A stretch of DNA of 64,000 nt. Origin: Candidatus Sulfopaludibacter sp. SbA3. GTDB lineage: Bacteria; Acidobacteriota; Terriglobia; Bryobacterales; Bryobacteraceae. The stretch lies in contig CAMDCN010000014.1 in the NCBI GenBank assembly GCA_945890485.1, forward strand, positions 62,001 to 126,000. Reading direction: 5' to 3'. Positions 1 through 64,000 of this stretch are shown in pieces. Within the stretch, counting starts at the first letter, position 1. Every line of letters starts with the position of its first letter. The position numbers and the translations under genes were made by a program. The notes under the pieces were generated by a model. That model saw only the letters and a list, made by a program, of their open reading frames with translations. It ran no database searches and was not told the origin of the DNA.

Positions 1-1
1 C

Positions 2-676
2 ATTACCGGCATCATTCTGACCAAGATGGATGGCGATGCCCGTGGCGGCGCGGCCCTCTCCATTCGATCGATTACTGGCCAGCCCCTCAAGTACATCGGC
101 CTCGGCGAAAAGCCGGATGCGTTTGAGCTGTTCCACCCCGACCGGGTCGCCAACCGAATCCTCGGCATGGGTGACGTCCTTAGCCTGATCGAGAAGGTCG
201 AAGAGACCATCGACAAGAAGCAAGCCGAGGAGATGCAGCGGAAACTCATCGACAATGAGTTCACGCTGACCGATTTCCGGAATCAGTTGAAGCAGATTCG
301 GAAGTTGGGCCCAATCGGCGACTTGATGGGAATGATGCCGAGCCTGCCTGGGATGGGCGGCGGCATGATGAAAGAGCTCAAAAACGCTAAGGTGGATGAG
401 AAAGAGCTGAATCGCGTGGTGGCGATTATCGACTCGATGACGCCCAAAGAGCGCGAAAACCACATGATCATTAACGGCTCTCGCCGCCGCCGGATCGCCA
501 AGGGGTCCGGTACGAGCGTCGAGGACGTCAATAACCTTTTAAAGCAGTACACCCAAGCCCGAAAGATGATGAAGGCGTTTTCGGGCACGTTGTCGGGCCA
601 GGGTTTCCTGGGTAAAAAGCTTTCCAAGCTGGGCAAACTCCCGTCGCTGGGCGATCTCGGCAACTTCAAGTTTTAG
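2..676 (+). CDS. ffh: Signal recognition particle protein Ffh, C-terminal part (5' end outside window)
   Basis: The first in-frame codon is at base 2 and the gene begins before the window. The visible 224 residues hold the end of the NG GTPase domain, with the G4-region motif TKMDGDARGGAALS, and the whole methionine-rich M domain. Near the end lie the RNA-binding segment SRRRRIAKGSGTSVEDVN and LLKQYTQARKMMK, which contact 4.5S RNA and form the signal-sequence groove. Ffh targets nascent membrane and secreted proteins to FtsY. It is followed after 28 bases by rpsP, the usual order in many bacteria. The identification is very secure; only the N-terminal N and G domains are unseen. Confidence 0.98.
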   Translation: MTGIILTKMDGDARGGAALSIRSITGQPLKYIGLGEKPDAFELFHPDRVANRILGMGDVLSLIEKVEETIDKKQAEEMQRKLIDNEFTLTDFRNQLKQIRKLGPIGDLMGMMPSLPGMGGGMMKELKNAKVDEKELNRVVAIIDSMTPKERENHMIINGSRRRRIAKGSGTSVEDVNNLLKQYTQARKMMKAFSGTLSGQGFLGKKLSKLGKLPSLGDLGNFKF

Positions 677-704
677 CAAGTTCAATCAGGAGTATAAGAA
701 AACA

Positions 705-959
705 ATGTTGGCAATCCGTCTTGCGCGCTTCGGTTCTAAGAAAAAACCGACCTACCGCGTGGTTGTTATTGAAAAGGAACGCGCCCGCGACAGCAAGGCG
801 CTGGAAGTATTGGGCCATTACAGCCCGTTGAGCGAACCGGCGACCGTCGTTCTCGACCACGAGCGCTTTGCTCACTGGGTCAAAGTTGGGGCGCAGCCCT
901 CGGATACGGTAACCCGGCTCGTGAAGGCGAACCCGGCTCCGGAGCCTGTGGCCGTTTAG
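705..959 (+). CDS. rpsP: 30S ribosomal protein S16
   Basis: An 84-residue protein of normal S16 length. It opens with [21 protein letters not shown] and continues with [13 protein letters not shown], the conserved S16 core that binds 16S rRNA in the body of the small subunit. An AGGAG ribosome-binding site sits about 10 bases before the ATG. The gene lies between ffh and khpA in the classic rpsP-khpA-rimM-trmD-rplS order, so it is probably co-transcribed with them. Confidence 0.98.
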
Positions 960-961
960 TT

Positions 962-1207
962 ATGCCGGTGCTGAAGGAGCTCGTCGAAGGGATCGCCCGG
1001 GCGATCGTGGACAATCCAGCCGACGTGTCCGTGACGGAGACGGCCGGGGAACAGACCACGAGCCTGGCCCTGCGAGTCGCCCCGGCGGACCTTGGCAAAG
1101 TGATTGGCAAGCAGGGCCGGACGGCGCGTTCCATTCGAACCCTGCTGACGGCTGCGGCGATTAAGGCAAACCGACGGGTAAGCCTGGAAATCGTCGAGGA
1201 TCGATAG
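962..1207 (+). CDS. khpA: KH-domain RNA-binding protein KhpA
   Basis: An 81-residue single KH-domain protein starting two bases after the rpsP stop. The RNA-binding GxxG loop is visible as [16 protein letters not shown]. The family (KhpA, YlqC) forms RNA-binding complexes, often with KhpB/Jag, and affects small-RNA regulation and cell size. Its place between rpsP and rimM matches the common genomic position. Family and position agree, so the call is firm; the partner protein is not in the window. Confidence 0.93.
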
Positions 1208-1213
1208 GGACCG

Positions 1214-1744
1214 GTGGCCGACCAAACGCCAACGTGGGTCACCCTTGCAGAAGTGATTCGTCCCCGGGGAAACCGGGGCGAACTTCTCTGCGTGGACCTG
1301 TCCAAAGGCCCGGAGCGGTATCTCGAACTGGGCACCGTGACGCTGTTCAACGCGAAGGAAGAAGAGTTGGGCCAACTTGCCGTTGAGGAAGCTTGGCTGC
1401 ATCAGGACCAACTGATTCTTAAATTCGCGGGCGTTGATAGCATTTCGGACGCGGAACGATTCCGCGGTGGCGAGGTGCGCGTGCCCTTTTCCCAGCGGGC
1501 CCGATTGGCCGACGGCGAGTACTATTTGTCCGACCTGCCTGGTTGCGCCGTAGTGGACGCTTCGACCGGCGAAACGTTGGGAACCGTGGCGGCAGCGCTC
1601 GAAATGCCGGGCTCCAACCTGATTGAGCTGGAAACGGGAGTGTTGATCCCCCTATCCCGGGCGATTTGTCCGGTGATTGATCCAGCGAATCGGATCATCC
1701 GGGCAAACATCCCGGAAGGCCTGCTCGATCTGAACCGCAAGTAG
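1214..1744 (+). CDS. rimM: Ribosome maturation factor RimM
   Basis: A 176-residue protein with a GTG start six bases after khpA. The N-terminal RimM beta-barrel contains EVIRPRGNRGELLCV (usual pattern hxxxxGhxGEh). The C-terminal PRC-barrel carries GEYYLSDLPGCAVV and GSNLIELETGVLIPLS. RimM assists processing of 16S rRNA and assembly of the 30S head, and binds S19. The gene sits directly before trmD as in most bacteria. Confidence 0.96.
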   Translation: MADQTPTWVTLAEVIRPRGNRGELLCVDLSKGPERYLELGTVTLFNAKEEELGQLAVEEAWLHQDQLILKFAGVDSISDAERFRGGEVRVPFSQRARLADGEYYLSDLPGCAVVDASTGETLGTVAAALEMPGSNLIELETGVLIPLSRAICPVIDPANRIIRANIPEGLLDLNRK

Positions 1745-1756
1745 CGCGGCGTTGCC

Positions 1757-2440
1757 ATGAAGTTCCATGTCCTGACGATCTTCCCCGATTTCTTTGACGG
1801 CCCGTTCCGTCATGGCGTGGTGGCAAAGGCAAGCGAGTCGGGATTGGTGGAAATCCATACGCATGACCTGCGGCAGTGGACGTTCGACCGGCATCGCAGC
1901 GTGGACGATCGGCCTTTTGGTGGCGGCGAAGGAATGTTGCTAAAACCGGAGCCGCTGTTTCAGGCTACTGAAGCAATTTTTCCAGAAAAGAGTCATAATA
2001 GAAAGGTTGTCCTGATGTCGGCCCAAGGAACGCTGTTTACCCAGCAGACCGCCCGCCGATTAAGCCAGATGTCGGAACTGCTATTGATCTGCGGCAGGTA
2101 CGAAGGAGTGGACGAACGAGTCGCTTCTCATCTGGTGGACGAAGAGATTTCAGTAGGTGATTTTGTTTTGAGTGGCGGCGAACTGGCGGCTGCTCTGGTA
2201 ATTGACGCAGTCGCCCGGCTGCTTCCCGGGGTCCTTGGCAACGAGGCTTCCCGCGCGAATGAGAGTTTTTCCGAGCCGCTGCTCGATTATCCACACTACA
2301 CCCGCCCAGCGGATTTCCGGGGATGGAAAGTTCCTGAAGTTCTGCAAAGCGGTAACCACGAGGCGATCCGGCAGTGGCGGCGCGAGGCGGCGATAGCCAA
2401 AACCCGCAAAAACCGGCCCGATCTTCTCCCCAAGCTCTAA
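1757..2440 (+). CDS. trmD: tRNA (guanine-N1)-methyltransferase TrmD
   Basis: A 227-residue SPOUT methyltransferase that makes m1G37 in tRNAs using S-adenosylmethionine. It begins MKFHVLTIFPDFFDGPFRHG. The trefoil-knot cofactor site is clear: LLICGRYEGVDERV followed by SVGDFVLSGGELAAA. Mid-protein DDRPFGGGEGMLLKPEP is also typical. The length is slightly short but normal. It lies 12 bases after rimM and 17 bases before rplS, in the conserved cluster. Confidence 0.97.
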   Translation: MKFHVLTIFPDFFDGPFRHGVVAKASESGLVEIHTHDLRQWTFDRHRSVDDRPFGGGEGMLLKPEPLFQATEAIFPEKSHNRKVVLMSAQGTLFTQQTARRLSQMSELLLICGRYEGVDERVASHLVDEEISVGDFVLSGGELAAALVIDAVARLLPGVLGNEASRANESFSEPLLDYPHYTRPADFRGWKVPEVLQSGNHEAIRQWRREAAIAKTRKNRPDLLPKL

Positions 2441-2457
2441 CTCCGAGGTAATTTACT

Positions 2458-2805
2458 ATGCAACACGCAGCTCTCACCAAAATCGCCCAGGCCCAGGTTC
2501 GGACAGACCTGCCGGTGATCCGCATCGGCGACACGATCAAAGTTCACGTTAAGATCCGCGAAGGCGAAAAAGAGCGCATTCAGATCTATGAGGGCACGTT
2601 GATCGCCCGGAAGAACAAGGGAATCAGCCAGACGATTACCGTCCGTAAGATCAGCTTCGGCACCGGCGTCGAGCGGATCTTCCCGGTAAATGCGCCCGTC
2701 ATCGACAAAATCGACGTCGTTCGCACCGGTTTTGTGCGTCGCGCCAAACTGTATTACCTCCGTGGCTTGAAGGGTAAGGCCGCGCGCTTGAAAGAGCGCG
2801 ACTAG
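2458..2805 (+). CDS. rplS: 50S ribosomal protein L19
   Basis: A 115-residue protein of normal L19 length. Diagnostic segments are [38 protein letters not shown], and [19 protein letters not shown], with the basic end [18 protein letters not shown]19 sits at the interface between the large and small subunits. An AGGT sequence lies shortly before the ATG. It is the last ribosomal-protein gene of the cluster. Confidence 0.98.
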
Positions 2806-2828
2806 GTTCTATCGCGGCGAGGTGATGA

Positions 2829-3455
2829 TTGCCGCAACGTTGCTCCACCCGCCACGAGCGCGATTTGCGCAAATTGGGCTTCGCGGCTATTGCCGGCGTT
2901 GATGAAGCGGGCCGAGGATGTCTCTTCGGCCCGGTTTACGCTGCCGCGTGTATCCTCGACCCCGCAAAGCCCATTCGCGGACTCGACGACTCGAAAAAGC
3001 TGGATGAAGCGACGCGCGAGCACTTGCAGGTCCTGATTCGAGAGCGCGCGGTTGCTTGGTCCGTAGCTTGGGCCTCGTCGGCAGAGATCGACTCGATCAA
3101 CATTCTGCAGGCGTCCCGGTTGGCCATGCGGCGGGCGGTAGAGAATCTGTCCGTTGCCGCCGATTACTTGTTAGTGGATGCAACAACTGTCGATCTACAA
3201 ATTCCGCAGCGGAGCATTATTCACGGAGATGCTCTCTCCCGATCCATCGCGGCTGCGTCAATCCTAGCCAAAACCGCCCGGGATTCTCGACTCCGAGAGT
3301 ACGACCGCCAGTACCCCGCCTACGGATTTGCTCGCCACAAAGGCTATGGATCGCCCGAGCACCTATCCGCACTCGACCGGTTCGGCCCCCTCCCGGATCA
3401 CCGATTCTGCTATGCTCCCGTTCGAGAGCGCGCGCAGCGGACTCTCTTCTCATGA
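2829..3455 (+). CDS. rnhB: Ribonuclease HII
   Basis: A 208-residue type 2 RNase H that cleaves the RNA strand of RNA-DNA hybrids and single embedded ribonucleotides. Catalytic acids are seen in IAGVDEAGRG (Asp25, Glu26), with GLDDSKKLD and YLLVDATTV further on. The farthest usable start is TTG at 2829, because a TGA lies one codon upstream in frame. Its stop overlaps the next ATG by four bases (ATGA), which points to translational coupling. Confidence 0.95.
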   Translation: MPQRCSTRHERDLRKLGFAAIAGVDEAGRGCLFGPVYAAACILDPAKPIRGLDDSKKLDEATREHLQVLIRERAVAWSVAWASSAEIDSINILQASRLAMRRAVENLSVAADYLLVDATTVDLQIPQRSIIHGDALSRSIAAASILAKTARDSRLREYDRQYPAYGFARHKGYGSPEHLSALDRFGPLPDHRFCYAPVRERAQRTLFS

Positions 3456-3742
3456 CTCCCCTGCCGGATCCGCCGCTTCATCCTCGCGTTCGCAACAGTT
3501 GGTTCGCCCGGCTGGCCGGATTGGCTTGGATCATTCTTTGCTTCGAGCTCGGCGTCTTTTTGCTGGTTTACCCTTGGATGGACGGCTGGGAACGGAATGA
3601 GATCGCCAACTGGCGGGAAGGCGCTCGTGAAATTTGGGCGAACCCATACGTCCGGGGCGCCGTATCAGGATTAGGAGTCGTGAACATTGGCATCAGTTTA
3701 CGGGACCTGTACGCCTACCTGCGGGAAGTGCTGTTCGATTAG
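3452..3742 (+). CDS. Small membrane protein of unknown function
   Basis: A 96-residue protein whose ATG overlaps the rnhB stop. A single strong hydrophobic segment (about residues 19-42, GLAWIILCFELGVFLLVYPW) is followed by the polar region WERNEIANWREGAREIW and the glycine-rich stretch VRGAVSGLGVVNIGISLRDL, ending near a short acidic tail. I do not recognise a named family. Coupling to rnhB and position just before the signal peptidase genes suggest co-expression. The start is chosen because of the ATGA overlap; longer readings in this frame run inside rnhB. Confidence 0.75.
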   Translation: MTPLPDPPLHPRVRNSWFARLAGLAWIILCFELGVFLLVYPWMDGWERNEIANWREGAREIWANPYVRGAVSGLGVVNIGISLRDLYAYLREVLFD

Positions 3743-3761
3743 CTAGAATTGGAAGAACACT

Positions 3762-4580
3762 GTGGCATTGGAACAAGATCAGAAGCCGACCCCCGCGGAT
3801 GCGTCCGCACCGGAATCGCCGTTGTGGAAGCAGATCTTCCTGCAGAGGAAAGAAGAGACTCCACGCAACACGATTGCCGAATGGACCGTCACCATCCTCC
3901 TGCTGCTATTCGGCACCACTACGCTGGTGCAGGCCTTCGTTATCCCAACGGGCTCGATGGAAGACACTCTCTTGATTGGCGACCACCTTCTGGTGGATAA
4001 GTTGGCGTATGCGCCGCCGGGGCCAATCAGCAAGTTCTTTCTGCCGTACTCGGAGGTCAAGCGCGGCGATATCATCGTCTTCCGCTGGCCGGACGACATC
4101 CGCATGACCTTCGTTAAGCGGGTGCTCGGCGTTCCGGGAGACAAGATCCGCGTCGAGAATAAGCAGGTCTTCCTGAACGGCAAAGCCCTGAACGAGCCGT
4201 ATAAGTACCACAAGACCGAGTACTTCGATTCGTATCGGGATACCTTCCCATCTGAACCCAACACCCGCCTGAGCGAAGGGGGACGGACCATGCTCGAAAA
4301 GCATATGACCGGCAACGAGATCGTCGTCCCGGACAACGCCTACTTCGCCATGGGCGACAACCGCGATCAGTCGCTCGACTCCCGCTATTGGGGCTTCGTG
4401 CCGCGCGAAAACATCATCGGCAAGCCGCTCATCATTTACTGGTCCTACGATGCCCCCACAGAACGGCTGCAGTCCTCGACGCCCGGCTGGGATCACATTC
4501 AGGATCTGGCAACGAACTTCTTCACGAAGACCCGCTGGGGCCGGACATTCAACCTGATCCACGGCTACCCGGTGCAATAA
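3762..4580 (+). CDS. lepB: Signal peptidase I (first of two tandem copies)
   Basis: A 272-residue type I signal peptidase (S26) that removes signal peptides at the outer face of the inner membrane. One N-terminal membrane helix lies at about residues 42-60. The catalytic serine is Ser65 in PTGSMEDTLLIGD and the general-base lysine is Lys119 in FVKRVLGVPGDKI. The later box MGDNRDQSLDSRYWGFVP is typical. The start is GTG with a GGAAG site before it. A shorter paralogue follows after three bases. Confidence 0.95.
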   Translation: MALEQDQKPTPADASAPESPLWKQIFLQRKEETPRNTIAEWTVTILLLLFGTTTLVQAFVIPTGSMEDTLLIGDHLLVDKLAYAPPGPISKFFLPYSEVKRGDIIVFRWPDDIRMTFVKRVLGVPGDKIRVENKQVFLNGKALNEPYKYHKTEYFDSYRDTFPSEPNTRLSEGGRTMLEKHMTGNEIVVPDNAYFAMGDNRDQSLDSRYWGFVPRENIIGKPLIIYWSYDAPTERLQSSTPGWDHIQDLATNFFTKTRWGRTFNLIHGYPVQ

Positions 4581-4583
4581 CCC

Positions 4584-5333
4584 ATGGCGAAGCGTTCGGA
4601 GACACAACGTCATTGGCTCGCGGAATGGACCGTCACCGGCCTCATGCTGTTGTTCGGCACGACAACGCTGCTACAAGCCTTTGTCGTTCCCACCGAATCG
4701 ATGGATACAACCATCCGGGTGGGAGACCATCTGTTCGTCGACAAACTCGTTTACTCTCCGGCGAAAGACTGGCAAAAGAAACTGTTGCCCTATGCCGAAG
4801 TGCAACGCGGCGACGTGATCGTCTTTAAGTACCCCCTCGACGAAAAGCAGCCTTACGTGAAGCGCGTCATCGGCGTCCCCGGAGACCGCATCCGCTTCGT
4901 CGATAACCAACTCATCCTGAATGGCAAGCCAGTCGCCGAGCCTTACAAGCGCCAGAACGACCAGTTGTACGTACCGTATCTGCGCAACTTCCCCAACGCT
5001 CCGCCATTCGCCAGCATCGAACGCCGCGGCCTGCTGATGCTCCAGGACAACGTGAAGGACGGCGAGCTGATTGTCCCCGCGGGCAAGTACTTCGCCCTCG
5101 GAGACAACCGCGACAATTCGGCCGACTCCCGCTTTTGGGGCCTCGTGCCCCGCGAGAACATCATCGGCAAGCCCATCCTTGTCTGGTGGTCCTACGATGC
5201 GCCCCTCGAACATTGGCAGCCCCGCACCGCGGAACACGTGTGGGCGCACGCCACGGACTTGGCCCTCCATTTCTTTACCAAAACCCGCTGGGATCAGACC
5301 TTCCGGCGCATTCCCTCCTACCCTCTCCAATAG
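4584..5333 (+). CDS. lepB: Signal peptidase I (second tandem copy)
   Basis: A 249-residue paralogue of the preceding gene, starting three bases after it. A membrane helix near residues 15-33 is followed by catalytic Ser39 in PTESMDTTIRVGDH and Lys93 in YVKRVIGVPGDRI. The boxes LGDNRDNSADSRFWGLVP and WDQTFRRIPSYPLQ match the same boxes of its neighbour. All catalytic residues are kept, so both copies should work. The N-terminal cytoplasmic tail is shorter here and the central loop differs, which could mean different substrate sets. Confidence 0.95.
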   Translation: MAKRSETQRHWLAEWTVTGLMLLFGTTTLLQAFVVPTESMDTTIRVGDHLFVDKLVYSPAKDWQKKLLPYAEVQRGDVIVFKYPLDEKQPYVKRVIGVPGDRIRFVDNQLILNGKPVAEPYKRQNDQLYVPYLRNFPNAPPFASIERRGLLMLQDNVKDGELIVPAGKYFALGDNRDNSADSRFWGLVPRENIIGKPILVWWSYDAPLEHWQPRTAEHVWAHATDLALHFFTKTRWDQTFRRIPSYPLQ

Positions 5334-5336
5334 CAC

Positions 5337-6419
5337 ATGGCAAAGACTGACCACCAATATGGGCTAATCCTGGCCGGCGGCCGCGGCACGCGGTTCTGGC
5401 CGCGGAGCCGGAAGCGATCGGCCAAGCAAGTTCTGAACTTCTTCGGCGAACGGACGTTGATCCAACAGACCGTCGACCGGCTGCGCAGTATTCTCCCGCC
5501 GGAGCGCATGTGGGTGATTACGAACTCGCACCTCCGCGAGACCATCGCCAAGCAGTTGCCTGAGGTACCGAAGAAGCAGATCATCGCCGAACCGGCTCAG
5601 CGCAACACGGCCCCTGCGATTGGGCTGATCGCGCAGATCCTCCACCGGCAGGATCCCGATGCCGTCATGGGCGTCTTCCCGGCCGACCATGTGATCGAGA
5701 AGAACACCCGGTATCTGCGTCTGGTGAAGCCCGCGTTTAAAGCGGCAGGCGAAGGCAAGATCGCCGTCCTTGGCGTGCAGCCCCGCTGGGCCGAAACGGG
5801 CTACGGCTACATCGAATTCCCCCCCGGCGTCACCGCCGGCGAGGTGACGCCGGTACCCGTCCGTAGTTTCCGGGAAAAGCCCACTCTTGAGACCGCGAAG
5901 GAGTACGTGCACGCCGGCAACTTCTTCTGGAATGCCGGCATGTTCTTCTGGCGGGCTGACGTCGTGCTGAACTCGATGCGCGATCATCTGCCGAAAACTG
6001 CCGCGCTCCTGGCCAGCCTTCCCCCGTTCGCCAGCTCAAAATTCAAGTCTGCCTTGGCCACCACGTTCCCGGAATGCGAGAACATTTCGATCGATTACGC
6101 CGTGCTCGAAAAGGCCCAGAACATCGTCGGCATCCCCGCCGACGAATTCGGCTGGAACGACGTGGGCACCTGGAACGCGGTCTATGAACTCGAGGCCCGC
6201 GGCATCTATTCGAACGTCTCGCGCGGCGAAGTGATCGCCGAGCTCGCGACGGGCAACTACGTCGACGTGCCGGGCAAACTCGTTGCCCTGCTCGGCGTCG
6301 AGAACCTGGTGGTAGTGGAAACGGCCGACGCACTTCTGATCGCGGATCGGAACCGGTCGCAACAAGTGAGCGATATCGTCAAAGCGCTCGAGAAACAGAA
6401 ACGGGAAGAACTTCTATGA
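5337..6419 (+). CDS. manC: Mannose-1-phosphate guanylyltransferase
   Basis: A 360-residue nucleotidyltransferase that makes GDP-mannose from GTP and mannose 1-phosphate. The nucleotide-binding start [20 protein letters not shown] is clear, followed by [22 protein letters not shown] and ETGYGYIEF. The C-terminal isomerase domain found in bifunctional ManC/AlgA proteins is absent, so this is the single-function form. GDP-mannose feeds polysaccharide and glycan synthesis. It starts three bases after the second lepB, and its stop overlaps the next ATG by four bases. Confidence 0.93.
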
Positions 6420-6895
6420 AGCAATACGCAGCATATCCAGAGATGGTCATTGATCCGGCCAAGAGCTACACGGCGACTTTTGAAACGTCGCGGGGTCAAA
6501 TTGTACTGGCGCTTGACGCCAAGAGCGCGCCGAAAACCGTGAACAACTTTGTGTTCCTGGCGCAGGACGGTTTCTACAACGGCCTCACCTTCCATCGGGT
6601 AATCCCCGATTTCATGGTGCAGGGCGGATGCCCCGAAGGCACCGGCCGCGGCGGACCGGGCTACAAGTTTGCCGATGAGTTCGCCGGCAACCCGAACTCG
6701 CACGAACGCGGCGTCATCTCGATGGCGAACGCGGGCCCCGGAACCAACGGGAGCCAGTTCTTCATCACCCATGTTCCCTGCCCCTGGCTCAATGGCAAGC
6801 ACACCGTGTTTGGCAAAGTCACCAGCGGCCTCGATGTCGTGGACGCAATCAAGGGCGGCGACGCCATCACATCGGTAACCATCACCGTCGCTTAG
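6416..6895 (+). CDS. Peptidyl-prolyl cis-trans isomerase (cyclophilin type)
   Basis: A 159-residue cyclophilin without a signal peptide, so probably cytoplasmic. Active-site segments are visible: [20 protein letters not shown] (with the catalytic arginine in FHRV), [10 protein letters not shown], and [12 protein letters not shown]. The enzyme speeds proline isomerisation during folding. Its ATG overlaps the manC stop (ATGA), so it closes the operon that starts with the translation genes or the signal peptidases. A strong terminator follows 18 bases after the stop. Confidence 0.94.
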
Positions 6896-6913
6896 CTGTC
6901 GTCCATTCGAGCG

Positions 6914-6947
6914 ATACCCCACGGCCGCGCCGTGGGGTATTTTATTT
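6914..6947 (+). terminator. Rho-independent terminator
   Basis: A perfect 12-bp stem (ATACCCCACGGC at 6914-6925 paired with 6929-6940) has a three-base loop and is followed by TTTATTT. It lies just after the cyclophilin gene and should end transcription of the upstream cluster. Confidence 0.93.
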
Positions 6948-7013
6948 CTCGGTGATGGAATTCCAGTGCGTTTTGCGCTCTCCTGGATAGATTCCATCAG
7001 GAGGAATTCGACC

Positions 7014-7394
7014 ATGCCAATTTACATCAAGATGGGTGACATCAAGGGTGACGTTACCTCGGTGATGCACAAGCCGTTCGTGCCGGAAAACATTGCCGCG
7101 GCAGACGGTTCCGTGATGCCTGCCCAGATTCGCGCTGCCCACCCCGGTGGCGTCCACTACGTCATCGTCGTTCCCAGCTCTCGCTCCGGTTGGCAGCTCG
7201 TGTCGAACGAAAAGGGAATCATCGCCATTCTGATCGGCCTGTTACTCCCGGCGGTCCAGAAGGTTCGGGACGCGGCCAATCGAAGCTCGGCGCCCTTGAT
7301 GGGGTTGGATCGATGCCTTGCTCCCGGCGGCGTCCTTGGCGTACTCGACAATGACCGTCCGCTTTCTCTCACGAGCCAGATTCGGGTTCTTTAG
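7014..7394 (+). CDS. Small protein with Hcp-like start and an internal DUF1559-like helix
   Basis: A 126-residue protein. The ATG at 7014 has a strong AGGAGGA site before it. The start MPIYIKMGDIKGDVTS resembles the first strand of Hcp1-type type VI tube proteins. Further in, GIIAILIGLLLPAVQKVRDA closely resembles the N-terminal helix of the DUF1559/prepilin-like family common in Planctomycetes and Acidobacteria, yet here it is about 65 residues inside the protein. The rest of neither family is visible. It may be a remnant or chimera. A real gene is likely from its ribosome-binding site; function is unknown. Confidence 0.6.
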   Translation: MPIYIKMGDIKGDVTSVMHKPFVPENIAAADGSVMPAQIRAAHPGGVHYVIVVPSSRSGWQLVSNEKGIIAILIGLLLPAVQKVRDAANRSSAPLMGLDRCLAPGGVLGVLDNDRPLSLTSQIRVL

Positions 7395-7432
7395 TGAGGG
7401 TAGGAAGGGGGAAAGCGCTCCCCTCTGGCATG

Positions 7433-7687
7433 TGTTCTCTGGCTGACCGGCGTAGCATCCGCTCAGGACAGGTGCCCCCTCGTCCCGTACCCCAGGTCCT
7501 TCGCCGCTATCTCGAATTGACCGATGAGCAGGCCAGCGGCACCCAACGGCGCAACGCACAGTTCGACGCCTTTCGTATCGTTCAAGTGCTTCGCCAGCAG
7601 AGGAAAGCTTGTTCATCTGTCATGTTTAACCTGTTAGGCACCGCCGCCCGAATCGTCCAGTCCGCCGCAGCGCCCACGCCACCGTAA
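7433..7687 (+). pseudogene. Decayed tandem copy of the downstream LTxxQ protein gene
   Basis: This stretch aligns at DNA and protein level with the gene at 7727. The signal-peptide end (CTGACCGGCGTAGCATCCGC at 7443) matches the intact copy but is in another frame than what follows. After a frameshift the protein reads VLRRYLELTDEQ, then about 200 bases are missing, and the match resumes at VQVLRQQRKACSSVMFNLL, equal to AQVLRQHSTACSAVALNLL of the intact copy. A frameshift plus an internal deletion argue for a pseudogene. A 97-codon frame (7394-7687) is still open but lacks the secretion signal. Confidence 0.8.
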
Positions 7688-7714
7688 CGCCGGATGCGGA
7701 TTCTTTAATCAGGG

Positions 7715-7720
7715 TATTAT
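7715..7720 (+). promoter_or_regulatory. Candidate -10 box (TATTAT) of a leaderless promoter
   Basis: TATTAT ends six bases before the ATG at 7727, so the expected transcription start falls on the start codon. No ribosome-binding site is present between them. The same layout recurs before other genes in this window. Confidence 0.5.
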
Positions 7721-7726
7721 GGGGCC

Positions 7727-8281
7727 ATGCGCGCCCTACTCGCTTCTATCCTCCTATTGACCGGCGTAGCGTCTGCTCAGACCGGTCTGCTCCCCGGCCC
7801 GATTCCGCAGGACCTTCGCCGGTATCTGGAACTGACCGACGCACAGGTAAACGGCATCCAACGGCTCAATGCCCAGTTGGCAGCCTATCGCGTCGGAAAG
7901 TTGAATCGTCAGATGCAGGTGCAACGGGAACTCGCCGAAGAGATGGCCCGGGACCCGCTCGACCCCACGGCGATCGGCCTTCGTCACGTCGAGCTTGAGT
8001 CTATCCGGCGCGAGATCGAAGCGGAACAGAAAAAGACAATCGACGCCATCCAGGCGCTGCTGACCCCGGTGCAACGGACTCGGCTCGACGGCCTCGCCCA
8101 AGTGCTACGCCAGCATAGTACCGCCTGTTCGGCCGTCGCGCTCAACCTCCTGCCCGCGCCTGGCAGCGATGTCATTTTCCCGGTTGAGATTCAGAGAAGG
8201 CTTGCGAGTTCGAGTGGCTGCCCCACGGGCGCCGCAATTATTGGAAACTTCGGACCCGCACCGTGGCCGATGGTCCCATAG
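7727..8281 (+). CDS. Secreted LTxxQ-motif (Spy/CpxP-like) protein
   Basis: A 184-residue protein with a clear signal peptide (MRALLASILLLTGVASAQ, cleavage after ASA). The mature part has two LTxxQ motifs, LTDAQVNGIQRLN and LTPVQRTRLDGL, separated by long charged helices, the pattern of Spy/CpxP periplasmic chaperone-like proteins. A cysteine follows at STACSAV. Spy-like proteins bind unfolded clients or tune envelope-stress sensors, but the role here is inferred from the motif only. A broken copy lies directly upstream, showing that the gene was duplicated in tandem. Confidence 0.7.
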   Translation: MRALLASILLLTGVASAQTGLLPGPIPQDLRRYLELTDAQVNGIQRLNAQLAAYRVGKLNRQMQVQRELAEEMARDPLDPTAIGLRHVELESIRREIEAEQKKTIDAIQALLTPVQRTRLDGLAQVLRQHSTACSAVALNLLPAPGSDVIFPVEIQRRLASSSGCPTGAAIIGNFGPAPWPMVP

Positions 8282-8296
8282 CCCCCGCAACAGCGA

Positions 8297-8302
8297 TAAA
8301 CT
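8297..8302 (+). promoter_or_regulatory. Candidate -10 box (TAAACT) of a leaderless promoter
   Basis: TAAACT ends seven bases before the ATG at 8310 with no ribosome-binding site in between. This fits a transcript starting at or next to the start codon. Confidence 0.4.
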
Positions 8303-8309
8303 GCAAGCC

Positions 8310-9908
8310 ATGCGCTTGCTCTTATCCCTCTTGCCCGTGCTGGCCCTCGCCCAGCAGCCCTACGACATCCTGATCAAAAACGGCCGCGTAGCCGATGGCA
8401 CCGGGAACCCCACATTCCTCGCTGACGTAGCGATCACCGGCGGCAAAATCGCCGCCATCGGCAAACTCAGCGGACTCGCCCGCCAAACGATCGACGCCAA
8501 AGGCATGATCGTCGCCCCGGGCTTCATCGACATCCACAACCACTCCGATACCTCCCTGCTCGCCGACGGCAACGCGCAGTCCTTCGTCCGGCAGGGAGTT
8601 ACCACCCTAATCTTCGGCGAGGGGCCCTCGGCCGCCCCCTCCCGCGATTTCCCCCGCTTCACCAACTACTGGGAACGCCTCCTCCGCACCGGCATCTCCC
8701 CCAACGTCGGCAGCTACGTCGGTTCCAGCCAGGTCTGGACGCAAGTCCGCGGCCCCAAGGCCGGTCCGCCCACCCCCGCCGAACTTGTCAAGATGCGCGC
8801 ACTCGTCAAGCAGGCGATGGAAGACGGCGCCCTCGGCGTCTCCAGCTCTCTCTCCGGCCCCCCAGGAGCCTGGATCGACACCGACACCCTCGTCGCCATG
8901 TGCGAAGAGACCAAGCCCTTCGGCGGCATCTACTCCACCCACATGCGGACCGAAGGCCACGGCGTATTCGAGTCGATCGCCGAGGCCATCACCATCGGCA
9001 AGCGCGCCGGCGTGCCCGTCGACATCATCCATCTGAAGATCGCTGAGAACAAGCTCTGGGGCAAGATGCCGGAAGTCATCGCCACCATCGCCAAGGCCCG
9101 TGCTGAAGGCGTCGAAGTGGAGTCCCACGTCTATCCCTACCGGGCAGGCCAGAACAATCTGTCGAGCATCATTCCTCCCTGGGCCCACGAAGGCGGGGTG
9201 AACGAACTGCTGAAGCGGATTCAGGATCCGTCGCTCAAAGAGCGCCTCACCAAAGAGATTCTGAACGGCATCCCCGGAACCAACTGGTACAACCACTACA
9301 CGGCCACCGGCTCCTGGGAAGGCATGCAGATCTCGTCGTTCTCCAACCCAAGCTACAAGAAGTACGAAGGCCAGCGGATGAACCAAATCATCTCTGCCCT
9401 CGGCAAGGAGCCCGTCGACGCCCTCTTCCAGGTCCTCCTCGACAACGGCGGCTCCGTGCCGACCGTCTACTTCCATCACAACGAAGACGACATGCGCTAC
9501 GCCATGAAGCAGTCGTTCGTTTCGATCGGCTCCGACGGCCGCGCCGTCGCCACCTCCGGCCTGCTCTCGGCCGAGCATCCCCATCCCCGCTACTACGGCA
9601 CGTTCCCGCGTGTCCTCGGCCGCTACGTCCGCGACGAGAAAGTGATCACGATGGAAGAAGCCATCCGCAAAATGACCTCAGCCAATGCGAACAAACTGCG
9701 GATCTATGACCGCGGCCTCCTCCGCACCGGTTTAGCCGCTGACGTCACCGTGTTCGATCCGGCCAAGGTGATCGACCACTCGACCTACGAGAAGCCCCAC
9801 CAGTACTCCACCGGCATCGTCCACGTCTTCGTCAACGGCGTGGCGATCCTGAAGGACGGCGAGCACACCAACGCCAAGCCCGGGACGATCGTGATGCGTC
9901 AGCGCTGA
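8310..9908 (+). CDS. Secreted N-acyl-D-amino-acid deacylase (amidohydrolase family)
   Basis: A 532-residue amidohydrolase. A short signal peptide (MRLLLSLLPVLALAQ) precedes the typical start YDILIKNGRVADGTGNP. Metal ligands are seen in FIDIHNHSD (HxH) and in IIHLKIAEN, with HVYPYRAGQN and the late aspartate in IGSDGRAV. D-aminoacylases release D-amino acids from N-acyl forms; members also act on dihydropyrimidine-like or peptide-like substrates. The frame stays open upstream to 8169 but overlaps the previous gene, so the ATG at 8310 with its signal peptide is chosen. Confidence 0.88.
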   Translation: MRLLLSLLPVLALAQQPYDILIKNGRVADGTGNPTFLADVAITGGKIAAIGKLSGLARQTIDAKGMIVAPGFIDIHNHSDTSLLADGNAQSFVRQGVTTLIFGEGPSAAPSRDFPRFTNYWERLLRTGISPNVGSYVGSSQVWTQVRGPKAGPPTPAELVKMRALVKQAMEDGALGVSSSLSGPPGAWIDTDTLVAMCEETKPFGGIYSTHMRTEGHGVFESIAEAITIGKRAGVPVDIIHLKIAENKLWGKMPEVIATIAKARAEGVEVESHVYPYRAGQNNLSSIIPPWAHEGGVNELLKRIQDPSLKERLTKEILNGIPGTNWYNHYTATGSWEGMQISSFSNPSYKKYEGQRMNQIISALGKEPVDALFQVLLDNGGSVPTVYFHHNEDDMRYAMKQSFVSIGSDGRAVATSGLLSAEHPHPRYYGTFPRVLGRYVRDEKVITMEEAIRKMTSANANKLRIYDRGLLRTGLAADVTVFDPAKVIDHSTYEKPHQYSTGIVHVFVNGVAILKDGEHTNAKPGTIVMRQR

Positions 9909-10624
9909 AGTACGCGCTCCCAGGAGCCGTACATCGGATTGGGCAACAGGAACCAGCGGTCCCCGAAGAACTGCTGGTTCGGCCCCAAGATCTCGCGACG
10001 GCCGGCGACCGAGTTCTGCTCACTCGGCACGCTCACGAAATCCTGAAAGTCGTCGCCAATCAGCAGCAGCACGCGATAGCTTTCGGCCACCGCCGTCCGG
10101 CGGGCGCTCTTATCGCTACCGCTGCCTTCCCGGCAGAGTAGCCGCGAAGGAACCCAGGGAGCCCCCAGCCGCCGCAGGTTCTTCACGGTCGGGTCGTTTT
10201 CGTCGTTCGCCTTGCACGTGCGGTTGGTGACGTAGACCAGCGCAACACCACGCATCTGCGCGAACTTCAGGAATTCGATGGCGCCCGGAACGGCGATGGC
10301 CTTCGACTGATTCACCCACGCGTTCCACTTGTCGTTGTCAAAGGCGATCCGCTGCGCGGCGAGCGAGGCCTGATGTTCCGAATTGTCGAGCACGGTCTCA
10401 TCCAGGTCCAGGATCACGGCGGGAGGAAGCTCCTCAAAGCCCGATTTTTGCTCAAGCGCGGCAGTCCAATGCGGCTCGGCCAATGCGGCTTCGAGCGATT
10501 GCGAGGCCGCCCGGTAAGCCTGCTGCGAAAGCGCGGCGTACTCGGCGCTGGAGCGAACCCAAGCGACCGAAAGATCCTGTTGCGCGAAGAGCGGAAGGGC
10601 GAAGAGGAAGGCGAGTTTCTTCAT
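9899..10624 (-). CDS. Secreted HAD-family acid phosphatase (class B/C, e(P4)-like)
   Basis: A 241-residue protein with a signal peptide ([15 protein letters not shown]). The HAD nucleophile motif is ILDLDETVLDNS, the second motif YVTNRTCKAND, and the acidic motif LLIGDDFQDF. This is the HAD IIIB pattern of non-specific acid phosphatases and 5'-nucleotidases that act in the periplasm or outer membrane. No lipobox cysteine is evident. Its start overlaps the csoR stop by four bases, so it appears to be the last gene of the copper operon, which is unusual company. It overlaps the D-aminoacylase end by ten bases, convergently. Confidence 0.87.
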   Translation of the reverse strand: MKKLAFLFALPLFAQQDLSVAWVRSSAEYAALSQQAYRAASQSLEAALAEPHWTAALEQKSGFEELPPAVILDLDETVLDNSEHQASLAAQRIAFDNDKWNAWVNQSKAIAVPGAIEFLKFAQMRGVALVYVTNRTCKANDENDPTVKNLRRLGAPWVPSRLLCREGSGSDKSARRTAVAESYRVLLLIGDDFQDFVSVPSEQNSVAGRREILGPNQQFFGDRWFLLPNPMYGSWERVLQR

Positions 10625-10887
10625 TGCGAATACTTATACATTAGCTCCAGAAGCTCCTTCTGCATCGCCGCGGACTTCGCCGGGTCGCGCGAAGCAAAAG
10701 CAGAGGTCACGCAATGCTCAAGGTGCCCCTGCATCACCTGCTTCGATAGGCCCCGCAGCGCCTGCTGGACGCTCGAGATCTGCACCAGGATTTCCGCGCA
10801 GTAGCGGTCCTCATCAATCATCTTGTGAATCCCGCGGACCTGCCCTTCAATGCGCTTCAAACGCTGTAGATTCTTCTCTTTGTTCAT
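10621..10887 (-). CDS. csoR: Copper-sensing repressor CsoR
   Basis: An 88-residue all-helical DUF156 repressor. The copper-binding triad is complete: Cys30 (RYCAEI), His55 and Cys59 (GHLEHCV), with the CsoR spacing of 25 and 4 residues. The start [20 protein letters not shown] is typical. CsoR binds GC-rich palindromes and lets go when Cu(I) binds. It is encoded within the operon it should control: copA ends inside its start and the phosphatase begins inside its stop. A matching operator lies at 13106-13131. Confidence 0.95.
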
Positions 10888-12914
10888 AAGGAAATACCGC
10901 GAAGACGTAGACTATTGGCGAGCACGCTCACGGAGCTCAGCGCCATCGCGGCGCTCGCAAGCACAGGGTTGAGCTGACCAAAGGCGGCGAGCGGAATGCC
11001 GATGGCGTTATAGACGAAGGCCCAAAACAGATTCTGGCGCATCACGCGAACGGTGGCCCGAGCGAGGGCAAAGGCGTCGGCCGCGGCCAGCAGATCAGGC
11101 CGCAGCAAGGTGACTGCGGCGGTCTCGGCGGCAATGTCCGAACCAGACGCCATCGCAAGACCGACATCAGCCTGGGCCAAGGCCGGAGCGTCGTTCACCC
11201 CGTCTCCGATCATGGCGACGACGCGGCCCTGCTTCTGCAAATCCGCAATGAACTGGAGCTTCTCACCTGGAAGCAGTCCCGCGTGTACCTCCGCCACCCC
11301 GACGGCGGCCGCGACGCGCTGGGCGGTGGCCGGGCGGTCGCCCGTCAACATCACGGTACGAACGCCAAGGCGGCGAACCCCTTCAGCGGTCGTCGCCTTC
11401 ACCGGGTCATCCACATCAAGCGCGAGGGCGTAGGCCCCGTCGACTGTCGCGGCGATCGGGAGATCGCTCTCGATACCGAGCCAGGACGGACGCCCAACAC
11501 GGACATGGCGGCCCTCCACCACCCCTTCGGCGCCTTGCCCTGGCGTGGCCACGAAGCCGGTTACGGCCGGAATCGGCGTACCGGCGTAGGTGACGACAGC
11601 GTGGGCGAGCGGGTGTTCGGAACTCTGCTCCACGCCAGCTACGAAACGAACCCATTGCGGATCGCCTTCGAGGCGCGTCACCGCGGGCCGGCCCTCCGTC
11701 AGCGTGCCGGTCTTATCGAGCACCGCGACGTCGACGTGCGAAAGCCGCTCCATCGCCTCGCCGCCCTTAAACAGGACGCCCAGACCCGCCGCCCGACCCG
11801 TCGCGACCATCACAGCCGCCGGGACCGCCAAGCCCATGGCGCAGGGGCAGGCGATGATTAGCACCGCGACAGCGGCTTCGAGAGCAGGACCCGCTTCCCC
11901 GCCCCACACGTACCACGCCACAAACGTAAGTACGGCAATGCTGACAACGACCGGCACGAACACCGCGCTGATCCGGTCCGCCAACCGCTGCAACGGAGCC
12001 TTGGTGGCCTGCGCCTCGCGGGTCATCCGGACAATCTGCCCCAGCATGGTACCCGCGCCAATGGCCGTCGCGCGAAACTCGAACGAACCCGGGCCGTTCA
12101 GTGTTCCGGCGGACACGCGGTCGCCCGTAGCTTTCGCGACCGACATCGGTTCGCCCGTGAGCATCGACTCGTCAACCGGCGACGAACCGGATTCAAGGAC
12201 GCCGTCCACCGGGATCCGTTCGGACGGCTTGACCAGCAGACGGTCCCCAACGGCGACCGCCTCCACCGGGACGCTAACCCATTCCCCGTCCCGCCGCACC
12301 CAGGCGGTGGCGGGAGCGAGCTGGGCGAGTTTGCGGATGGCGTCAGCCGTCTGATGGCGGGCGCGCGCCTCCATCGCCCGGCCAGCCAGCACCAAGCCAA
12401 GGATAAAGACCACGGCTTCGAAGTAGACATCATGGACGAAGCCCGCGAGGGCGGCGACCGAATAAGCGAACGCCGCCCCCGTGCCGAGCGTAATCAGCGT
12501 ACTCATGTCCGTGTTGCCGTGCCGAATGCCGCTGAAGGCCTTGACGTAGTATTGGCGGCCTGGCCCGGCCATCACGAAGACGGTGAGCGCCAACTGAATC
12601 CAGTTCCAGGTCTGATTGGCGTGGCCAGCGAACGGCATCGCGGCCATCATCACAAGGCCGATGGCAATGCTGATGGCTGCGGGCCGAACGTAGTCGGTTT
12701 CCGCGCGGACCTCGGCCTCGTAGCCACTATCGACGATGGCGGCGACGAGCGCCTCCTGTGGCGAAACGGCAGGATCAAAGACGACGCTGGCTTCATTCGT
12801 CAGCAGACTCACCGTCGCCCGCTCGACCCCAGGCACCTCTTCGAGCGCATTTTGGACGTGGACCTGGCAGGCGGCGCACGTCATGCCGCCCACCGGAATG
12901 GTCAGCGTTTTCAT
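10884..12914 (-). CDS. copA: Cu(I)-exporting P-type ATPase
   Basis: A 676-residue P1B-1 ATPase that pumps Cu(I) (or Ag(I)) out of the cytoplasm. Domains in order: one N-terminal metal-binding domain ([12 protein letters not shown]), membrane helices, the transduction motif LTGEPM, the intramembrane site [12 protein letters not shown], the phosphorylation motif [18 protein letters not shown], and [16 protein letters not shown]. The last helices contain YNAIG and [15 protein letters not shown], the second metal-site signature of copper ATPases. A single metal-binding domain is at the low end for the family. Four-base overlaps join it to copZ upstream and csoR downstream. Confidence 0.97.
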
Positions 12915-13099
12915 GACACGGCTTGCGCCGCGTAGCCGGCCTTTTTCAGGGCCGCCACGACGGGCGCCGGATCCGCGGTCTCAATCACGGCAGAGCCGAC
13001 GGCGACCGACTCCACCTTCACTCCGGGCGTCTTTTCCAGCGCCTGAGTGACGCGGCGAACACAAGCGCCGCAATGCATGCCTTCAATTTTGAGTTCCAT
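12911..13099 (-). CDS. copZ: Copper chaperone (heavy-metal-associated domain)
   Basis: A 62-residue single HMA domain with the metal-binding loop [11 protein letters not shown], two cysteines spaced CxxC. It carries Cu(I) in the cytoplasm and hands it to CopA. It is the first gene of the copper operon and overlaps the copA start by four bases. Its operator and promoter lie in the 30 bases before the ATG. No good ribosome-binding site is visible in that gap. Confidence 0.92.
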
Positions 13100-13105
13100 G
13101 AGCGT

Positions 13106-13131
13106 GATAGGGTATACCCCTACCCCCTATC
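13106..13131 (-). promoter_or_regulatory. CsoR-type operator of the copper operon
   Basis: A GC-tract palindrome: outer arms GATAGGG (13106-13112) and CCCTATC (13125-13131), with the inner perfect palindrome GGGTATACCC at 13110-13119. This is the kind of G/C-run inverted repeat bound by CsoR. A minus-strand -10-like TATGAT (13129-13134) overlaps its upstream edge. The site overlaps the last codons of the O-antigen ligase gene, so the copper promoter must lie partly inside that gene. Confidence 0.75.
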
Positions 13132-14317
13132 ATACCTCAGTTGTAAAGTAGCCCACTACCAGGAGGCCGAGGAACAGTTGCAACACCTCGCTGTCGCCCA
13201 GGTTGTACTCAAAGATCCCCGCCGTAAGCACTCCGATAATCACCGCCGCCACGCCATGCAACACCGCCCTCCGCTCAGCGTCCTCCGTCCGGCGCGCCGA
13301 GCGAAGGAACACGATCAGGGAGCCGCCGATCATCCACAACAACGCAATCACCGCGGGAATCCCGCGCTCGGCCGCGAAGTGAAGATAGATATTGTGCAGA
13401 TGGTCGTACCACCAGTGGATCGGAAACGGCCGCAGAATATCCGCCGGAGCGTACTCCGGGAACTTGCGCTTCACCATCTCGGGCCCAATGCCTAAGACCG
13501 GGTGGGCCTGAATAATCGCAATGCCCGTGCGGAACATCGCCTGCCGATGCGCGTTGGAATCGAGGTCGCCGCGCGGCCGGACGATGGACAGTGCCCGGTC
13601 CTGCAAAGTCGCCGGACCCAGCGCTAGAACCAGACCGGCCAGCACCGGCAAAGCCAGAACGACAGGACGCTTCCAACTCCAGACCAGATAGACAATGCCC
13701 GTCCCCGCGCCGATCCACATCCCGCGGGTTTGGCCGAGCAGCAGCGCCACCCCCGTCAGCAGAGCCACCACGGCCCCGCGCCAATCTCTCTTGAAAAGGA
13801 ACCAAGCGACGGATAGCAGCAGGACGATCATCATCTCGCCGCCAAATGTCATCCAATGGCTCATAAAACCGGTGGTGCGGTCGGCGATATAAGCCAAGGT
13901 GAAGTCCACCCCGGCAGCCTTCGCCGCCGCATATTTGCGGCCGTATTGGACAAACGACCACAGCGCGGACAAGGTGCCCGCCGTCGCCAATCCGGCGAGA
14001 ATCCAACGGACCTCTACCCACCGCCGCAGCGCCGTCGCCAAGGCAAACAGGATGAGATATACGAAAAACTTCCGCAACTGCGGAACCCCAGCCGCCGGGC
14101 TGTCACTGAAGAGAACCGCCAGCAGGGACAATCCAACAAAGGCCCCCAAGGGCCAGCCAATCGGCGGGAAACGGCGCTCGCGCCACTGAAACAGGGCCAA
14201 CGCCGTGGCGAGGCCGAGCAGGATCTGCGAGACCGCGATAGAACACAACGTCGCCACAAGGGCGCACCCGGCCACCACGATGGAGACCCGTTGCCACTGC
14301 TCTGGACTCATGCGCAA
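13130..14317 (-). CDS. O-antigen ligase / polymerase family membrane protein
   Basis: A 395-residue protein with about ten to twelve membrane helices and a large periplasmic loop. That loop contains AHPVLGIGPEMVKRKFPEY and WYDHLHNIYLHFAAERGI, the H-xx-N-xx-L signature of the WaaL/Wzy family that links or polymerises O-antigen or other undecaprenyl-bound glycans. No other glycan genes are adjacent, so its substrate is unknown. Either of two ATGs (14317 or 14311) may be used. Its end overlaps the copper operator. Confidence 0.85.
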   Translation of the reverse strand: MRMSPEQWQRVSIVVAGCALVATLCSIAVSQILLGLATALALFQWRERRFPPIGWPLGAFVGLSLLAVLFSDSPAAGVPQLRKFFVYLILFALATALRRWVEVRWILAGLATAGTLSALWSFVQYGRKYAAAKAAGVDFTLAYIADRTTGFMSHWMTFGGEMMIVLLLSVAWFLFKRDWRGAVVALLTGVALLLGQTRGMWIGAGTGIVYLVWSWKRPVVLALPVLAGLVLALGPATLQDRALSIVRPRGDLDSNAHRQAMFRTGIAIIQAHPVLGIGPEMVKRKFPEYAPADILRPFPIHWWYDHLHNIYLHFAAERGIPAVIALLWMIGGSLIVFLRSARRTEDAERRAVLHGVAAVIIGVLTAGIFEYNLGDSEVLQLFLGLLVVGYFTTEV

Positions 14318-14355
14318 ACCTCTGAGTATGGCAAAATAGCACCACTACCGCGACC

Positions 14356-14838
14356 ATGCAGATTTACCTGCTCCGCCACGCCATTGCCGAAGATCCGAAA
14401 CCAGGAGTGCCCGACGCCGAACGGCCGCTCACGAGCGAGGGTGCACGCAAACTGCGAGACATCCTGAAGCGGGCGATGGGCGGCGGCCTCGATCCGACCA
14501 AGATCCTGGCCAGCCCCTTCCGGCGGGCGATGGAAACCGCCAACCTCGCCGCGAAGGCCTTGGACTTTCACCAACCGATCATCACCACGAAAACGCTGGT
14601 GCCGTCCTCCATCGCGCAAGAGACATGGGATGAGATCCGGCTCTACAAAGGCGAGCCCTCGCTCCTGCTCGTGGGCCACGAACCCGCCATGGGCCAACTG
14701 ACCGGCTACTTGCTGGCCGTGCCGGAGCTACAGATCGACTTTAAGAAAGGCGCCATGGTGCGAATCGACGTGCCGTCGTTGGGCCTGCGGCCGCGAGGCG
14801 TGCTCAAGTGGATGCTGGCGCCGAAACTTGCCGGCTGA
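14356..14838 (+). CDS. sixA: Phosphohistidine phosphatase SixA
   Basis: A 160-residue histidine phosphatase. The catalytic start is IYLLRHAIAEDP, followed by RPLTSEGARKL, ILASPFRRAMETA and the second histidine in LVGHEPAMGQL. SixA removes phosphate from phosphohistidine proteins such as PTS components or Hpt domains. The 3' end overlaps the cca gene convergently by 35 bases. No two-component partner lies next to it. Confidence 0.88.
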   Translation: MQIYLLRHAIAEDPKPGVPDAERPLTSEGARKLRDILKRAMGGGLDPTKILASPFRRAMETANLAAKALDFHQPIITTKTLVPSSIAQETWDEIRLYKGEPSLLLVGHEPAMGQLTGYLLAVPELQIDFKKGAMVRIDVPSLGLRPRGVLKWMLAPKLAG

Positions 14839-16096
14839 GCCAGGCGAGAGCCTCCTCCCGGGTTGTCAGATTTCCTTCGAGCTGCTCCTCTTCAAGAGCG
14901 CGAATCAGTTCCCCAATGCGCGGACCGGGGGCGAGACCCAGGGCCATTACGTCGCGACCGGTCGCCAGCGGAGCCGGCCGAAGTTCGTCCGGCGATAGGC
15001 TGCTCCACTGCTGCCGGGCAAAGTCGTAAGTGCCAAGGCGGCCGCTGCTGCCCAGGCAGTCGAGGCGGTGAAGTTCCAGCAGCTCCGGGAAATGGTCGTG
15101 TCGAAGAAAGCGCTTCAAACTCGCGGGCTTCATTTTCGGCAAATCCATGAACCGCATATGGCAGGAGACGAGATACTGCACCTCGTCGATCAGCTCCGCC
15201 GAAGCGCGAAGGCGGGACAGGATGCCACGAGCGATTTCAGCGCCGATCCGGTCGTGGCCGTTGAACCGGATGCGGTCTTCGATGGTCTGCGTCACCGGCT
15301 TGCCGACATCGTGCAGCAGCGTGCCCCAGGCGAGCGCCGGCTTCGCCGGGCCCATGTGCCGGAGCATGGCCAAAGTATGCACCCAGACATCACCCTCCGG
15401 GTGCCAGTCTTGCGGCTGTTCGACACCCTGCATCGCCTTCACCTCCGGAAGGAGTTCGGCGAGAAGGCCGGTACGATCAAGCAGTTCGAGTCCGCGAGCG
15501 GCTCCGCCCTCGCAAAAGATCCGATTGAGTTCGGCGAAAACCCGTTCGACGGAGATCTTGCGGATGGCTACCGGATCGATGGCGGCCAACGTCGCGGGGT
15601 CGATTTCGAAATCCAGCCGGGCGGCAAAGCGAACCGCCCGGAGCATCCGCAGATGGTCTTCGGCGAAGCGAACAGCCGGGTCGCCAATGGCGCGCACCGT
15701 CCGCTGAGCCAGGTCCTCCCGGCCACCGACAAAGTCGAGCACTTCGCCCGAGAAGGGATCGAGGAAGATGCCGTTGATGGTGAAGTCCCGCCGCTGGGCG
15801 TCAGCGATTGGCTTCGTTTCGTAATTTACAGTTTCCGGACGCCGCCCATCGGAATAAACGCCGTCGCTCCGAAAGGTTGCCACTTCGACGTCACCAACCA
15901 GCATCACCCCGAAATGCACACCCACCGGATGGGCCGCGGGAAACAGTGCGGCGATCTCCTCCGGCCGCGCGCTGGTCGCCACATCGTAATCCTTCGGCGG
16001 CACCCCGAGGAGCAAATCGCGCACGCAGCCCCCGACCAGCCAAGCGCTGTATCCAGCCTCGCGCAGCGTCCGGATGATTTCAGAGCCATCTTGCAT
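14804..16096 (-). CDS. cca: tRNA nucleotidyltransferase (CCA-adding / poly(A) polymerase family) with HD domain
   Basis: A 430-residue class II nucleotidyltransferase. The head domain has LVGGCVRDLLLG and the metal-binding acids in PKDYDVATSA; RRDFTINGIFLDP and EDHLRMLRAVRFAARL follow. A C-terminal HD domain is seen in LLHDVGKPVTQT. The enzyme adds or repairs the tRNA 3' CCA end. Both tRNAs in this window encode CCA, so repair may be its main job, unless it is a poly(A) or C/A-adding variant, which sequence alone cannot settle. A 35-base convergent overlap joins it to sixA. Confidence 0.88.
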   Translation of the reverse strand: MQDGSEIIRTLREAGYSAWLVGGCVRDLLLGVPPKDYDVATSARPEEIAALFPAAHPVGVHFGVMLVGDVEVATFRSDGVYSDGRRPETVNYETKPIADAQRRDFTINGIFLDPFSGEVLDFVGGREDLAQRTVRAIGDPAVRFAEDHLRMLRAVRFAARLDFEIDPATLAAIDPVAIRKISVERVFAELNRIFCEGGAARGLELLDRTGLLAELLPEVKAMQGVEQPQDWHPEGDVWVHTLAMLRHMGPAKPALAWGTLLHDVGKPVTQTIEDRIRFNGHDRIGAEIARGILSRLRASAELIDEVQYLVSCHMRFMDLPKMKPASLKRFLRHDHFPELLELHRLDCLGSSGRLGTYDFARQQWSSLSPDELRPAPLATGRDVMALGLAPGPRIGELIRALEEEQLEGNLTTREEALAWLSRQVSAPAST

Positions 16097-16116
16097 CCGC
16101 TATTATCGTAGCTGGA

Positions 16117-18357
16117 ATGCCTGAGCCACCTGAACGCCAGGCAACAACATCCATCAGCAGTAGCCGGGTTGTTGTTGCCACCACCGTTGCGCTTTCGTTT
16201 ATTTCGTTTTGGCGAGGCGCTGCAATCGTTCTGAGCGATCTTGCCTCGACGATGTTCTACGTCGGCGGCATTACCGAGCAGGCGATTGGCAAGTCGGCCC
16301 CGTGGTTCGTGCTCGCCGTGATGTTGTTTTCCTTCGCGGTGCGTTCCATCTACATGGAGAGCTGCTCCATGTTCGTCCGCGGCGGCGTCTACGTCGTGGT
16401 TCGGGACTCGATCGGCCCGAACATGGCCAAGCTTTCCGTCTCGGCTCTGGTGGTGGACTTCATCCTCACCGGCCCCATCTCGTCCGTCAGCGCCGGGCAG
16501 TACATCGGCCGGCTCCTGAACGAGATGAGCGAAATGGGCGGCCATCCGCTACACGTCAATCCAAACCTGTTCGCGGTGTTTTTCGGCATTGCCGTGACAC
16601 TGTACTTCTGGCGGAGCAACACCCGCGGCATTCACGAATCGAGCGGCCACGCGTTGCGGATCATGCAGATCACGACGGTGATGGTGGTCCTCCTGGTGGC
16701 TTGGTCCGTAATTACTCTGGTGATTCGCGGAGGCGCACCACTACCGCCCCCTCCCACTGCGGAAAACCTGACGATGAACGAGCATTCGCTCGGCTGGCTC
16801 GAAGGCACCTTCTGGCAAAGCATCAGCGCCGCGATGCTCGTCGTGGCATTCGGCCACTCGCTGCTGGCGATGAGCGGCTTTGAGACGCTGGCGCAGGTCT
16901 ACCGTGAAATTGCGTATCCGAAGATGAAGAATCTGCGGATTACGGCCAACATCGTTTGCATTTACGCACTCCTTTCGACCGGCCTCATCTCGCTGCTCGC
17001 CGTGATGATCATCCCCGACGCCGTCCGTCCGCAGTACTACGACAACCTGATCGGCGGCATGTCGATGAACCTGGAAGGGCCGCAGTTGCTGAAACTCGGC
17101 TTCCATATTTTCGTCGTCATTGTCGGCGGACTCATCCTGTCTGGCGCCGTCAACACCTCGTTGATCGGAGCCAACGGCGTGTTGAACCGCGTCGCCGAAG
17201 ACGGCGTTTTGCTGAGCTGGTTCCGCAAGCCACACACCAAATTTGGCACCACCTTTCGCATCATCAACCTCATCGTTCTCCTGCAGATCCTGACCATCAT
17301 CGGCAGCATGGGCGACGTCTACCTGCTCGGCGAAGCGTACGCGTTCGGCGTGGTGTGGAGCTTCTTCCTCAAGGGCCTGGGCGTGTTGGCCTTGCGTTTT
17401 CAGCGCCACGATCAGGAGTACAAAACGCCCTTCAACTTCCGCCTGGGCGGCCGGGAGATTCCAGTCGGACTTGCCGTGACGGTGCTGATGCTCTTCCTCG
17501 TCGCGATCGCGAATCTGTTCACCAAGAAGATCGCGACGATGTACGGCCTTTCGTTTACTTTGGTTCTGTTTGCCGTGTTTCTGATCTCGGAACGCGTGAA
17601 CGCGCGCCAGACGCGAAAGGCCGAAGCAGCCAACGCGAATAACCTCGAAGAGTTCAACCTGGAGCATCAGCCGCACGTCGATACCGCCCATTTGACGGCG
17701 CGTCCCGGCTGCATTCTCGTCGCCGTTCGCGACTACAACAACCTCGAACACTTCCGCCGGATCCTAGAGAAAACCAATCTGCGCCGGCATGACGTCGTCG
17801 TGATGACCGTTCATCCCATCTCCACCGGGGCCGGCGAGTTTGAACTCCAAAACGAACAGTTGTTCGGATCCTACGAGCAGGAGTTGTTCTCGCGCGTGGT
17901 CACCGTGGCCGAGAAGGAAGGCAAGCCGGTCGAACTCCTCGTTGTGCCGGCGACGGACCCATTTGCGGCGATGATTCAGGCGGCGAACCAGTTAAAGGCA
18001 TCACGGCTGGTAACCGGCGTCTCCGCCAAAATGGCGTCCGAGGAGTTAGCGCGGCGGATTGGACTGGCGTGGGAAGCGCTACCGGAGCCGCGGCACCCGC
18101 TATCGCTCGAGGTGATCCGGCCGGATCGGCAATCGACCTTCGTCAACCTGGGCCCGCACCCGCCCCGCCTGTGGCCGGAAGACCTTGACCGCCTGCACGA
18201 CATCTGGCTGAAGCTGACGGACCGCGAGGGCCTGGGACATAAGCTCCATCACCGGGATGTGGTCGGTGTCGCACTTCGCCGCTTGGAGCAGGAGCTCGAA
18301 TCGGACGACAAACCCGAGATCCTGACACAGATCAAAGACGAAATGCGGCGGAACTAA
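16117..18357 (+). CDS. APC-family permease with C-terminal Usp-like domain
   Basis: A 746-residue protein. About the first 490 residues form a 12-helix amino acid/polyamine/organocation permease, with a conserved early segment GGVYVVVRDSIG and helix pairs near AFGHSLLAMSGFETLAQVY. From about residue 525 a soluble domain begins with GCILVAVRDYNNLEHFRRIL, resembling universal-stress-protein nucleotide-binding folds, a known regulatory tail in some APC transporters. The substrate cannot be told from sequence. A TATTAT box ends ten bases before the ATG. Confidence 0.82.
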   Translation: MPEPPERQATTSISSSRVVVATTVALSFISFWRGAAIVLSDLASTMFYVGGITEQAIGKSAPWFVLAVMLFSFAVRSIYMESCSMFVRGGVYVVVRDSIGPNMAKLSVSALVVDFILTGPISSVSAGQYIGRLLNEMSEMGGHPLHVNPNLFAVFFGIAVTLYFWRSNTRGIHESSGHALRIMQITTVMVVLLVAWSVITLVIRGGAPLPPPPTAENLTMNEHSLGWLEGTFWQSISAAMLVVAFGHSLLAMSGFETLAQVYREIAYPKMKNLRITANIVCIYALLSTGLISLLAVMIIPDAVRPQYYDNLIGGMSMNLEGPQLLKLGFHIFVVIVGGLILSGAVNTSLIGANGVLNRVAEDGVLLSWFRKPHTKFGTTFRIINLIVLLQILTIIGSMGDVYLLGEAYAFGVVWSFFLKGLGVLALRFQRHDQEYKTPFNFRLGGREIPVGLAVTVLMLFLVAIANLFTKKIATMYGLSFTLVLFAVFLISERVNARQTRKAEAANANNLEEFNLEHQPHVDTAHLTARPGCILVAVRDYNNLEHFRRILEKTNLRRHDVVVMTVHPISTGAGEFELQNEQLFGSYEQELFSRVVTVAEKEGKPVELLVVPATDPFAAMIQAANQLKASRLVTGVSAKMASEELARRIGLAWEALPEPRHPLSLEVIRPDRQSTFVNLGPHPPRLWPEDLDRLHDIWLKLTDREGLGHKLHHRDVVGVALRRLEQELESDDKPEILTQIKDEMRRN

Positions 18358-18584
18358 TTCGGCTTGCCTTCGCCTTCCTGCTGCGCCTGCAGCAGCGCCA
18401 GTGCCTTCAACTCCTTCTTCGTCGGAGGGACCACGGCCTTCTCATAATCGTGGTCTTTGTAGCACGAGCAACAGCGGACTTTGGCCGGATCCGTACCCAC
18501 CAAGGACACGATGGCATGGTTGGTCAGGCGCTTGCATTTCACGCAATAATCGTCGAGGATATCGCCGAGTCGAAACTCGCTCAT
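18354..18584 (-). CDS. Small zinc-ribbon protein of unknown function
   Basis: A 76-residue protein with two cysteine pairs, DDYCVKCKRL and RCCSCYKDHDYEKA, likely binding one zinc ion. The last third is charged and helix-prone (KKELKALALLQAQQ). I do not recognise a named family. It overlaps the chromate transporter start by four bases and the APC permease end by four bases convergently. The four-base overlap with the next minus-strand gene argues that it is translated. Short zinc ribbons of this kind often bind RNA or protein, but nothing here shows which. Confidence 0.7.
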   Translation of the reverse strand: MSEFRLGDILDDYCVKCKRLTNHAIVSLVGTDPAKVRCCSCYKDHDYEKAVVPPTKKELKALALLQAQQEGEGKPN

Positions 18585-19099
18585 AATACGGCAGAGTATA
18601 GCAAAGCCACTGCCGCACTACCGAGAATTACCCAGAAGGAGTCGACTTTGGCGCGCAACAGCACGGCTCCGGCGGCGAGGCCAAGCAACAGCCCGCGCCA
18701 GTCTGTAATCGCGTCCTGCGCCAAAGGCAGCGCACTCGCCAAGCTCAGTCCGGCAGCGGCGAGAAGCACCGAATCGAGCGCCCGCCGGAACGTGGGATGG
18801 TCGCTGTGGCGGCGGAGCCAGATGAGCAGTGGGATGCTGAGAAACGCGGGCGTGATCAACGCCAGCCAACCCATGGCCGCACCCGGATAGCCGGCCAGGT
18901 AGTAGCCGATGCCAACCAGGTACACACCGTTGGGCCCGGGAGCGAGGCGTCCGGCGGCGATGGCGGTGGTGAGCTGCTGGTCGGTCAGCAGTTGGTGCTC
19001 GACGACGAAATCTTGGCGTACGATCGCCAGCGAAGTCATCCCGCTGAAGCTCGTGAGCGTGGACTTGGCAAGCAAAAGATAGAGCCAGAACAGGTTCAT
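18581..19099 (-). CDS. chrA: Chromate transporter, second half (short-chain ChrA)
   Basis: A 172-residue membrane protein with about five to six helices. Typical chromate-transport motifs are TSFSGMTSLAIVRQDFV and LAPGPNGVYLVGIGYYLAG. The ATG at 19099 is chosen because it overlaps the stop of the preceding half (ATGA); the frame is open further upstream but only inside that gene. Short-chain ChrA proteins work as pairs from adjacent genes. The exported ion may be chromate, but many members have other or unknown anion substrates. Confidence 0.85.
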   Translation of the reverse strand: MNLFWLYLLLAKSTLTSFSGMTSLAIVRQDFVVEHQLLTDQQLTTAIAAGRLAPGPNGVYLVGIGYYLAGYPGAAMGWLALITPAFLSIPLLIWLRRHSDHPTFRRALDSVLLAAAGLSLASALPLAQDAITDWRGLLLGLAAGAVLLRAKVDSFWVILGSAAVALLYSAVL

Positions 19100-19647
19100 G
19101 CCACTCCCAACCGGTCCAGCACGAGACCGCCCACGATGGCTACGGCGAGGATGGCAATCGGGGAGAGAAATCCCGAAGCCAGTGCGGCCGCGGCGCCACC
19201 CGTCAGCAAAGCAATCCGCACCCAACGCTTCTTCGCCGCGTACGGCTGCACCAGCTTCCAGGACGAAACGGCGATCAAGGCGACAACCGCCACCAAAGCC
19301 CCGCTGATGGCCTGGGCGACCCACGGAAGGGAGCGAATGCGCTCATAGCCGTCGAGCAATGCCAGAATCAACAACGATGCCGGCAACGACACGGCGACAA
19401 CAGCAGCCACCGCCGCCGGCCAACCACCCAAACGCCAAGCCAGCGCCGCGCTGCAGGCGAGGATGTTCGTGCCCGGCGTGAACCGGGCCAGCCCGTAGAT
19501 GAGGCCAAACTCCGACGAAGTCAACCAACCGCGCCGTTCCACCAGTTCCAGGTGCAGCACGGCCTGAATCGAAGTGCCGCCGCCGAGCGTGAAGCTGCCC
19601 GACCGGAAGAAGAGGGCGGTTATCGCGCCGAGGCGCGCGGCTTCCAT
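19096..19647 (-). CDS. chrA: Chromate transporter, first half (short-chain ChrA)
   Basis: A 183-residue membrane protein. The CHR-domain motifs are FFRSGSFTLGGGTSIQAVL and YGLARFTPGTNILACSAAL, followed by several hydrophobic helices. Together with the overlapping downstream gene it makes the two-protein, antiparallel form of a ChrA transporter. The four-base overlap should keep the two subunits in equal amounts. Confidence 0.86.
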   Translation of the reverse strand: MEAARLGAITALFFRSGSFTLGGGTSIQAVLHLELVERRGWLTSSEFGLIYGLARFTPGTNILACSAALAWRLGGWPAAVAAVVAVSLPASLLILALLDGYERIRSLPWVAQAISGALVAVVALIAVSSWKLVQPYAAKKRWVRIALLTGGAAAALASGFLSPIAILAVAIVGGLVLDRLGVA

Positions 19648-19671
19648 GGGGCTACTGTAGCATCGCTACGG

Positions 19672-19677
19672 TAGACT
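19672..19677 (+). promoter_or_regulatory. Candidate -10 box (TAGACT) of a leaderless promoter
   Basis: TAGACT ends six bases before the ATG at 19684, placing the predicted transcript start on the start codon. No ribosome-binding site is seen. Confidence 0.4.
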
Positions 19678-19683
19678 CTAATT

Positions 19684-20679
19684 ATGCGCGGCAAATGGCT
19701 GTTGTTCGGAGGATGTCTGATCCTGCTGGCTATCGCCGCGGGAGCAATCACCGTTTGGCGAAAGGAACAAGCCAAGCCCGTGGTCACCGCTGCCCCCGCG
19801 CCGCCGCCGTTGGAAGTGAGCGGCGACCTGAGCCTGAGCGGCAAGGTGGAAGCGCGGAACGTGGTGGCGGTGAAGCCGCCCTCTGCCGGCACCATCGAAG
19901 AGTATCTCGTCAATGAGGGCGAAGAGGTCTACGAGGGCCAGTTGCTGGCGCGGCTGAACAACCCCACGCTGTCGAACGAGCAACTGCAGGCCAAAGAGCG
20001 TGCGGACAAGGCGCAGGAGCGCGTGAATCAGCTCGAAAGCCAGATGCTGGCGGCGCGGCTGGAGGCTTCCCGGGGCCGTGCCGAGGCGGCGCGGGTTAAG
20101 GACGAGTACTCGCGAGCGGACCGCGCCTACCAACGGCAGTCCATGCTGAACCAGCAAGGCGCTACCCCCCGTTTGGCGTTTGAAAAAGCGCAGAAAGAGT
20201 ACGAGAACGCCAAGCTCGACTATGAAAGCTCCAGCGCCCGGCAGCAGATTGCGGAGGGCCGCATCACGGATCTAACCCGTGACATCGACGTAGCGAAGAA
20301 GACGCTGGAGGAACGCAACAACGACCTCGAAGACGCCGAGGCCAGCCTGCAGGCCACACAGGTGCATGCCCCCGTCGATGGCGTCGTCATCATGCGCAAG
20401 GGCGACGCTGGCGTCGAGATACAACTGGGCGAGGACGACCTGTTTCAGATCGCGACCGACCTGGGCAACCTCCAGGTAGTCGCCGAGGTGAACGAGGCGC
20501 AGCAGCAGAAAATCAAGGAAGGCTCGCCTGCATCCGTCTACCTGACCGAGATGGCCAACGAACCCATGGCAGGCGAAGTGGCGCGGGTTGCCGATGGCCG
20601 GGTCACGGTGCTCTTCCAGAACCCAAACCCGCTGATCAAGCCCGGCCTGACCGCTCAGGTGAAGATCCGCCTGCCTTGA
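19684..20679 (+). CDS. HlyD/RND-type membrane fusion (periplasmic adaptor) protein
   Basis: A 331-residue adaptor. One N-terminal membrane anchor (WLLFGGCLILLAIAAGAI) is followed by a lipoyl-like half (SGKVEARNVVAVKPPSAG, VNEGEEVYEGQLLARL), a long coiled-coil hairpin (about residues 95-215), the second lipoyl half (THAPVDGVVIMRKGDAG reads as QVHAPVDGVV) and a beta-barrel. Adaptors join an inner-membrane pump to an outer-membrane channel. No pump or channel gene is next to it; it runs into the fumarase gene instead, which is unusual. Confidence 0.85.
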   Translation: MRGKWLLFGGCLILLAIAAGAITVWRKEQAKPVVTAAPAPPPLEVSGDLSLSGKVEARNVVAVKPPSAGTIEEYLVNEGEEVYEGQLLARLNNPTLSNEQLQAKERADKAQERVNQLESQMLAARLEASRGRAEAARVKDEYSRADRAYQRQSMLNQQGATPRLAFEKAQKEYENAKLDYESSSARQQIAEGRITDLTRDIDVAKKTLEERNNDLEDAEASLQATQVHAPVDGVVIMRKGDAGVEIQLGEDDLFQIATDLGNLQVVAEVNEAQQQKIKEGSPASVYLTEMANEPMAGEVARVADGRVTVLFQNPNPLIKPGLTAQVKIRLP

Positions 20680-20697
20680 TAGAATCGGGGATTCTAT
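20679..20697 (+). promoter_or_regulatory. Hairpin covering the fumarase start codon
   Basis: A perfect 8-bp stem, ATAGAATC (20679-20686) with GATTCTAT (20690-20697), has loop GGG. The first base is the last base of the adaptor stop codon and the 3' arm contains the first two bases of the fumarase ATG (20696). In mRNA this would hide the start codon unless upstream ribosomes open it. TAGAAT (20680-20685) could also serve as a -10 box. Confidence 0.6.
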
Positions 20698-22210
20698 GCA
20701 ATTCCTCGAAACCAGCCTGATTGAACTGATTACGCAGACGGCAACGAATCTGCCGCCGGATGTCCGCAAAGCCATGGGCGTGGCGCTCGAACAGGAGAAG
20801 CCGGATACCCAGGCTTCCCAGGCGCTAAACATCATTGCGAACAACATCGATATGGCCGTCGAGGATGAAGGGCCCATCTGCCAGGACACCGGCATGCCGA
20901 CCTTCGTCGTGCATACCCCAGTCGGCGTCAGCCAGATCGCGATCAAGAAAGCCATCAAGGCTGCCGTAGCCGAGGCGACCAAGCGCGGCAAGCTCCGTCC
21001 GAATTCAGTGGACTCCCTGACCGGCAGAAACTCCGGCGACAACCTCGGCGTCGAGACGCCAGTGATCCATTGGGAGCAGTGGGAACAGGACGACATCGAA
21101 GTCAAACTCATCCTGAAGGGCGGCGGCTGCGAGAACAAGAATATTCAGTACTCGCTGCCCACTGAACTCGAACACCTCGGCAAGGCCGGCCGCAACATCG
21201 AAGGCGTCAAGAAATGCTTGCTCCACGCCGTATGGCAGGCGCAGGGCCAAGGCTGCGCGCCGGGCGCCATCGGCGTCTGCGTCGGCAGCGACCGGGCGCA
21301 CGGCTATTACCTCGCCAAGCACGAACTGTTCCGCGAACTCGACGACGTGAATCCGGATCCGGTGCTCGCACAGCTCGAAGCCGAGGTGATGGAAGAGGCC
21401 AATAAGATTGGCGTGGGGCCGATGGGCTTCGGCGGCAACGTCTCGCTGATCGGCTGCAAGGTGATGGCCGCCAACCGGCTTCCGGCAAGCTTCTTCGTTT
21501 CGGTGGCCTACGATTGCTGGGCCTACCGGCGGCTGGGCGTTCGCCTGGATGCCAACACCGGCGCCATCAAAAAATGGCTCTACCGCGATCCGGAACGCGA
21601 AGTCGAAAAGCTTTCAAAGATGGATGGCTTCCCGCTCACCGGGCGCGAAGTCACGCTGACCCCGCCTCTGACTGAGGCGCAGATGCGTAGCCTGCACGTG
21701 GGCGACGTCGTAATCATCCGCGGCGATATGTACACGGGCCGCGACGCCGTACACGCCCGGCTGATGAATGAGCCGCCGCCGGTGAGCCTCGACGGACAGA
21801 TTCTGTACCACTGCGGCCCGGTGATGATGAAGAATGGCGAACAGTGGGTGGTGAAGGCAGCCGGCCCGACGACCTCGAGCCGCGAGGAGCCCTATCAAGC
21901 CGAAGTGCTGCGGCGGTACGGCGTACGCGCGGTGATCGGCAAGGGCGGCATGGGTGCCAAGACCTCAAAGGGGCTGCAGGAGTGCGGCGCAGTGTATCTG
22001 AACGGAATCGGCGGCGCGGCGCAGTTCTACGCCCGGACGCTGAAGAAGGTGAAGGCGGTTCACTGGCTCGAACTGGGCATTCCGGAAGCGATGTGGCACC
22101 TGGAAGCGGATGGCTTCGTGGCGATTGTGACCATGGACGCCCATGGCAACAGCCTGCATGCCGACGTAGAGAAAGCGACCGGAGAGTTGCTCGAAGCGTT
22201 ACAAAAGTGA
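20696..22210 (+). CDS. Fumarate hydratase, class I (fused alpha and beta domains)
   Basis: A 504-residue iron-sulfur hydro-lyase that interconverts fumarate and malate in the TCA cycle. The N-terminal alpha domain has cluster cysteines in GPICQDTGMP (Cys62), GQGCAPGAIG and SLIGCKVMAANRLP. The C-terminal beta domain carries GDVVIIRGDMYTGRDAVH and the signature AGPTTSSREEPY. Related proteins act on tartrate or other hydroxy-diacids, but the fused form and motifs fit fumarase best. The 8-bp hairpin at its start codon may couple it to the upstream adaptor gene. Confidence 0.9.
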   Translation: MQFLETSLIELITQTATNLPPDVRKAMGVALEQEKPDTQASQALNIIANNIDMAVEDEGPICQDTGMPTFVVHTPVGVSQIAIKKAIKAAVAEATKRGKLRPNSVDSLTGRNSGDNLGVETPVIHWEQWEQDDIEVKLILKGGGCENKNIQYSLPTELEHLGKAGRNIEGVKKCLLHAVWQAQGQGCAPGAIGVCVGSDRAHGYYLAKHELFRELDDVNPDPVLAQLEAEVMEEANKIGVGPMGFGGNVSLIGCKVMAANRLPASFFVSVAYDCWAYRRLGVRLDANTGAIKKWLYRDPEREVEKLSKMDGFPLTGREVTLTPPLTEAQMRSLHVGDVVIIRGDMYTGRDAVHARLMNEPPPVSLDGQILYHCGPVMMKNGEQWVVKAAGPTTSSREEPYQAEVLRRYGVRAVIGKGGMGAKTSKGLQECGAVYLNGIGGAAQFYARTLKKVKAVHWLELGIPEAMWHLEADGFVAIVTMDAHGNSLHADVEKATGELLEALQK

Positions 22211-22227
22211 TAGTTTAGAGGGGTAGT

Positions 22228-22303
<76 letters not shown>

Positions 22304-22313
22304 CATCTCGAAC

Positions 22314-22337
22314 GCGACCCCTTGGGTCGCTTTTTTG
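22314..22337 (+). terminator. Rho-independent terminator after tRNA-Phe
   Basis: Stem GCGACCC (22314-22320) with GGGTCGC (22324-22330), loop CTT, followed by six T residues and GTTTTT. It begins 11 bases after the tRNA end. Confidence 0.93.
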
Positions 22338-22366
22338 TTTTTCAGGCCTGATATGCTTACTCGAGA

Positions 22367-23605
22367 ATGAATCGTAGAGCATTTTTCCAGGCCTGTTTCG
22401 GCGCCGCTGGCGCGATCTCCATGGCCGACCGCGCGGACGCCCTCGGGTTGCCGAAAGCCAAGATTACGCGGATCCGCTATTACAAGACTCCTACCGACGC
22501 CGCCGGGCGGCCCAATACGCGGCAACCGCTCTTCAACCAGAGCACGAATGTCGTGCTGGTGGAGACCGACACCGGCCTCATCGGCGTTGGCGAAGGCGGC
22601 GCCCCCGACGTGATGGAGCAATGCGCCGGCCTGCTCATCGGCCAGGACCCGTTCCGCACCGACCGCCTTTGGCAGTCCATGTTCCGCTCCTACTTCTATC
22701 CAGCGGGTCGCGAAAAAGTCCATGCCCTCGGTGCGCTCGATGTCGCTCTATGGGACTTGAAGGCAAAGGCGCTGGGGGTACCGCTGTATCAACTCCTCGG
22801 CGGCCAATCGCGCGAGTATGTCGAATGCTATTCCACGGGCTATCCGGCCAAGGGCACCCAGAAAGAGATTGCCAAGGCTTGCGTCGACGCCGGCTTCCGG
22901 GCGTACCGGATCTCGACCAACGCGCGCGGCGAAGTGATGGATCGCTTCGATACCGTGAACCGCATGATCGCGATGTGTGAAGAGGTTCGCGAAGGCGTAG
23001 GCCGCGATGGCGGCTGGTGCATCGACTTCCATACCGAGCTCGATTTCCCCGACGCCGTGACGCTTGCCAACAAGATCGAACACCTGCGGCCCTACTTCGT
23101 CGAGGATCTTGTCCGCAGCGAAAACCCCGCCGTCTACCGCACTCTGCGCGGCCAGGTGAAGGTGCCGATTGCGGTCGGCGAACAGTTCGGGCCGAAGTGG
23201 GAATGGAATGAGCTGATTGAAGATCACCTCATCGACTACGCCCGCGCAACCATCCCGAACGTCGGCGGCGTCACCGAGTTTCAGAAGATCGCCGCGATGT
23301 GCGAAACCCACTACGTCGGCTTGGTTCCTCACTTCACGGGGCCCATCTCAGAAGCCGCCATGGTCCACTGCTCCGCCGCGTTCTCCGGGCCGGTGCTGAT
23401 GGAAATGGTAATGGGCGGCACCCGTCCATGGCCGTACCTGAAGAGCAGCTACGACCTGCGCAACGGCAAGCTCTGGCCAAATGAGCGGATTGGCTTGGGC
23501 GTCGAAGTCGATACGTCGCAACTGCAGCAGATCGGCAACTATACCGAAGCGTATCAATTGACGCCGATGCTGCGACGGCCCGACGGATCGCTGACAAACT
23601 GGTAG
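22367..23605 (+). CDS. Enolase-superfamily dehydratase (mandelate racemase/muconate lactonizing type), secreted
   Basis: A 412-residue protein with a Tat-like leader (MNRRAFFQACFGAAGA). The capping domain has TDTGLIGVGEGG; the barrel carries WCIDFHTELDFP (metal aspartate plus a histidine two residues on, as in galactonate and mannonate dehydratases), YFVEDLVRSEN, and PIAVGEQFGP. Members dehydrate sugar acids to 2-keto-3-deoxy sugar acids. The exact acid cannot be read from sequence. Neighbouring nitrilase, dehydrogenase and oxidoreductase genes support a carbohydrate-degradation setting. A TATGCT box lies nine bases before the ATG. Confidence 0.83.
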   Translation: MNRRAFFQACFGAAGAISMADRADALGLPKAKITRIRYYKTPTDAAGRPNTRQPLFNQSTNVVLVETDTGLIGVGEGGAPDVMEQCAGLLIGQDPFRTDRLWQSMFRSYFYPAGREKVHALGALDVALWDLKAKALGVPLYQLLGGQSREYVECYSTGYPAKGTQKEIAKACVDAGFRAYRISTNARGEVMDRFDTVNRMIAMCEEVREGVGRDGGWCIDFHTELDFPDAVTLANKIEHLRPYFVEDLVRSENPAVYRTLRGQVKVPIAVGEQFGPKWEWNELIEDHLIDYARATIPNVGGVTEFQKIAAMCETHYVGLVPHFTGPISEAAMVHCSAAFSGPVLMEMVMGGTRPWPYLKSSYDLRNGKLWPNERIGLGVEVDTSQLQQIGNYTEAYQLTPMLRRPDGSLTNW

Positions 23606-23615
23606 GTTAAAGGCT

Positions 23616-24917
23616 ATGCGCATCGGACTGCTGTGTTTCCTGATTCTGCCGTTGTATGGCGAAGTCCTGTTCCGGCAGTCCGCCTTTGAGGCGGCTACAG
23701 CCGATTGGTCGGCCTGGAGCCACCGCCCGGAGACGATGCCAAGGGCCTTTGTCGATACGCAAATCAGCCGGGGCGGCAAAGGTTCGTTGGCCATCAACGG
23801 CCTCAGCAACGTCGCGGCCTACGGCGGGTGGCGCAAGCATGTCCCCGGCATCCAAGGCGGCGAGTGGCTGCGCTTGCGCGCGTTCTACAAGGCCGAGAGC
23901 GTGGCTGCGGAGAACTGGCAGGTTATCGCCCGGCTCGACTGGCAGAACGCGGCCGGAAAGCGAATCGGCGAACCCGCTTATATTCCCTGGACCCAGCGGC
24001 AGGGTGACTGGAACGAACTGCATTCGGAAGCCCAAGCGCCGCAGGGTACGGCATCGGCTTACGTCGAATTGTTTCTGGCCAATGCGCCACAGGGAACCGT
24101 GTGGTGGGACGACATTTCGCTCGAACGGATCCCGCCCCCGCCGGCGCGGAAAGTGAACGTCGCCACCGTGAATCTGCGGCCGAGGAATACGAGTGGCCGC
24201 GAAGAGAGCGTCAGCCAGTTCATCGCCGCCATCGGGAAATCCGTCCCGGCGAACACGGACGTGATCCTGTTGCCGGAGGGTATCAGCATCGTCGGCACGA
24301 CGAAGAAGATTCTGGAAGTAGCCGAGGCCATCCCCGGACCCACCACGCAGGCGCTCAGCGCGGTTGCCAAGGCACGGAAGGCGTACATCGTCGCGGGCAT
24401 TTACGAGAAGGAGGGCCACGTCATGTACAACACGGCCGTCCTGATCGATCGCAACGGAGACATCGCCGGCAAGTACCGGAAAGTCTATCTACCCCGCGAA
24501 GAGGTTGAAAACGGCCTCACGCCGGGCACCCACTATCCCGTCTTCCAGACCGACTTCGGCAAGGTCGGCCTGATGATCTGCTACGACGTTTTCTTCGCAG
24601 AGCCGGCGCGCGCGTTGGCCAACCAAGGCGCGGACATGATCCTAATGCCCATCTGGGGCGGCGACGAGACGCTGGCGAAGGCCCGCGCAATTGAGAACGG
24701 CGTATTCCTCATCACCAGTGGCTACGACCATCCCACCTACATCATGGACCCGACCGGCGAACGGCTAGCGCAAGCCCGTGAACAGGGCTCCGCGGCGACG
24801 GCCACCGTCGACTTGGCCAAGCAATACAACTGGCAATGGCTAGGCGAGATGCGCACGCGGCGTTTGAAGGAGCTACGCGTGGATGTCGCCGTGCCGACGC
24901 CCGGGGTGTTGCGGTAA
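23616..24917 (+). CDS. Secreted carbon-nitrogen hydrolase (nitrilase superfamily) with N-terminal beta domain
   Basis: A 433-residue protein with a short signal peptide (MRIGLLCFLILPLYG). Residues of about 20-175 form a beta-sandwich-like region containing GGKGSLAINGLSN and EGTVWWDDISLERI-type ending (WWDDISLERIP), as in carbohydrate-binding modules. The catalytic domain follows with the triad Glu in LLPEGISI, Lys in KYRKVYLPREE and Cys in MICYDVFFAEPAR. Such enzymes cleave amides or nitriles. Starting 10 bases after the enolase-family gene, it is probably in the same operon. Confidence 0.85.
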   Translation: MRIGLLCFLILPLYGEVLFRQSAFEAATADWSAWSHRPETMPRAFVDTQISRGGKGSLAINGLSNVAAYGGWRKHVPGIQGGEWLRLRAFYKAESVAAENWQVIARLDWQNAAGKRIGEPAYIPWTQRQGDWNELHSEAQAPQGTASAYVELFLANAPQGTVWWDDISLERIPPPPARKVNVATVNLRPRNTSGREESVSQFIAAIGKSVPANTDVILLPEGISIVGTTKKILEVAEAIPGPTTQALSAVAKARKAYIVAGIYEKEGHVMYNTAVLIDRNGDIAGKYRKVYLPREEVENGLTPGTHYPVFQTDFGKVGLMICYDVFFAEPARALANQGADMILMPIWGGDETLAKARAIENGVFLITSGYDHPTYIMDPTGERLAQAREQGSAATATVDLAKQYNWQWLGEMRTRRLKELRVDVAVPTPGVLR

Positions 24918-24928
24918 TCACCCCGGGC
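24899..24928 (+). terminator. Strong hairpin between convergent genes, with a stop codon in its loop
   Basis: A perfect 10-bp stem, GCCCGGGGTG (24899-24908) and CACCCCGGGC (24919-24928), with a ten-base loop that holds the nitrilase TAA (24915-24917). There is no T-run on either strand, so it may act as a weak bidirectional terminator or protect the 3' ends of the two convergent messages. Confidence 0.5.
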
Positions 24929-24938
24929 CGGCCACCAA

Positions 24939-25970
24939 CTACGGCTGCACGATCACTTTCATCAAGCCGGGCTCGGAGTCATAGAGCCGCTTGAAGTACG
25001 ACGGCGACTCATCCAGCGTGATCTTGGCGGAGATGATCGGGTCCACCTGAATCATGCCGCTGGCGAGCAGCTCAATACAAGCCGGGTACTCGCCGGAGGA
25101 GCCGCAGGTGCCCTGCAGCCGGATCTCGCGCGTCACCACCTGCTGCAACGGCAGTTCGATGTTCGGGGTGATGTTGCCAACCAGCGTCACCGCGCCGCCC
25201 TTGCGTACGCAAGCGATCGCGGTCTTGATCGGATCCGTCGCGCCCACGCATTCGAGAGCGACATCAGCACCGCGGCCCTGGGTTCGTTTCAGGATCTCGG
25301 CCTTCACATCGCATTCGAGCGGGTTGAACGTTTCCGTCGCACCCAAGCGCTTCGCCATCGCCAACTTTTCGTTGTTCGTATCGACCGCAAACACACGGGC
25401 GCAACCGGCTACTTTGGCAGCCTGCAGCGTCAGCGAGCCGATCATGCCCGCGCCCACGACAACGGCGGTATCGCCGAGTTCAATCGGGGTCAGGCGCACA
25501 GCGTGGACACCAATCGAAATGGCTTCGATCAACGCGGCGTGCTCGTAACTCACCGAATCCGGCAAGCCGTAAAGAATGTGCTGCGGCACAGCGACAAACT
25601 CGGCGAAGGCCCCATGCCGGCGGTAATCGCCGCAGGAGACGCCGAGCACCATGCGGTTATCGCACAGGTTCACTTGGCCCGCGCGGCAAAAGTGGCACTT
25701 GCCACAGGAAACCGTGGAATCGAAGGTGACGCGGTCGCCCTCCTTCCACTGCGTCACGGCCGAGCCGACCTTGGCGATGGCGCCAGCGGCTTCATGGCCC
25801 ATCACGAGCGGCGGAATGCGCCGGCCGGTGCTGCCGTCCCAGCCGTGGACGTCGCTGCCGCAAATGCCGCAGGCGCCAACGCGGATCAGAACGTCTTCCG
25901 GGCCCAATTCCGGTTCAGGGAAGTCGATGACTTCCAGGTTTAGATACTCTTTCAACAGCAGTGCTTTCAT
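24939..25970 (-). CDS. Zinc-dependent alcohol/polyol dehydrogenase (MDR family)
   Basis: A 343-residue NAD(P)-dependent dehydrogenase. Catalytic zinc ligands are in GACGICGSDVHGW (Cys37) and MGHEAAGAI; the four structural-zinc cysteines are in SCGKCHFCRAGQVNLC. The cofactor site is VVVGAGMIGSLTL. It resembles sorbitol, threonine and galactitol dehydrogenases; the substrate is likely a sugar alcohol or a similar hydroxyl compound. It is divergent from the Gfo/Idh/MocA gene, with 29 bases between them. Confidence 0.88.
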   Translation of the reverse strand: MKALLLKEYLNLEVIDFPEPELGPEDVLIRVGACGICGSDVHGWDGSTGRRIPPLVMGHEAAGAIAKVGSAVTQWKEGDRVTFDSTVSCGKCHFCRAGQVNLCDNRMVLGVSCGDYRRHGAFAEFVAVPQHILYGLPDSVSYEHAALIEAISIGVHAVRLTPIELGDTAVVVGAGMIGSLTLQAAKVAGCARVFAVDTNNEKLAMAKRLGATETFNPLECDVKAEILKRTQGRGADVALECVGATDPIKTAIACVRKGGAVTLVGNITPNIELPLQQVVTREIRLQGTCGSSGEYPACIELLASGMIQVDPIISAKITLDESPSYFKRLYDSEPGLMKVIVQP

Positions 25971-25999
25971 CGCGATTACTACGGTATCATCGTCGCGAT

Positions 26000-27145
26000 A
26001 TGGAACGCAGAACCTTCCTCGGGAGCAGCCTGCTGGCCTATTGGCCGGCGAACAAGGTCCGTCTGGGCGTGATCGGCAGCGGCAGTCGCGGCACGTTCGT
26101 CATGGGCGTGTTCCAGAAGGACGCGGCACTCGAAGTTGGCGCCATCTCCGATGTTTATGAGCCCAATCTAGAACGGGCGCTGTCGCTCGCCAAAGGCGCC
26201 AAGGCCTATCGCGACTATCGGGATCTGCTGGCGGACAAGACCATCGACGCCGTCCTGATCGCCCCGCCGGAGCACTGGCACCACCGGATGATTCTCGACG
26301 CGCTCGCCGCGGGAAAGGATGTCTACGTCGAGAAGCCGCTTTGCCGGACGCCGGAAGAGGGGCGCGAGCTCGTCGAAGCGGAGAAGAAGTCGAAACAGAT
26401 TATTCAGGTTGGCATGCAGCGGCGGTCTTACGATCTGTATCAGGAAGCGCGCGGCGTGGTCGCGGCCGGGACGCTGGGCAAGGTGAGGATGGTGCGGAGC
26501 TGGTGGCTCAACAATCACATCAATGCAACGGCCGCTACCAAGCTCGACGGCAAGCTGGATTGGGAAGCCTGGCAGGGCCCGGCCGAGCGGCGGCCCTTTG
26601 ACGCCAACCGCTTTCGCGCTTGGCGCTTCTATCAGGACTATGGCGGCGGCATCGTGGCCGACCAAGGCGCGCATGTTTTCGACGGGATCCAGATGATCAT
26701 GGGAGCCGGGTTCGTGAAGGCCGTCACCGCCTCGGCGCTCCCTCCGCTGCGAGCGGGCGTCGATCAGCCGGATTGCGTGGTGGTCAGCGCCGAGTACCCC
26801 GAAGGCTTCCTGGGCATCTTCACCGTGAACTACGCAGCGATGAAGTATCAGAGCCGCAACGATCAATTGAACCAGGCGGACGGCGACAAAGCCCGGCTCG
26901 ACATCGGCCGTGAGACCTTCCGCGTGCTGCCCGCCGGCGACGAGGAGAAGCCGATTCTCGAACGGAAGAGCGCCCGCGGATTCGGCTGGGCAACGGACCT
27001 GCACGTGCAAAACTTCCTCGAATGCGTGCGGACGCGGCAGCGGCCAACGGCGCCGATGGCCTTAGGGGCGCAGGCCGCACTCGTCGTGCAATTGGCCAAC
27101 CGATCGCTGCGGGAAGGACGGCGCATGGAAAACACCACGTTTTAG
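26000..27145 (+). CDS. Gfo/Idh/MocA-family oxidoreductase with Tat-like leader
   Basis: A 381-residue protein. A short leader (MERRTFLGSSLLAYW) precedes the Rossmann start VRLGVIGSGSRGTFV; then come YVEKPLCRTPEEGREL (the EKP motif with catalytic lysine) and DYGGGIVADQGAHVFD. Such enzymes oxidise sugars or sugar derivatives with NAD(P). The leader suggests export via Tat, as is common for such enzymes in Solibacter-like bacteria. A TATCAT box ends nine bases before the ATG. The frame is open to 25961, but that reading would overlap the divergent gene. Confidence 0.87.
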   Translation: MERRTFLGSSLLAYWPANKVRLGVIGSGSRGTFVMGVFQKDAALEVGAISDVYEPNLERALSLAKGAKAYRDYRDLLADKTIDAVLIAPPEHWHHRMILDALAAGKDVYVEKPLCRTPEEGRELVEAEKKSKQIIQVGMQRRSYDLYQEARGVVAAGTLGKVRMVRSWWLNNHINATAATKLDGKLDWEAWQGPAERRPFDANRFRAWRFYQDYGGGIVADQGAHVFDGIQMIMGAGFVKAVTASALPPLRAGVDQPDCVVVSAEYPEGFLGIFTVNYAAMKYQSRNDQLNQADGDKARLDIGRETFRVLPAGDEEKPILERKSARGFGWATDLHVQNFLECVRTRQRPTAPMALGAQAALVVQLANRSLREGRRMENTTF

Positions 27146-27148
27146 TGG

Positions 27149-27178
27149 TTGACATAAATTGCGATGTTCGGCTATTCT
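27149..27178 (+). promoter_or_regulatory. Sigma-70-type promoter of the SPFH gene leader
   Basis: A perfect -35 box TTGACA (27149-27154), an 18-base spacer and the -10 box TATTCT (27173-27178). Predicted transcription start is near 27185, which gives an untranslated leader of about 300 bases before the SPFH gene at 27488. Confidence 0.7.
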
Positions 27179-27199
27179 GACTTGGTCGGAGCAGACGCC

Positions 27200-27271
27200 A
27201 TGACTTTTTATCCCCACATCCCGGTCAACCCAGAATGCGGCACAAGTCTACGGCGCAGGCAGTCTCTGTAA
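27200..27271 (+). CDS. Possible 23-codon leader ORF
   Basis: ATG at 27200 with GGAG (27188-27191) eight bases upstream, reading MTFYPHIPVNPECGTSLRRR then QSL and stop. Its stop codon lies in the loop of the first leader hairpin (27259-27275). Spacing to the GGAG is good for translation. No run of one regulatory amino acid is present apart from three arginines, so a classic attenuation mechanism is not obvious. It may be chance. Confidence 0.3.
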   Translation: MTFYPHIPVNPECGTSLRRRQSL

Positions 27272-27460
27272 CTGCGTTCCCTACGCGCTTCTGAATTCGA
27301 CACTCGGTCGCAAAACCGACGGGCTTGACTCCCTACGTCCTTGCTGTCCCTTAACCACCGCTTGCGGATGGTGGAGCAACCTGCGTTGCCGTTGAAACTG
27401 CCGTACGGCGGAGAACGGCTTTAGCGGCAACCCTTGCACCACCGGCCGTCCCGCAAGCGG
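27259..27460 (+). ncRNA. Structured 5' leader RNA of the SPFH gene (candidate cis-regulatory element)
   Basis: Three stems can be drawn. First, GCAGT/ACTGC (27259-27263 with 27271-27275). Second, TCGGT/ACCGA (27304-27308 with 27315-27319). Third, a long branched stem: CCGCTTGCGG (27358-27367) with CCGCAAGCGG (27451-27460), extended by GGTGGAGCAA with TTGCACCACC (one mismatch), GTTGCCG (27385-27391) with CGGCAAC (27425-27431), and GCCGT with ACGGC at the tip. It ends 28 bases before the start codon, close to the ribosome-binding site TGGAGGA. I do not recognise a known riboswitch. No U-run follows it. Confidence 0.5.
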
Positions 27461-27487
27461 ACTCAATTTGTCCTGGAGGACACTCTC

Positions 27488-28576
27488 ATGTTTTCGTTTC
27501 GCATCTCCATTGGCGACGCCGAGCGCGCCGTGCTCTCGCGCGGCGGACGCTTCGTCTCCATCGTCGGCCCGGGAACGCGCTACGGCTTCTTCCCGGCCGT
27601 CGAGCGGCACTCCACGTTGCTGGCCGAGTTCCGTTCGCCTTGGGTGGAGATTCTGCTCCGGACGCGCCCGGACGTCGTCGCCGAGCACTTCGTCACCGTT
27701 GAAACGGCGGAGCGGCAGGTGGCACTCCTCAGCGTGAACGGTCGGTTGGAATCCGTCGTGGGCCCCGGACAGCGGAAGCTGTTCTGGAAGCCGGCGACGG
27801 TGGAAATTATCGACGTGGACTTGGCGCCGGAGGTGCCGTCCGCTTTGGTGGCTGCCGTCGAACGGGCCATCCCGAACGGAATGACGCTATTGCAGGTTCC
27901 GGCCACGATGGCCGGGGTGCTCTTCAGCGATGGCAAATTCGTCCGGGTGCTGGATCCGGGGCGGTACGCTTTCTGGAGCGCCGCAACAGCGATGACGCTA
28001 ACTTTGGTCGACCTGCGCCGTCAAATGATCGAGGTGCCGGGACAGGAGATTCTAACGCGGGACAAGGTATCGATCCGCGTGAACATTCTGGCCGAGTATC
28101 GCGTGACCGACGCGGCGCTGGCGGCGACGGGAGCGAAGAGTTTTCTCGAAACGATGCATCGCCTGCTGCAGTTGGCCATTCGGTCAACGCTCGGCAAGCG
28201 GTCGCTGGACGAGCTGTTGGCCGACAAGGTCGACGTCGAACCGGCGGCAGCGGACGAGGTGCGGCGCGAGATGCGGGCCCTCGGCGTGGAGGTGACGGTG
28301 ATCGCGTTGAAGGACATTGTTCTGCCCGGCGAGATCCGAAACATTTTGAATCAGGTGGTTGCAGCCGAAAAACAGGCCCAAGCCAACCTGATCCGGCGAC
28401 GGGAGGAGACTGCGGCCACCCGGTCGCTGCTCAACACGGCGAAATTGATGGAAGATAATCCGACGTTGATTCGTTTGAAGGAGTTAGAGACCCTGGAACG
28501 CCTAACGGAGAAGGTCGGAACCGTAAACGTACACGGTGGATTCGACGGCTTGCTGAGCAAACTGTTGCTGCCGTAA
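27488..28576 (+). CDS. SPFH/Band 7 domain (slipin-like) protein
   Basis: A 362-residue protein. The ATG at 27488 is chosen for its TGGAGGA site. The N-terminal half has repeated beta-strand units (VGPGTRYGFFP, VVGPGQRKLFW, LDPGRYAFW). The SPFH domain follows with EVPGQEILTRDKVSIRVN, RSTLGKRSLDELLADK and GVEVTVIALKDIVLPGEI, then the coiled tail AAEKQAQANLIRRREETAATRS. SPFH proteins form membrane-associated cages. No N-terminal membrane helix is evident here, unlike standard slipins. Confidence 0.85.
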   Translation: MFSFRISIGDAERAVLSRGGRFVSIVGPGTRYGFFPAVERHSTLLAEFRSPWVEILLRTRPDVVAEHFVTVETAERQVALLSVNGRLESVVGPGQRKLFWKPATVEIIDVDLAPEVPSALVAAVERAIPNGMTLLQVPATMAGVLFSDGKFVRVLDPGRYAFWSAATAMTLTLVDLRRQMIEVPGQEILTRDKVSIRVNILAEYRVTDAALAATGAKSFLETMHRLLQLAIRSTLGKRSLDELLADKVDVEPAAADEVRREMRALGVEVTVIALKDIVLPGEIRNILNQVVAAEKQAQANLIRRREETAATRSLLNTAKLMEDNPTLIRLKELETLERLTEKVGTVNVHGGFDGLLSKLLLP

Positions 28577-28598
28577 ACATTTTTGAAACAATTGAGGT

Positions 28599-28618
28599 GC
28601 GCGGACCCCGGTTCGCGC
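28599..28618 (+). promoter_or_regulatory. Intergenic hairpin between the SPFH gene and the small acidic gene
   Basis: GCGCGGACC (28599-28607) can pair with GGTTCGCGC (28610-28618), one G-U pair included; in practice the loop would be opened to four bases. No T-run follows, so it is more likely an mRNA-processing or stabilising hairpin than a terminator. Confidence 0.35.
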
Positions 28619-28640
28619 GTCTAAACAATAGGAAGAGTCT

Positions 28641-28772
28641 ATGTTGACCGAAGAGTGGCTGACCGAAGAGGCCGAAGACCAAGTGGTGGATTACCCCGCC
28701 GGCGTGGATCTTTGGCAGGTCGAGCAACTCCTTACCGAGTTGCTCGCCGAATCCAAGGAAGCAGAGAAGTAG
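28641..28772 (+). CDS. Very small acidic protein (43 residues)
   Basis: ATG at 28641 with AGGAAG nine bases upstream. The product starts MLTEEWLTEEAEDQVVDY and continues with VDLWQVEQLLTELLAES before a charged end. It is strongly acidic and mostly helical, with a leucine/glutamate heptad-like tail. It lies 64 bases after the SPFH gene in the same direction and converges on the DUF1501 gene six bases later. I know no family for it. The good ribosome-binding site and biased composition support a real gene, perhaps a partner of the SPFH protein. Confidence 0.6.
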   Translation: MLTEEWLTEEAEDQVVDYPAGVDLWQVEQLLTELLAESKEAEK

Positions 28773-28778
28773 TAAAAG

Positions 28779-30149
28779 CTAAGCAAGCAATGGACGGATG
28801 ACCCGGCCGTGGACATCTGTCAGCCGATAGTGGCGTCCCTGGAATTTAAACGTCAGTTTGGTGTGGTCGACGCCCAAACAGTGCATCATCGTCGCATGGA
28901 GGTCATGGACATCCATGGGATCCTTGGCGATGTTGTAGCTGTAGTCGTCGGTCTCGCCAAAACTGGCGCCAGGCTTGAACCCGCCTCCCGCCGCCAGCAT
29001 GGTGAAGCAGCGGGGATGATGATCCCGGCCATAGTCAGTCTTCGTGAGCGTACCCTGCGAATAGACGGTACGCCCGAATTCCCCGCCCCAGAGGACGATG
29101 GTGTCGTCCAGCAAACCGCGCTGTTTCAGGTCCGTGAGCAGAGCCGCCGAGGGTTGATCGGTATCCTCGCACTGCCAACGGATCTGTTTCGGCAAGCTGC
29201 CGTGCTGGTCCCAGCCGCGATGGAACAGTTGGATGAACCGAACGCCGCGCTCGGCCAGACGCCGGGCCAAAATACAGTTGGCCGCGTAGGTGCCTGGCTT
29301 CCGGGACTCGGGCCCGTACATCTCAAACGTGGATTCAGGTTCCTTCGACAGATCGGCCAACTCCGGAACCGAAGCCTGCATCCGGAACGCCATTTCGTAC
29401 TGTGCAATCCGCGTGGCGATCTCCGGATCGTTGAACTCGTCGAGCTTCAGTTGGTTCAACTGGCCGAGGTCGTCGAGAAACCGTCGCCGCGCCGTCCGGC
29501 TGTAGCCTTCGGGGTCGCTGAGATAGAGAACCGGGTCCTTGCCGCCACGGAACTTCACCCCTTGATGATTGGTGGGAATGAACCCGGAGCCCCACATGCG
29601 GTCCGCCAGCGCCTGGGAGCCGCCGCGGCCCTGCGAAATCATGACGATGAAAGCTGGCAGGTCCTTGTTCTCACTCCCGAGGCCATAGGAAACCCAGGAG
29701 CCGATCGACGGCCGCCCCGCCAGTTGAAAGCCGGTTTGGAAGAAGGTCACCGCCGGATCGTGGTTGATCTGTTCCGTCGATAGCGACTTCATGACCGTCC
29801 ACTGGTCGGCATGTTTCGCCATGTGCGGCAGCAATTCGCTAAACCATGCGCCGGACTGGCCATGTTGGGCAAACTTGAAGATGCTGGGCGCGGTGGGGAA
29901 CGTCGTCTGAAACGCCGTCATGCCGGTGAGGCGCTGGCCCCGGCGGATCGAATCCGGCAGATCCTGACCGTGTACTTTGGCAAGGTTCGGCTTGTAATCG
30001 AACAGATCGAGCTGCGAAGGGCCGCCGTGCTGGAAGAGCGTGATGACACGTTTGGCTTTCGGCGCGTGATGGAGAACCGGGGCCGATTCGGCGTAACCGT
30101 TCTGCTGCAGCAGGGTCGTTAAGGCGGCTAGAAACTGGCGGCGTTGCAT
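28779..30149 (-). CDS. DUF1501 family protein (secreted, sulfatase-like fold)
   Basis: A 456-residue protein with a Tat-type start (MQRRQFLAALTTLL). Diagnostic DUF1501 segments are VITLFQHGGPSQLDLFDYKP near the N-terminus, LLDDTIVLWGGEFGRTVYSQ, DYGRDHHPRCFTMLAAGGG and MDVHDLHATMMHCLGVDH. The family has an alkaline-phosphatase-like fold and is almost always encoded next to DUF1549/DUF1553 cytochrome proteins in Planctomycetes, Verrucomicrobia and Acidobacteria. That pairing is kept here: the partner ends six bases upstream. The substrate is unknown; a role in polysaccharide breakdown is often proposed. Confidence 0.9.
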   Translation of the reverse strand: MQRRQFLAALTTLLQQNGYAESAPVLHHAPKAKRVITLFQHGGPSQLDLFDYKPNLAKVHGQDLPDSIRRGQRLTGMTAFQTTFPTAPSIFKFAQHGQSGAWFSELLPHMAKHADQWTVMKSLSTEQINHDPAVTFFQTGFQLAGRPSIGSWVSYGLGSENKDLPAFIVMISQGRGGSQALADRMWGSGFIPTNHQGVKFRGGKDPVLYLSDPEGYSRTARRRFLDDLGQLNQLKLDEFNDPEIATRIAQYEMAFRMQASVPELADLSKEPESTFEMYGPESRKPGTYAANCILARRLAERGVRFIQLFHRGWDQHGSLPKQIRWQCEDTDQPSAALLTDLKQRGLLDDTIVLWGGEFGRTVYSQGTLTKTDYGRDHHPRCFTMLAAGGGFKPGASFGETDDYSYNIAKDPMDVHDLHATMMHCLGVDHTKLTFKFQGRHYRLTDVHGRVIRPLLA

Positions 30150-30155
30150 GTTCGG

Positions 30156-33119
30156 CTATTCCTTAGTCACGAATTCGTCGGTGTTCAGCAGCAGGCTCGC
30201 TACGGCTTGGTAGGCCGCGAGTTCGCGCTCCGGCAGGTCGGCGGATCGGGTGTCTCCCTGCCACAGCAGCGACTTCGCTTCGGCGGGTTTCCCGGCGAAG
30301 TAATCGAGGTGATAGTTCAGGCTGCCCCGCAGGACGGCAAGCTCAGCCGGTTTGGGCAAGCGGCCGAGGGCAATGCGAAAGCCATGCCGCAGGCGGCTTT
30401 CGGCATCTGTGCCGCCTTCGAGCAGCATGCGCTGGGCGATGAAGCGGGCCGCTTCGACAAAAGTCACATCGTTCATCAGATTCAGCGCCTGCAGCGGGGT
30501 GTTTGTCCGGTTTTCGCGGACGGTGCAGGCCTCGCGCTGGGAGGCATCGAAGTTCATCATCATCGGCGGCGCGGAAGTCCGTTTCCAGAAGGTGTACAGA
30601 CTGCGGCGGTAGAGATCCGGACCCTTCGACTGGTTATAGTCAAAGTCCTGCATGATGACCTCTTTCCAGAGCCCATCCGGCTGGTACGGCTTCACGGAGG
30701 GCCCGCCAATCTTCTCATGCAACAGGCCCGCGGCATGCAGCGCCGTGTCGCGAATCATCTCGGCCGGCAGGCGAATGCGCGGACCGCGAGAGATCAGGCG
30801 GTTCTCCGGGTCGCGCTGGATCAACTCCGGCGTCGCCTGGGACGACTGCCGGTAGGCGGCGCTCATCACAATCATTTTCTGCATCGCCTTGGCGTCCCAC
30901 CCACTGTGGATGAACTCAGTGGCGAGGTAGTCAAGTAGTTCCGGATGCGTCGGCCACTCGCCCTGCAGCCCGAAGTCCTCGGTGGTCTTCACGATGCCGG
31001 TACCGAAAAAGCTCTGCCAGAAGCGGTTCATCGTCACTCGGGCCAACAGCGGGTTCTGCGGATCCACCACCCATTTCGCGAAGCCAAGGCGATCCGTTGC
31101 CGGGCGCTGCGGCAGAAATGCCGGCAGACCGGGTTCGACCAGTTCGCCCGGCTTGTCGTACTGTCCGCGGAGCAGCAGGTGGGTCTTCTTGCGTTGCGGC
31201 GACTCGGCCATCACCATCACGGTGGGGAATGTCCGTTCGAGTTTTTCGCGTTCTTCCCGAAGTCCGGCGAGCGTCTGCCAAACCTGCCGAACCTCCGGGG
31301 CCGCAGCGGTTTCAAAATAATGGAGCTCCACCTGCCGCTGCTCGGGCTGGGTTCGTTTTTTGCCGGCGAGGGCCGAAAGCGGCTGGCCGACGGCGAGCAT
31401 TTCCACCTCTTCCTTCGTCAGCACGCGGGAGTACAGCCGGATTTCGCCAAGCGTCCCCTGAAACTGGTTCGCTTTCCCGGCGCCGCCGCCAATCCGAACC
31501 GGCTCTTTGTACTCGCCTCCCGCATTGCGAAACGGCCGGTACAAAGTGTCCATGATGGTCGTCGTTTCGGCCAGTTGGCCGTCGACATAAACCCGAACGC
31601 CTTCGGCCATGCGGGATCCCGTGTAAGTCACCGCCACATGATGAGCCCGGCCGGGCTCCAACGGCTTGACGGTTTCAAGTCGTAGCGCGTCGTTCACCCA
31701 ATTGCTCGTGATGTGGAAGAACACCTTGCCGTCCTTCACGAACAGGCCATAGCCCTTGGCCTCCGGCTTGTTGCCAGGCATGCGGGTCAGCACCGCGCCC
31801 TTGCCGTCCACCCAGGCCGAGATGGACCAGAGGTCGTCGATATCGAATTTTCCCGACTTCTCATCCACCTCCACGCGGCTGCCATCGAACACCTGCGGCG
31901 GCACTTGCGTGAAGTACTCGCCGTCGCGCATGCTGACTGGGGCCCAACGGACATTGGGCATCTGGCGCTCCCATTTGCGGCGCGCGCCATCGATCTTCGA
32001 CGCCCGTGCGGCCAGCCATTGCTCCTGCTTCGCGATCTTGGCATCGAGCGCCGCCAACGTCGCCTGCTGCGCCGCGGTCGGCGCGGGCATCAGAGGCGGC
32101 GAGTTGCCGTACTTCATCGCGCGGCCAAGTTCGGGGACGTTGTTGAAATACGAATAGATCTGGTAGAACTCTTTCTGCGTCAAAGGGTCGTATTTGTGGT
32201 TGTGGCAGCGGGCGCAGCCCAAAGTCAGGCCCAGGAAAACCGCTCCGGTGGTCTCCACGCGGTCGACGACGTACTCGACGGCATACTCCTCGGGAACGAT
32301 CCCATCTTCCGTATTTCCGCGATGATTCCGGTTGAAGCCGGTGGCGAGCTTCTGCTCGAATGTCGCATTCGGCAGCATGTCACCCGCGAGTTGTTCGAGC
32401 ACAAATTGGTCGAACGGCTTGTTGCGGTTGAAGCTGTCGATGACGTAATCGCGCCACCGCCACATCACCCGTTCGCCGTCGTATTGGTAACCGTTCGTAT
32501 CGGCGTAGCGGGCCGCGTCGAGCCAGCGGGCGGCCATCCGCTCGCCATAGCGCGGCGACGCCAGCAGCCGGTCAACCAGCTTCTCGTAGGCGTTCGGCGA
32601 GGTGTCTTTCAGGAACGCATCAATCTCTTGCGGCGTCGGCGGCAGGCCCGTGATGTCGATCGTCGCGCGGCGAGCCAGCGTTTCGCGGTCGGCCAACGGG
32701 CGCATCGCCAGGCCTTCTTTCGCCAGGCGGGCACTCACGAAGTGATCGATACTGGCGAAGCCGGTGGGCGGCTTCGGCGGAACAAAGCTCCAATGCGACT
32801 GCCACTCCGCGCCCTGCGCGGCCCAGGTGGAAAGCGTCTGCTTCTCCTTCGCCGTTAGCGTCAAGCCGGAGTACGGCGGCGGCATCTGCTGCCCCTTCTT
32901 GTCGGTCGTAATGCGCGCCACCAGTTTGCCGGCGGTGATCGCGGCCCGCGCGTCCTGCTCTACGTCCAAGCGCAACGGGATGCCCTTGGCCTTCGCATCC
33001 GGCCCATGGCAGTGGTAGCACTTGTCCGAAAGGATGGGGCGGACGTCGCGATTGAACTCCACCTTCGGCTCGGCGGCCAAGGCGATCGCGGGAAGGAGAA
33101 CGGACAGCAGGACTCTCAT
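30156..33119 (-). CDS. PSCyt1-DUF1549-LamG-DUF1553 secreted cytochrome protein
   Basis: A 987-residue protein with a signal peptide (MRVLLSVLLPAIALAAEP). A Planctomycete-type cytochrome c domain comes first, with one heme site in SDKCYHCHGPDA. DUF1549 follows (ADRETLARRATIDITGLPPT, RWLDAARYADTNGYQYD), then a concanavalin/LamG-like insert (about residues 400-560, including VAVTYTGSRMAEGVRVYVDG), and DUF1553 at the end (RFWQSFFGTGIVKTTEDFGLQ, SPRGPRIRLPAEMIRD-like). It forms an operon with the DUF1501 gene. A GGAGA site precedes the ATG. Confidence 0.9.
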   Translation of the reverse strand: MRVLLSVLLPAIALAAEPKVEFNRDVRPILSDKCYHCHGPDAKAKGIPLRLDVEQDARAAITAGKLVARITTDKKGQQMPPPYSGLTLTAKEKQTLSTWAAQGAEWQSHWSFVPPKPPTGFASIDHFVSARLAKEGLAMRPLADRETLARRATIDITGLPPTPQEIDAFLKDTSPNAYEKLVDRLLASPRYGERMAARWLDAARYADTNGYQYDGERVMWRWRDYVIDSFNRNKPFDQFVLEQLAGDMLPNATFEQKLATGFNRNHRGNTEDGIVPEEYAVEYVVDRVETTGAVFLGLTLGCARCHNHKYDPLTQKEFYQIYSYFNNVPELGRAMKYGNSPPLMPAPTAAQQATLAALDAKIAKQEQWLAARASKIDGARRKWERQMPNVRWAPVSMRDGEYFTQVPPQVFDGSRVEVDEKSGKFDIDDLWSISAWVDGKGAVLTRMPGNKPEAKGYGLFVKDGKVFFHITSNWVNDALRLETVKPLEPGRAHHVAVTYTGSRMAEGVRVYVDGQLAETTTIMDTLYRPFRNAGGEYKEPVRIGGGAGKANQFQGTLGEIRLYSRVLTKEEVEMLAVGQPLSALAGKKRTQPEQRQVELHYFETAAAPEVRQVWQTLAGLREEREKLERTFPTVMVMAESPQRKKTHLLLRGQYDKPGELVEPGLPAFLPQRPATDRLGFAKWVVDPQNPLLARVTMNRFWQSFFGTGIVKTTEDFGLQGEWPTHPELLDYLATEFIHSGWDAKAMQKMIVMSAAYRQSSQATPELIQRDPENRLISRGPRIRLPAEMIRDTALHAAGLLHEKIGGPSVKPYQPDGLWKEVIMQDFDYNQSKGPDLYRRSLYTFWKRTSAPPMMMNFDASQREACTVRENRTNTPLQALNLMNDVTFVEAARFIAQRMLLEGGTDAESRLRHGFRIALGRLPKPAELAVLRGSLNYHLDYFAGKPAEAKSLLWQGDTRSADLPERELAAYQAVASLLLNTDEFVTKE

Positions 33120-33174
33120 GAAAGCATCTCCATTTTATGAGAAGAATGCACCCGGCGTAGCACTACCCGATTAC

Positions 33175-33573
33175 ATGCGCATCGTAGCAGTAATTCTTTG
33201 GCTCACCTTCTGCCTCTCGGGCCAGACCACGCCGCGCACGACGGCTCAACACAAGCGGGTCCAAACCGCGGCGCCAAAGCTGTCTGACGCCGAGATCGAG
33301 CAAAAGCTGAAGGCGAAATTGGCGAAGTCAAAGATGGCGGCCAACGGGTTCACGGTAAAGGTTAGCAACGGCACCGCCACCATCGAAGGCAAGGCCAATG
33401 TGATCCAACACAAAGGCGCTATGACCCGCATGGCCAAGTCCGCCGGGGCGACTCGCGTCATCAACAATATCCAGATCTCGGAGGAGGCAAAAGCCAAGGC
33501 CCGCGAGAAGCTCGCCAGCGGCCGCCGCCGGGCGCAAGTGAAGCGGGGCGAACCGCGCACGCAACCGCGATAA
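33175..33573 (+). CDS. Secreted BON-domain protein
   Basis: A 132-residue protein. The ATG at 33175 gives a signal peptide ([17 protein letters not shown]), which earlier starts would bury. The BON domain spans about residues 38-98: [37 protein letters not shown] and [14 protein letters not shown] domains bind phospholipids or join envelope structures. The C-terminal tail is strongly basic ([16 protein letters not shown]), which is unusual and could bind the cell wall or nucleic acid. It is divergent from the DUF1553 gene. Confidence 0.75.
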
Positions 33574-33583
33574 ACTGAGCGGA

Positions 33584-35101
33584 TTGGAACCTCTCTACAT
33601 CCGCGTCCACCCGGACGACAACGTCGCGATCATCGTGAACCCGGAAGGGGTGCCTAGCGGCGCACGCTTCCCCAATGGGTTCGTTTCGTCAGAGGCGATT
33701 CCGCAGTCGCATAAGATCGCCTTGGCCGAGATGGAACCGGGCGACCCGGTGATCCGTTACGGCCAGGTGATCGGCCATGCCACGCGCGCCCTGCCCATCG
33801 GGTCTTGGGTTCGAGAGGATTGCCTCGACCTACCGGTTCCCCCCGCACTCAGCGAGCTCGCACTCGCTACCGCTCCGCCTCCCGCCGCGCCGCCGTTGCC
33901 CGAATACACCTTCGAGGGTTACCGCAACGCCGACGGCACCTACGGCACCAAGAACATTCTCGGCATCACGACCACCGTCCAGTGCGTAGCCCCTACCGTC
34001 GACTACGCCGTTCGCAAGATCAAAGCCGAGATTCTACCCCGCTATCCCAACGTCGATGACGTCGTCGCCGTGACCCACTCCTACGGCTGCGGCGTCGCTA
34101 TCGACGCTCCTGGCGCCGCTGTCCCCATCCGCTCCATCCGCAATCTGGCACTGCATCCGAACTTTGGCGCCGATCCGCTCGTCGTCAGCCTGGGCTGCGA
34201 GAAGCTGCAACCGGTCCGGCTCACCATCCCCGGCCTGCAACCGGCCGACCATGTCATCCGCCTGCAGGACAACCAGGGCTTCGCGGCAACGGTCGCCCGC
34301 ATCTGCGAAGCCGCCGAGAAGCGGCTCCAAGTTTTGAACCTACGCAAGCGGGTTCCCTGCCCCGCGTCCGGTCTCGTCGTGGGCTTGCAGTGCGGCGGTA
34401 GCGATGCTTTCTCCGGCGTCACCTGCAACCCCGCCGTGGGCTATGCGGCCGATCTCCTCGTCCGCGCCGGCGCCACCGTGATGTTCAGTGAAGTCACCGA
34501 AGTCCGCGACGCCGTCCATCTCTTAACGCCTCGCTGCTCGACTCCCGATGTCGCCCGCGCGCTCATCCGCGAGATGCAATGGTACGACGACTATCTCGCC
34601 ACCGGCCGCGCCGACCGGTCGGCCAATCCCACGCCGGGCAACAAGCGCGGCGGCCTGTCGAACGTTGTCGAGAAGGCCCTCGGCTCCGTCGCCAAATCCG
34701 GCACGTCAGCTCTGCGCCAAGTGACCACCCACGGCGAGGTGCCGACTGAGCGCGGCCTGATCTTCGCCGCCACCCCAGCCAGTGACTTCATCTGCGGCAC
34801 CCAGCAACTGGCCGCCCACATGAACATGCATATCTTCACGACGGGCGAAGGAACGCCCTATGGCCTCGCCATGGCGCCGGTGATCAAGGTCTCCAGCCGC
34901 ACCGCTCTCGCCGAGAAATGGCCGGACCTGATCGACATCGACGCGGGCCGCATCGCCACCGGCAACGCCACCATCGAGAGCGTCGGCTGGGAGCTATTCC
35001 ACCTGATCCGCGACGTGGCCAGCGGGCGCAAGCAGACCTGGGCCGACCACTGGGGCCTGCACAACTATCTCGCGCCCTTCAATCCCGGGCCGGTTACCTA
35101 G
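33584..35101 (+). CDS. uxaA: Altronate dehydratase (UxaA family)
   Basis: A 505-residue dehydratase of the UxaA/GarD family. An N-terminal SAF domain (residues 1-95, [14 protein letters not shown]) is followed by the core: [47 protein letters not shown] and [18 protein letters not shown]. UxaA turns D-altronate into 2-keto-3-deoxygluconate in galacturonate catabolism. D-galactarate dehydratase is the alternative, but the convergent uxaC next door favours altronate. The start is TTG at 33584. The stop overlaps uxaC by four bases. Confidence 0.85.
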
Positions 35102-36501
35102 ACGCCCAAGTTCAAGTAGTCACTCGCGTTCTTGTAGCAGATGTTCTTCACCATGCTGCCGACCCAGTCCTCGCGGTCGGGCAGCAGGCCGTTGGTGACA
35201 TCGTTGCCCACCAGATTGCACAGCGTGCGCCGGAAGTACTCATGGCGCGGATAGGAGAGGAACGAGCGCGAATCGGTCAACATGCCAACGAATCGCGAGA
35301 GCAGGCCGCAATTGGAAAGCGCGTTGATCTGGAGTTCCATCCCTTCTTTCTGATCCAGGAACCACCAGCCGCTGCCGAACTGCACTTTGCCCGCGATGCT
35401 GCCGTCCTGGAAATTGCCGATCATGGTAGCGAAGGCGTAGTTGTCCACCGGGTTGACGTTATAAACAATCGTCCGCGGCAACGTGTTGTCCTGATCGAGC
35501 CGGTCGAGGTAGGCGCCCAGGGCGTCCGCCTGCGACCAGTCGCCCATCGAGTCGAAGCCGGAGTCCGGTCCGATGGTTTTAAACAGGCGCGTGCTATTGT
35601 TCCGCCGGGCACCCAGGTGCAGTTGCTTGGTCCAGCCCTTCGCCGCATCCAACTGGCCGAAGAACAACATCAAGTTTGAAGCGAACTGCAGGTGCTCCGC
35701 CGGCGAGGCGGCCTGCCCATGCAGCGCACGATCAAAGATGGAAGCAGCTTCGGCTTCTGAACAGAAGTCGGCGTAGCAGTGGTTTAAGCCATGGTCGGAA
35801 AGCCGGCCGCCGAGCGAGTGGAAGAAATCGTGACGGCTCTTGAGCGCGTCGAGAAAGCTCGAATAGCTATTGATGTCGACGTTTGCCGCGGCGGCGAGTT
35901 TGCTCACCCACGGCAAGAAGAGTTCGGGCAGATGGACGTTCAGCGCCTTGTCAGGCCGGAACGTTGGGAATACCTTCGTCGCCAGACCGGAAGCGGCGAT
36001 CTGCTGGTGGTAGCGGAGGTCGTCGGTCGGATCATCGGTCGTGCACGTGGCGCGGACGTGAAATTTGTTGAAGATGCCATGAACCCGAAGGCTGTCATCG
36101 GCCAGTTGCTCGTTCGCGCGGTCCCAGATGCTCTGGGCCGTCGTGCCATCAAGTAGTTCGTCGATGCCGAAGTAGCGTTTCAGTTCGAGATGGGTCCAAT
36201 GGAACAGCGGATTGCGGAGCGTGTGGGGCACCGTGCGAGCCCACGCTTCGAACTTCTCGAACGGCGTCGCATCGCCGGTGCAGTAGCGCTCGGCCACGCC
36301 ATTGGCCCGCATGGCGCGCCATTTGTAATGGTCGCCTTCGAGCCAGATCTCGAACAAATTGGCGAACTGACGATTCTCCGCGATGTCCTTTGGCGGCAGA
36401 TGGCAGTGGTAATCGAGAATCGGCTCGGGCGCCGCGTAGCTGTGATACAGGTGCCGCGCCGAGGCGGTGGAGAGGAGAAAATCGTCGTGGATAAAGGACA
36501 T
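35098..36501 (-). CDS. uxaC: Glucuronate/galacturonate isomerase
   Basis: A 467-residue amidohydrolase-fold isomerase of normal UxaC length. The start [18 protein letters not shown] and the metal-binding HxH in [18 protein letters not shown] are characteristic; [12 protein letters not shown] and [20 protein letters not shown] follow. It converts glucuronate to fructuronate and galacturonate to tagaturonate, the first step of hexuronate breakdown. It is convergent with uxaA, so the two are separate transcription units. Confidence 0.95.
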
Positions 36502-36507
36502 GGGACT

Positions 36508-36513
36508 AATCTA
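36508..36513 (-). promoter_or_regulatory. Candidate -10 box (TAGATT) of a leaderless uxaC promoter
   Basis: On the minus strand TAGATT ends six bases before the uxaC ATG. The intervening AGTCCC holds no ribosome-binding site, so the message would begin at the start codon. Confidence 0.45.
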
Positions 36514-36526
36514 CGAGGATGCCACA

Positions 36527-37816
36527 CTAGAACAGCGAGAGCTGATCGCCTTCGCTGACGAAGGCTTTGAATTCGCCGTCGCCGTCCACGACCCACGCTA
36601 GTCGCGACCTCGCGAAGTCCACCGTGGCACGGTCTCCGCGGCCCTCCGCTTCCGCCTCGAGGCGTTGCATCACGGCCACCGCATCCCGCGGGCGCGCCCC
36701 TTCGGAGTAGCAGTCAAACGCGGCGCGGCAGAGGTCGACAACCTCCTCCCAAGCGCTGACGAAGCCGAAATCCAGGGCCGCCTCCAGTTCATAATCTACT
36801 TCCGCGCAAGCGGCAGGCCGGGCGCGCCAATGCCGGAAGCGGCCGAGCACGGCATCGAAATGGCGACCAGGCAGGTCCGGACTCACCTCGATTGGCTGCA
36901 CCAGACGATACCGGTCCCGCACCGTATCGAGTAACTCGGCGGCGTCGCCCGGAAGCGCCTGCGGCTCGCCCGCAATTTCGCGCGCCAAGCTCAACGGAAA
37001 GTCGGATGCCAGGCAGACCGACATCGCCTGCAACAGCCGCGAGTCGTTAACCGATGGCAGCGGGAGCACGTCCTCCAGGTCGAGCCACTCGCCTTCGCCC
37101 ATCAGTTCCGGCGCCGTAACCAGCACCGAGTGCGGCGCGCCGGGCAGGTCCAGCGGAGCACGCAGATCATCCAGCACCAGGAGGCTTCGCCCCGCAGGCA
37201 TCCGGCGCTCGATCTCGTTCTGGATCGACTCGGTCGAACGCCGTCCGCAGCCGATCCAGATTGTCGATTGAAAATGGCCTCGGGCGGCGTAGGCAAACGC
37301 CTGCGCCATCCGGCTTTTGCCGGTGGCCGGCCTGCCGGTAATCCAATAGGTGCCCGCCCCATCCACCAGCACGGACCACAATTCCTCCGGGACCTCCGCC
37401 TGTGCCGGAGCCACGCTCGACACCTGCGTCCGCGGCAACAGCGCCACCACCCAGCGTTCGAGCGCCCGCTGATCCGCCGGCCAGCGGAAGTAGCTGCGAC
37501 GTTCGAATACGGGCGGGTAGGCGCGGGCGCCACACTGCACATAGGCAAGGGGCTTCGGGCCGTTGTAATCAATCAAGCTGCCCCAATACTGGCGCGAAGG
37601 TTGCGGCGGCATGGCGTCCGGATGCAGCAAGACGATCACTCCCGTCGCATCCAAACCCTCCTCCCAGGTCTCTGAAACCGGCACCTCGTCACTGGCGATG
37701 GAGTTCAAACGCAAATCCGGGAAACGCTCCAGCCGAGGGCGAACGAGCGCCTCGGCCGCGGAGGCCCCGCATAGGCTGAATACCGGAGTAGCAGACATCC
37801 CTTCAGTGTCCCGCAC
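36527..37816 (-). CDS. TIR-like domain plus P-loop (STAND-type) NTPase with C-terminal sliding-clamp motif
   Basis: A 429-residue protein I cannot name. Residues 10-127 read like a TIR domain: VFSLCGASAAEAL, TWEEGLDATGVIVLLHPDAM, SRQYWGSLIDY, and FERRSYFRWP. The usual TIR glutamate after the S-x-x-W element is missing. A P-loop follows (GRPATGKS, 161-168) and a Walker B segment (LLVLDD, 212-217), as in STAND/NB-ARC ATPases. The region from about 290 on is helical, without clear sensor repeats. The protein ends in DQLSLF; QLSLF (425-429) matches the bacterial beta-clamp-binding consensus. ATG 37816 or 37798 may be the start. Confidence 0.55.
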   Translation of the reverse strand: MRDTEGMSATPVFSLCGASAAEALVRPRLERFPDLRLNSIASDEVPVSETWEEGLDATGVIVLLHPDAMPPQPSRQYWGSLIDYNGPKPLAYVQCGARAYPPVFERRSYFRWPADQRALERWVVALLPRTQVSSVAPAQAEVPEELWSVLVDGAGTYWITGRPATGKSRMAQAFAYAARGHFQSTIWIGCGRRSTESIQNEIERRMPAGRSLLVLDDLRAPLDLPGAPHSVLVTAPELMGEGEWLDLEDVLPLPSVNDSRLLQAMSVCLASDFPLSLAREIAGEPQALPGDAAELLDTVRDRYRLVQPIEVSPDLPGRHFDAVLGRFRHWRARPAACAEVDYELEAALDFGFVSAWEEVVDLCRAAFDCYSEGARPRDAVAVMQRLEAEAEGRGDRATVDFARSRLAWVVDGDGEFKAFVSEGDQLSLF

Positions 37817-37829
37817 CCATCCAATTGCT

Positions 37830-37835
37830 TACAAT
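37830..37835 (+). promoter_or_regulatory. Candidate -10 box (TACAAT) of a leaderless promoter
   Basis: TACAAT ends six bases before the ATG at 37842; CGCGGT in between contains no ribosome-binding site. Confidence 0.5.
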
Positions 37836-37841
37836 CGCGGT

Positions 37842-38777
37842 ATGCTCCGCCGACACGTTCTTGGTCTTCCGCTGGCCGCCTTCGCGCAATCCCCCGGGCG
37901 GAAAGTAAAATCGCTCCGCATTCAGATCCTGTCCACCATGCTGGCCGAAGCCGGGATCGGCGAATGGGGCTTCGCCGCAATGGTGGACGTTGATGGCAAG
38001 CGGATTCTGTTCGATGCCGGAACGCGGCCCAATACGGTGCTCGAAAACGCGAAGACGCTGAAGGTCGATCTCGCCGTCGACGAGATGATGCTCAGCCATT
38101 TCCATGGCGATCACAACGGCGGCCTGCTCACCTTGCGCAAGGCCGTGGCTCCAGCGCTAGGCCGCTGCTACGTGGGCGAAGGCATCTTCCTGCCGCGGCG
38201 CGCGAGTCAATTCGATGAACGCGAAGGCAACGCCACGCTACTGCTGAAGCCTGCCTATGAAGCCTCGGGCGGGAAGTTCATTTCGATCGACAAGCCAACC
38301 GAAATCCATCCCGGCGTCTGGCTCACCGGCCCCGTACCGCGCAAGTACCCGGAACGGAATTGGAGTGGATCGGGCCGCATCGTCATGGCGAAGGGACAGA
38401 TAGAAGACACGGTACCCGAGGACATGTCGATGGTCTTCGATACGGAGGCGGGCCTCGTGGTCCTTTCCGGCTGCGGCCATTCGGGCATCATCAACACGCT
38501 CGAACACGCGCGGACCACCATCCGGCAGGCGCCGATTCACGCCGCGATCGGCGGGTTTCATCTGTTCGACGCCAACGACCAGACTTTGGCCTGGACCGCG
38601 GGCAAACTCCGCGAGTTCGGCTTGGCGAACTTTGTCGGCTCGCATTGCACCGGCATCGAGCCGGTCTATCAATTCCGCGAAAGGATAGGATTGGGCCGGA
38701 AGCACAGCATCGTCGGGGCAGTGGGCGCTGGGTTCGATTTAGCCCGGGGCATTCTGCCAGGTCGACTTGCGCGGTAA
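37842..38777 (+). CDS. MBL-fold metallo-hydrolase (secreted; DHPS/RFA-P synthase-like family)
   Basis: A 311-residue metallo-beta-lactamase-fold protein with a short Tat-like leader (MLRRHVLGLPLAAFAQSPG). Metal ligands: MLSHFHGDHNGGL, VLSGCGHSGIINT and GGFHLF, with a last histidine in GSHCTG. The pattern resembles the archaeal/bacterial 7,8-dihydropterin-methyl-aminobenzene-phosphate synthase-like group, whose bacterial members are mostly uncharacterised. The frame is open far upstream but overlaps the divergent TIR-like gene, so the ATG at 37842 is chosen. Confidence 0.85.
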   Translation: MLRRHVLGLPLAAFAQSPGRKVKSLRIQILSTMLAEAGIGEWGFAAMVDVDGKRILFDAGTRPNTVLENAKTLKVDLAVDEMMLSHFHGDHNGGLLTLRKAVAPALGRCYVGEGIFLPRRASQFDEREGNATLLLKPAYEASGGKFISIDKPTEIHPGVWLTGPVPRKYPERNWSGSGRIVMAKGQIEDTVPEDMSMVFDTEAGLVVLSGCGHSGIINTLEHARTTIRQAPIHAAIGGFHLFDANDQTLAWTAGKLREFGLANFVGSHCTGIEPVYQFRERIGLGRKHSIVGAVGAGFDLARGILPGRLAR

Positions 38778-38792
38778 GCCGGCCCGAGCCTT

Positions 38793-39611
38793 TTAGGCGG
38801 TGAACGCTTCGCCGGAGGCCGCCGCCGGCTCGACGCCGGTTTCGAGCGCCTTCAGCTTGGCGAGATTCGCTTTGATGCCGTTGACGCCGTCGAAATAGAG
38901 ATTGCCGAAGTTGATGTACCGGTAGCCCTGATGCCAGGCCTTGGCCGCAGCCTCATAGCTGCCGAGGGCGATGCCGGCCGTCTTGCCGTACTTCGTCACC
39001 CGCGCGGGGAACTCCGCAAGGAACTTCTGCACGTCCGGATGGCCAATTTCGCCAATGTGCCCCAGCGCGGCCGATAGATCCATCGGACCGGCCAGCACGA
39101 CATCGACGCCTTCCACCTGCGCGATCTCTTCCACCTGCGCGACGGCCGAAGGCGATTCCACCTGCACGACGACCAACGTTTCATCGTTGGCGTACGGCAG
39201 ATAGTCGCTCCACTCGATGTCGTTGTAGAACGTCCACATCGGCGAAATGCCCCGCGTGCCGAGAGGCGGATACTTGGCATACTGCACGGCCAGGCGGGCC
39301 TGTTCGGCGTTGTCGATCTGCGGGATCATCACGGCCTGCGCGCCGATATCAAGCGCCTTCTTCATCAGGCTCGGATCGAGGCCCGCGATGCGGACCATCG
39401 GCATGGAGCCGGACTGCCGAATTAACGGCGGCAGCAATTCAATCGACTCCGAGGCGTAGCTCGAATGTTCTGTATCGATCCAGACCCAATCGACGCCCGT
39501 GGTGGCGGTCAACTTCGCCGCCAGCGGCGTGGGGCCCATCGTGGCTGAACCCCAGGCGGTTCCGCCTGCGGCCAGCAACTTCTTCACTTTATTTTCAAAA
39601 GGCTTAGACAA
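38793..39611 (-). CDS. HpcH/HpaI-family class II aldolase
   Basis: A 272-residue aldolase. Key parts: DWVWIDTEHSSYASESIELL near the N-terminus (catalytic histidine), MVRIAGLDPSLMKKALDIGAQ with the conserved arginine, AVMIPQIDNAEQA and VVVQVESPSAV with the metal-binding glutamate, and GVDVVLAGPMDLS with the metal aspartate. These enzymes split 2-keto-3-deoxy or 4-hydroxy-2-keto acids to pyruvate plus an aldehyde. It follows the toroid-protein gene with an eight-base overlap, so the two are co-transcribed. Confidence 0.88.
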   Translation of the reverse strand: MSKPFENKVKKLLAAGGTAWGSATMGPTPLAAKLTATTGVDWVWIDTEHSSYASESIELLPPLIRQSGSMPMVRIAGLDPSLMKKALDIGAQAVMIPQIDNAEQARLAVQYAKYPPLGTRGISPMWTFYNDIEWSDYLPYANDETLVVVQVESPSAVAQVEEIAQVEGVDVVLAGPMDLSAALGHIGEIGHPDVQKFLAEFPARVTKYGKTAGIALGSYEAAAKAWHQGYRYINFGNLYFDGVNGIKANLAKLKALETGVEPAAASGEAFTA

Positions 39612-40578
39612 CTGGCACCATTCCCATAAAAGATTGCAAGGTTACGAATTCCGAGGTTACATCAAGAGTCACGCTATCGGCCTCTGCCGTTGCGCCGCCG
39701 TAGACTCCCGTGGCGAGCCACGAGCCATCGTCGTTCTGCAACGCAATCAAGCCGGCCGAAACTTGGTGGACCAACTCCAGATCCTCGGCGGCGTGCGACA
39801 GGCGATAGGCCCATGCCGCGCCCCAGCCCACCTTGCCGCTCTGCGGCGTGCGGTAGCGGTCTGGCCCGCAATGGGCCGAAGCATGCAGGAACTGCCGGGC
39901 GAGGGCCAGCCAATGCGCTTCGCCGGTCGCCCCGGCTAGCGAGGTCAAGAGCGCGGCGCTGATGCCGTATTGGAAATACCACTGGCTCGGCTTGGTGGGA
40001 TCGACAAGACAGCCGCTGGCATCAGCATCCGGATACTCGGTCACCAGCCCGTTCCGCCAACTCGTATAGAGCCCCTTCGACACATCCGGCTGCGCCTTCC
40101 AAAGTGCTTCGAGCCAACCGCCCGCGGCGATGGCAAGATCCAGGTTTCCCGCCCAGAGGCAGGCCAGGCCGGCCATGCTCGTGGTCATCACCTCTTCGGT
40201 CGAACGAGCTTCATCGGCGAAGAAGCCGCCGGAGGCGGGGTTGTGATACTGGACGATAAAATGCGCCAGTTGACGGGCCAGATCGAAGCGGCCGGCCATC
40301 ATCGCCGCGCAACAGATCCAGGCGTGCGGGTACGTCCGGTAGATGCTAATCCATGGCATCCCGGTTCCATCGAGGTCGCCGCCTGAGCGCAAGTACTTCG
40401 CCTCGACATAGTCCAGGACGCGGTTCGCTTCGAGCGTCTTTCCGTGCACGAGCAGAGCCGCCGGCGTCTTATAGTAAGCCCGCAGATCGTCGCCGCCGCG
40501 GAACGAGCCGTCCGGCTGCAACTGTTCGAGGAGCCAAGCGCACCCGCGCGAAGCCGACTCCCATGCTGTCTGTTTCAA
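39604..40578 (-). CDS. Alpha/alpha-toroid protein (prenyltransferase/glycosidase-like fold)
   Basis: A 324-residue protein. The start is taken as TTG at 40578, which has AAGGGGG eight bases upstream; the frame is open for a further 177 codons but only opposite the deacylase gene. The repeats CAWLLEQLQPDGSFRGG and GLIALQNDDGSWLATG look like the QW-type repeats of terpene cyclase/prenyltransferase toroids. Helical repeats lie between them (TSMAGLACLWAGNLDLAIAA). No catalytic DxDD-like motif is seen. It may bind or cleave a glycan or hydrophobic compound; function unknown. Confidence 0.65.
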   Translation of the reverse strand: MKQTAWESASRGCAWLLEQLQPDGSFRGGDDLRAYYKTPAALLVHGKTLEANRVLDYVEAKYLRSGGDLDGTGMPWISIYRTYPHAWICCAAMMAGRFDLARQLAHFIVQYHNPASGGFFADEARSTEEVMTTSMAGLACLWAGNLDLAIAAGGWLEALWKAQPDVSKGLYTSWRNGLVTEYPDADASGCLVDPTKPSQWYFQYGISAALLTSLAGATGEAHWLALARQFLHASAHCGPDRYRTPQSGKVGWGAAWAYRLSHAAEDLELVHQVSAGLIALQNDDGSWLATGVYGGATAEADSVTLDVTSEFVTLQSFMGMVPVV

Positions 40579-40623
40579 TCTTGCTGCCCCCTTGTCACAA
40601 AGTGCTATTGTACGAGTTTCGCG

Positions 40624-41547
40624 ATGCTCTCCCTGCCTTCGGAACCGGGTCTGCACCGGCTCTGCTCTCCTAATGACATCCCGGCCATCGTCGTGCGTGG
40701 TGCGGCCACCGGGCCGACGCTTCTCGTTTCGGCCGGCGTCCACGGCGATGAGTACGAAGGCGTCCGCGCGATCTTCGAAACCGTAGAAGAGCTCGATCCG
40801 CAAGCCCTGCGCGGAACGCTGCTGACGGCGCCCATCCTGAACTATCCGGCCCATCGTGCGGTCGAGCGGAACCACCCCGCCGACGGCGGGAACCTGGCTC
40901 GCCAGTTCCCCGGCCGGGCCGACGGCACCCCGAGCGAACGGCTCGCCTTCGCCTTCGACTCGGAGTTCCTGCCGCACGCCGATTTCTATCTCGATCTGCA
41001 CAGCGGCGGCATCCGCTTCGCTATGCCCTCCATGGCGGGGTACGAAACGGCTGACCCGCGCGGTCGCGCGGCGGCAGAGGCGTTCGGCGCCCCAGTGATT
41101 TGGGGTCATCCGGTGATTGAACCCGGCCGAACGATCTCATCGGCTCGCGCCCGGGGCATCCCATTCCTCTACACGGAGGCGCGCGGGGCGGGCCGGATCC
41201 ATCCCGACGATCTGCTGATGATGCGCCGCGGAATCGTCAACTTAATGAAACATCTGCGAATGCTCGACGGCAGGCCGGAGATCCCGGCCCCGCCGCTGCG
41301 CCTGCATGGGATCGGCAATACCGATGAGGGCGTTTCGGCCACGGTTGACGGATTCTGGATGCCGTCCGTCTCCCTGCTCGAACCCGTCCGAGCCGGTCAG
41401 CCGATCGGACGAATCGTCAGCGAGATTGGCGAAGTGCTGGCCATTCCCGAAGCTCCTGCGGACGGACTCGTCGGCTTGCTGCGCAAACTGCCGCCCGTAT
41501 CGGCGGGCGATGTTCTCCTCCTCGTGGCCGCCCGGGAGGAGGCCTGA
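40624..41547 (+). CDS. Succinylglutamate desuccinylase/aspartoacylase-family deacylase
   Basis: A 307-residue zinc-dependent deacylase. Zinc ligands are His and Glu in SAGVHGDEYEGVRA and His in FYLDLHSGGIRF; NPADGGNLARQFPG-type context (ADGGNLARQFPG) matches the family. Such enzymes remove acyl groups from N-acyl amino acids or related amides. It is the first gene of a six-gene operon on the plus strand. The ATG at 40624 is 45 bases from the divergent toroid gene; readings from further upstream lie inside that gene. Confidence 0.87.
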   Translation: MLSLPSEPGLHRLCSPNDIPAIVVRGAATGPTLLVSAGVHGDEYEGVRAIFETVEELDPQALRGTLLTAPILNYPAHRAVERNHPADGGNLARQFPGRADGTPSERLAFAFDSEFLPHADFYLDLHSGGIRFAMPSMAGYETADPRGRAAAEAFGAPVIWGHPVIEPGRTISSARARGIPFLYTEARGAGRIHPDDLLMMRRGIVNLMKHLRMLDGRPEIPAPPLRLHGIGNTDEGVSATVDGFWMPSVSLLEPVRAGQPIGRIVSEIGEVLAIPEAPADGLVGLLRKLPPVSAGDVLLLVAAREEA

Positions 41548-41551
41548 TCCA

Positions 41552-42301
41552 ATGCGAATCTCGCCAACGTTGGCCGTGGTCGGCAGCGGACAGCTCGGGT
41601 TGAGCAGCCGTTTTGATTGCCACCTGTATGCCGTCCAAGCGCCGGAAGGGGTCGTCCTGTTCGACGCCGGCAGCGGGCTGAAACACGACTGGGTACTCGG
41701 CCATCTTCGCCATGAGTTCGCCGACCTTTCGCGAGGCGCCATCGTCCTGACGCATGCCCATCCCGACCATGTCTGCGGCTTGGCCGCTCTGGCCGAAGCG
41801 CTGGGCTGGCCTGTCTATGCGTCCGCGCCCTCGAAGCGCATTGTGGAGTCCGGCGACGAAGCCGCCGCGGGCCTGGTGGCCACTCGGGCGATGGGCGGCT
41901 ATCCGCCCGAACTCCGGCTGACGCCCTGCCGCGTGGATAACGTCTACGAAGACGGCGTCACGCTCAACCTCTGCGGGCTTTCAATCACGCCAATTGCCGT
42001 GCGCGGCCATTCGCCCGACAGCTTCGTCTTCCTTTGCGAACTCGACGGCTTGCGCACCCTCTTCTCGGCCGATGTCGTCTTCTACGGCGGTGTTCTGGGT
42101 CTCATCAACGTTGACGGCTCCGACCTCGCCGGCTATCGCGCCGACCTGCCCAAACTCGCCAGACTGGGGATCGAGGCGCTGCTGCCCGCCCACGGACTGT
42201 TCACGCTGCGCTTCGGCCAGCGCCACATCGACACCGCGCTCGCGCAACTCGCTAAAGGCTTCGTGCCGCGCATGGTGGGACAGGGAGATATCATCCTTTG
42301 A
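41552..42301 (+). CDS. MBL-fold metallo-hydrolase
   Basis: A 249-residue beta-lactamase-fold hydrolase without a signal peptide. Metal-binding motif VLTHAHPDHVCGL (HxHxDH), then VRGHSPDSFVFL, LFSADVVFYGG and LPAHGLF. Start ATG at 41552, four bases after the deacylase stop, with GGAGGAGG before it. The substrate is unknown, but its position between a deacylase and a PLP enzyme suggests hydrolysis of an ester, thioester or lactone intermediate. Its stop overlaps the next gene (TTGA). Confidence 0.85.
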   Translation: MRISPTLAVVGSGQLGLSSRFDCHLYAVQAPEGVVLFDAGSGLKHDWVLGHLRHEFADLSRGAIVLTHAHPDHVCGLAALAEALGWPVYASAPSKRIVESGDEAAAGLVATRAMGGYPPELRLTPCRVDNVYEDGVTLNLCGLSITPIAVRGHSPDSFVFLCELDGLRTLFSADVVFYGGVLGLINVDGSDLAGYRADLPKLARLGIEALLPAHGLFTLRFGQRHIDTALAQLAKGFVPRMVGQGDIIL

Positions 42302-43302
42302 CACTCACATTGGGCGAAGGAAACACCCCGCTCGTCGCCAGCGCCCGCATCGGGCCCGCACTCTCGTTCAAGCTTGAGTACACGAACCCGACCGGCTCCT
42401 ACAAAGACCGGTTCATTCAACGCGAACTCAATTCTTACGCCGCCGCCCCACCCTTCGTGCTCGCTACCTCGTCCGGCAATACGGGCGCCTCGCTCGCCGC
42501 CTATGCCGCCCGCGCTGGTTGGCGATGCCTGATCTGCGCCCACCCGGAAGCGCCCGCCGGCAAGGTGACCCAGATGCGCGCCCACGGCGCGACCGTCGTC
42601 CGGATTCCCGGCTTCTCTGTGGACGCAGACATCACCACCGCTGTCTTCGCCGAACTCGACCGCTGGCGCCGCGCCCACGCCGTGCCGCTCGTCGTCTCCG
42701 CCTATCGCTACTGCCCGGTGGGCATGGCGGGCGTCGAGTCTGTCGCCGAGGAGTTGGCGGCCCATGCACCGAAACACGTCTTTGTACCGGTGGGAGGCGG
42801 CGGGCTCTATGTAGCGATAGTCCGCGGCTTCGCGCGGCTAGGAGTCAACGCCAAGGTCCACGCCGTGCAACCTGCCGGCTGCGCCACTGTGGTTGATGCC
42901 TGGCGTAGGCAGCAGTCGCACGCAGACGCCATCGCCAGCACGACACGGATCAGCGGCCTCTCCGTCCCCTCCGATATCGACGCCACCCTCGCGCTCGAAC
43001 ATCTCTATGCCAATGGCGGCCTGGGCATCGCCGTATCCGATGAAGCGGTGTGGACGGCTCAGCGCAGGCTCTTGCGCGAAGAGGGCATCTTCACCGAACC
43101 TGCCGGAGCAGCAGCACTGGCCGGTTGGCTGCAGGCCACTGCCGCCGGACTTGCGCCGCCTGACGAAAGCGCCGTCTGCCTCGTCACGGGTCATGGCGCG
43201 AAGGACGCAGTATCGCTAGCAGCGGCTGCCGCCCAAGTCGACTCGCCCCTCGTCCTCGCCGCTGATCTGTCAGACTTTCTGAATCGACAAGCCCATGCTT
43301 AA
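42298..43302 (+). CDS. PLP-dependent lyase (threonine synthase/dehydratase-like, fold II)
   Basis: A 334-residue fold-type II PLP enzyme starting at TTG, which overlaps the MBL stop. The PLP lysine is in YTNPTGSYKDRF; SSGNTGASLAAYAARAGW and the phosphate-binding glycine loop FVPVGGGGLYVAIV follow. Members include threonine synthase, threonine/serine dehydratase and diaminopropionate-type lyases. The RidA gene three genes on favours a beta-elimination or dehydratase reaction that releases a reactive enamine. The substrate is not readable from sequence. Confidence 0.87.
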   Translation: MTLTLGEGNTPLVASARIGPALSFKLEYTNPTGSYKDRFIQRELNSYAAAPPFVLATSSGNTGASLAAYAARAGWRCLICAHPEAPAGKVTQMRAHGATVVRIPGFSVDADITTAVFAELDRWRRAHAVPLVVSAYRYCPVGMAGVESVAEELAAHAPKHVFVPVGGGGLYVAIVRGFARLGVNAKVHAVQPAGCATVVDAWRRQQSHADAIASTTRISGLSVPSDIDATLALEHLYANGGLGIAVSDEAVWTAQRRLLREEGIFTEPAGAAALAGWLQATAAGLAPPDESAVCLVTGHGAKDAVSLAAAAAQVDSPLVLAADLSDFLNRQAHA

Positions 43303-43999
43303 CGACCGCGTCTATATCGTCACCGGAGGAGCCACCGGAATCGGCGCCGGCATCAGCGCGGTGCTGCGCCGCCATGGCGCCCGGGTCGCCGCCTGGCAAT
43401 TCGAAGATTGCGACGTGCGCGACCCCGCCCAAGTGGAAGCGGCGACCGAAGCCGTCTATGCTGAGTACGGCCGCCTGGACGGCGTCGTCAACAACGCCGC
43501 GCTCACGGGCCCCGTCGCGCTGTCCTCCTTTCTGTCCGCCAGCCCGGCGCACATCGAAGACATCCTGGCCACGAATCTAAAAGGCCCCATCTATTGCTCT
43601 CAAGCCTTCGCACGCCGAGCGGTCGCGGCCGGGCAACCCGGGGCGATCGTCCATATCGCCAGCGTCGGCGCGTTTGCCGCACAGGAGCATGCCTCCGTCT
43701 ACTGCGCCTCCAAGGCGGCGCTCGTCGCGCTAACGCAAGCCATGGCCCTCGAACTGGCGCCGCACGCCATCCGCGTCAACGCGGTGGCCCCCGGAGACAT
43801 ACTCACACCCGCCAACGCCAACATCGTCGCCGAGATCAAGCATGCAGGCGCCTCCGGCCGTTATATCCGCACCACGCCCCTAGGCCGTCGCGGCTCCCCC
43901 GAGGAGATCGGCGAGGCGGTGGCGTTTCTGCTGAGCGACCGCGCTTCGTTCACCACCGGCTCCACGCTGACCGTCGATGGCGGCTTGCTGGCTTACTAA
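43295..43999 (+). CDS. Short-chain dehydrogenase/reductase (SDR)
   Basis: A 234-residue NAD(P)-dependent oxidoreductase. Cofactor motif IVTGGATGIGAG, then VNNAAL, catalytic serine in HIASVGAF, catalytic Tyr and Lys in VYCASKAALVAL, and the end TTGSTLTVDGG. The segment between the first helix and the DVRD strand is shorter than usual, which accounts for its small size. It overlaps the PLP-enzyme gene by eight bases and is part of the same operon. It probably oxidises or reduces a hydroxy/keto group of the pathway intermediate. Confidence 0.9.
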   Translation: MLNDRVYIVTGGATGIGAGISAVLRRHGARVAAWQFEDCDVRDPAQVEAATEAVYAEYGRLDGVVNNAALTGPVALSSFLSASPAHIEDILATNLKGPIYCSQAFARRAVAAGQPGAIVHIASVGAFAAQEHASVYCASKAALVALTQAMALELAPHAIRVNAVAPGDILTPANANIVAEIKHAGASGRYIRTTPLGRRGSPEEIGEAVAFLLSDRASFTTGSTLTVDGGLLAY

Positions 44000-44000
44000 C

Positions 44001-44375
44001 ATGCAATTCATCGATTCCGATTCCAACTTCCCCATCAGTTCCGCCGTCGTCCATAGCGGCCGCGTCTTTGAAGCCGTCGTCACGGGCATCCCCGATGGCG
44101 CCTCGGCCCCCGTGCCCGGCGGCGCCGCGGAGGAGATGCGCGAGATCTTTCGCCAACTCGATACCTATCTGGCCGCAGCCGGAGTAGACCGGTTCGCCGT
44201 CTGCACGGCGCGCCTCTACTTGCAGGACGTCCTCGCCGACATCGCCGCCGTGAATCCGGTTTGGAAAGAGTACTTCGGGACTCATCCCGTCGTCCGCCGG
44301 GCCTACGGCGTTCAACTGCAAGCGGGCATGCGGGTGGAGGCAGCCTTTACTGCCGAACTCGGACCCGCCGCATGA
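44001..44375 (+). CDS. RidA-family (YjgF/UK114) enamine/imine deaminase
   Basis: A 124-residue protein starting one base after the SDR stop. The family pattern is visible: FPISSAVVHSGRVFEAVVTG, MREIFRQLDTYLAAAG, RLYLQDVLADIAAVNPVWKEYF, and the end GMRVEAAFTAEL. The usual catalytic arginine near HPVVRRAYGV is arguably in place. RidA proteins hydrolyse 2-aminoacrylate and similar enamines made by PLP enzymes, which fits the PLP lyase gene two positions upstream. The sequence diverges from housekeeping RidA and is likely pathway-specific. Confidence 0.85.
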   Translation: MQFIDSDSNFPISSAVVHSGRVFEAVVTGIPDGASAPVPGGAAEEMREIFRQLDTYLAAAGVDRFAVCTARLYLQDVLADIAAVNPVWKEYFGTHPVVRRAYGVQLQAGMRVEAAFTAELGPAA

Positions 44376-45562
44376 TCTCTCTCCCGTGGAAGACCGTTCT
44401 GCTGCTGGCCTGCGCGGCCGCACTGAACTACGCCGACCGCACTTCGCTCTCGGCCGTCTTCCCCTTGCTGCAGGCTGAACTGAAGCTCAGCGACTTGCAG
44501 TTGGCCGGCATCGGCACGCTGTTCCTTTGGAGCTATGCCATCGGCTCTCCGGGCGCCGGTTTCCTCACCGACCGGTTGCCGCGGAACCGCGTCGTCGCCT
44601 GGAGCCTGCTGGCATGGAGCCTGGTGACCATCGTCACGGGACTCGCCCGAACCGCCAACGAGCTGCTGGCGACGCGCGTTGTTCTGGGCCTGGCGGAGTG
44701 CTTCTATCTTCCGGCAGCGGTTGCCTTAATCGCGGACCATCATCCGTCGGCCAGCCGTGGCCGCGCGTTGGCGATCCACCTGTGCGGACTCAACGCCGGG
44801 CTGGTCGGCGGCGGGGCCCTCGCGGGCTACCTGGGCGAAGAGTACGGCTGGCGGATCGGACTGTACTTCTTGGGCGGAGTTGGCATTCTGCTCTCTGGGA
44901 TCTGCTTCCTGTGGCTGCAGGAGTCGCCGCGAGGCGATACCCCGAAACCCGCTCCCGCGCCGATTGGCCCCCAACTGCGCGGCCTGCTGCGGAAGCGGGG
45001 CTACGTTCTCCTGGCGCTGCAAGGGATGCTGATCTCCGTCGGCACCTGGATGTTTTTCAACTGGATGCCGCTCTACTTCCGCGAAAGCTTCGGGCTCAGC
45101 CTGGCGCTGGCGGGCTTCTCGGGCACGGCAGTGCTGCAACTCTCCGCTGTCGCCGGGGCATTGGCGGGAGGGACCCTCTCCGACCGGGCCGCGAAGCGCT
45201 CCGCCGATGGGCGTCTGCGGATGATGACCTTCTGCTACCTGCTGTGCGCCCCTTGCCTGCTCGTTTTCCTGTCCGGAGGAGGCATGGCGGTCATCAGCAT
45301 CGCCGTGATTCTGTTTTCGTTTATGCGAGCCGTCGCCACCGCCAACGAAACGCCGGCGATGTGCGAGTTGATCGATACGCGCGACCGGTCCACCGCACAA
45401 AGCCTGATGAACATGCTCAACACGATTGCGGGCGGCACAGGGGTTTTCGTAGCCGGTTACCTCAAGGCGGATTGGGGCCTGAGTGGTGTGTTCGCCGGGG
45501 TAGCAATCCTCGTCGTCGTGGCCGCTGGCCTGACCTGGCGAGCACGTCCCTCGGAAGTGTGA
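44372..45562 (+). CDS. Major facilitator superfamily transporter
   Basis: A 396-residue MFS protein with 12 predicted helices. The motif FLTDRLPRNRVVAW lies between helices 2 and 3, and LNYADRTSLSAVFPLL is typical of the anion:cation symporter (hexuronate/phthalate/glycerate-like) branch. The ATG at 44372 overlaps the RidA stop. As the last gene of the operon it probably imports the acylated or free organic-acid/amino-acid substrate of the pathway. Confidence 0.88.
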   Translation: MISLPWKTVLLLACAAALNYADRTSLSAVFPLLQAELKLSDLQLAGIGTLFLWSYAIGSPGAGFLTDRLPRNRVVAWSLLAWSLVTIVTGLARTANELLATRVVLGLAECFYLPAAVALIADHHPSASRGRALAIHLCGLNAGLVGGGALAGYLGEEYGWRIGLYFLGGVGILLSGICFLWLQESPRGDTPKPAPAPIGPQLRGLLRKRGYVLLALQGMLISVGTWMFFNWMPLYFRESFGLSLALAGFSGTAVLQLSAVAGALAGGTLSDRAAKRSADGRLRMMTFCYLLCAPCLLVFLSGGGMAVISIAVILFSFMRAVATANETPAMCELIDTRDRSTAQSLMNMLNTIAGGTGVFVAGYLKADWGLSGVFAGVAILVVVAAGLTWRARPSEV

Positions 45563-45618
45563 TGTCTCCAGGGTCTGTTCTCCGCGTATTCTATTAGGGG
45601 CGGGTCCCCACTTAGTCC

Positions 45619-46848
45619 ATGACCATTCAATTCCGGCTCGGCGGCAAACTCGTTATCATCACCAACGCCCCGCCCCACGGGACCGGCGGAGATCTTCGCA
45701 AGCAAAACCTGCCGAAGTCAGAAATCGCCAAGCTGCGGCAATTGTTGAGCGGCGAACTCGGCAAAGAGATGGCCCGATTGAGTGACGCCAAGGTCGTGGA
45801 GCAAGTGGCGTTGCGGGTAGCGGACGGCCGCTGGTCGCAAACCTTGGTCGGCTCAGCGCCGCTGACCGGTGGCTCCAGCGCGGCCCAAGTGGCCGCGGCG
45901 GCCAGTGCGGCGGCAGCCGCGAAAGCGGCAGGCGCGGGCGCCAATCGGGTGACCGACGATAGCAAGAAGAAAACCTGGGTGGAGGTCGAACTGCTCGACT
46001 TCAACTGTCGGCCCATCAAGGGCGCGAAGGTCGAAATCACGTTGCCCGACGGCAGCACCACCAAGGGAGTTCTCTCCGGCGAAGGCACCTTCAAAGTGAA
46101 TGGCATCGACGCCGGGACCTGCTCGGTAACCTTTCCCGATATCGACGGCCGCGAGTGGAAGCGTTCCGGTGACATTCCGAGCGGTGCGGCGGTGGAGTTG
46201 TCCTCCGGCGCCCCGAAGATCCCATCCGGGGCGTACACCGTCAAGCAGGGCGACTACCTGGCGAGCATTACGCACGATGCCGGGTTCCTTTCCTGGAAAA
46301 CGGTTTGGGACGACGGCGCGAACTCGGCATTGAAAAGCAAACGCAACTCGAACGTGCTGTACCCGGGAGATGTGGTGCAGGTGCCCATTCGCCAGAAAAG
46401 AGCGGAATCCGTTTCGACCGGGGAGAAGACCACTTTCGAAACGATTGGCGACCCTGTCACCGTGAAACTGGTCGTACTCGCGTGGGACGGCACGCCCATT
46501 TCGACCACCGACGTCCAGTTCAAACTCGACACGACCGAAGCATTCAAGACCGCCGAGGATGGCAGCGCGAAGAAGAACGTAAATCCATCCGGACCCAAGG
46601 AAGGCGAACTGAAGGTGCAGACGTTCTCAATGCCCTTGAAGCTGGGCCACCTGGACCCGGCCGAGGAGTTCAGCGGGCAGGTGTGGCGACTGAACAATCT
46701 CGGCTACCGCGCCGGTGAGCCCGCCAATGCGGACGATATGGCCTTCCGTAGCGCCGTCGAAGAGTTCCAGTGCGACAACAGCATTCCCGTGAATGGCCGC
46801 TGTGACGCGGCCACCCAGGACAAGCTTCGCACCGTACACGGCAGCTGA
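45619..46848 (+). CDS. LysM and peptidoglycan-binding-domain protein (type VI/injection-system accessory type)
   Basis: A 409-residue protein without a signal peptide. An alanine-rich linker near residues 95-115 precedes a carboxypeptidase-regulatory-like beta domain (EVELLDFNCRPIKGAKVEI). Then comes LysM with YTVKQGDYLASITHDAGF, WKTVWDDGANSALK and NVLYPGDVVQVP; this LysM version is the one seen next to VgrG/PAAR-type spike genes. A peptidoglycan-binding domain (LNNLGYRAGEPANADDM, FQCDNSIPVNGRCD) ends the protein. No secretion-system genes are beside it, so the link is by family only. Confidence 0.78.
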   Translation: MTIQFRLGGKLVIITNAPPHGTGGDLRKQNLPKSEIAKLRQLLSGELGKEMARLSDAKVVEQVALRVADGRWSQTLVGSAPLTGGSSAAQVAAAASAAAAAKAAGAGANRVTDDSKKKTWVEVELLDFNCRPIKGAKVEITLPDGSTTKGVLSGEGTFKVNGIDAGTCSVTFPDIDGREWKRSGDIPSGAAVELSSGAPKIPSGAYTVKQGDYLASITHDAGFLSWKTVWDDGANSALKSKRNSNVLYPGDVVQVPIRQKRAESVSTGEKTTFETIGDPVTVKLVVLAWDGTPISTTDVQFKLDTTEAFKTAEDGSAKKNVNPSGPKEGELKVQTFSMPLKLGHLDPAEEFSGQVWRLNNLGYRAGEPANADDMAFRSAVEEFQCDNSIPVNGRCDAATQDKLRTVHGS

Positions 46849-48291
46849 TCAGGCCGGGGTGTCTTTGTATTGCTCCTGCAATTTGGCGAGACGAACTTTC
46901 AGCTCGGCGATGACTTTGCCGTAGGCAGGATCGGAGTAAGCATTCCTCATCTCGCGCGGATCCTTCTGCAAATCGAAGAACTCCCATTCGGGCGGAGTGT
47001 CCTTGTCCACCGCGCCGCTTGAACCCAACGCTTTGCCGTAGTAGTAAATCAACTTGTACCGGTGCGTGCGGATGCCGTAGTTGGCTGTGACATCGTGGCC
47101 GCCGCCGAGATGCATCCAGTAGCGGTAGTACATCTCCTTGCGCCAGGTCCGCGGAGTCTTGCCCTCGAACAGCGGCCGCAGGCTAGCCCCTTGCATTTCC
47201 TTCGCCACCGGCGCTCCCGCACAGTCGAGGAACGTCGGCGCGAAGTCCAGGTTCAGGGCCATGTCGCTGTTCACCGTGCCCGGCTTGATCCGCCCCGGCC
47301 AGCGAACCAGCAGCGGCGCCCGCAAGCACTCCTCGTACATGAATCGCTTGTCGTACCAGCCGTGATCGCCGAGGAAGAAGCCCTGGTCGGAGTTGTAGAT
47401 TACGATCGTGTTGTCCGCAATTCCTTCCTGGTCCAGGTAATCGAGGACGCGGCCGACATTGTCGTCTACCGACTGCACACAGCGGAGGTAGTCCTTGATG
47501 TAGACCTGATAGGCCCACTTTCGCAGCGCGTTGCCGGTTAGGCCGGGCGGAGGATCCATCTTCAGATCGGTCTTGGTATGGTCCTGGCCCACGCGCATCC
47601 GCGAACGTTCAGCGGCTCCGGCCCGGCCCTTGTGCTCGTCGTAAAGGTTGTCCGGTTCGGGAATCTCGACGTCTTTGAACAGGTCGCGATACTTGGGCGA
47701 CGGCGTCCATTCGCGGTGCGGCGCCTTGTGATGCGACATCAGGAAGAATGGCTTCGTTTTGTCGCGCTGCTTCAGCCAGTCGAGCGTAAAGTCGCCGATG
47801 AGGTCGGTGCAGTAGCCTTGGTAGGTCTTCCGCTGGCCGTCCATTTCGATGAACACTGGGTTGTTGTAGAGGCCTTGGCCGGGCAACACCTTCCAGTAAT
47901 CGAATCCGCTAGGATTATTGGCCAAGTGCCATTTGCCGACCATCGCCGTCTGATAACCGGCGGCTTGCAGGTACTTTGCGACATTGGGAACGGCCGGATC
48001 GAGTTTGTCGCTCAGTGTTTTAATGCCGGAGAGGTGGGAATAGAGCCCGGTCATAATCACGCCGCGGCTGGGCGTGCAAATGGAATTGGTGACAAAGCAG
48101 TTGGCGAAGCGCATGCCACCCGTAGCCAGGCGATCGATGTTCGGGGTCTTGTTGATCTTGCTACCGTACGCGGAGATGGCATGCGAGGCATGGTCGTCCG
48201 ACATGATGAAAATGATGTTGGGACGGCGTTTCGGCGTCTGCGCGGGCAGCGCAGCGGTTGCCAGCAGCGGGAAAAGTTCACGGCGGGTCAT
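46849..48291 (-). CDS. Secreted sulfatase (formylglycine-dependent)
   Basis: A 480-residue type I sulfatase with a Tat-like leader (MTRRELFPLLATAAL). The metal site PNIIFIMSDDHASHA and the formylglycine motif SICTPSRGVIMTGLYSH (Cys-x-Pro-Ser-Arg) are intact; HHKAPHREWTP and IYNSDQGFFLGDHGWYDKR follow. It cleaves sulfate esters from glycans or other compounds outside the cell. The cysteine needs conversion by a formylglycine-generating enzyme or anSME, and neither is in this window. Confidence 0.92.
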   Translation of the reverse strand: MTRRELFPLLATAALPAQTPKRRPNIIFIMSDDHASHAISAYGSKINKTPNIDRLATGGMRFANCFVTNSICTPSRGVIMTGLYSHLSGIKTLSDKLDPAVPNVAKYLQAAGYQTAMVGKWHLANNPSGFDYWKVLPGQGLYNNPVFIEMDGQRKTYQGYCTDLIGDFTLDWLKQRDKTKPFFLMSHHKAPHREWTPSPKYRDLFKDVEIPEPDNLYDEHKGRAGAAERSRMRVGQDHTKTDLKMDPPPGLTGNALRKWAYQVYIKDYLRCVQSVDDNVGRVLDYLDQEGIADNTIVIYNSDQGFFLGDHGWYDKRFMYEECLRAPLLVRWPGRIKPGTVNSDMALNLDFAPTFLDCAGAPVAKEMQGASLRPLFEGKTPRTWRKEMYYRYWMHLGGGHDVTANYGIRTHRYKLIYYYGKALGSSGAVDKDTPPEWEFFDLQKDPREMRNAYSDPAYGKVIAELKVRLAKLQEQYKDTPA

Positions 48292-48324
48292 CTTTGCAGT
48301 AGGGTATCAGACGTCCGGGTCCGT

Positions 48325-48330
48325 TAAAAT
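48325..48330 (+). promoter_or_regulatory. Candidate -10 box (TAAAAT) of a leaderless asd promoter
   Basis: TAAAAT ends six bases before the asd ATG at 48337. The gap AAGAGA is too close to the start to serve as a ribosome-binding site. Confidence 0.5.
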
Positions 48331-48336
48331 AAGAGA

Positions 48337-49455
48337 ATGTCTAAAACCCTCGTAGGTTTGGTGGGTTGGCGCGGCATGGTCGGCTCCGTCCTGATGGAGC
48401 GCATGCAGGCCGAAGGCGACTTCGCGCTCATCGAACCTGTTTTCTTCAGCACCAGCAACGCCGGCGGCCGGGCCCCGGCCATGGCGCAGAACGAAACTAC
48501 GCTGCAAGATGCTCATGATCTGGCGGCACTCGCCAAGTGCGAGATCATTCTGACCGCGCAAGGCGGCGACTATACGACGGCCGTCTTCTCGAAATTGCGC
48601 GCATCCGGCTGGAACGGGCACTGGATTGACGCGGCCTCCACGCTACGGATGGTCGACGATGCGGTGATCATCCTTGACCCCGTCAATCGCCCGGTCATCG
48701 ATAAGGCGCTTGCTCACGGCGGCAAAAACTGGATCGGCGGCAATTGCACCGTGAGCTGCATGTTGATGGGCGTCGGCGCGCTCTACAAAGCGGGGCTCGT
48801 CGAGTGGATGAGCACGCAGACCTACCAGGCGGCCTCCGGCGGCGGTGCGCAGCATATGCGCGAGCTGCTGACGCAATACGGCACGCTGAATGCGGAAGTG
48901 AAGGATCTGCTCGCCGATCCGAAGAGCGCCATCCTCGAAATTGACCGCCAGGTGATCGCTCGTCAGCGCGCATTGTCTGCCTCGGAAACGGCCAACTTTG
49001 GCGTGCCGCTCGGCGGGTCGCTGATTCCGTGGATCGACAAGGATCTCGGCAACGGCATGTCGAAGGAAGAGTGGAAAGGGATGGCGGAGACGAATAAGAT
49101 CCTCGGCCAGGATCCCGCAATTCCCGTCGATGGTTTCTGCGTCCGCGTCGGTGCCATGCGGTGCCACAGTCAGGCGCTCACGTTCAAGCTGAAGCGCGAT
49201 GTGCCTCTGGCCGAGATCGAAGCGATGATCGCGGCCGATAACGAATGGGTGAAGGTGGTTCCGAACACGCGGGAGGCCACGATCCATGAGTTGACGCCGG
49301 TAGCCGTCACCGGTACCATGACGATTCCTGTCGGCCGGCTGCGCAAGCTGGCGATGGGGCCGGAGTATCTCGGCGCGTTCACGATTGGCGACCAGTTGCT
49401 GTGGGGCGCCGCCGAACCGCTGCGCCGGATGCTTCGCATTCTCCTTGAGGCCTGA
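48337..49455 (+). CDS. asd: Aspartate-semialdehyde dehydrogenase (proteobacterial-type)
   Basis: A 372-residue enzyme of the long (Gram-negative) class. The cofactor start is [18 protein letters not shown]. The active-site cysteine is in [16 protein letters not shown], followed by [15 protein letters not shown] and [17 protein letters not shown]. It reduces aspartyl phosphate to the semialdehyde used for lysine, diaminopimelate, threonine and methionine. No other pathway gene is adjacent. Its stop shares one base with the amidase ATG (TGATG). Confidence 0.96.
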
Positions 49456-50933
49456 TGAGCGCTGATCCCTTAACCCGTCGAGAGACTTTGCTGAGTGCCG
49501 CGGCGGCAACGCTCGCCGCCGCGCAGGCAGCCGTTCCGTCAGACGTCTGCCAGCTCAGCGCGGTGGAGATGGCCGGGCTGATCCGGCAGAAGAAACTCTC
49601 GGCGCGGGAGGCCTTGGCGGCGCACCTGAAGCAGATCGAGCAAGTGAACCCCAAGGTCAACGCGATCATCACACTGGTGCCGGAGACCGCGGCGGCGTTG
49701 GCCAAACAGGCCGACGAGGCGCAGGCGAAGGGGGCAGCGCTGGGACCGCTCCATGGGCTTCCCATCGCGCACAAAGACCTGGTCGAGACAAAGGGAATTC
49801 GCACCACGTTTGGGTCACCGTTGTTCAAAGACAACGTCCCGAAGGACGATGAACTGATCATCGAACGGCTGAAGCGCGCCGGGGCCATCACGCTCGGGAA
49901 GACAAACACGCCGGAGTTCGGCGCCGGGTCGCAAACCTTCAACCCGATATTCGGCGCCACCCGCAATCCTTATGACCTGTCGAAAACCTGCGGCGGATCG
50001 AGCGGCGGCGCGGCGGTGGCGTTGCGTTGCGGGATGATCCCAATTGCCGATGGCAGCGACATGGGCGGCTCGCTGCGCAATCCGGCGGCGTATTCCAATA
50101 TCGTGGGCTTTCGGGTCTCGCCCGGCCGCGTGCCCAACCCGAAGGCATCGTTCGGTTGGTTCACCCTGGCTACCGCCGGGCCGATGGCGCGTTCCGTTTC
50201 TGACGTCGCGCTTCTGCTCAGCGCCATGGCGGGCCCTGATGCGCGGGCGCCGTTGTCGCTGCCGGAAACGGGCGCAGCGTTTGCACGACCCCTCGCCCGC
50301 AAATTCAAAGGCGTCCGGGTGGCGTGGTTTAAGGATCTTGGCGGACTCCCGTTTGAGCCGAGGGTCCGGTCCGTCGTCGACGCGCAGCGCAAGGTGTTCG
50401 AGAACTTGGGATGCATCGTCGAGCAGGCAGAGCCCGATTTCTCCGGCGCGGATTTCGCGTTCAAGACGTTGCGGGCCTGGAACTCTGCGGCTGGGCACGC
50501 TGGCCGGGATACCAGCCGGTACAAAGAGACGCTGCGGAAGGAGATCGAGGACGGCCAGCGGATAACCGGCGCCGACATCGCCAAGGCGGAGACGCTGCAA
50601 ACGCAGGTGTGGCGCCGCTTTCAGGCCTTTCTCGACAAGTACGAGTACTTCATTCTGCCGGTGACGCAGGTGGCGCCGTTCGCTGTGGACTTGCCGTTCC
50701 CGGCCGCCGTGAACGGACAAAAGATGGGGAGCTACATCGACTGGATGAAGTCTTGCTGGTATATCTCCACCGCCGGCAACCCCGCGATCTCGGTTCCCGC
50801 CGGATTCACCGAAGAGGGGTTGCCAGTCGGCATCCAAATTGTTGGCCGCCATCATGCGGATTTCAGCGTCCTGCAGTTGGCCTTTGCCTTCGAACAGGCG
50901 ACTAACGTGGCCGCCCGCCGGCCTACTCTTTAG
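49455..50933 (+). CDS. Amidase (amidase-signature family), probably exported
   Basis: A 492-residue amidase-signature enzyme. The N-terminus (LTRRETLLSAAAATLAAAQA) looks like a Tat leader. The Ser-cisSer-Lys triad is intact: Lys in GLPIAHKDLVETKG, first Ser in CGGSSGGAAVAL and the nucleophile in DGSDMGGSLRNPAAY. The family hydrolyses varied amides; the substrate is unknown. Its start overlaps the asd stop by one base, so translation may be coupled, although the functions look unrelated. The end overlaps the C39-like gene by 11 bases, convergently. Confidence 0.9.
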   Translation: MSADPLTRRETLLSAAAATLAAAQAAVPSDVCQLSAVEMAGLIRQKKLSAREALAAHLKQIEQVNPKVNAIITLVPETAAALAKQADEAQAKGAALGPLHGLPIAHKDLVETKGIRTTFGSPLFKDNVPKDDELIIERLKRAGAITLGKTNTPEFGAGSQTFNPIFGATRNPYDLSKTCGGSSGGAAVALRCGMIPIADGSDMGGSLRNPAAYSNIVGFRVSPGRVPNPKASFGWFTLATAGPMARSVSDVALLLSAMAGPDARAPLSLPETGAAFARPLARKFKGVRVAWFKDLGGLPFEPRVRSVVDAQRKVFENLGCIVEQAEPDFSGADFAFKTLRAWNSAAGHAGRDTSRYKETLRKEIEDGQRITGADIAKAETLQTQVWRRFQAFLDKYEYFILPVTQVAPFAVDLPFPAAVNGQKMGSYIDWMKSCWYISTAGNPAISVPAGFTEEGLPVGIQIVGRHHADFSVLQLAFAFEQATNVAARRPTL

Positions 50934-51432
50934 GCACGGCGAGCAGGGTCCACCCGTCCGCTTTTTGCCACAGCTTCTCAAAGGCCTGCCGTTTCACGCG
51001 AGTAGTCTTCTGGCGCGTCGGATCGTTCAGCAACACCTGATCCGGCTCAACGCCCGTCACCACGGCATAGTGCATGGGGCCGTTGGCCTTCTTCTTGAGC
51101 GACACGATCACCGGCCGGCCCTTCTCTACGTGCGCTGCCAGGTCGGCCCATTTGCCATGGAGCGTATAGGCTCGAAACCCTTGGCTTTCGAGAAAGCGCT
51201 TCATCTCGACAAGAGGAATTCCGCGCAGCGCCGGATCGTACAGGCTCTTGTAGACAGCCGGCGCGTCCGGGTACTGCGTCGCGCCTCCCCGCTGGCCGGA
51301 CCAGTATTGCATCACCATAGAGACACTCGCCGCCCCGCAGCCGTTCTTCTCCTGGGCAACAAACGGGACGGCCAATGGCTCTGCCCACAGGGCCGCCGCC
51401 ATACCGAGCGCGACTACAACCCGGAGCATCAC
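50923..51432 (-). CDS. C39-like cysteine peptidase (PA2778-like), secreted
   Basis: A 169-residue protein with a signal peptide (MMLRVVVALGMAAALWAEP). The peptidase C39-like triad is visible: Cys in KNGCGAASVSMVMQYW, His in GPMHYAVVTGVEPD and Asp in VLLNDPTRQ. Stand-alone C39-like proteins outside ABC transporters are poorly understood. The start overlaps the stop of the small membrane protein gene upstream by four bases. This two-gene layout resembles the PA2778/PA2779 pair of Pseudomonas. Confidence 0.78.
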   Translation of the reverse strand: MMLRVVVALGMAAALWAEPLAVPFVAQEKNGCGAASVSMVMQYWSGQRGGATQYPDAPAVYKSLYDPALRGIPLVEMKRFLESQGFRAYTLHGKWADLAAHVEKGRPVIVSLKKKANGPMHYAVVTGVEPDQVLLNDPTRQKTTRVKRQAFEKLWQKADGWTLLAVPKE

Positions 51433-51704
51433 TTGAGAACCAGAACGAGGACGGCGGCCGCCAAGGCAATCACTACATACGTCAAGTGCAGGTTGGAAAG
51501 CGCACCGCCGGCGACCTCCTTCGCTGGCTCCTCTTGTTGCTCAGCCAGCACCTTTTCCTCTTCTGGAGTCAGCAACTCTGCCGAGGGACCGGCGGGTCCG
51601 GGGACGACCTTCGCCGTGGACGAGGGCGTCTGTTCGGCGAGGGCCATGGGAGGGGCTACTGCCAGGCCGCACGATAGCACGGCGACCGCAAGCTTCGAAA
51701 TCAT
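51429..51704 (-). CDS. Small secreted/membrane protein (PA2779-like partner)
   Basis: A 91-residue protein. A signal peptide (MISKLAVAVLSCGLAVAPPM) is followed by a short proline/glutamate-rich region (LLTPEEEKVLAEQQEEPA) and a C-terminal membrane helix (LHLTYVVIALAAAVLVLVLK). The ATG at 51704 has GGAGAG before it. Domain order and its place before a C39-like peptidase gene match PA2779-family proteins, although sequence similarity is weak. The two genes overlap by four bases and should be made together. Confidence 0.6.
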   Translation of the reverse strand: MISKLAVAVLSCGLAVAPPMALAEQTPSSTAKVVPGPAGPSAELLTPEEEKVLAEQQEEPAKEVAGGALSNLHLTYVVIALAAAVLVLVLK

Positions 51705-51844
51705 CGGGAACTCTCCGTTATCAGGTAAGAATTTCCAGGGATGGCAAATTTTACCCATTTCCCTGGCAGACTCCTGTAGTTTTTGGCGGACGAATCCAAT
51801 GTTGCAATCGGAATTCCATGCTCCCTCGTGTTGGGAAAGACTGA

Positions 51845-51850
51845 TAAAAT
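51845..51850 (+). promoter_or_regulatory. Candidate -10 box (TAAAAT) of a leaderless promoter
   Basis: TAAAAT ends seven bases before the ATG at 51858, and CCGAGCC in between is not a ribosome-binding site. Confidence 0.45.
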
Positions 51851-51857
51851 CCGAGCC

Positions 51858-52565
51858 ATGCGTATCGTCGGTACCGTTCAGGAACTTCGCCGTTTTCCCG
51901 TGAAATCGATGGCAGCCGAATCGCTGCAGACGGTGAGCGCCGGGTGGCACGGCTTGGCTGGAGACCGCCGGTGGGCCTTCATCCGGCCTGGGATAGAACG
52001 CAGCGGCTTCCCGTGGCTCACCATTCGCGAGAAGCCTGACTTGTGGCGCCACGAGGCTTACTTTACCGACCCCTCCGACGTTGAAAGCTCGAAGACGATG
52101 GTGCGAACTCCGGATGGCAGCGAGTGGGAGGTAACGGACCCGGAACTGGCGCAGCGCCTGGGAGAAGGGGTCCGCGTCATCAAGGTCGGCAGCGGCATCT
52201 TCGACATTTTCCCGCTCTCGCTGTTATCGATTCAGAGCGTTGCGGGACTGTCTGAGTTGGCGGGCCAATCTCTGACCCCGCTTCGTTTCCGCCCCAATCT
52301 CGTGATCAATGCGAGTGACGCAGAGCCATTTCCGGAGGAGCGCTGGGAAGGGGCTGTGCTGCGGATCGGCGGGCTACGATGCAGGCTCGACGCGCGTGAT
52401 CCGCGCTGCATGATGGTCAATATTGACCCGTTAGAACCGGCTTCGACAAACCCGGCTGTCCTTCGCGCCATCGCCCAGAAACGGGCAGCGCATTTCGGCA
52501 TGTATGGCACGATCGTCCAGCCCGGCGAGGTCAGTGTGGGCGACTCAGTTGCCCTTGGGGATTGA
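51858..52565 (+). CDS. MOSC-domain protein
   Basis: A 235-residue protein with the N-terminal beta-barrel start VQELRRFPVKSMAAESLQ and a C-terminal MOSC domain: FRPNLVINASDAEPFPEERW, LRIGGLRCRLDARDPRCMMVNID (with the conserved cysteine) and MYGTIVQPGEVSVGDSV. MOSC proteins relate to the molybdenum-cofactor sulfurase C-terminus and mARC-type reductases and handle sulfur or Moco. No other Moco gene is nearby. The earlier in-frame start lies before the promoter-like box and is less likely. Confidence 0.87.
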   Translation: MRIVGTVQELRRFPVKSMAAESLQTVSAGWHGLAGDRRWAFIRPGIERSGFPWLTIREKPDLWRHEAYFTDPSDVESSKTMVRTPDGSEWEVTDPELAQRLGEGVRVIKVGSGIFDIFPLSLLSIQSVAGLSELAGQSLTPLRFRPNLVINASDAEPFPEERWEGAVLRIGGLRCRLDARDPRCMMVNIDPLEPASTNPAVLRAIAQKRAAHFGMYGTIVQPGEVSVGDSVALGD

Positions 52566-52580
52566 ACCCTCTGATAGTAT

Positions 52581-52654
52581 TGGCTCCCCAGCAAGGATTC
52601 GAACCTTGATTCGCGGCGTCAAAGGCCGCTGTCCTACCATTGGACGACCGGGGA
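52581..52654 (-). tRNA. tRNA-Gln (TTG)
   Basis: A 74-base cloverleaf on the minus strand with encoded CCA. Acceptor stem TCCCCGG with CTGGGGA (one G-U pair), D stem GTCC/GGAC, anticodon stem GCGGC/GCCGC around the loop CTTTGAC (anticodon TTG at 52620-52622), T stem CAAGG/CCTTG. The discriminator is G, as in most glutamine tRNAs. Confidence 0.95.
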
Positions 52655-52676
52655 GCAATCGCCAGACAAATCTAGT

Positions 52677-53081
52677 TTACCACTCCGAATACTTCGTGCC
52701 TTCTAAACTTGTCTTTTCTGACGAACTTCTTACGTCAAAAATTCCGGGCTCGCTCTGACTGACGGACACCGCCGCCTCTTCCATAATCAGCCGCCACGAT
52801 GTGTTGTTCCCCACAATCGGATCCATCGGAATCTGCCGCAAGTAGCCCTCGCGCGCCAAGTCTTCAAGACTCTGCGGCGCCTTCTGCTTGTCATAGGTGT
52901 ATTCGTCAATCACCGCCCGCATCGTGAAGAGGTTTTGCCGCAGCACGCTCTCACGCGCCCGGATCACCGACTTGTTATACAGCGGCACCGCCACGCTGAC
53001 GACGACCAACACAATGGCCATCACCACCATCAGTTCGACGAGTGTGAACCCGCGCCTACCACTCCGCGTATGGCGTTCCAT
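52677..53081 (-). CDS. Type II secretion/type IV pilus-like pseudopilin (second of two)
   Basis: A 134-residue pseudopilin. The prepilin leader is MERHTRSGRRG, cut before FTLVELMVVMAIVLVVVSVAV; the residue at position +5 is the conserved Glu. The C-terminal part has KAPQSLEDLAREGYLRQIP and MDPIVGNNTSWRL, the GspG-like motif, and it ends GTKYSEW. The ATG lies 26 bases inside the end of the upstream pseudopilin gene, in another frame. It belongs to the secretin operon. Confidence 0.88.
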   Translation of the reverse strand: MERHTRSGRRGFTLVELMVVMAIVLVVVSVAVPLYNKSVIRARESVLRQNLFTMRAVIDEYTYDKQKAPQSLEDLAREGYLRQIPMDPIVGNNTSWRLIMEEAAVSVSQSEPGIFDVRSSSEKTSLEGTKYSEW

Positions 53082-53619
53082 CGGCTGCCTTCTCCATCGT
53101 CTTCGAATAGACGTCAAACACATTCTGCCCGCCCCACGCCGACGACTTCGGATCGTCCCGCGACGACCGTTTGCCCCACTCCGTCCCGTTCGTGAACGGA
53201 TCCTTCGGCATCCGGCGTAAAAAGCGAACCTTTTTCTCGCTGCTGTCGCTCATGCTCCCGGCGGCCTGCCCCGGCGCACCCGGAATCCCTTGCTGCTGCT
53301 GCGGACCCATCAGCCCGGCCTGGCCTCCGCCGGGCTGGCCGGTCACCTTGACACCGTCAACGAGCATCTCCAGCGTCTCCGGATAGCCGTCCGCATCCGC
53401 CTTCAACTGGCCTAACTGCCCCTTGTCCGCCATGTCTTTGTACTTATCAATGGCGGTCCGGATCTCGCGAAGCGCAAAACGCAGCTCCTTCTCCTTATCC
53501 CGCCGCACCTTGTTCCGCGCGAGCGGCACCGCCATCGTCGTCAACAACACAAGAATCGTGAACGCGACGATCAACTCGATCAGCGTCATTCCCCGTTGCG
53601 TTTGGCGGCGCGTGCTCAT
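53056..53619 (-). CDS. Type II secretion GspG-like pseudopilin (first of two)
   Basis: A 187-residue pseudopilin with leader MSTRRQTQRG before MTLIELIVAFTILVLLTTMA (Glu at +5). The soluble part carries YPETLEMLVDGVKV and LRRMPKDPFTNGTEWGKRS, the GspG core. A Gly/Pro/Gln-rich insert (QPGGGQAGLMGPQQQQG) interrupts this. The end, GTPYAEW, mirrors GTKYSEW of its neighbour. It starts inside the secretin stop (four-base overlap). Confidence 0.9.
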   Translation of the reverse strand: MSTRRQTQRGMTLIELIVAFTILVLLTTMAVPLARNKVRRDKEKELRFALREIRTAIDKYKDMADKGQLGQLKADADGYPETLEMLVDGVKVTGQPGGGQAGLMGPQQQQGIPGAPGQAAGSMSDSSEKKVRFLRRMPKDPFTNGTEWGKRSSRDDPKSSAWGGQNVFDVYSKTMEKAADGTPYAEW

Positions 53620-55940
53620 CGGATTTCGACCGGCACCCCCGGCGTCTGCGCGGGAACGGGCTGGAGCTTCGAGTTCTTCAAACCGCTGTCGAGAATCGTG
53701 ACGGTCGTCTCCCCGGCGGCCAAAGTTTGGAACGTTAGAGAGAGCAGAGCCCCCGATCCGGTCAGCCCCGGCACACCGGGCAGCCGGTTCAGAATCACCG
53801 ACACTTCTCCGGCCTCCGGCGCGTCCTGGTAGGCGAAATTGACGCGCTGCCCATCGGTCGATAGGAACGCGCCCGCCGTCGCCGCCGCCAGCTTCAACTT
53901 CTTCGGATCGTACTTCACCTTCATCGGCGCCGAGAAGAGATCCACCGCTTCAGCCACCTGCAGCGTGACCACCACTGGGGATCCGGCCTTGGTCACCACT
54001 CCCTCCGGCTGCCAAACCAGCTTCACCGGCGCGGCCGGAGCAATCAGACTCGCCTTCGGCGCGTCGGTTCCCGGTTTCGGCGCATCGAGGTTGGTCGGCG
54101 GAGGCGCAACCGGCGCCGCAGCCCCTTCCGATTCCGGCAGCGACCGGATCAGACGAATCGTCTGGTCGGCACCCGCCGCGATGCCCCGCAGGTTCACCGG
54201 TGTAATCTCCTGACTCCGGACGATATGCGGCACCAGAGCGATCATCAGCTCGCTCTCACTCCGGTTGATCGATTCGTTCGAAAACAGCCGGCCCAGGTAG
54301 GGAATCTGCATCAGCAGCGGAATGCCACTGTTGGTTCGCGTCTCGTTCTGCTGCACCAGGCCGCCAATCAGGTTCATCTCGCCTTCCCGCAGCCGCAGGT
54401 CGTGGATCACTTTCCGCTGACCGATGACGGGCTGCTGGATGCCGCCGATATCAATGCGCTCACGGACCGTCGAGATATCAATTTCAACGTGCAGGGACAC
54501 CTCGTCCGCGCCATGAATCTTGGGCAGAATATCCACGTTCACGCCGACGTCCAAGTATTGGAACTGCGTGTTCACCAGCGGGCTCACCCCGCCGCCACCC
54601 AGACCGATACCGGGCTGGAACGAACCGGACGCGGTCGGCACCTTTTCACCGATCTTCAACGACGCCTTCATCCCATCGGCCGCCCGCACCTGCGGCGTCT
54701 GCCGGACTTTCGCATTGCTATCCGACATCACCGCCCGCAGAATCGCGCTCGGCAGATTGATCGCAAAGTCGCCTGCCGACAGCGAGGTCAGCTCCGTCAA
54801 CCGCAAGGAGTTCCCCGTCCCGGCCGATCCCAGAGCCGGCGTAACGCCCACGCTGATGCCGTTCGTCGTGCTCGTTCCGCTGGTCGAGGACAGCGCCGAA
54901 GCCAGTTCGCGCGTCCTCCCGCGGCTGGTTTCGATCACGATGACATCCACCAGAACTTCCGCCTTGGGCTTGTCGAGATCCTGCAACAGCTTCTCCACCA
55001 GCGCGACCTGATCCACGGTGCCCCGCGCCAGAATCGCATTCTGCGCGTTGTAGGTGAACAGCCGCCGGATTTCAGTCACCGACCGGATCGCCACGGAAAT
55101 CTCGTTCAACTCCTGCACGCTCGTGATGTTTTGCAGGTAGAACACCTTCACGACGTTCTCTTCGTAATCGCGCCGCTTGGTCACGTTGTCGTTGGTGATA
55201 AAGATCGTGTTGGCGCTCAAGGGCTTCCAGAACATCTTCGTCAACGTCGAAAGGTGTTCGAGAGAGTCTTCCAGCGTCGTGTTCGTCAGATCGACCGTGA
55301 AGTTTTTGGATGGCTGCTGCATTTCCGGATCAAACACAACGTTGATTCCAGTCAGCTTCCCTAACGTCTCGTACAGCACGCGGACGTTTTGGTTGTTCAT
55401 TTTGAGCGAAGTCACCTGACGGGACAGCGGCCTCAACTCCGGCGCCGCCTGAATCCGCGATATCTTCTCTTCGCTCTCGCGCCGCGCCGACTCCACCGGA
55501 GTCAGCCCGCGGGTATCGGGCCCCAACTTCGTGCCCTTCCTCCGCTCGGCGTCGAGCAGAGCCTTGGTCCGCTTGATCTCCTGAATGGCGATCGCACTGG
55601 AGGGATCGGTCAGAAACGCCCGTTCAAATTCGGTCAACGCCTCTTCGAGCTTCCCTTCGGCGCGCAATTTCTGTGCCCGATCGACCCGGCGGGCGCCGGC
55701 TTCAAAGCGGGTCCGCCGATGGCCGATCTGGTAGTTGCCTTCGGCCGGGTCCTCCCGCAGCGCGTTCTCGTACGCTTCAAACGCCGTCTCCCAGTCCCCT
55801 GCGTTCTCAGCCTTTTTCCCCGCGGCGTAGAATTTGTCGCCCTTGCGAGTCTTGGCCGCAGCCGGCGGGGGCGCCAACAACGTCAGCACAATCAGGCACG
55901 CGAGCATCTGTCCGACGGTTAACCTATTGAATCCAATCAT
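53616..55940 (-). CDS. Secretin (GspD/PilQ family) with TPR start and C-terminal cohesin-like domain
   Basis: A 774-residue outer-membrane channel protein. After a signal peptide (LACLIVLTLLAPPPAAA) comes a TPR-like helical region (KAENAGDWETAFEAYENAL). A short STN/N-domain follows (VTSLKMNNQNVRVLYETLG), then a second N-domain and the secretin domain (VGVNVDILPKIHGADEVSLH, MNLIGGLVQQNETRTNSGIP, MIALVPHIV). The last 130 residues form a cohesin-like beta domain (VTLQVAEAVDLFSAPMKVKYD). This order is seen in Acidobacteria. The downstream pseudopilins point to a type II/IV-like secretion or pilus system. Confidence 0.9.
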   Translation of the reverse strand: MIGFNRLTVGQMLACLIVLTLLAPPPAAAKTRKGDKFYAAGKKAENAGDWETAFEAYENALREDPAEGNYQIGHRRTRFEAGARRVDRAQKLRAEGKLEEALTEFERAFLTDPSSAIAIQEIKRTKALLDAERRKGTKLGPDTRGLTPVESARRESEEKISRIQAAPELRPLSRQVTSLKMNNQNVRVLYETLGKLTGINVVFDPEMQQPSKNFTVDLTNTTLEDSLEHLSTLTKMFWKPLSANTIFITNDNVTKRRDYEENVVKVFYLQNITSVQELNEISVAIRSVTEIRRLFTYNAQNAILARGTVDQVALVEKLLQDLDKPKAEVLVDVIVIETSRGRTRELASALSSTSGTSTTNGISVGVTPALGSAGTGNSLRLTELTSLSAGDFAINLPSAILRAVMSDSNAKVRQTPQVRAADGMKASLKIGEKVPTASGSFQPGIGLGGGGVSPLVNTQFQYLDVGVNVDILPKIHGADEVSLHVEIDISTVRERIDIGGIQQPVIGQRKVIHDLRLREGEMNLIGGLVQQNETRTNSGIPLLMQIPYLGRLFSNESINRSESELMIALVPHIVRSQEITPVNLRGIAAGADQTIRLIRSLPESEGAAAPVAPPPTNLDAPKPGTDAPKASLIAPAAPVKLVWQPEGVVTKAGSPVVVTLQVAEAVDLFSAPMKVKYDPKKLKLAAATAGAFLSTDGQRVNFAYQDAPEAGEVSVILNRLPGVPGLTGSGALLSLTFQTLAAGETTVTILDSGLKNSKLQPVPAQTPGVPVEIR

Positions 55941-55955
55941 TTTAGAGGGCGGGCA

Positions 55956-55964
55956 TGGTATAAT
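55956..55964 (+). promoter_or_regulatory. Extended -10 promoter of smpB
   Basis: TGGTATAAT: a perfect TATAAT (55959-55964) preceded by TGn. No good -35 box lies at the usual distance, which the extended -10 can offset. The predicted transcript starts near 55971, about 70 bases before the GTG of smpB. Confidence 0.65.
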
Positions 55965-56043
55965 TCAGGTTTCCGCTGATGCGGCTGGACCACTCCCTAT
56001 CAACGCTAGACGTTTTTGGAGCCTGCCGCGTTGAGAACAAAAC

Positions 56044-56523
56044 GTGGCTACTGCGAAAACCGATTCCGGCATCAAAATCATCGCTGACAACCGTCAGGCC
56101 GGGCACAATTATTTCCTTCTCGATCGCTGGGAAGCCGGCGTCGTCCTCTCCGGCACCGAGGTCAAGGCCGCGCGAGGCGGCAAGGTCCAATTGAAGGACG
56201 CCTTCGCTGAAGTGCGCGACAACGAAGCCTGGGTCGTCAACGCCCACATCTCCGAATACTCCCACGGGAACATCGCCAATCACGTGCCGATGCGCAAGCG
56301 TAAGCTGCTGCTGCACCGCCGCGAAATTGAAAAGCTTCGCGGCCAAACCCGTGAAAAGGGCCTATCGCTCGTCATCACGAAAATGTACTTCAAGGGCGGC
56401 AAAATCAAGGTGGAGATTGCCCTGGCCAAGGGCAAAAAGCTCCACGACAAGCGCGAAACCGAGCGGACTCGCGAGCAGAACGCCGAAGCGCGCGCCGCCA
56501 TGAACCGATCTCTCAAAGGCTAA
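56044..56523 (+). CDS. smpB: SsrA-binding protein SmpB
   Basis: A 159-residue protein starting with GTG. Family segments: [76 protein letters not shown], and the basic tail [14 protein letters not shown]. SmpB binds tmRNA and brings it to stalled ribosomes. No tmRNA gene is in the window. The gene is divergent from the secretin operon and lies two bases before pepA. Confidence 0.97.
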
Positions 56524-56525
56524 AC

Positions 56526-57962
56526 ATGAAAGTAGAATTCCGCAGTATTCCCTTCTCCGCCGTCGAAGCCGACGCGCTGCTCCTGCTTCACTTTGAAGAC
56601 GCCGATTCCCCCGCCCACGAGTGGTTCGGCGAATTGGTATCCTCGGGCGAATCGAAGGGCAAGCTCTTTGACCTGCCCTTGCTGCATCGCCCGGCGGGCT
56701 TTGCCGCCAAGCGCTTGGCAGCCGCCGGCGCCGGGCCCGCCAAGTCGTTCACGCCCGCCGTGCTCCGGAAGACCACCGGCGCCGCCGTGCGCGCACTGAA
56801 GACGAAGGGCGTGCGATCGATCGCCCTCTGCCTCGACCACCCCTATGCCGAGGCCGCGCTCGCCGCCGCCGCCGTAGAAGGCGCGGTGCTCGGGAACTAC
56901 GAAGTCGATATCCACAAGTCCGAAGGCAAAGCGACAGATCTTGCCACCTTCATTCTTGTCTCTCCGGCCGACCTCGCGGCCGCCGTCGAGCACGGCGAAA
57001 CCATCGCCTCCGCCCAGAATTTTACGCGCGCCCTGGTGAACGAACCGGGCAACCTGCTGCCCCCGCTCGAACTCGCCTCTCGTGCCGAAAAGATGGCCGC
57101 GGCCTACGGTCTCGACTGCGAAATTCTCGATGAAGACCGCATGCGCCAACTCGGCATGGGCTCGCTGCTTGGCGTCTCCATGGGCTCGGCCCAGCCGCCG
57201 GCGATGATCATCCTCCGCTATGTCCCGGCCGAGCCGTCGAAAGACCACCTCTGCCTCATCGGCAAAGGCGTGACGTTCGACACCGGCGGCGTCTCCATCA
57301 AGCCTTCGGACGGCATGGAGAAGATGAAGTACGACATGGCCGGCGGGGCGGCCGTTATCGGCGCCATGCAGGCGATCGCGCAACTGAAGCCCAACGTCAC
57401 CGTCACCGCCATCGTCCCGACCGTCGAAAACATGTGCGGCGGCAAGGCACTTCGCCCCGGCGACATCGTCACCTCACTCAGCGGCAAAACCATTGAAGTC
57501 CTCAACACGGACGCCGAAGGCCGTCTGATCCTGGTCGACGCCATCGAGTACGCGCGCCGCCTCGGCGTTACCCACATGGTCGATGCCGCCACCCTCACCG
57601 GCGCCATCGTCGTGGCCCTCGGCCACGTCCACGTCGGTGCGTTCACCAACGATGACGAAATGCTGTCGAAAGTTCTCGCTTCGTCACGGACACAGGGCGA
57701 AAACATGTGGCACATGCCGCTCGATGACGACTACAAAGACTACCTGAAGACGCCTTTCGCCGACCTGCCGAACATCGGCGGCCGTTGGGGCGGCGCGATC
57801 ACCGCCGCCTACTTCCTAAAGGAGTGGACCGGCGGCACCCCTTGGGTGCACCTCGACATCGCCGGTACCGCCTGGCTCGAAGAGACGAAGCCGTTCCTCG
57901 CGAAGGGCCCCACTGGAGTCTGCGTCCGGACGTTTATTGATCTCGCCATGAACTGGCGTTAG
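56526..57962 (+). CDS. pepA: Leucyl aminopeptidase (M17)
   Basis: A 478-residue cytosolic zinc aminopeptidase. Catalytic region: LIGKGVTFDTGGVSIKPSD with Lys and metal Asp, MKYDMAGGAAVIGAM, and the signature NTDAEGRLILVDAIEY; RALVNEPGNLLPP marks the start of the catalytic half. It removes N-terminal residues from peptides. It follows smpB by two bases, and tagged-protein turnover by tmRNA makes peptides it could process. The 3' end overlaps the HAD gene by 29 bases, convergently. Confidence 0.95.
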   Translation: MKVEFRSIPFSAVEADALLLLHFEDADSPAHEWFGELVSSGESKGKLFDLPLLHRPAGFAAKRLAAAGAGPAKSFTPAVLRKTTGAAVRALKTKGVRSIALCLDHPYAEAALAAAAVEGAVLGNYEVDIHKSEGKATDLATFILVSPADLAAAVEHGETIASAQNFTRALVNEPGNLLPPLELASRAEKMAAAYGLDCEILDEDRMRQLGMGSLLGVSMGSAQPPAMIILRYVPAEPSKDHLCLIGKGVTFDTGGVSIKPSDGMEKMKYDMAGGAAVIGAMQAIAQLKPNVTVTAIVPTVENMCGGKALRPGDIVTSLSGKTIEVLNTDAEGRLILVDAIEYARRLGVTHMVDAATLTGAIVVALGHVHVGAFTNDDEMLSKVLASSRTQGENMWHMPLDDDYKDYLKTPFADLPNIGGRWGGAITAAYFLKEWTGGTPWVHLDIAGTAWLEETKPFLAKGPTGVCVRTFIDLAMNWR

Positions 57963-58851
57963 TCAACATCGACAAAACGAAGCCATCGCGCCGTGCCTTC
58001 ACGGCCTCCAACTTTCCAGCGGGCCAGGAGTGAAAACCCTGGCCCGTTTTCGCGCCCAGCTTCCCTTCCCGCACCAGTTCCCGATAGTTTTCCGGCGCCC
58101 GCGGCTCGTTGTACAGGTCGCCCGCGACATACTCGGTGATGGCCAACCCCATATCGAGGCCTACAACGTCCTGATGCTCCAGGATGCCGTAGGCAGGCAA
58201 CCGCAGGCCGAAGCCCATCCGCGCCGCGCGGTCAACGTCCTCCGCCGAAGCGATGCCAGCGGCCACGATGTGTGCCGCCTCCCGCACCAGGGCCATCTGC
58301 AGCCGGTTGCCCAACTGTCCCGGCGTATCTTTCTTCACCAGCACCGGCGTCTTGCCGCAGCGTTCGAGCAACGCCTTCACGCTCTCCGCCACACTCAACT
58401 CCGTCTCCCCGCCCAGCACGATCTCGACGAGTGGCATCAGGTGCGGAGGGTTCCAGAAGTGGGTCGTCAGCACCCTGCCCCGATGCCGGCAACGCTCCGC
58501 TATCGCCGTGATGCTCAATCCCGAAGTATTCGAAGTCAGGATGCAATCTGGCCGGGTCGCCGCATCGAGACGTGCAAACAGCTCCTGCTTGAACGCCATC
58601 TGCTCCGGAGCCGACTCGACCACGATGTCCGCCGACTCCACCACACCAAACTCAGTGGTGGCGTCGATCCGAGCCGGTGGCTGCCCCAGCCCATGAGCAG
58701 CCAGCAGGGCCCACTGCTTGCCCGCCGTCTCCACACCCATCGCGCCGGACTCCGCACTGCGGCTCAGCAGCGTCGTTGCCACGCCACCCATCGCCAAGGT
58801 CAGCGCGATGCCCGGGCCCATCATCCCGGTCCCAATCACGACCGCCTTCAT
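57934..58851 (-). CDS. 3-hydroxyacyl-CoA dehydrogenase-family protein
   Basis: A 305-residue NAD-dependent dehydrogenase. The cofactor site VIGTGMMGPGIALTLAMGG and the family motifs ADIVVESAPEQMAFKQELF, LTSNTSGLSITAIA and THFWNPPHLMPLVEIVLGG are clear; VKKDTPGQLGNRLQMALVRE begins the C-terminal domain. Relatives also include L-gulonate dehydrogenase (lambda-crystallin) and 3-hydroxybutyryl-CoA dehydrogenase. Given the hexuronate-type transporter gene in the same operon, an L-gulonate-like hydroxy acid is a fair alternative substrate. Confidence 0.85.
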   Translation of the reverse strand: MKAVVIGTGMMGPGIALTLAMGGVATTLLSRSAESGAMGVETAGKQWALLAAHGLGQPPARIDATTEFGVVESADIVVESAPEQMAFKQELFARLDAATRPDCILTSNTSGLSITAIAERCRHRGRVLTTHFWNPPHLMPLVEIVLGGETELSVAESVKALLERCGKTPVLVKKDTPGQLGNRLQMALVREAAHIVAAGIASAEDVDRAARMGFGLRLPAYGILEHQDVVGLDMGLAITEYVAGDLYNEPRAPENYRELVREGKLGAKTGQGFHSWPAGKLEAVKARRDGFVLSMLTNASSWRDQ

Positions 58852-59198
58852 TTCTTCAGCTCAATCACCAGCGTCCGATACGGCTTCGTGCCCAGGTTCT
58901 TCAGCAGCGGCGCATCCTCGCCCTTATCGTGCCAGATCACGTCCCCGCTCTTCCGTGTCCGCACCGTCCGCTCCTTCGTCGCCGAATCGATGCGTTCGTA
59001 CTGCGAGTCATCGAGGAACACGATCACCTGATCCGTCGGCCGGATGTACCGCTCGCGCGCTACGCCCGGAGCGTACAAGACTTCCTTCACGCGCACCTTG
59101 GCGTTATCCAGCTTCACGGTTTCGGGCATTGGGGCGCCCACCATGACGAGATAGGTCAGGCCGGAGGAAAGCAAAGCCGTAATTAGAAGATTCTTCAT
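58848..59198 (-). CDS. Small secreted cupin-like protein
   Basis: A 116-residue protein with an N-terminal signal or anchor (MKNLLITALLSSGLTYLVMV). The mature part reads like a single cupin barrel (VKEVLYAPGVARERYIRPTD, QVIVFLDDSQYER, SGDVIWHDKGEDAP, YRTLVIELK) with a histidine in the second motif. No clear full metal site is seen. It is joined by four-base overlaps to the MFS gene upstream and the dehydrogenase gene downstream. Function unknown; periplasmic binding of a ligand is possible. Confidence 0.65.
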   Translation of the reverse strand: MKNLLITALLSSGLTYLVMVGAPMPETVKLDNAKVRVKEVLYAPGVARERYIRPTDQVIVFLDDSQYERIDSATKERTVRTRKSGDVIWHDKGEDAPLLKNLGTKPYRTLVIELKK

Positions 59199-60457
59199 GC
59201 TGTCACCAATCGCGGAACATACCGTTCCCTCACTAGGAATACATAAGAACCGATACCAAGCAGTAGCAGCCCAAAGATGAAGGCCATGGGCGCTTCATAG
59301 GTACCCGTAGTCTGCTTCAGCCAACCCGTCAACAGCGGCGCAATAATTCCCGCCACGTTCGAGGCGAAGTTCTGCACCCCGGCGATCCGGCCCGATAGCG
59401 CCCCGCCCGGAATCAACGTCTGCGTCAGCGCCCAATAGTTTGCGGTGGCCAGACCCAGGCCCGCCAGGGAGATCACCGCAAAGGTCATCGCCACGTTCGT
59501 ATCGCTGCTCAGCGCTCCAATCAATTCCGTTGACGCCAGTCCCAGACCGGCCAGCGTGAATCCCTTTCTGACTTTCACCGCATTGAAGCCCCGGGCAATC
59601 ATCCGGTCGGCCAACAGCCCCGCTAGGATCGCCACCGTCCCCATCCCCGCAAAACTGGCGAAGGAGATGATGCCCATCTGCTCCGAGGTCATGCCGCGTT
59701 GTTCGATCAGATAAGCGGGCAGCCACGTCATCGAAAAAAACACGAAATAGTTGTAACAGAAAGTTCCAATGATGACTCCGTAGATGAGCGGAGTTTTGAA
59801 CACATCCCCAAATGGCAAAGTCGGTCCCAATACCTTCGAAGCGGCCTCTGTCGCCAAGGCGCGATCATCGTTCCGCACCATGAATATCCAGGGAATCAGC
59901 CAGATCATGCCGCCGAGCCCGAGGATGAGAAACATGTTCTGCCACCCATAGTCCCGGCTTAAGAACGCCGCCGCCGGAAGCCCGATTCCTGGCCCATACT
60001 TAGTGCCCGCCATGTAGATGCCCACGGCCAGTCCGCGCTGGCTTTCCGGGATGTTGAAGCGGATCCAACGCATGCTGGCCGGGGTCACAATTGCCTCGCC
60101 GATGCCCAATAAAACGCGTAGTCCCACCAGTTGCCCAATGGTCGTGGTAAAAGCTGTCATGGCGCTGAAGACGCTCCACATGACGAAACTGATCGCATAG
60201 GGCCACTTCACGCCGTACCGGTCCACCACGTAGCCGGCCGGGATCTGGAGAAACGCGTAGCTCCAAAAGAATGCCGAGTTCAGCGCCCCGCGCTGACTAT
60301 CGGTCAACTGAAACGCCTTCTTGAATTCAGGCAGCGCCAACGCCACGGAGATGTTCGCCCGGTCAATATAGGCAATCACCATTCCTAGGCTCAGCAGGCA
60401 GACAATTGCCCATCGCTGGGCAGACGGCATGGGAGTTTGGTTCGACAAGCAATCCAA
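59195..60457 (-). CDS. MFS transporter (anion:cation symporter family, hexuronate-type)
   Basis: A 420-residue 12-helix transporter. The start region IAYIDRANISVALALPEFKK, FFWSYAFLQIPAGYVVDRYG and VTPASMRWIRFNIPESQRGLA are typical of the ExuT/GudP/phthalate branch. It probably imports sugar acids with protons. Start may be ATG 60457 or the internal ATG at 60430. First gene of a three-gene minus-strand operon with four-base overlaps throughout. Confidence 0.87.
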   Translation of the reverse strand: MDCLSNQTPMPSAQRWAIVCLLSLGMVIAYIDRANISVALALPEFKKAFQLTDSQRGALNSAFFWSYAFLQIPAGYVVDRYGVKWPYAISFVMWSVFSAMTAFTTTIGQLVGLRVLLGIGEAIVTPASMRWIRFNIPESQRGLAVGIYMAGTKYGPGIGLPAAAFLSRDYGWQNMFLILGLGGMIWLIPWIFMVRNDDRALATEAASKVLGPTLPFGDVFKTPLIYGVIIGTFCYNYFVFFSMTWLPAYLIEQRGMTSEQMGIISFASFAGMGTVAILAGLLADRMIARGFNAVKVRKGFTLAGLGLASTELIGALSSDTNVAMTFAVISLAGLGLATANYWALTQTLIPGGALSGRIAGVQNFASNVAGIIAPLLTGWLKQTTGTYEAPMAFIFGLLLLGIGSYVFLVRERYVPRLVTA

Positions 60458-60486
60458 ACTATCACAACAAGGAGAATCTGTAGTTT

Positions 60487-61305
60487 ATGGACATCAATGC
60501 AATGATCGCTACCGTCACGGCGGTCGGCACTTCGGTCGGCTTGAAGCTGCTCGGAGCCCTCGTTCTCTGGATCCTTGGCCGCTGGGCCATCTCCATCATC
60601 ATGAGCCTGTCACGCAAGGGCATGGAGGTCCGCAAGGTAGACGCGACCCTCGTAACCTACATGCTGGCCAGCATTTCCGTCGCCCTGAACATCGCGCTGG
60701 CCATCGCCATCCTCGGCGTCTTCGGCATCGAAACCACGTCCTTCGCCGCGTTGCTCGCCGCCGCTGGCATCGCCATCGGCGCCGCCTGGGCCGGTCTGCT
60801 CTCGAACTTCGCGGCCGGCATCTTCCTCATCATCCTGCGACCCTTCAAGGTCGGCGACTTCATCAGCGTCGGCGGGGTCACTGGCACCGTTCGCGCCATT
60901 GGCCTGTTCGGCACCACCATCGATACGCCCGATAACGTCCTTACCATCATCGGCAATAACAAAGTGTTCTCCGACAACATTCAGAACTTCAGCGCCAACG
61001 CATACCGCCGGGTCGATCTCACCGCGCAACTCAACGGATCAGTCGACCATCGCGCTGCCATCGCGCTCTTGAAGGCAAAGGTAGCCGCCATCCCCAACGT
61101 CATCGCTTCGCCAGCTCCCGACGTGGAGATCAGCACCTTCACCATGTCCGGACCCGTCCTCGTTGTGCGCCCCTACACGCACACCGACAACTACTGGCAG
61201 GTCTACTTCGACACCAACCGCATCATCCGCGAATCGTTCGCGGAGGCCGGCTTCCCGGCCCCCGAAACGCAATACGTCATCACCCAACGCGAACCCGCTG
61301 CTTAG
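60487..61305 (+). CDS. Small-conductance mechanosensitive channel (MscS family)
   Basis: A 272-residue channel of standard MscS length. Three N-terminal helices; the pore helix and its exit read AAGIAIGAAWAGLLSNFAAGIF. The beta domain follows with RPFKVGDFISVGGVTGTVRAIGL and NNKVFSDNIQNFSANAYRRVD. It opens under membrane tension to release solutes after osmotic downshock. AAGGAG lies nine bases before the ATG. The end overlaps bfr by four bases, convergently. Confidence 0.93.
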   Translation: MDINAMIATVTAVGTSVGLKLLGALVLWILGRWAISIIMSLSRKGMEVRKVDATLVTYMLASISVALNIALAIAILGVFGIETTSFAALLAAAGIAIGAAWAGLLSNFAAGIFLIILRPFKVGDFISVGGVTGTVRAIGLFGTTIDTPDNVLTIIGNNKVFSDNIQNFSANAYRRVDLTAQLNGSVDHRAAIALLKAKVAAIPNVIASPAPDVEISTFTMSGPVLVVRPYTHTDNYWQVYFDTNRIIRESFAEAGFPAPETQYVITQREPAA

Positions 61306-61784
61306 TGATCTGACTCAATCTGAATTTGTTGGGCGAGGTAGTTCTGTACGCCGACTTCCTGGATCAGGTGCAGTTGCGCCTCAAGCCAGTCGACGTGGTG
61401 CTCCTCGTCCAACAGAATCTTTTTGAAGAGTTCCATTGATCCGTTGTCACCCGCCTCGATCGAAACCGCGATCGCCTTGTTCAACCGGGCGACGGCCTCG
61501 TATTCCAGCGCCAGATCGTTCTCAAATTGCTCTTTGACGGTCTTCCCAATCCGCAGGCGGAACAACTCCGTCAGTTCCGGATCTCCCTCCAAATACAGAA
61601 TCCGCTCAATGAGCGACTCCGCATGCATCATCTCTTCGATTGATTCCTTCCGCGTGTACTTGCTCAGCTTCAGGTATCCCCAGTTCTCCATCATCTCGGC
61701 GTGAAGAAAATACTGATTGATCGCCGTCAACTCAGCCTTCAGCGTTTCGTTCAAATACGCAATTACGGATTGGTTTCCTACCAT
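61302..61784 (-). CDS. bfr: Bacterioferritin
   Basis: A 160-residue ferritin. The ATG at 61784 gives the family start MVGNQSVIAYLNETLKAEL. All diiron residues sit at the standard positions: Glu18, Glu51, His54, Glu94, Glu127 and His130; the heme-ligand Met52 is also present. It stores iron as a 24-subunit shell and detoxifies peroxide. A -10 box (TACACT) ends seven bases before the ATG. The predicted promoter faces away from, and nearly overlaps, the sigma-54 site of the next operon. Confidence 0.95.
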   Translation of the reverse strand: MVGNQSVIAYLNETLKAELTAINQYFLHAEMMENWGYLKLSKYTRKESIEEMMHAESLIERILYLEGDPELTELFRLRIGKTVKEQFENDLALEYEAVARLNKAIAVSIEAGDNGSMELFKKILLDEEHHVDWLEAQLHLIQEVGVQNYLAQQIQIESDH

Positions 61785-61791
61785 ACTAAAG

Positions 61792-61797
61792 AGTGTA
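61792..61797 (-). promoter_or_regulatory. Candidate -10 box (TACACT) of a leaderless bfr promoter
   Basis: On the minus strand TACACT ends seven bases before the bfr ATG, with no ribosome-binding site between. Its -35 region would fall on the sigma-54 element at 61810-61824. Confidence 0.45.
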
Positions 61798-61809
61798 TCA
61801 GCCAATCTT

Positions 61810-61824
61810 TGGCACTCTGGTTGC
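61810..61824 (+). promoter_or_regulatory. Sigma-54 (-24/-12) promoter
   Basis: TGGCAC (61810-61815), five bases, TTGC (61821-61824): an exact match to the sigma-54 consensus. It faces the response-regulator gene, whose ATG is 19 bases downstream, so the leader would be only a few bases long. It implies self-activation by the enhancer-binding regulator it drives. Confidence 0.8.
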
Positions 61825-61842
61825 AAAGGATATTTCACCCTC

Positions 61843-63255
61843 ATGGCCATTACCGCGACGCTGCCCGTCGCTCGCATCCTGATCGCCGACGACGAAGAGA
61901 ATCAGCGCACCGGCCTCGCTGCCATGATCCGTGGCTGGGGCTTCGCCGCCGATACCGCCTGCGACGGCCAGGAGGCCCTCGATAAGCTCCTCGCCGAGCC
62001 CGCCGCCGTGCTCCTCACGGACCTGAAGATGCCCCGCATGGACGGCTTCGAACTCCTCCGCCGTCTCCCCGTCGAAGGCATTCAAACCCCGGCCATCGTC
62101 CTCACGGCCTTCGGCAACATCGAGACAGCCTTGGCGACCATGCACGACCTCGGCGCATTCTGGTTCCTCGAAAAGCCGATTCAGCCGTCGGTACTTCGCG
62201 TCCTCCTCGACCGCGCGGTGGCCCACGGCCGCCTCACCGAAGAGACCTACCGCTTACAGCGCCAGCTTTCAAGCCACGGCACCCTGGGCGACATGACCGG
62301 CCAGTCGCCCGCCATGCGCCGCATTTTTTCCCTGATTGAACAGGTCGCCCCCAGCAAGGCAGCCGTTCTGATCACGGGTGAGAGCGGCACCGGCAAGGAA
62401 CTTGTCGCCCGTTCCATGCACTCGCTCAGCCCGCGCGCCGGCGGCCCCTTCGTCGCGCTCAACTGCGCCGCGATGCCGGAAACCTTGATCGAGAGCGAAC
62501 TCTTTGGCCACGAGAAAGGCGCCTTCACGGGCGCCATCGAACGCCGCGCCGGCTGCTTCGAACTAGCGCAAAACGGCACGCTGCTGCTCGACGAGATCGG
62601 CGACATGCCGCTATCGACGCAAGCCAAACTCCTGCGCGTCCTCGAGGACTCCCGCGTCCGGCGCCTGGGCGGGCGCAACGAACTGCTCGTCGACGTCCGC
62701 GTCGTCGCCTCCACGAACAAGGTGTTGCCGGACGCAATCCGTCGAAACGAGTTCCGCGAAGATCTGTACTATCGCCTGAATGTATTCGAAATCACGCTCC
62801 CCCCCCTGCGAGAGCGCCTCGACGATATCCCTCTCCTCGCCCAAGCCCTGCTCCTCGACCTCAACCGCAAGCACCGCACTCAGGTCCCCGAAATCTCATC
62901 GGAAGCGATGGACCTCCTTTGCGCCCACCGCTGGCCGGGAAACGTTCGGGAACTCCGGAACGCCATCGAACGCGCCGTGATTCTCGCCGGCGATATGCCC
63001 ATTCTTCCGCAGCACCTGCCCACCACCCTCTACCCGCGCGTGCCCATCCCACCCAGCCAGGCTTCCAGCCAGATCGTCATCCCGCTCGGCTCTAGCCTCG
63101 CCGAAGCCGAACGGGAAATCCTGATCCAGACCCTCCATTTCACCAAGGGCAACAAGAGCCGCACAGCCGAAATCCTGGGCGTCAGTTTCAAAACAATTTT
63201 CAGCCGTCTGAAGGAGCTTCCGCCCATGGACTACAACCCCAAGCCCGGAACCTAA
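61843..63255 (+). CDS. Sigma-54-dependent response regulator (NtrC family)
   Basis: A 470-residue regulator in three parts. Receiver (residues 10-125): ILIADDEENQRTG, phospho-acceptor in VLLTDLKMPRMDG, and FLEKPIQP. AAA+ domain: GESGTGKELVARSMH (Walker A), the sigma-54 contact loop EKGAFTGAIERR, and LLLDEIGDMPLSTQ (Walker B). C-terminal Fis-type helix-turn-helix: FTKGNKSRTAEILGVSFKTIFSRL. It activates sigma-54 promoters after phosphorylation by the sensor kinase encoded next. An exact sigma-54 promoter lies just before it. Confidence 0.95.
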   Translation: MAITATLPVARILIADDEENQRTGLAAMIRGWGFAADTACDGQEALDKLLAEPAAVLLTDLKMPRMDGFELLRRLPVEGIQTPAIVLTAFGNIETALATMHDLGAFWFLEKPIQPSVLRVLLDRAVAHGRLTEETYRLQRQLSSHGTLGDMTGQSPAMRRIFSLIEQVAPSKAAVLITGESGTGKELVARSMHSLSPRAGGPFVALNCAAMPETLIESELFGHEKGAFTGAIERRAGCFELAQNGTLLLDEIGDMPLSTQAKLLRVLEDSRVRRLGGRNELLVDVRVVASTNKVLPDAIRRNEFREDLYYRLNVFEITLPPLRERLDDIPLLAQALLLDLNRKHRTQVPEISSEAMDLLCAHRWPGNVRELRNAIERAVILAGDMPILPQHLPTTLYPRVPIPPSQASSQIVIPLGSSLAEAEREILIQTLHFTKGNKSRTAEILGVSFKTIFSRLKELPPMDYNPKPGT

Positions 63256-63259
63256 CCCA

Positions 63260-64000
63260 ATGGCCTACCGCCACCTCTCGCTCAAAGCCCGCCTTCGCCT
63301 CGGCACCATCCTGCTCGTCACCATCCTCGTCCTTGCTCTCGCCGGCCTAAACCTCCACCGCGCCATTCAGGAAACCTTCTCCGACGTGCAGGTCCGCGCC
63401 CTCACCAATGCCGCCCAAATCCGCGACTTTCTCCTTGACCGGATCGCCACCCAAGCCGCCGCCGCCGTTCCCCGGCCCACCAACTTCGAAGAGACGAAGG
63501 AGTTGTGGACTAAAATCATCCGCGAGGATCAACAACTCGCCGAGCTGCTCGTTAAAGCGGTTGCCAATTCCAACCTCGTCGCCGATATCTACATCACCGA
63601 CGACCAGTTCCACATCCTGAACTCCTCGAACCCGGCTCGATCGAAAGGCCTGGCCCCGGTCCTCCCCGACTACCTCACCCTGCAAAAAAGACCGATCTTT
63701 GAACGGCTGATGGAAATTCTTACACGGTCTCAGGACTACGTCCTGGCAATTCCTTTAGGCGAAATCGGGAAAGACCAGGAAATTTTTTCCATTCGCATTG
63801 TGACCTCGTCGTTGCTCATTGGCGAGGCCGTCCGCCCCGAACTCGTCAGTGTCGGCGCCGTCTCCGCCATCGCGCTCGGCGTGTCGATCCTCTACACGTT
63901 CCTTTTCTCGAACCTGATGCTGCGCCCCATCGCGCGCATCGGCGAGACCATCGATCGGATCGCCGCCGGCGAGTTCTCCGCCGACCCGCTCCGCGCCCGC
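63260..64000 (+). CDS. Sensor histidine kinase, N-terminal part (3' end outside window)
   Basis: ATG at 63260, four bases after the regulator stop; the frame runs open to the window edge (247 codons). It starts MAYRHLSLKARLRLGT, then a first membrane helix (ILLVTILVLALAGLNL), a periplasmic sensor region of about 150 residues including NLVADIYITDDQFHILNSS, a second helix (LVSVGAVSAIALGVSILYTF) and the start of a HAMP linker (LMLRPIARIGETIDRIAAGE). The kinase core is beyond the window. By position it is the partner of the sigma-54 regulator. Confidence 0.85.
   Translation, partial: MAYRHLSLKARLRLGTILLVTILVLALAGLNLHRAIQETFSDVQVRALTNAAQIRDFLLDRIATQAAAAVPRPTNFEETKELWTKIIREDQQLAELLVKAVANSNLVADIYITDDQFHILNSSNPARSKGLAPVLPDYLTLQKRPIFERLMEILTRSQDYVLAIPLGEIGKDQEIFSIRIVTSSLLIGEAVRPELVSVGAVSAIALGVSILYTFLFSNLMLRPIARIGETIDRIAAGEFSADPLRAR

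Follow-up and report, generated by a model that had tools for sequence, protein, structure and literature searches.

A gene from the soil bacterium Candidatus Sulfopaludibacter sp. SbA3 encodes a protein in which a TIR-like domain is joined to a C-terminal peptide, QLSLF, that is predicted to dock on the sliding clamp, DnaN. The gene lies in the window, the whole stretch of 64,000 nucleotides that was analyzed. Across homologues, the clamp motif has been retained while both enzymatic motifs of the family, the TIR catalytic Glu and the NTPase P-loop, have decayed. With some reservation, we think it probable that the protein is a clamp-docked, mostly noncatalytic adaptor of TIR and STAND descent that would act at replicating DNA, its binding to the clamp being a prediction. 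A family joining a TIR-like domain to a tail predicted to dock on the clamp is undescribed in the literature that we searched.

The gene and its product

The open reading frame (ORF) is real and occupies positions 36527 to 37816 of the minus strand, encoding 429 amino acids when counted from a GTG codon. The ATG at 37798 is the likelier start because five relatives (77 to 85% identical) align from the same Met; the gene then comprises 423 codons and a TAG stop (36527 to 37798), and the residue numbers and minus-strand coordinates given below follow this start. As the original prediction had it, the frame ends in QLSLF directly before the stop, the C-terminal end reading EGDQLSLF with TAG immediately after it. 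The host genome amounts to 7.1 Mb in 35 contigs, and the nearest named relatives of the gene are acidobacterial, on five MAG contigs, one of them titled Bryobacteraceae.

Searched alone, the window protein gave only subthreshold, P-loop-type matches in Pfam, NCBIfam, and PADLOC and no match in the PDB. AlphaFold confidence was low (mean pLDDT of 43 for the whole protein and 35 for the TIR part), and the models are too poor for any structure to support a fold. Sixty further homologue loci were retrieved, and 59 chosen intact homologues were aligned; counts given below as fractions of 59 apply to these rows.

A TIR-like domain that has mostly lost the catalytic Glu

The N-terminal domain, residues 1 to 122 (37433 to 37798), had been called TIR-like by eye, and homology bore this assignment out. 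The window protein by itself had no TIR match and stayed below the Pfam TIR cutoff; 47 of the 59 homologues match TIR_2 (PF13676) at an E value of ≤0.01, the best at 2.8e-14. With a profile derived from the 52 rows that lie outside the window's genus, residues 5 to 120 of the window protein scored 71.0 bits, compared with a best score of 8.8 bits among 2147 shuffled or neighboring proteins. The family profile also matched TIRAP adaptor TIR domains in the PDB at an E value of 4e-6, and hhalign aligned the family to 13 nonfamily acidobacterial TIRs at 99.3% (E value, 5e-20). With the TIR region of the window clade alone, the hhalign result was 40% (E value, 2.9e-4), against 0.1% for the control. 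A TIR fold at the N terminus is thus supported by profile comparison.

The suspicion that the catalytic Glu is missing also proved correct. A helix C Glu, present in all 13 control TIRs and taken here to be the TIR catalytic residue, pairs with Tyr71 of the window protein (37586 to 37588) in the hhalign alignment, and the same column holds Glu in 8 of the 59 homologues. Four homologues (L055, L081, L089, and L112) keep both this Glu and the P-loop; with eight members retaining Glu and four retaining both motifs, part of the family may be catalytic. A well-supported separate clade keeps both (L081:4001-5398, L089:3608-4987, and L112:3839-5221), and its tails are of the hexamer type (QMLLPM, QMMLPM, and QLSLPF). 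This clade may resemble an ancestral, possibly catalytic form.

An NTPase core whose P-loop is not family defining

Residues 131 to 245 (37064 to 37408) resemble the core of STAND/NB-ARC NTPases. The claim of a P-loop with a Walker B segment holds for the window protein, in which both can be read directly: Walker A is GRPATGKS (residues 155 to 162; 37313 to 37336), and the Walker B-like segment is LLVLDD (residues 206 to 211; 37166 to 37183), or LLVLDDL if residue 212 is included. The claim of an NTPase does not extend to the family, since the P-loop is absent from 42 of the 59 homologues, in which none was found within approximately 40 to 60 residues of the site. GK[ST] is kept at the P-loop in the other 17, and the strict GxxxxGK[ST] pattern is kept in 8. 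The P-loop states require four changes on the tree, and the window's genus contains homologues of either state. Nucleotide binding by that site is thus dispensable for the common role of the family, in which the clamp motif is retained.

The kinship of the core itself comes from the homologues, 13 of which match NB-ARC and 14 AAA_16 (E value, ≤0.01), and from residues 131 to 231 of the window protein, which score 59.3 bits against a profile built without same-genus rows. The window protein did not reach the curated profiles (16.2 versus 32.6 bits for AAA_16 and 12.3 versus 23.5 bits for NB-ARC).

The original prediction noted no visible sensor repeats, and this has to be amended. Residues ~252 to 405 (36584 to 37045) form a conserved, predicted-helical, TPR-like region that scores 93.5 bits in the window protein against a profile built without same-genus rows. 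One of the 59 homologues has a TPR_7 match here, and a block spanning approximately residues 341 to 400 reaches a pLDDT of 67 to 89 in the otherwise weak model.

The C-terminal clamp motif is conserved

The predicted β-clamp-binding motif, QLSLF, occupies residues 419 to 423 (36530 to 36544). We examined the last 20 residues of 92 homologues with a readable C terminus; L015 and L027, whose contigs end, and L062, L098, and L114, whose C termini are open, had been dropped. The 92 tails include near relatives, one exact duplicate (91 are unique), and one sequence interrupted by an in-frame stop; what is counted is sequences, not independent events. The canonical motif was defined as QΦx[LM][FL] or QΦx[LM]x[FL], following the available excerpt of a clamp review (PMC11139829), in which the pentamer and the hexamer are two known forms; the relaxed form is our own definition.

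The canonical motif is present in 65 of the 92 homologue tails, a high-affinity version (QLxLF or QLxLxF) in 42, and the relaxed form in 86. The corresponding counts are 1, 1, and 6 in 142 complete neighboring proteins; 27, 1, and 52 in 1841 internal 20-mers; and 136, 19, and 810 in 9200 shuffled tails, the last figure showing how loose the relaxed pattern is. Among other acidobacterial TIR proteins, 1 of 18 tails has the canonical motif, and that one lies within a helix-like stretch; these 18, of which 2 are incomplete, are the TIR-type proteins among the 44 matches of the phylum search other than the host's own.

Both pentamers (QLSLF) and hexamers (QLSLPL, QLALDF, and QMLLPF) occur across the homologues. 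Twenty-one tails have the relaxed motif only, the departures including Phe at position 4 and Gly, Pro, or Gln at position 2; these tails may be weak clamp binders. Six have no motif in frame. L087 and L102 look frameshifted, a clamp-motif tail being readable in another frame just downstream, and we read L078, L082, L113, and L115 as truncated, shifted, or remote sequences. The original prediction had set homologues lacking the pentapeptide as the evidence against it: what stands is that some form of the motif is kept in 86 of 92, but 6 have none in frame, and many of the others carry a hexamer or a variant instead of the exact pentapeptide.

The 59-row alignment has only four invariant columns, P95, R204, L206, and Q419, the last being the first residue of the motif. 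Omitted from it were 33 of the 92 sequences. Six of these have no motif in frame; the other 27 are either near relatives or incomplete, and each carries the relaxed motif at least. The linker that precedes the motif, residues 405 to 418 (36545 to 36586), is acidic and consists of variable columns. The sequences show the gene to be under purifying selection: compared with seven relatives, the whole gene has a dN of 0.084 to 0.265 and a dS of 0.92 to 1.57, residues 401 to 417 have a dN of 0.08 to 0.68, and the motif, with five codons only and hence few sites, has a dN of 0 in five of the seven comparisons. Up to 14 residues trail the motif in homologues (L071), an argument against a C-terminal signal of fixed position.

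An in-frame QLxLF followed by a stop is not rare on its own; the 7.1-Mb genome holds 6 instances of the loose pattern CARYTNNNNYTNTTYTRR, fewer than the 16 of the reversed pattern. The only long ORFs of the host genome that end in the loose pattern are the window gene and a gene that we named MlaD-like by eye. The product of the latter (L150, G000:C7:87121) ends in QLKLF, probably by chance. For the window motif, a chance origin is excluded because the motif is conserved across homologues.

The host genome encodes a DnaN that aligns end to end with solved clamps, and its cleft segments, TDSHRL, FPDFERV, and VMPMRI, are recognizable in that alignment; we assume that E. coli residue numbers can be mapped onto them. 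The host protein has Ser where solved clamps have the Gly of TDGHRL, presumably Gly174 in E. coli. It is very probable that the tail docks on the sliding clamp.

Distribution and genomic context

When a 20-row family profile was searched against 237 genomes of the host's family, 110 genomes in 37 of 76 genera had a match, so the gene is not essential there. It is carried by 17 of the 19 same-genus genomes, and the two without it are 83% complete. Within the host's order, 83 of 150 genomes match, many weakly as generic TIR or NTPase matches; a strong match outside the host's family (G061, f2) scores 349 bits, and its contig ends before the tail. A sample of the phylum yielded matches in 33 of 396 genomes, the best at 62 bits apart from the host's own, and other phyla were scanned with the window protein alone, a query that finds close relatives only. 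In the genomes sampled, the family has so far been seen in no order but that of the host. Searches of plasmid, phage, and viral collections with the window protein found no relative, which argues against a mobile element.

The genes that flank the window gene recur on both sides in four close relatives with long flanks (L002, L003, L005, and L006), which suggests that the locus was inherited vertically. Compared over positions 35098 to 37860, the window lacks about 1.2 kb that these four have downstream, between the homologue and a gene that we named uxaC-like by eye; it also lacks about 1.6 kb that they have upstream of the homologue.

A same-strand gene lies within 60 bp upstream in 38 of the 74 loci with a called upstream neighbor. 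Pfam was run on 104 of 147 neighbors. The 40 scanned among 47 same-strand upstream neighbors include nine O-methyltransferases, four Sua5/YrdC proteins, four proteins with an enolase-like C-terminal domain, and two MGMT proteins; the 64 other neighbors are mixed in family. Upstream neighbors differ between genera and indicate no shared pathway. In one group of genera, a gene that is probably this O-methyltransferase lies directly upstream on the same strand in nine loci (L079, L087, L090, L092, L095, L097, L099, L103, and L106); its called overlap with the homologue is about 10 bases, as if in an operon. At two other loci, a gene that probably encodes an O6-methylguanine-DNA methyltransferase is found 2 to 10 bases upstream on the same strand (L050:1002-1490 and L057:998-1486). 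This DNA repair neighbor was seen in this group only. We also considered a link to a second, mutasome-like DnaE and rejected it as uninformative, since, by our count, 177 of 195 family genomes have at least two alpha-subunit matches; the 18 genomes with one such match include carriers and noncarriers alike.

A probable clamp-docked adaptor and its alternatives

We infer that the window protein binds DnaN and serves as a scaffold, and we favor control of replication or repair over defence. The C-terminal motif, on its flexible acidic tail, would dock in the peptide cleft of DnaN, and the TIR fold (mostly without its Glu), the STAND-derived core, and the helical region would together form a binding scaffold. 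Such a scaffold could bring a partner to the clamp, or keep one away, at replication forks or on fresh DNA. The P-loop that is intact in the window clade may gate binding, and most relatives would do without it. For the window protein itself, with Tyr71 in place of Glu, a scaffold role is likely in preference to one in NAD cleavage.

A variant of this proposal starts from members that retain Glu and the P-loop. Ancestral proteins of this kind might ride the clamp and turn fork trouble into a TIR-made signal, the window clade being a noncatalytic descendant that kept the docking and signals by binding; we regard this history as conceivable and rather doubtful. The original prediction went further toward immunity, proposing a defence or DNA stress role at forks or in phage replication. 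A TIR/STAND protein tethered to the clamp would then watch forks or phage replication and trigger an NAD-consuming or signaling TIR response. The combination of TIR and STAND is typical of immune proteins, and L055, L081, L089, and L112 have kept both enzymatic motifs. The defence proposal nevertheless found no backing, and we consider surveillance of this sort improbable: Glu is kept in only 8 of 59 homologues and is Tyr71 in the window protein, searches with that protein turned up no plasmid, phage, or viral relative, and 17 of 19 same-genus genomes keep the gene. PADLOC gave no convincing model for the 59 homologues (Cas3fv and Cas3e matched one member each, at E values of 4e-4 and 6e-4), and for the window protein it gave mad8 at an E value of 0.033, in the P-loop stretch.

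Among the neighbors, no defence theme appeared in the families listed, which were the 25 best represented of 44 and of 79 in Pfam and the 25 best represented of 68 matched models in PADLOC, the latter run on the 64 neighbors other than the same-strand upstream set. Isolated defence genes may lie among the families ranked lower. The PADLOC matches listed involve two proteins each and are mostly to PD-T4-6, with mad6, C3a189, and MkoA in addition; we took them for generic kinases, since Pfam Pkinase is matched by two of these 64 proteins. A defence island is therefore unsupported, both by the neighbors listed and by defence models run on the homologues.

The protein might instead regulate replication initiation or clamp occupancy, tying the access of DnaA or a polymerase to the loaded clamp. 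Hda, which is one of the AAA+ proteins and has a motif of the QLSLPL type, and YabA, a regulator of clamp occupancy and initiation, are the models for such a role. The tail of L065 carries the very sequence QLSLPL, and Hda is described in the available excerpt of the clamp review as a clamp binder whose motif sits in a disordered N terminus (PMC11139829). The window protein nevertheless scores only 12.9 bits against the Hda equivalog model, whose cutoff is 194.8, the P-loop is not conserved, and the gene is present in 110 of 237 family genomes; we give this idea little credence. Least likely of all is that the peptide binds something else, such as a protease adaptor, and merely resembles a clamp motif: short motifs are degenerate and 27 of the 92 tails are not canonical, but the invariant Gln and the occurrence of both pentamers and hexamers conform to the rules for clamp motifs, and residues may trail the motif, unlike in a C-terminal degron.

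Significance and comparison with known systems

If the adaptor proposal is right, it would provide the first known link of TIR domains with the sliding clamp of bacteria and would put a TIR domain onto DNA that is being replicated. TIR and STAND folds have, moreover, stayed under selection after loss of their enzymatic motifs while the short docking motif was retained, which points to scaffolding, not killing, as a use of a bacterial TIR domain. One peptide and one protein would suffice for direct tests. We know of no earlier link between TIR domains and this clamp, and none was found in the open-access literature that we searched, which holds few preprints or subscription papers. One jumbo-phage paper, in the portion available, contains the terms TIR and sliding clamp in an unrelated context, and the best 20 of 126 clamp papers found do not mention a STAND NTPase.

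Among clamp partners, transposases are reportedly included. Pol II, Pol IV, Pol III alpha, and Hda carry a clamp-binding peptide on a tail, as the window protein is predicted to do, and the excerpt available places the peptide at the C terminus for Pol II, for Pol IV, and for one of the motifs of Pol III alpha (PMC11139829). Unlike those proteins, the window protein matches no polymerase, nuclease, or Hda model above the cutoff, and a TIR plus STAND-like body is absent among the clamp partners described in that excerpt. A toxin/antitoxin system of S. pneumoniae is likewise a nonreplisome system reported to target the clamp; the available text mentions no TIR domain, and the likeness is one of description (PMC12795458). 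On the side of the body, 47 of the 59 homologues belong with the TIR_2 family, from which the window protein differs in having Tyr where the catalytic Glu would stand. With STAND/NB-ARC NTPases the likeness lies in the NB-ARC and AAA_16 matches of the homologues and in Walker A and B of the window protein, and the family is set apart from them by loss of the P-loop in 42 of 59 homologues, a short TPR-like region, and a terminal clamp motif.
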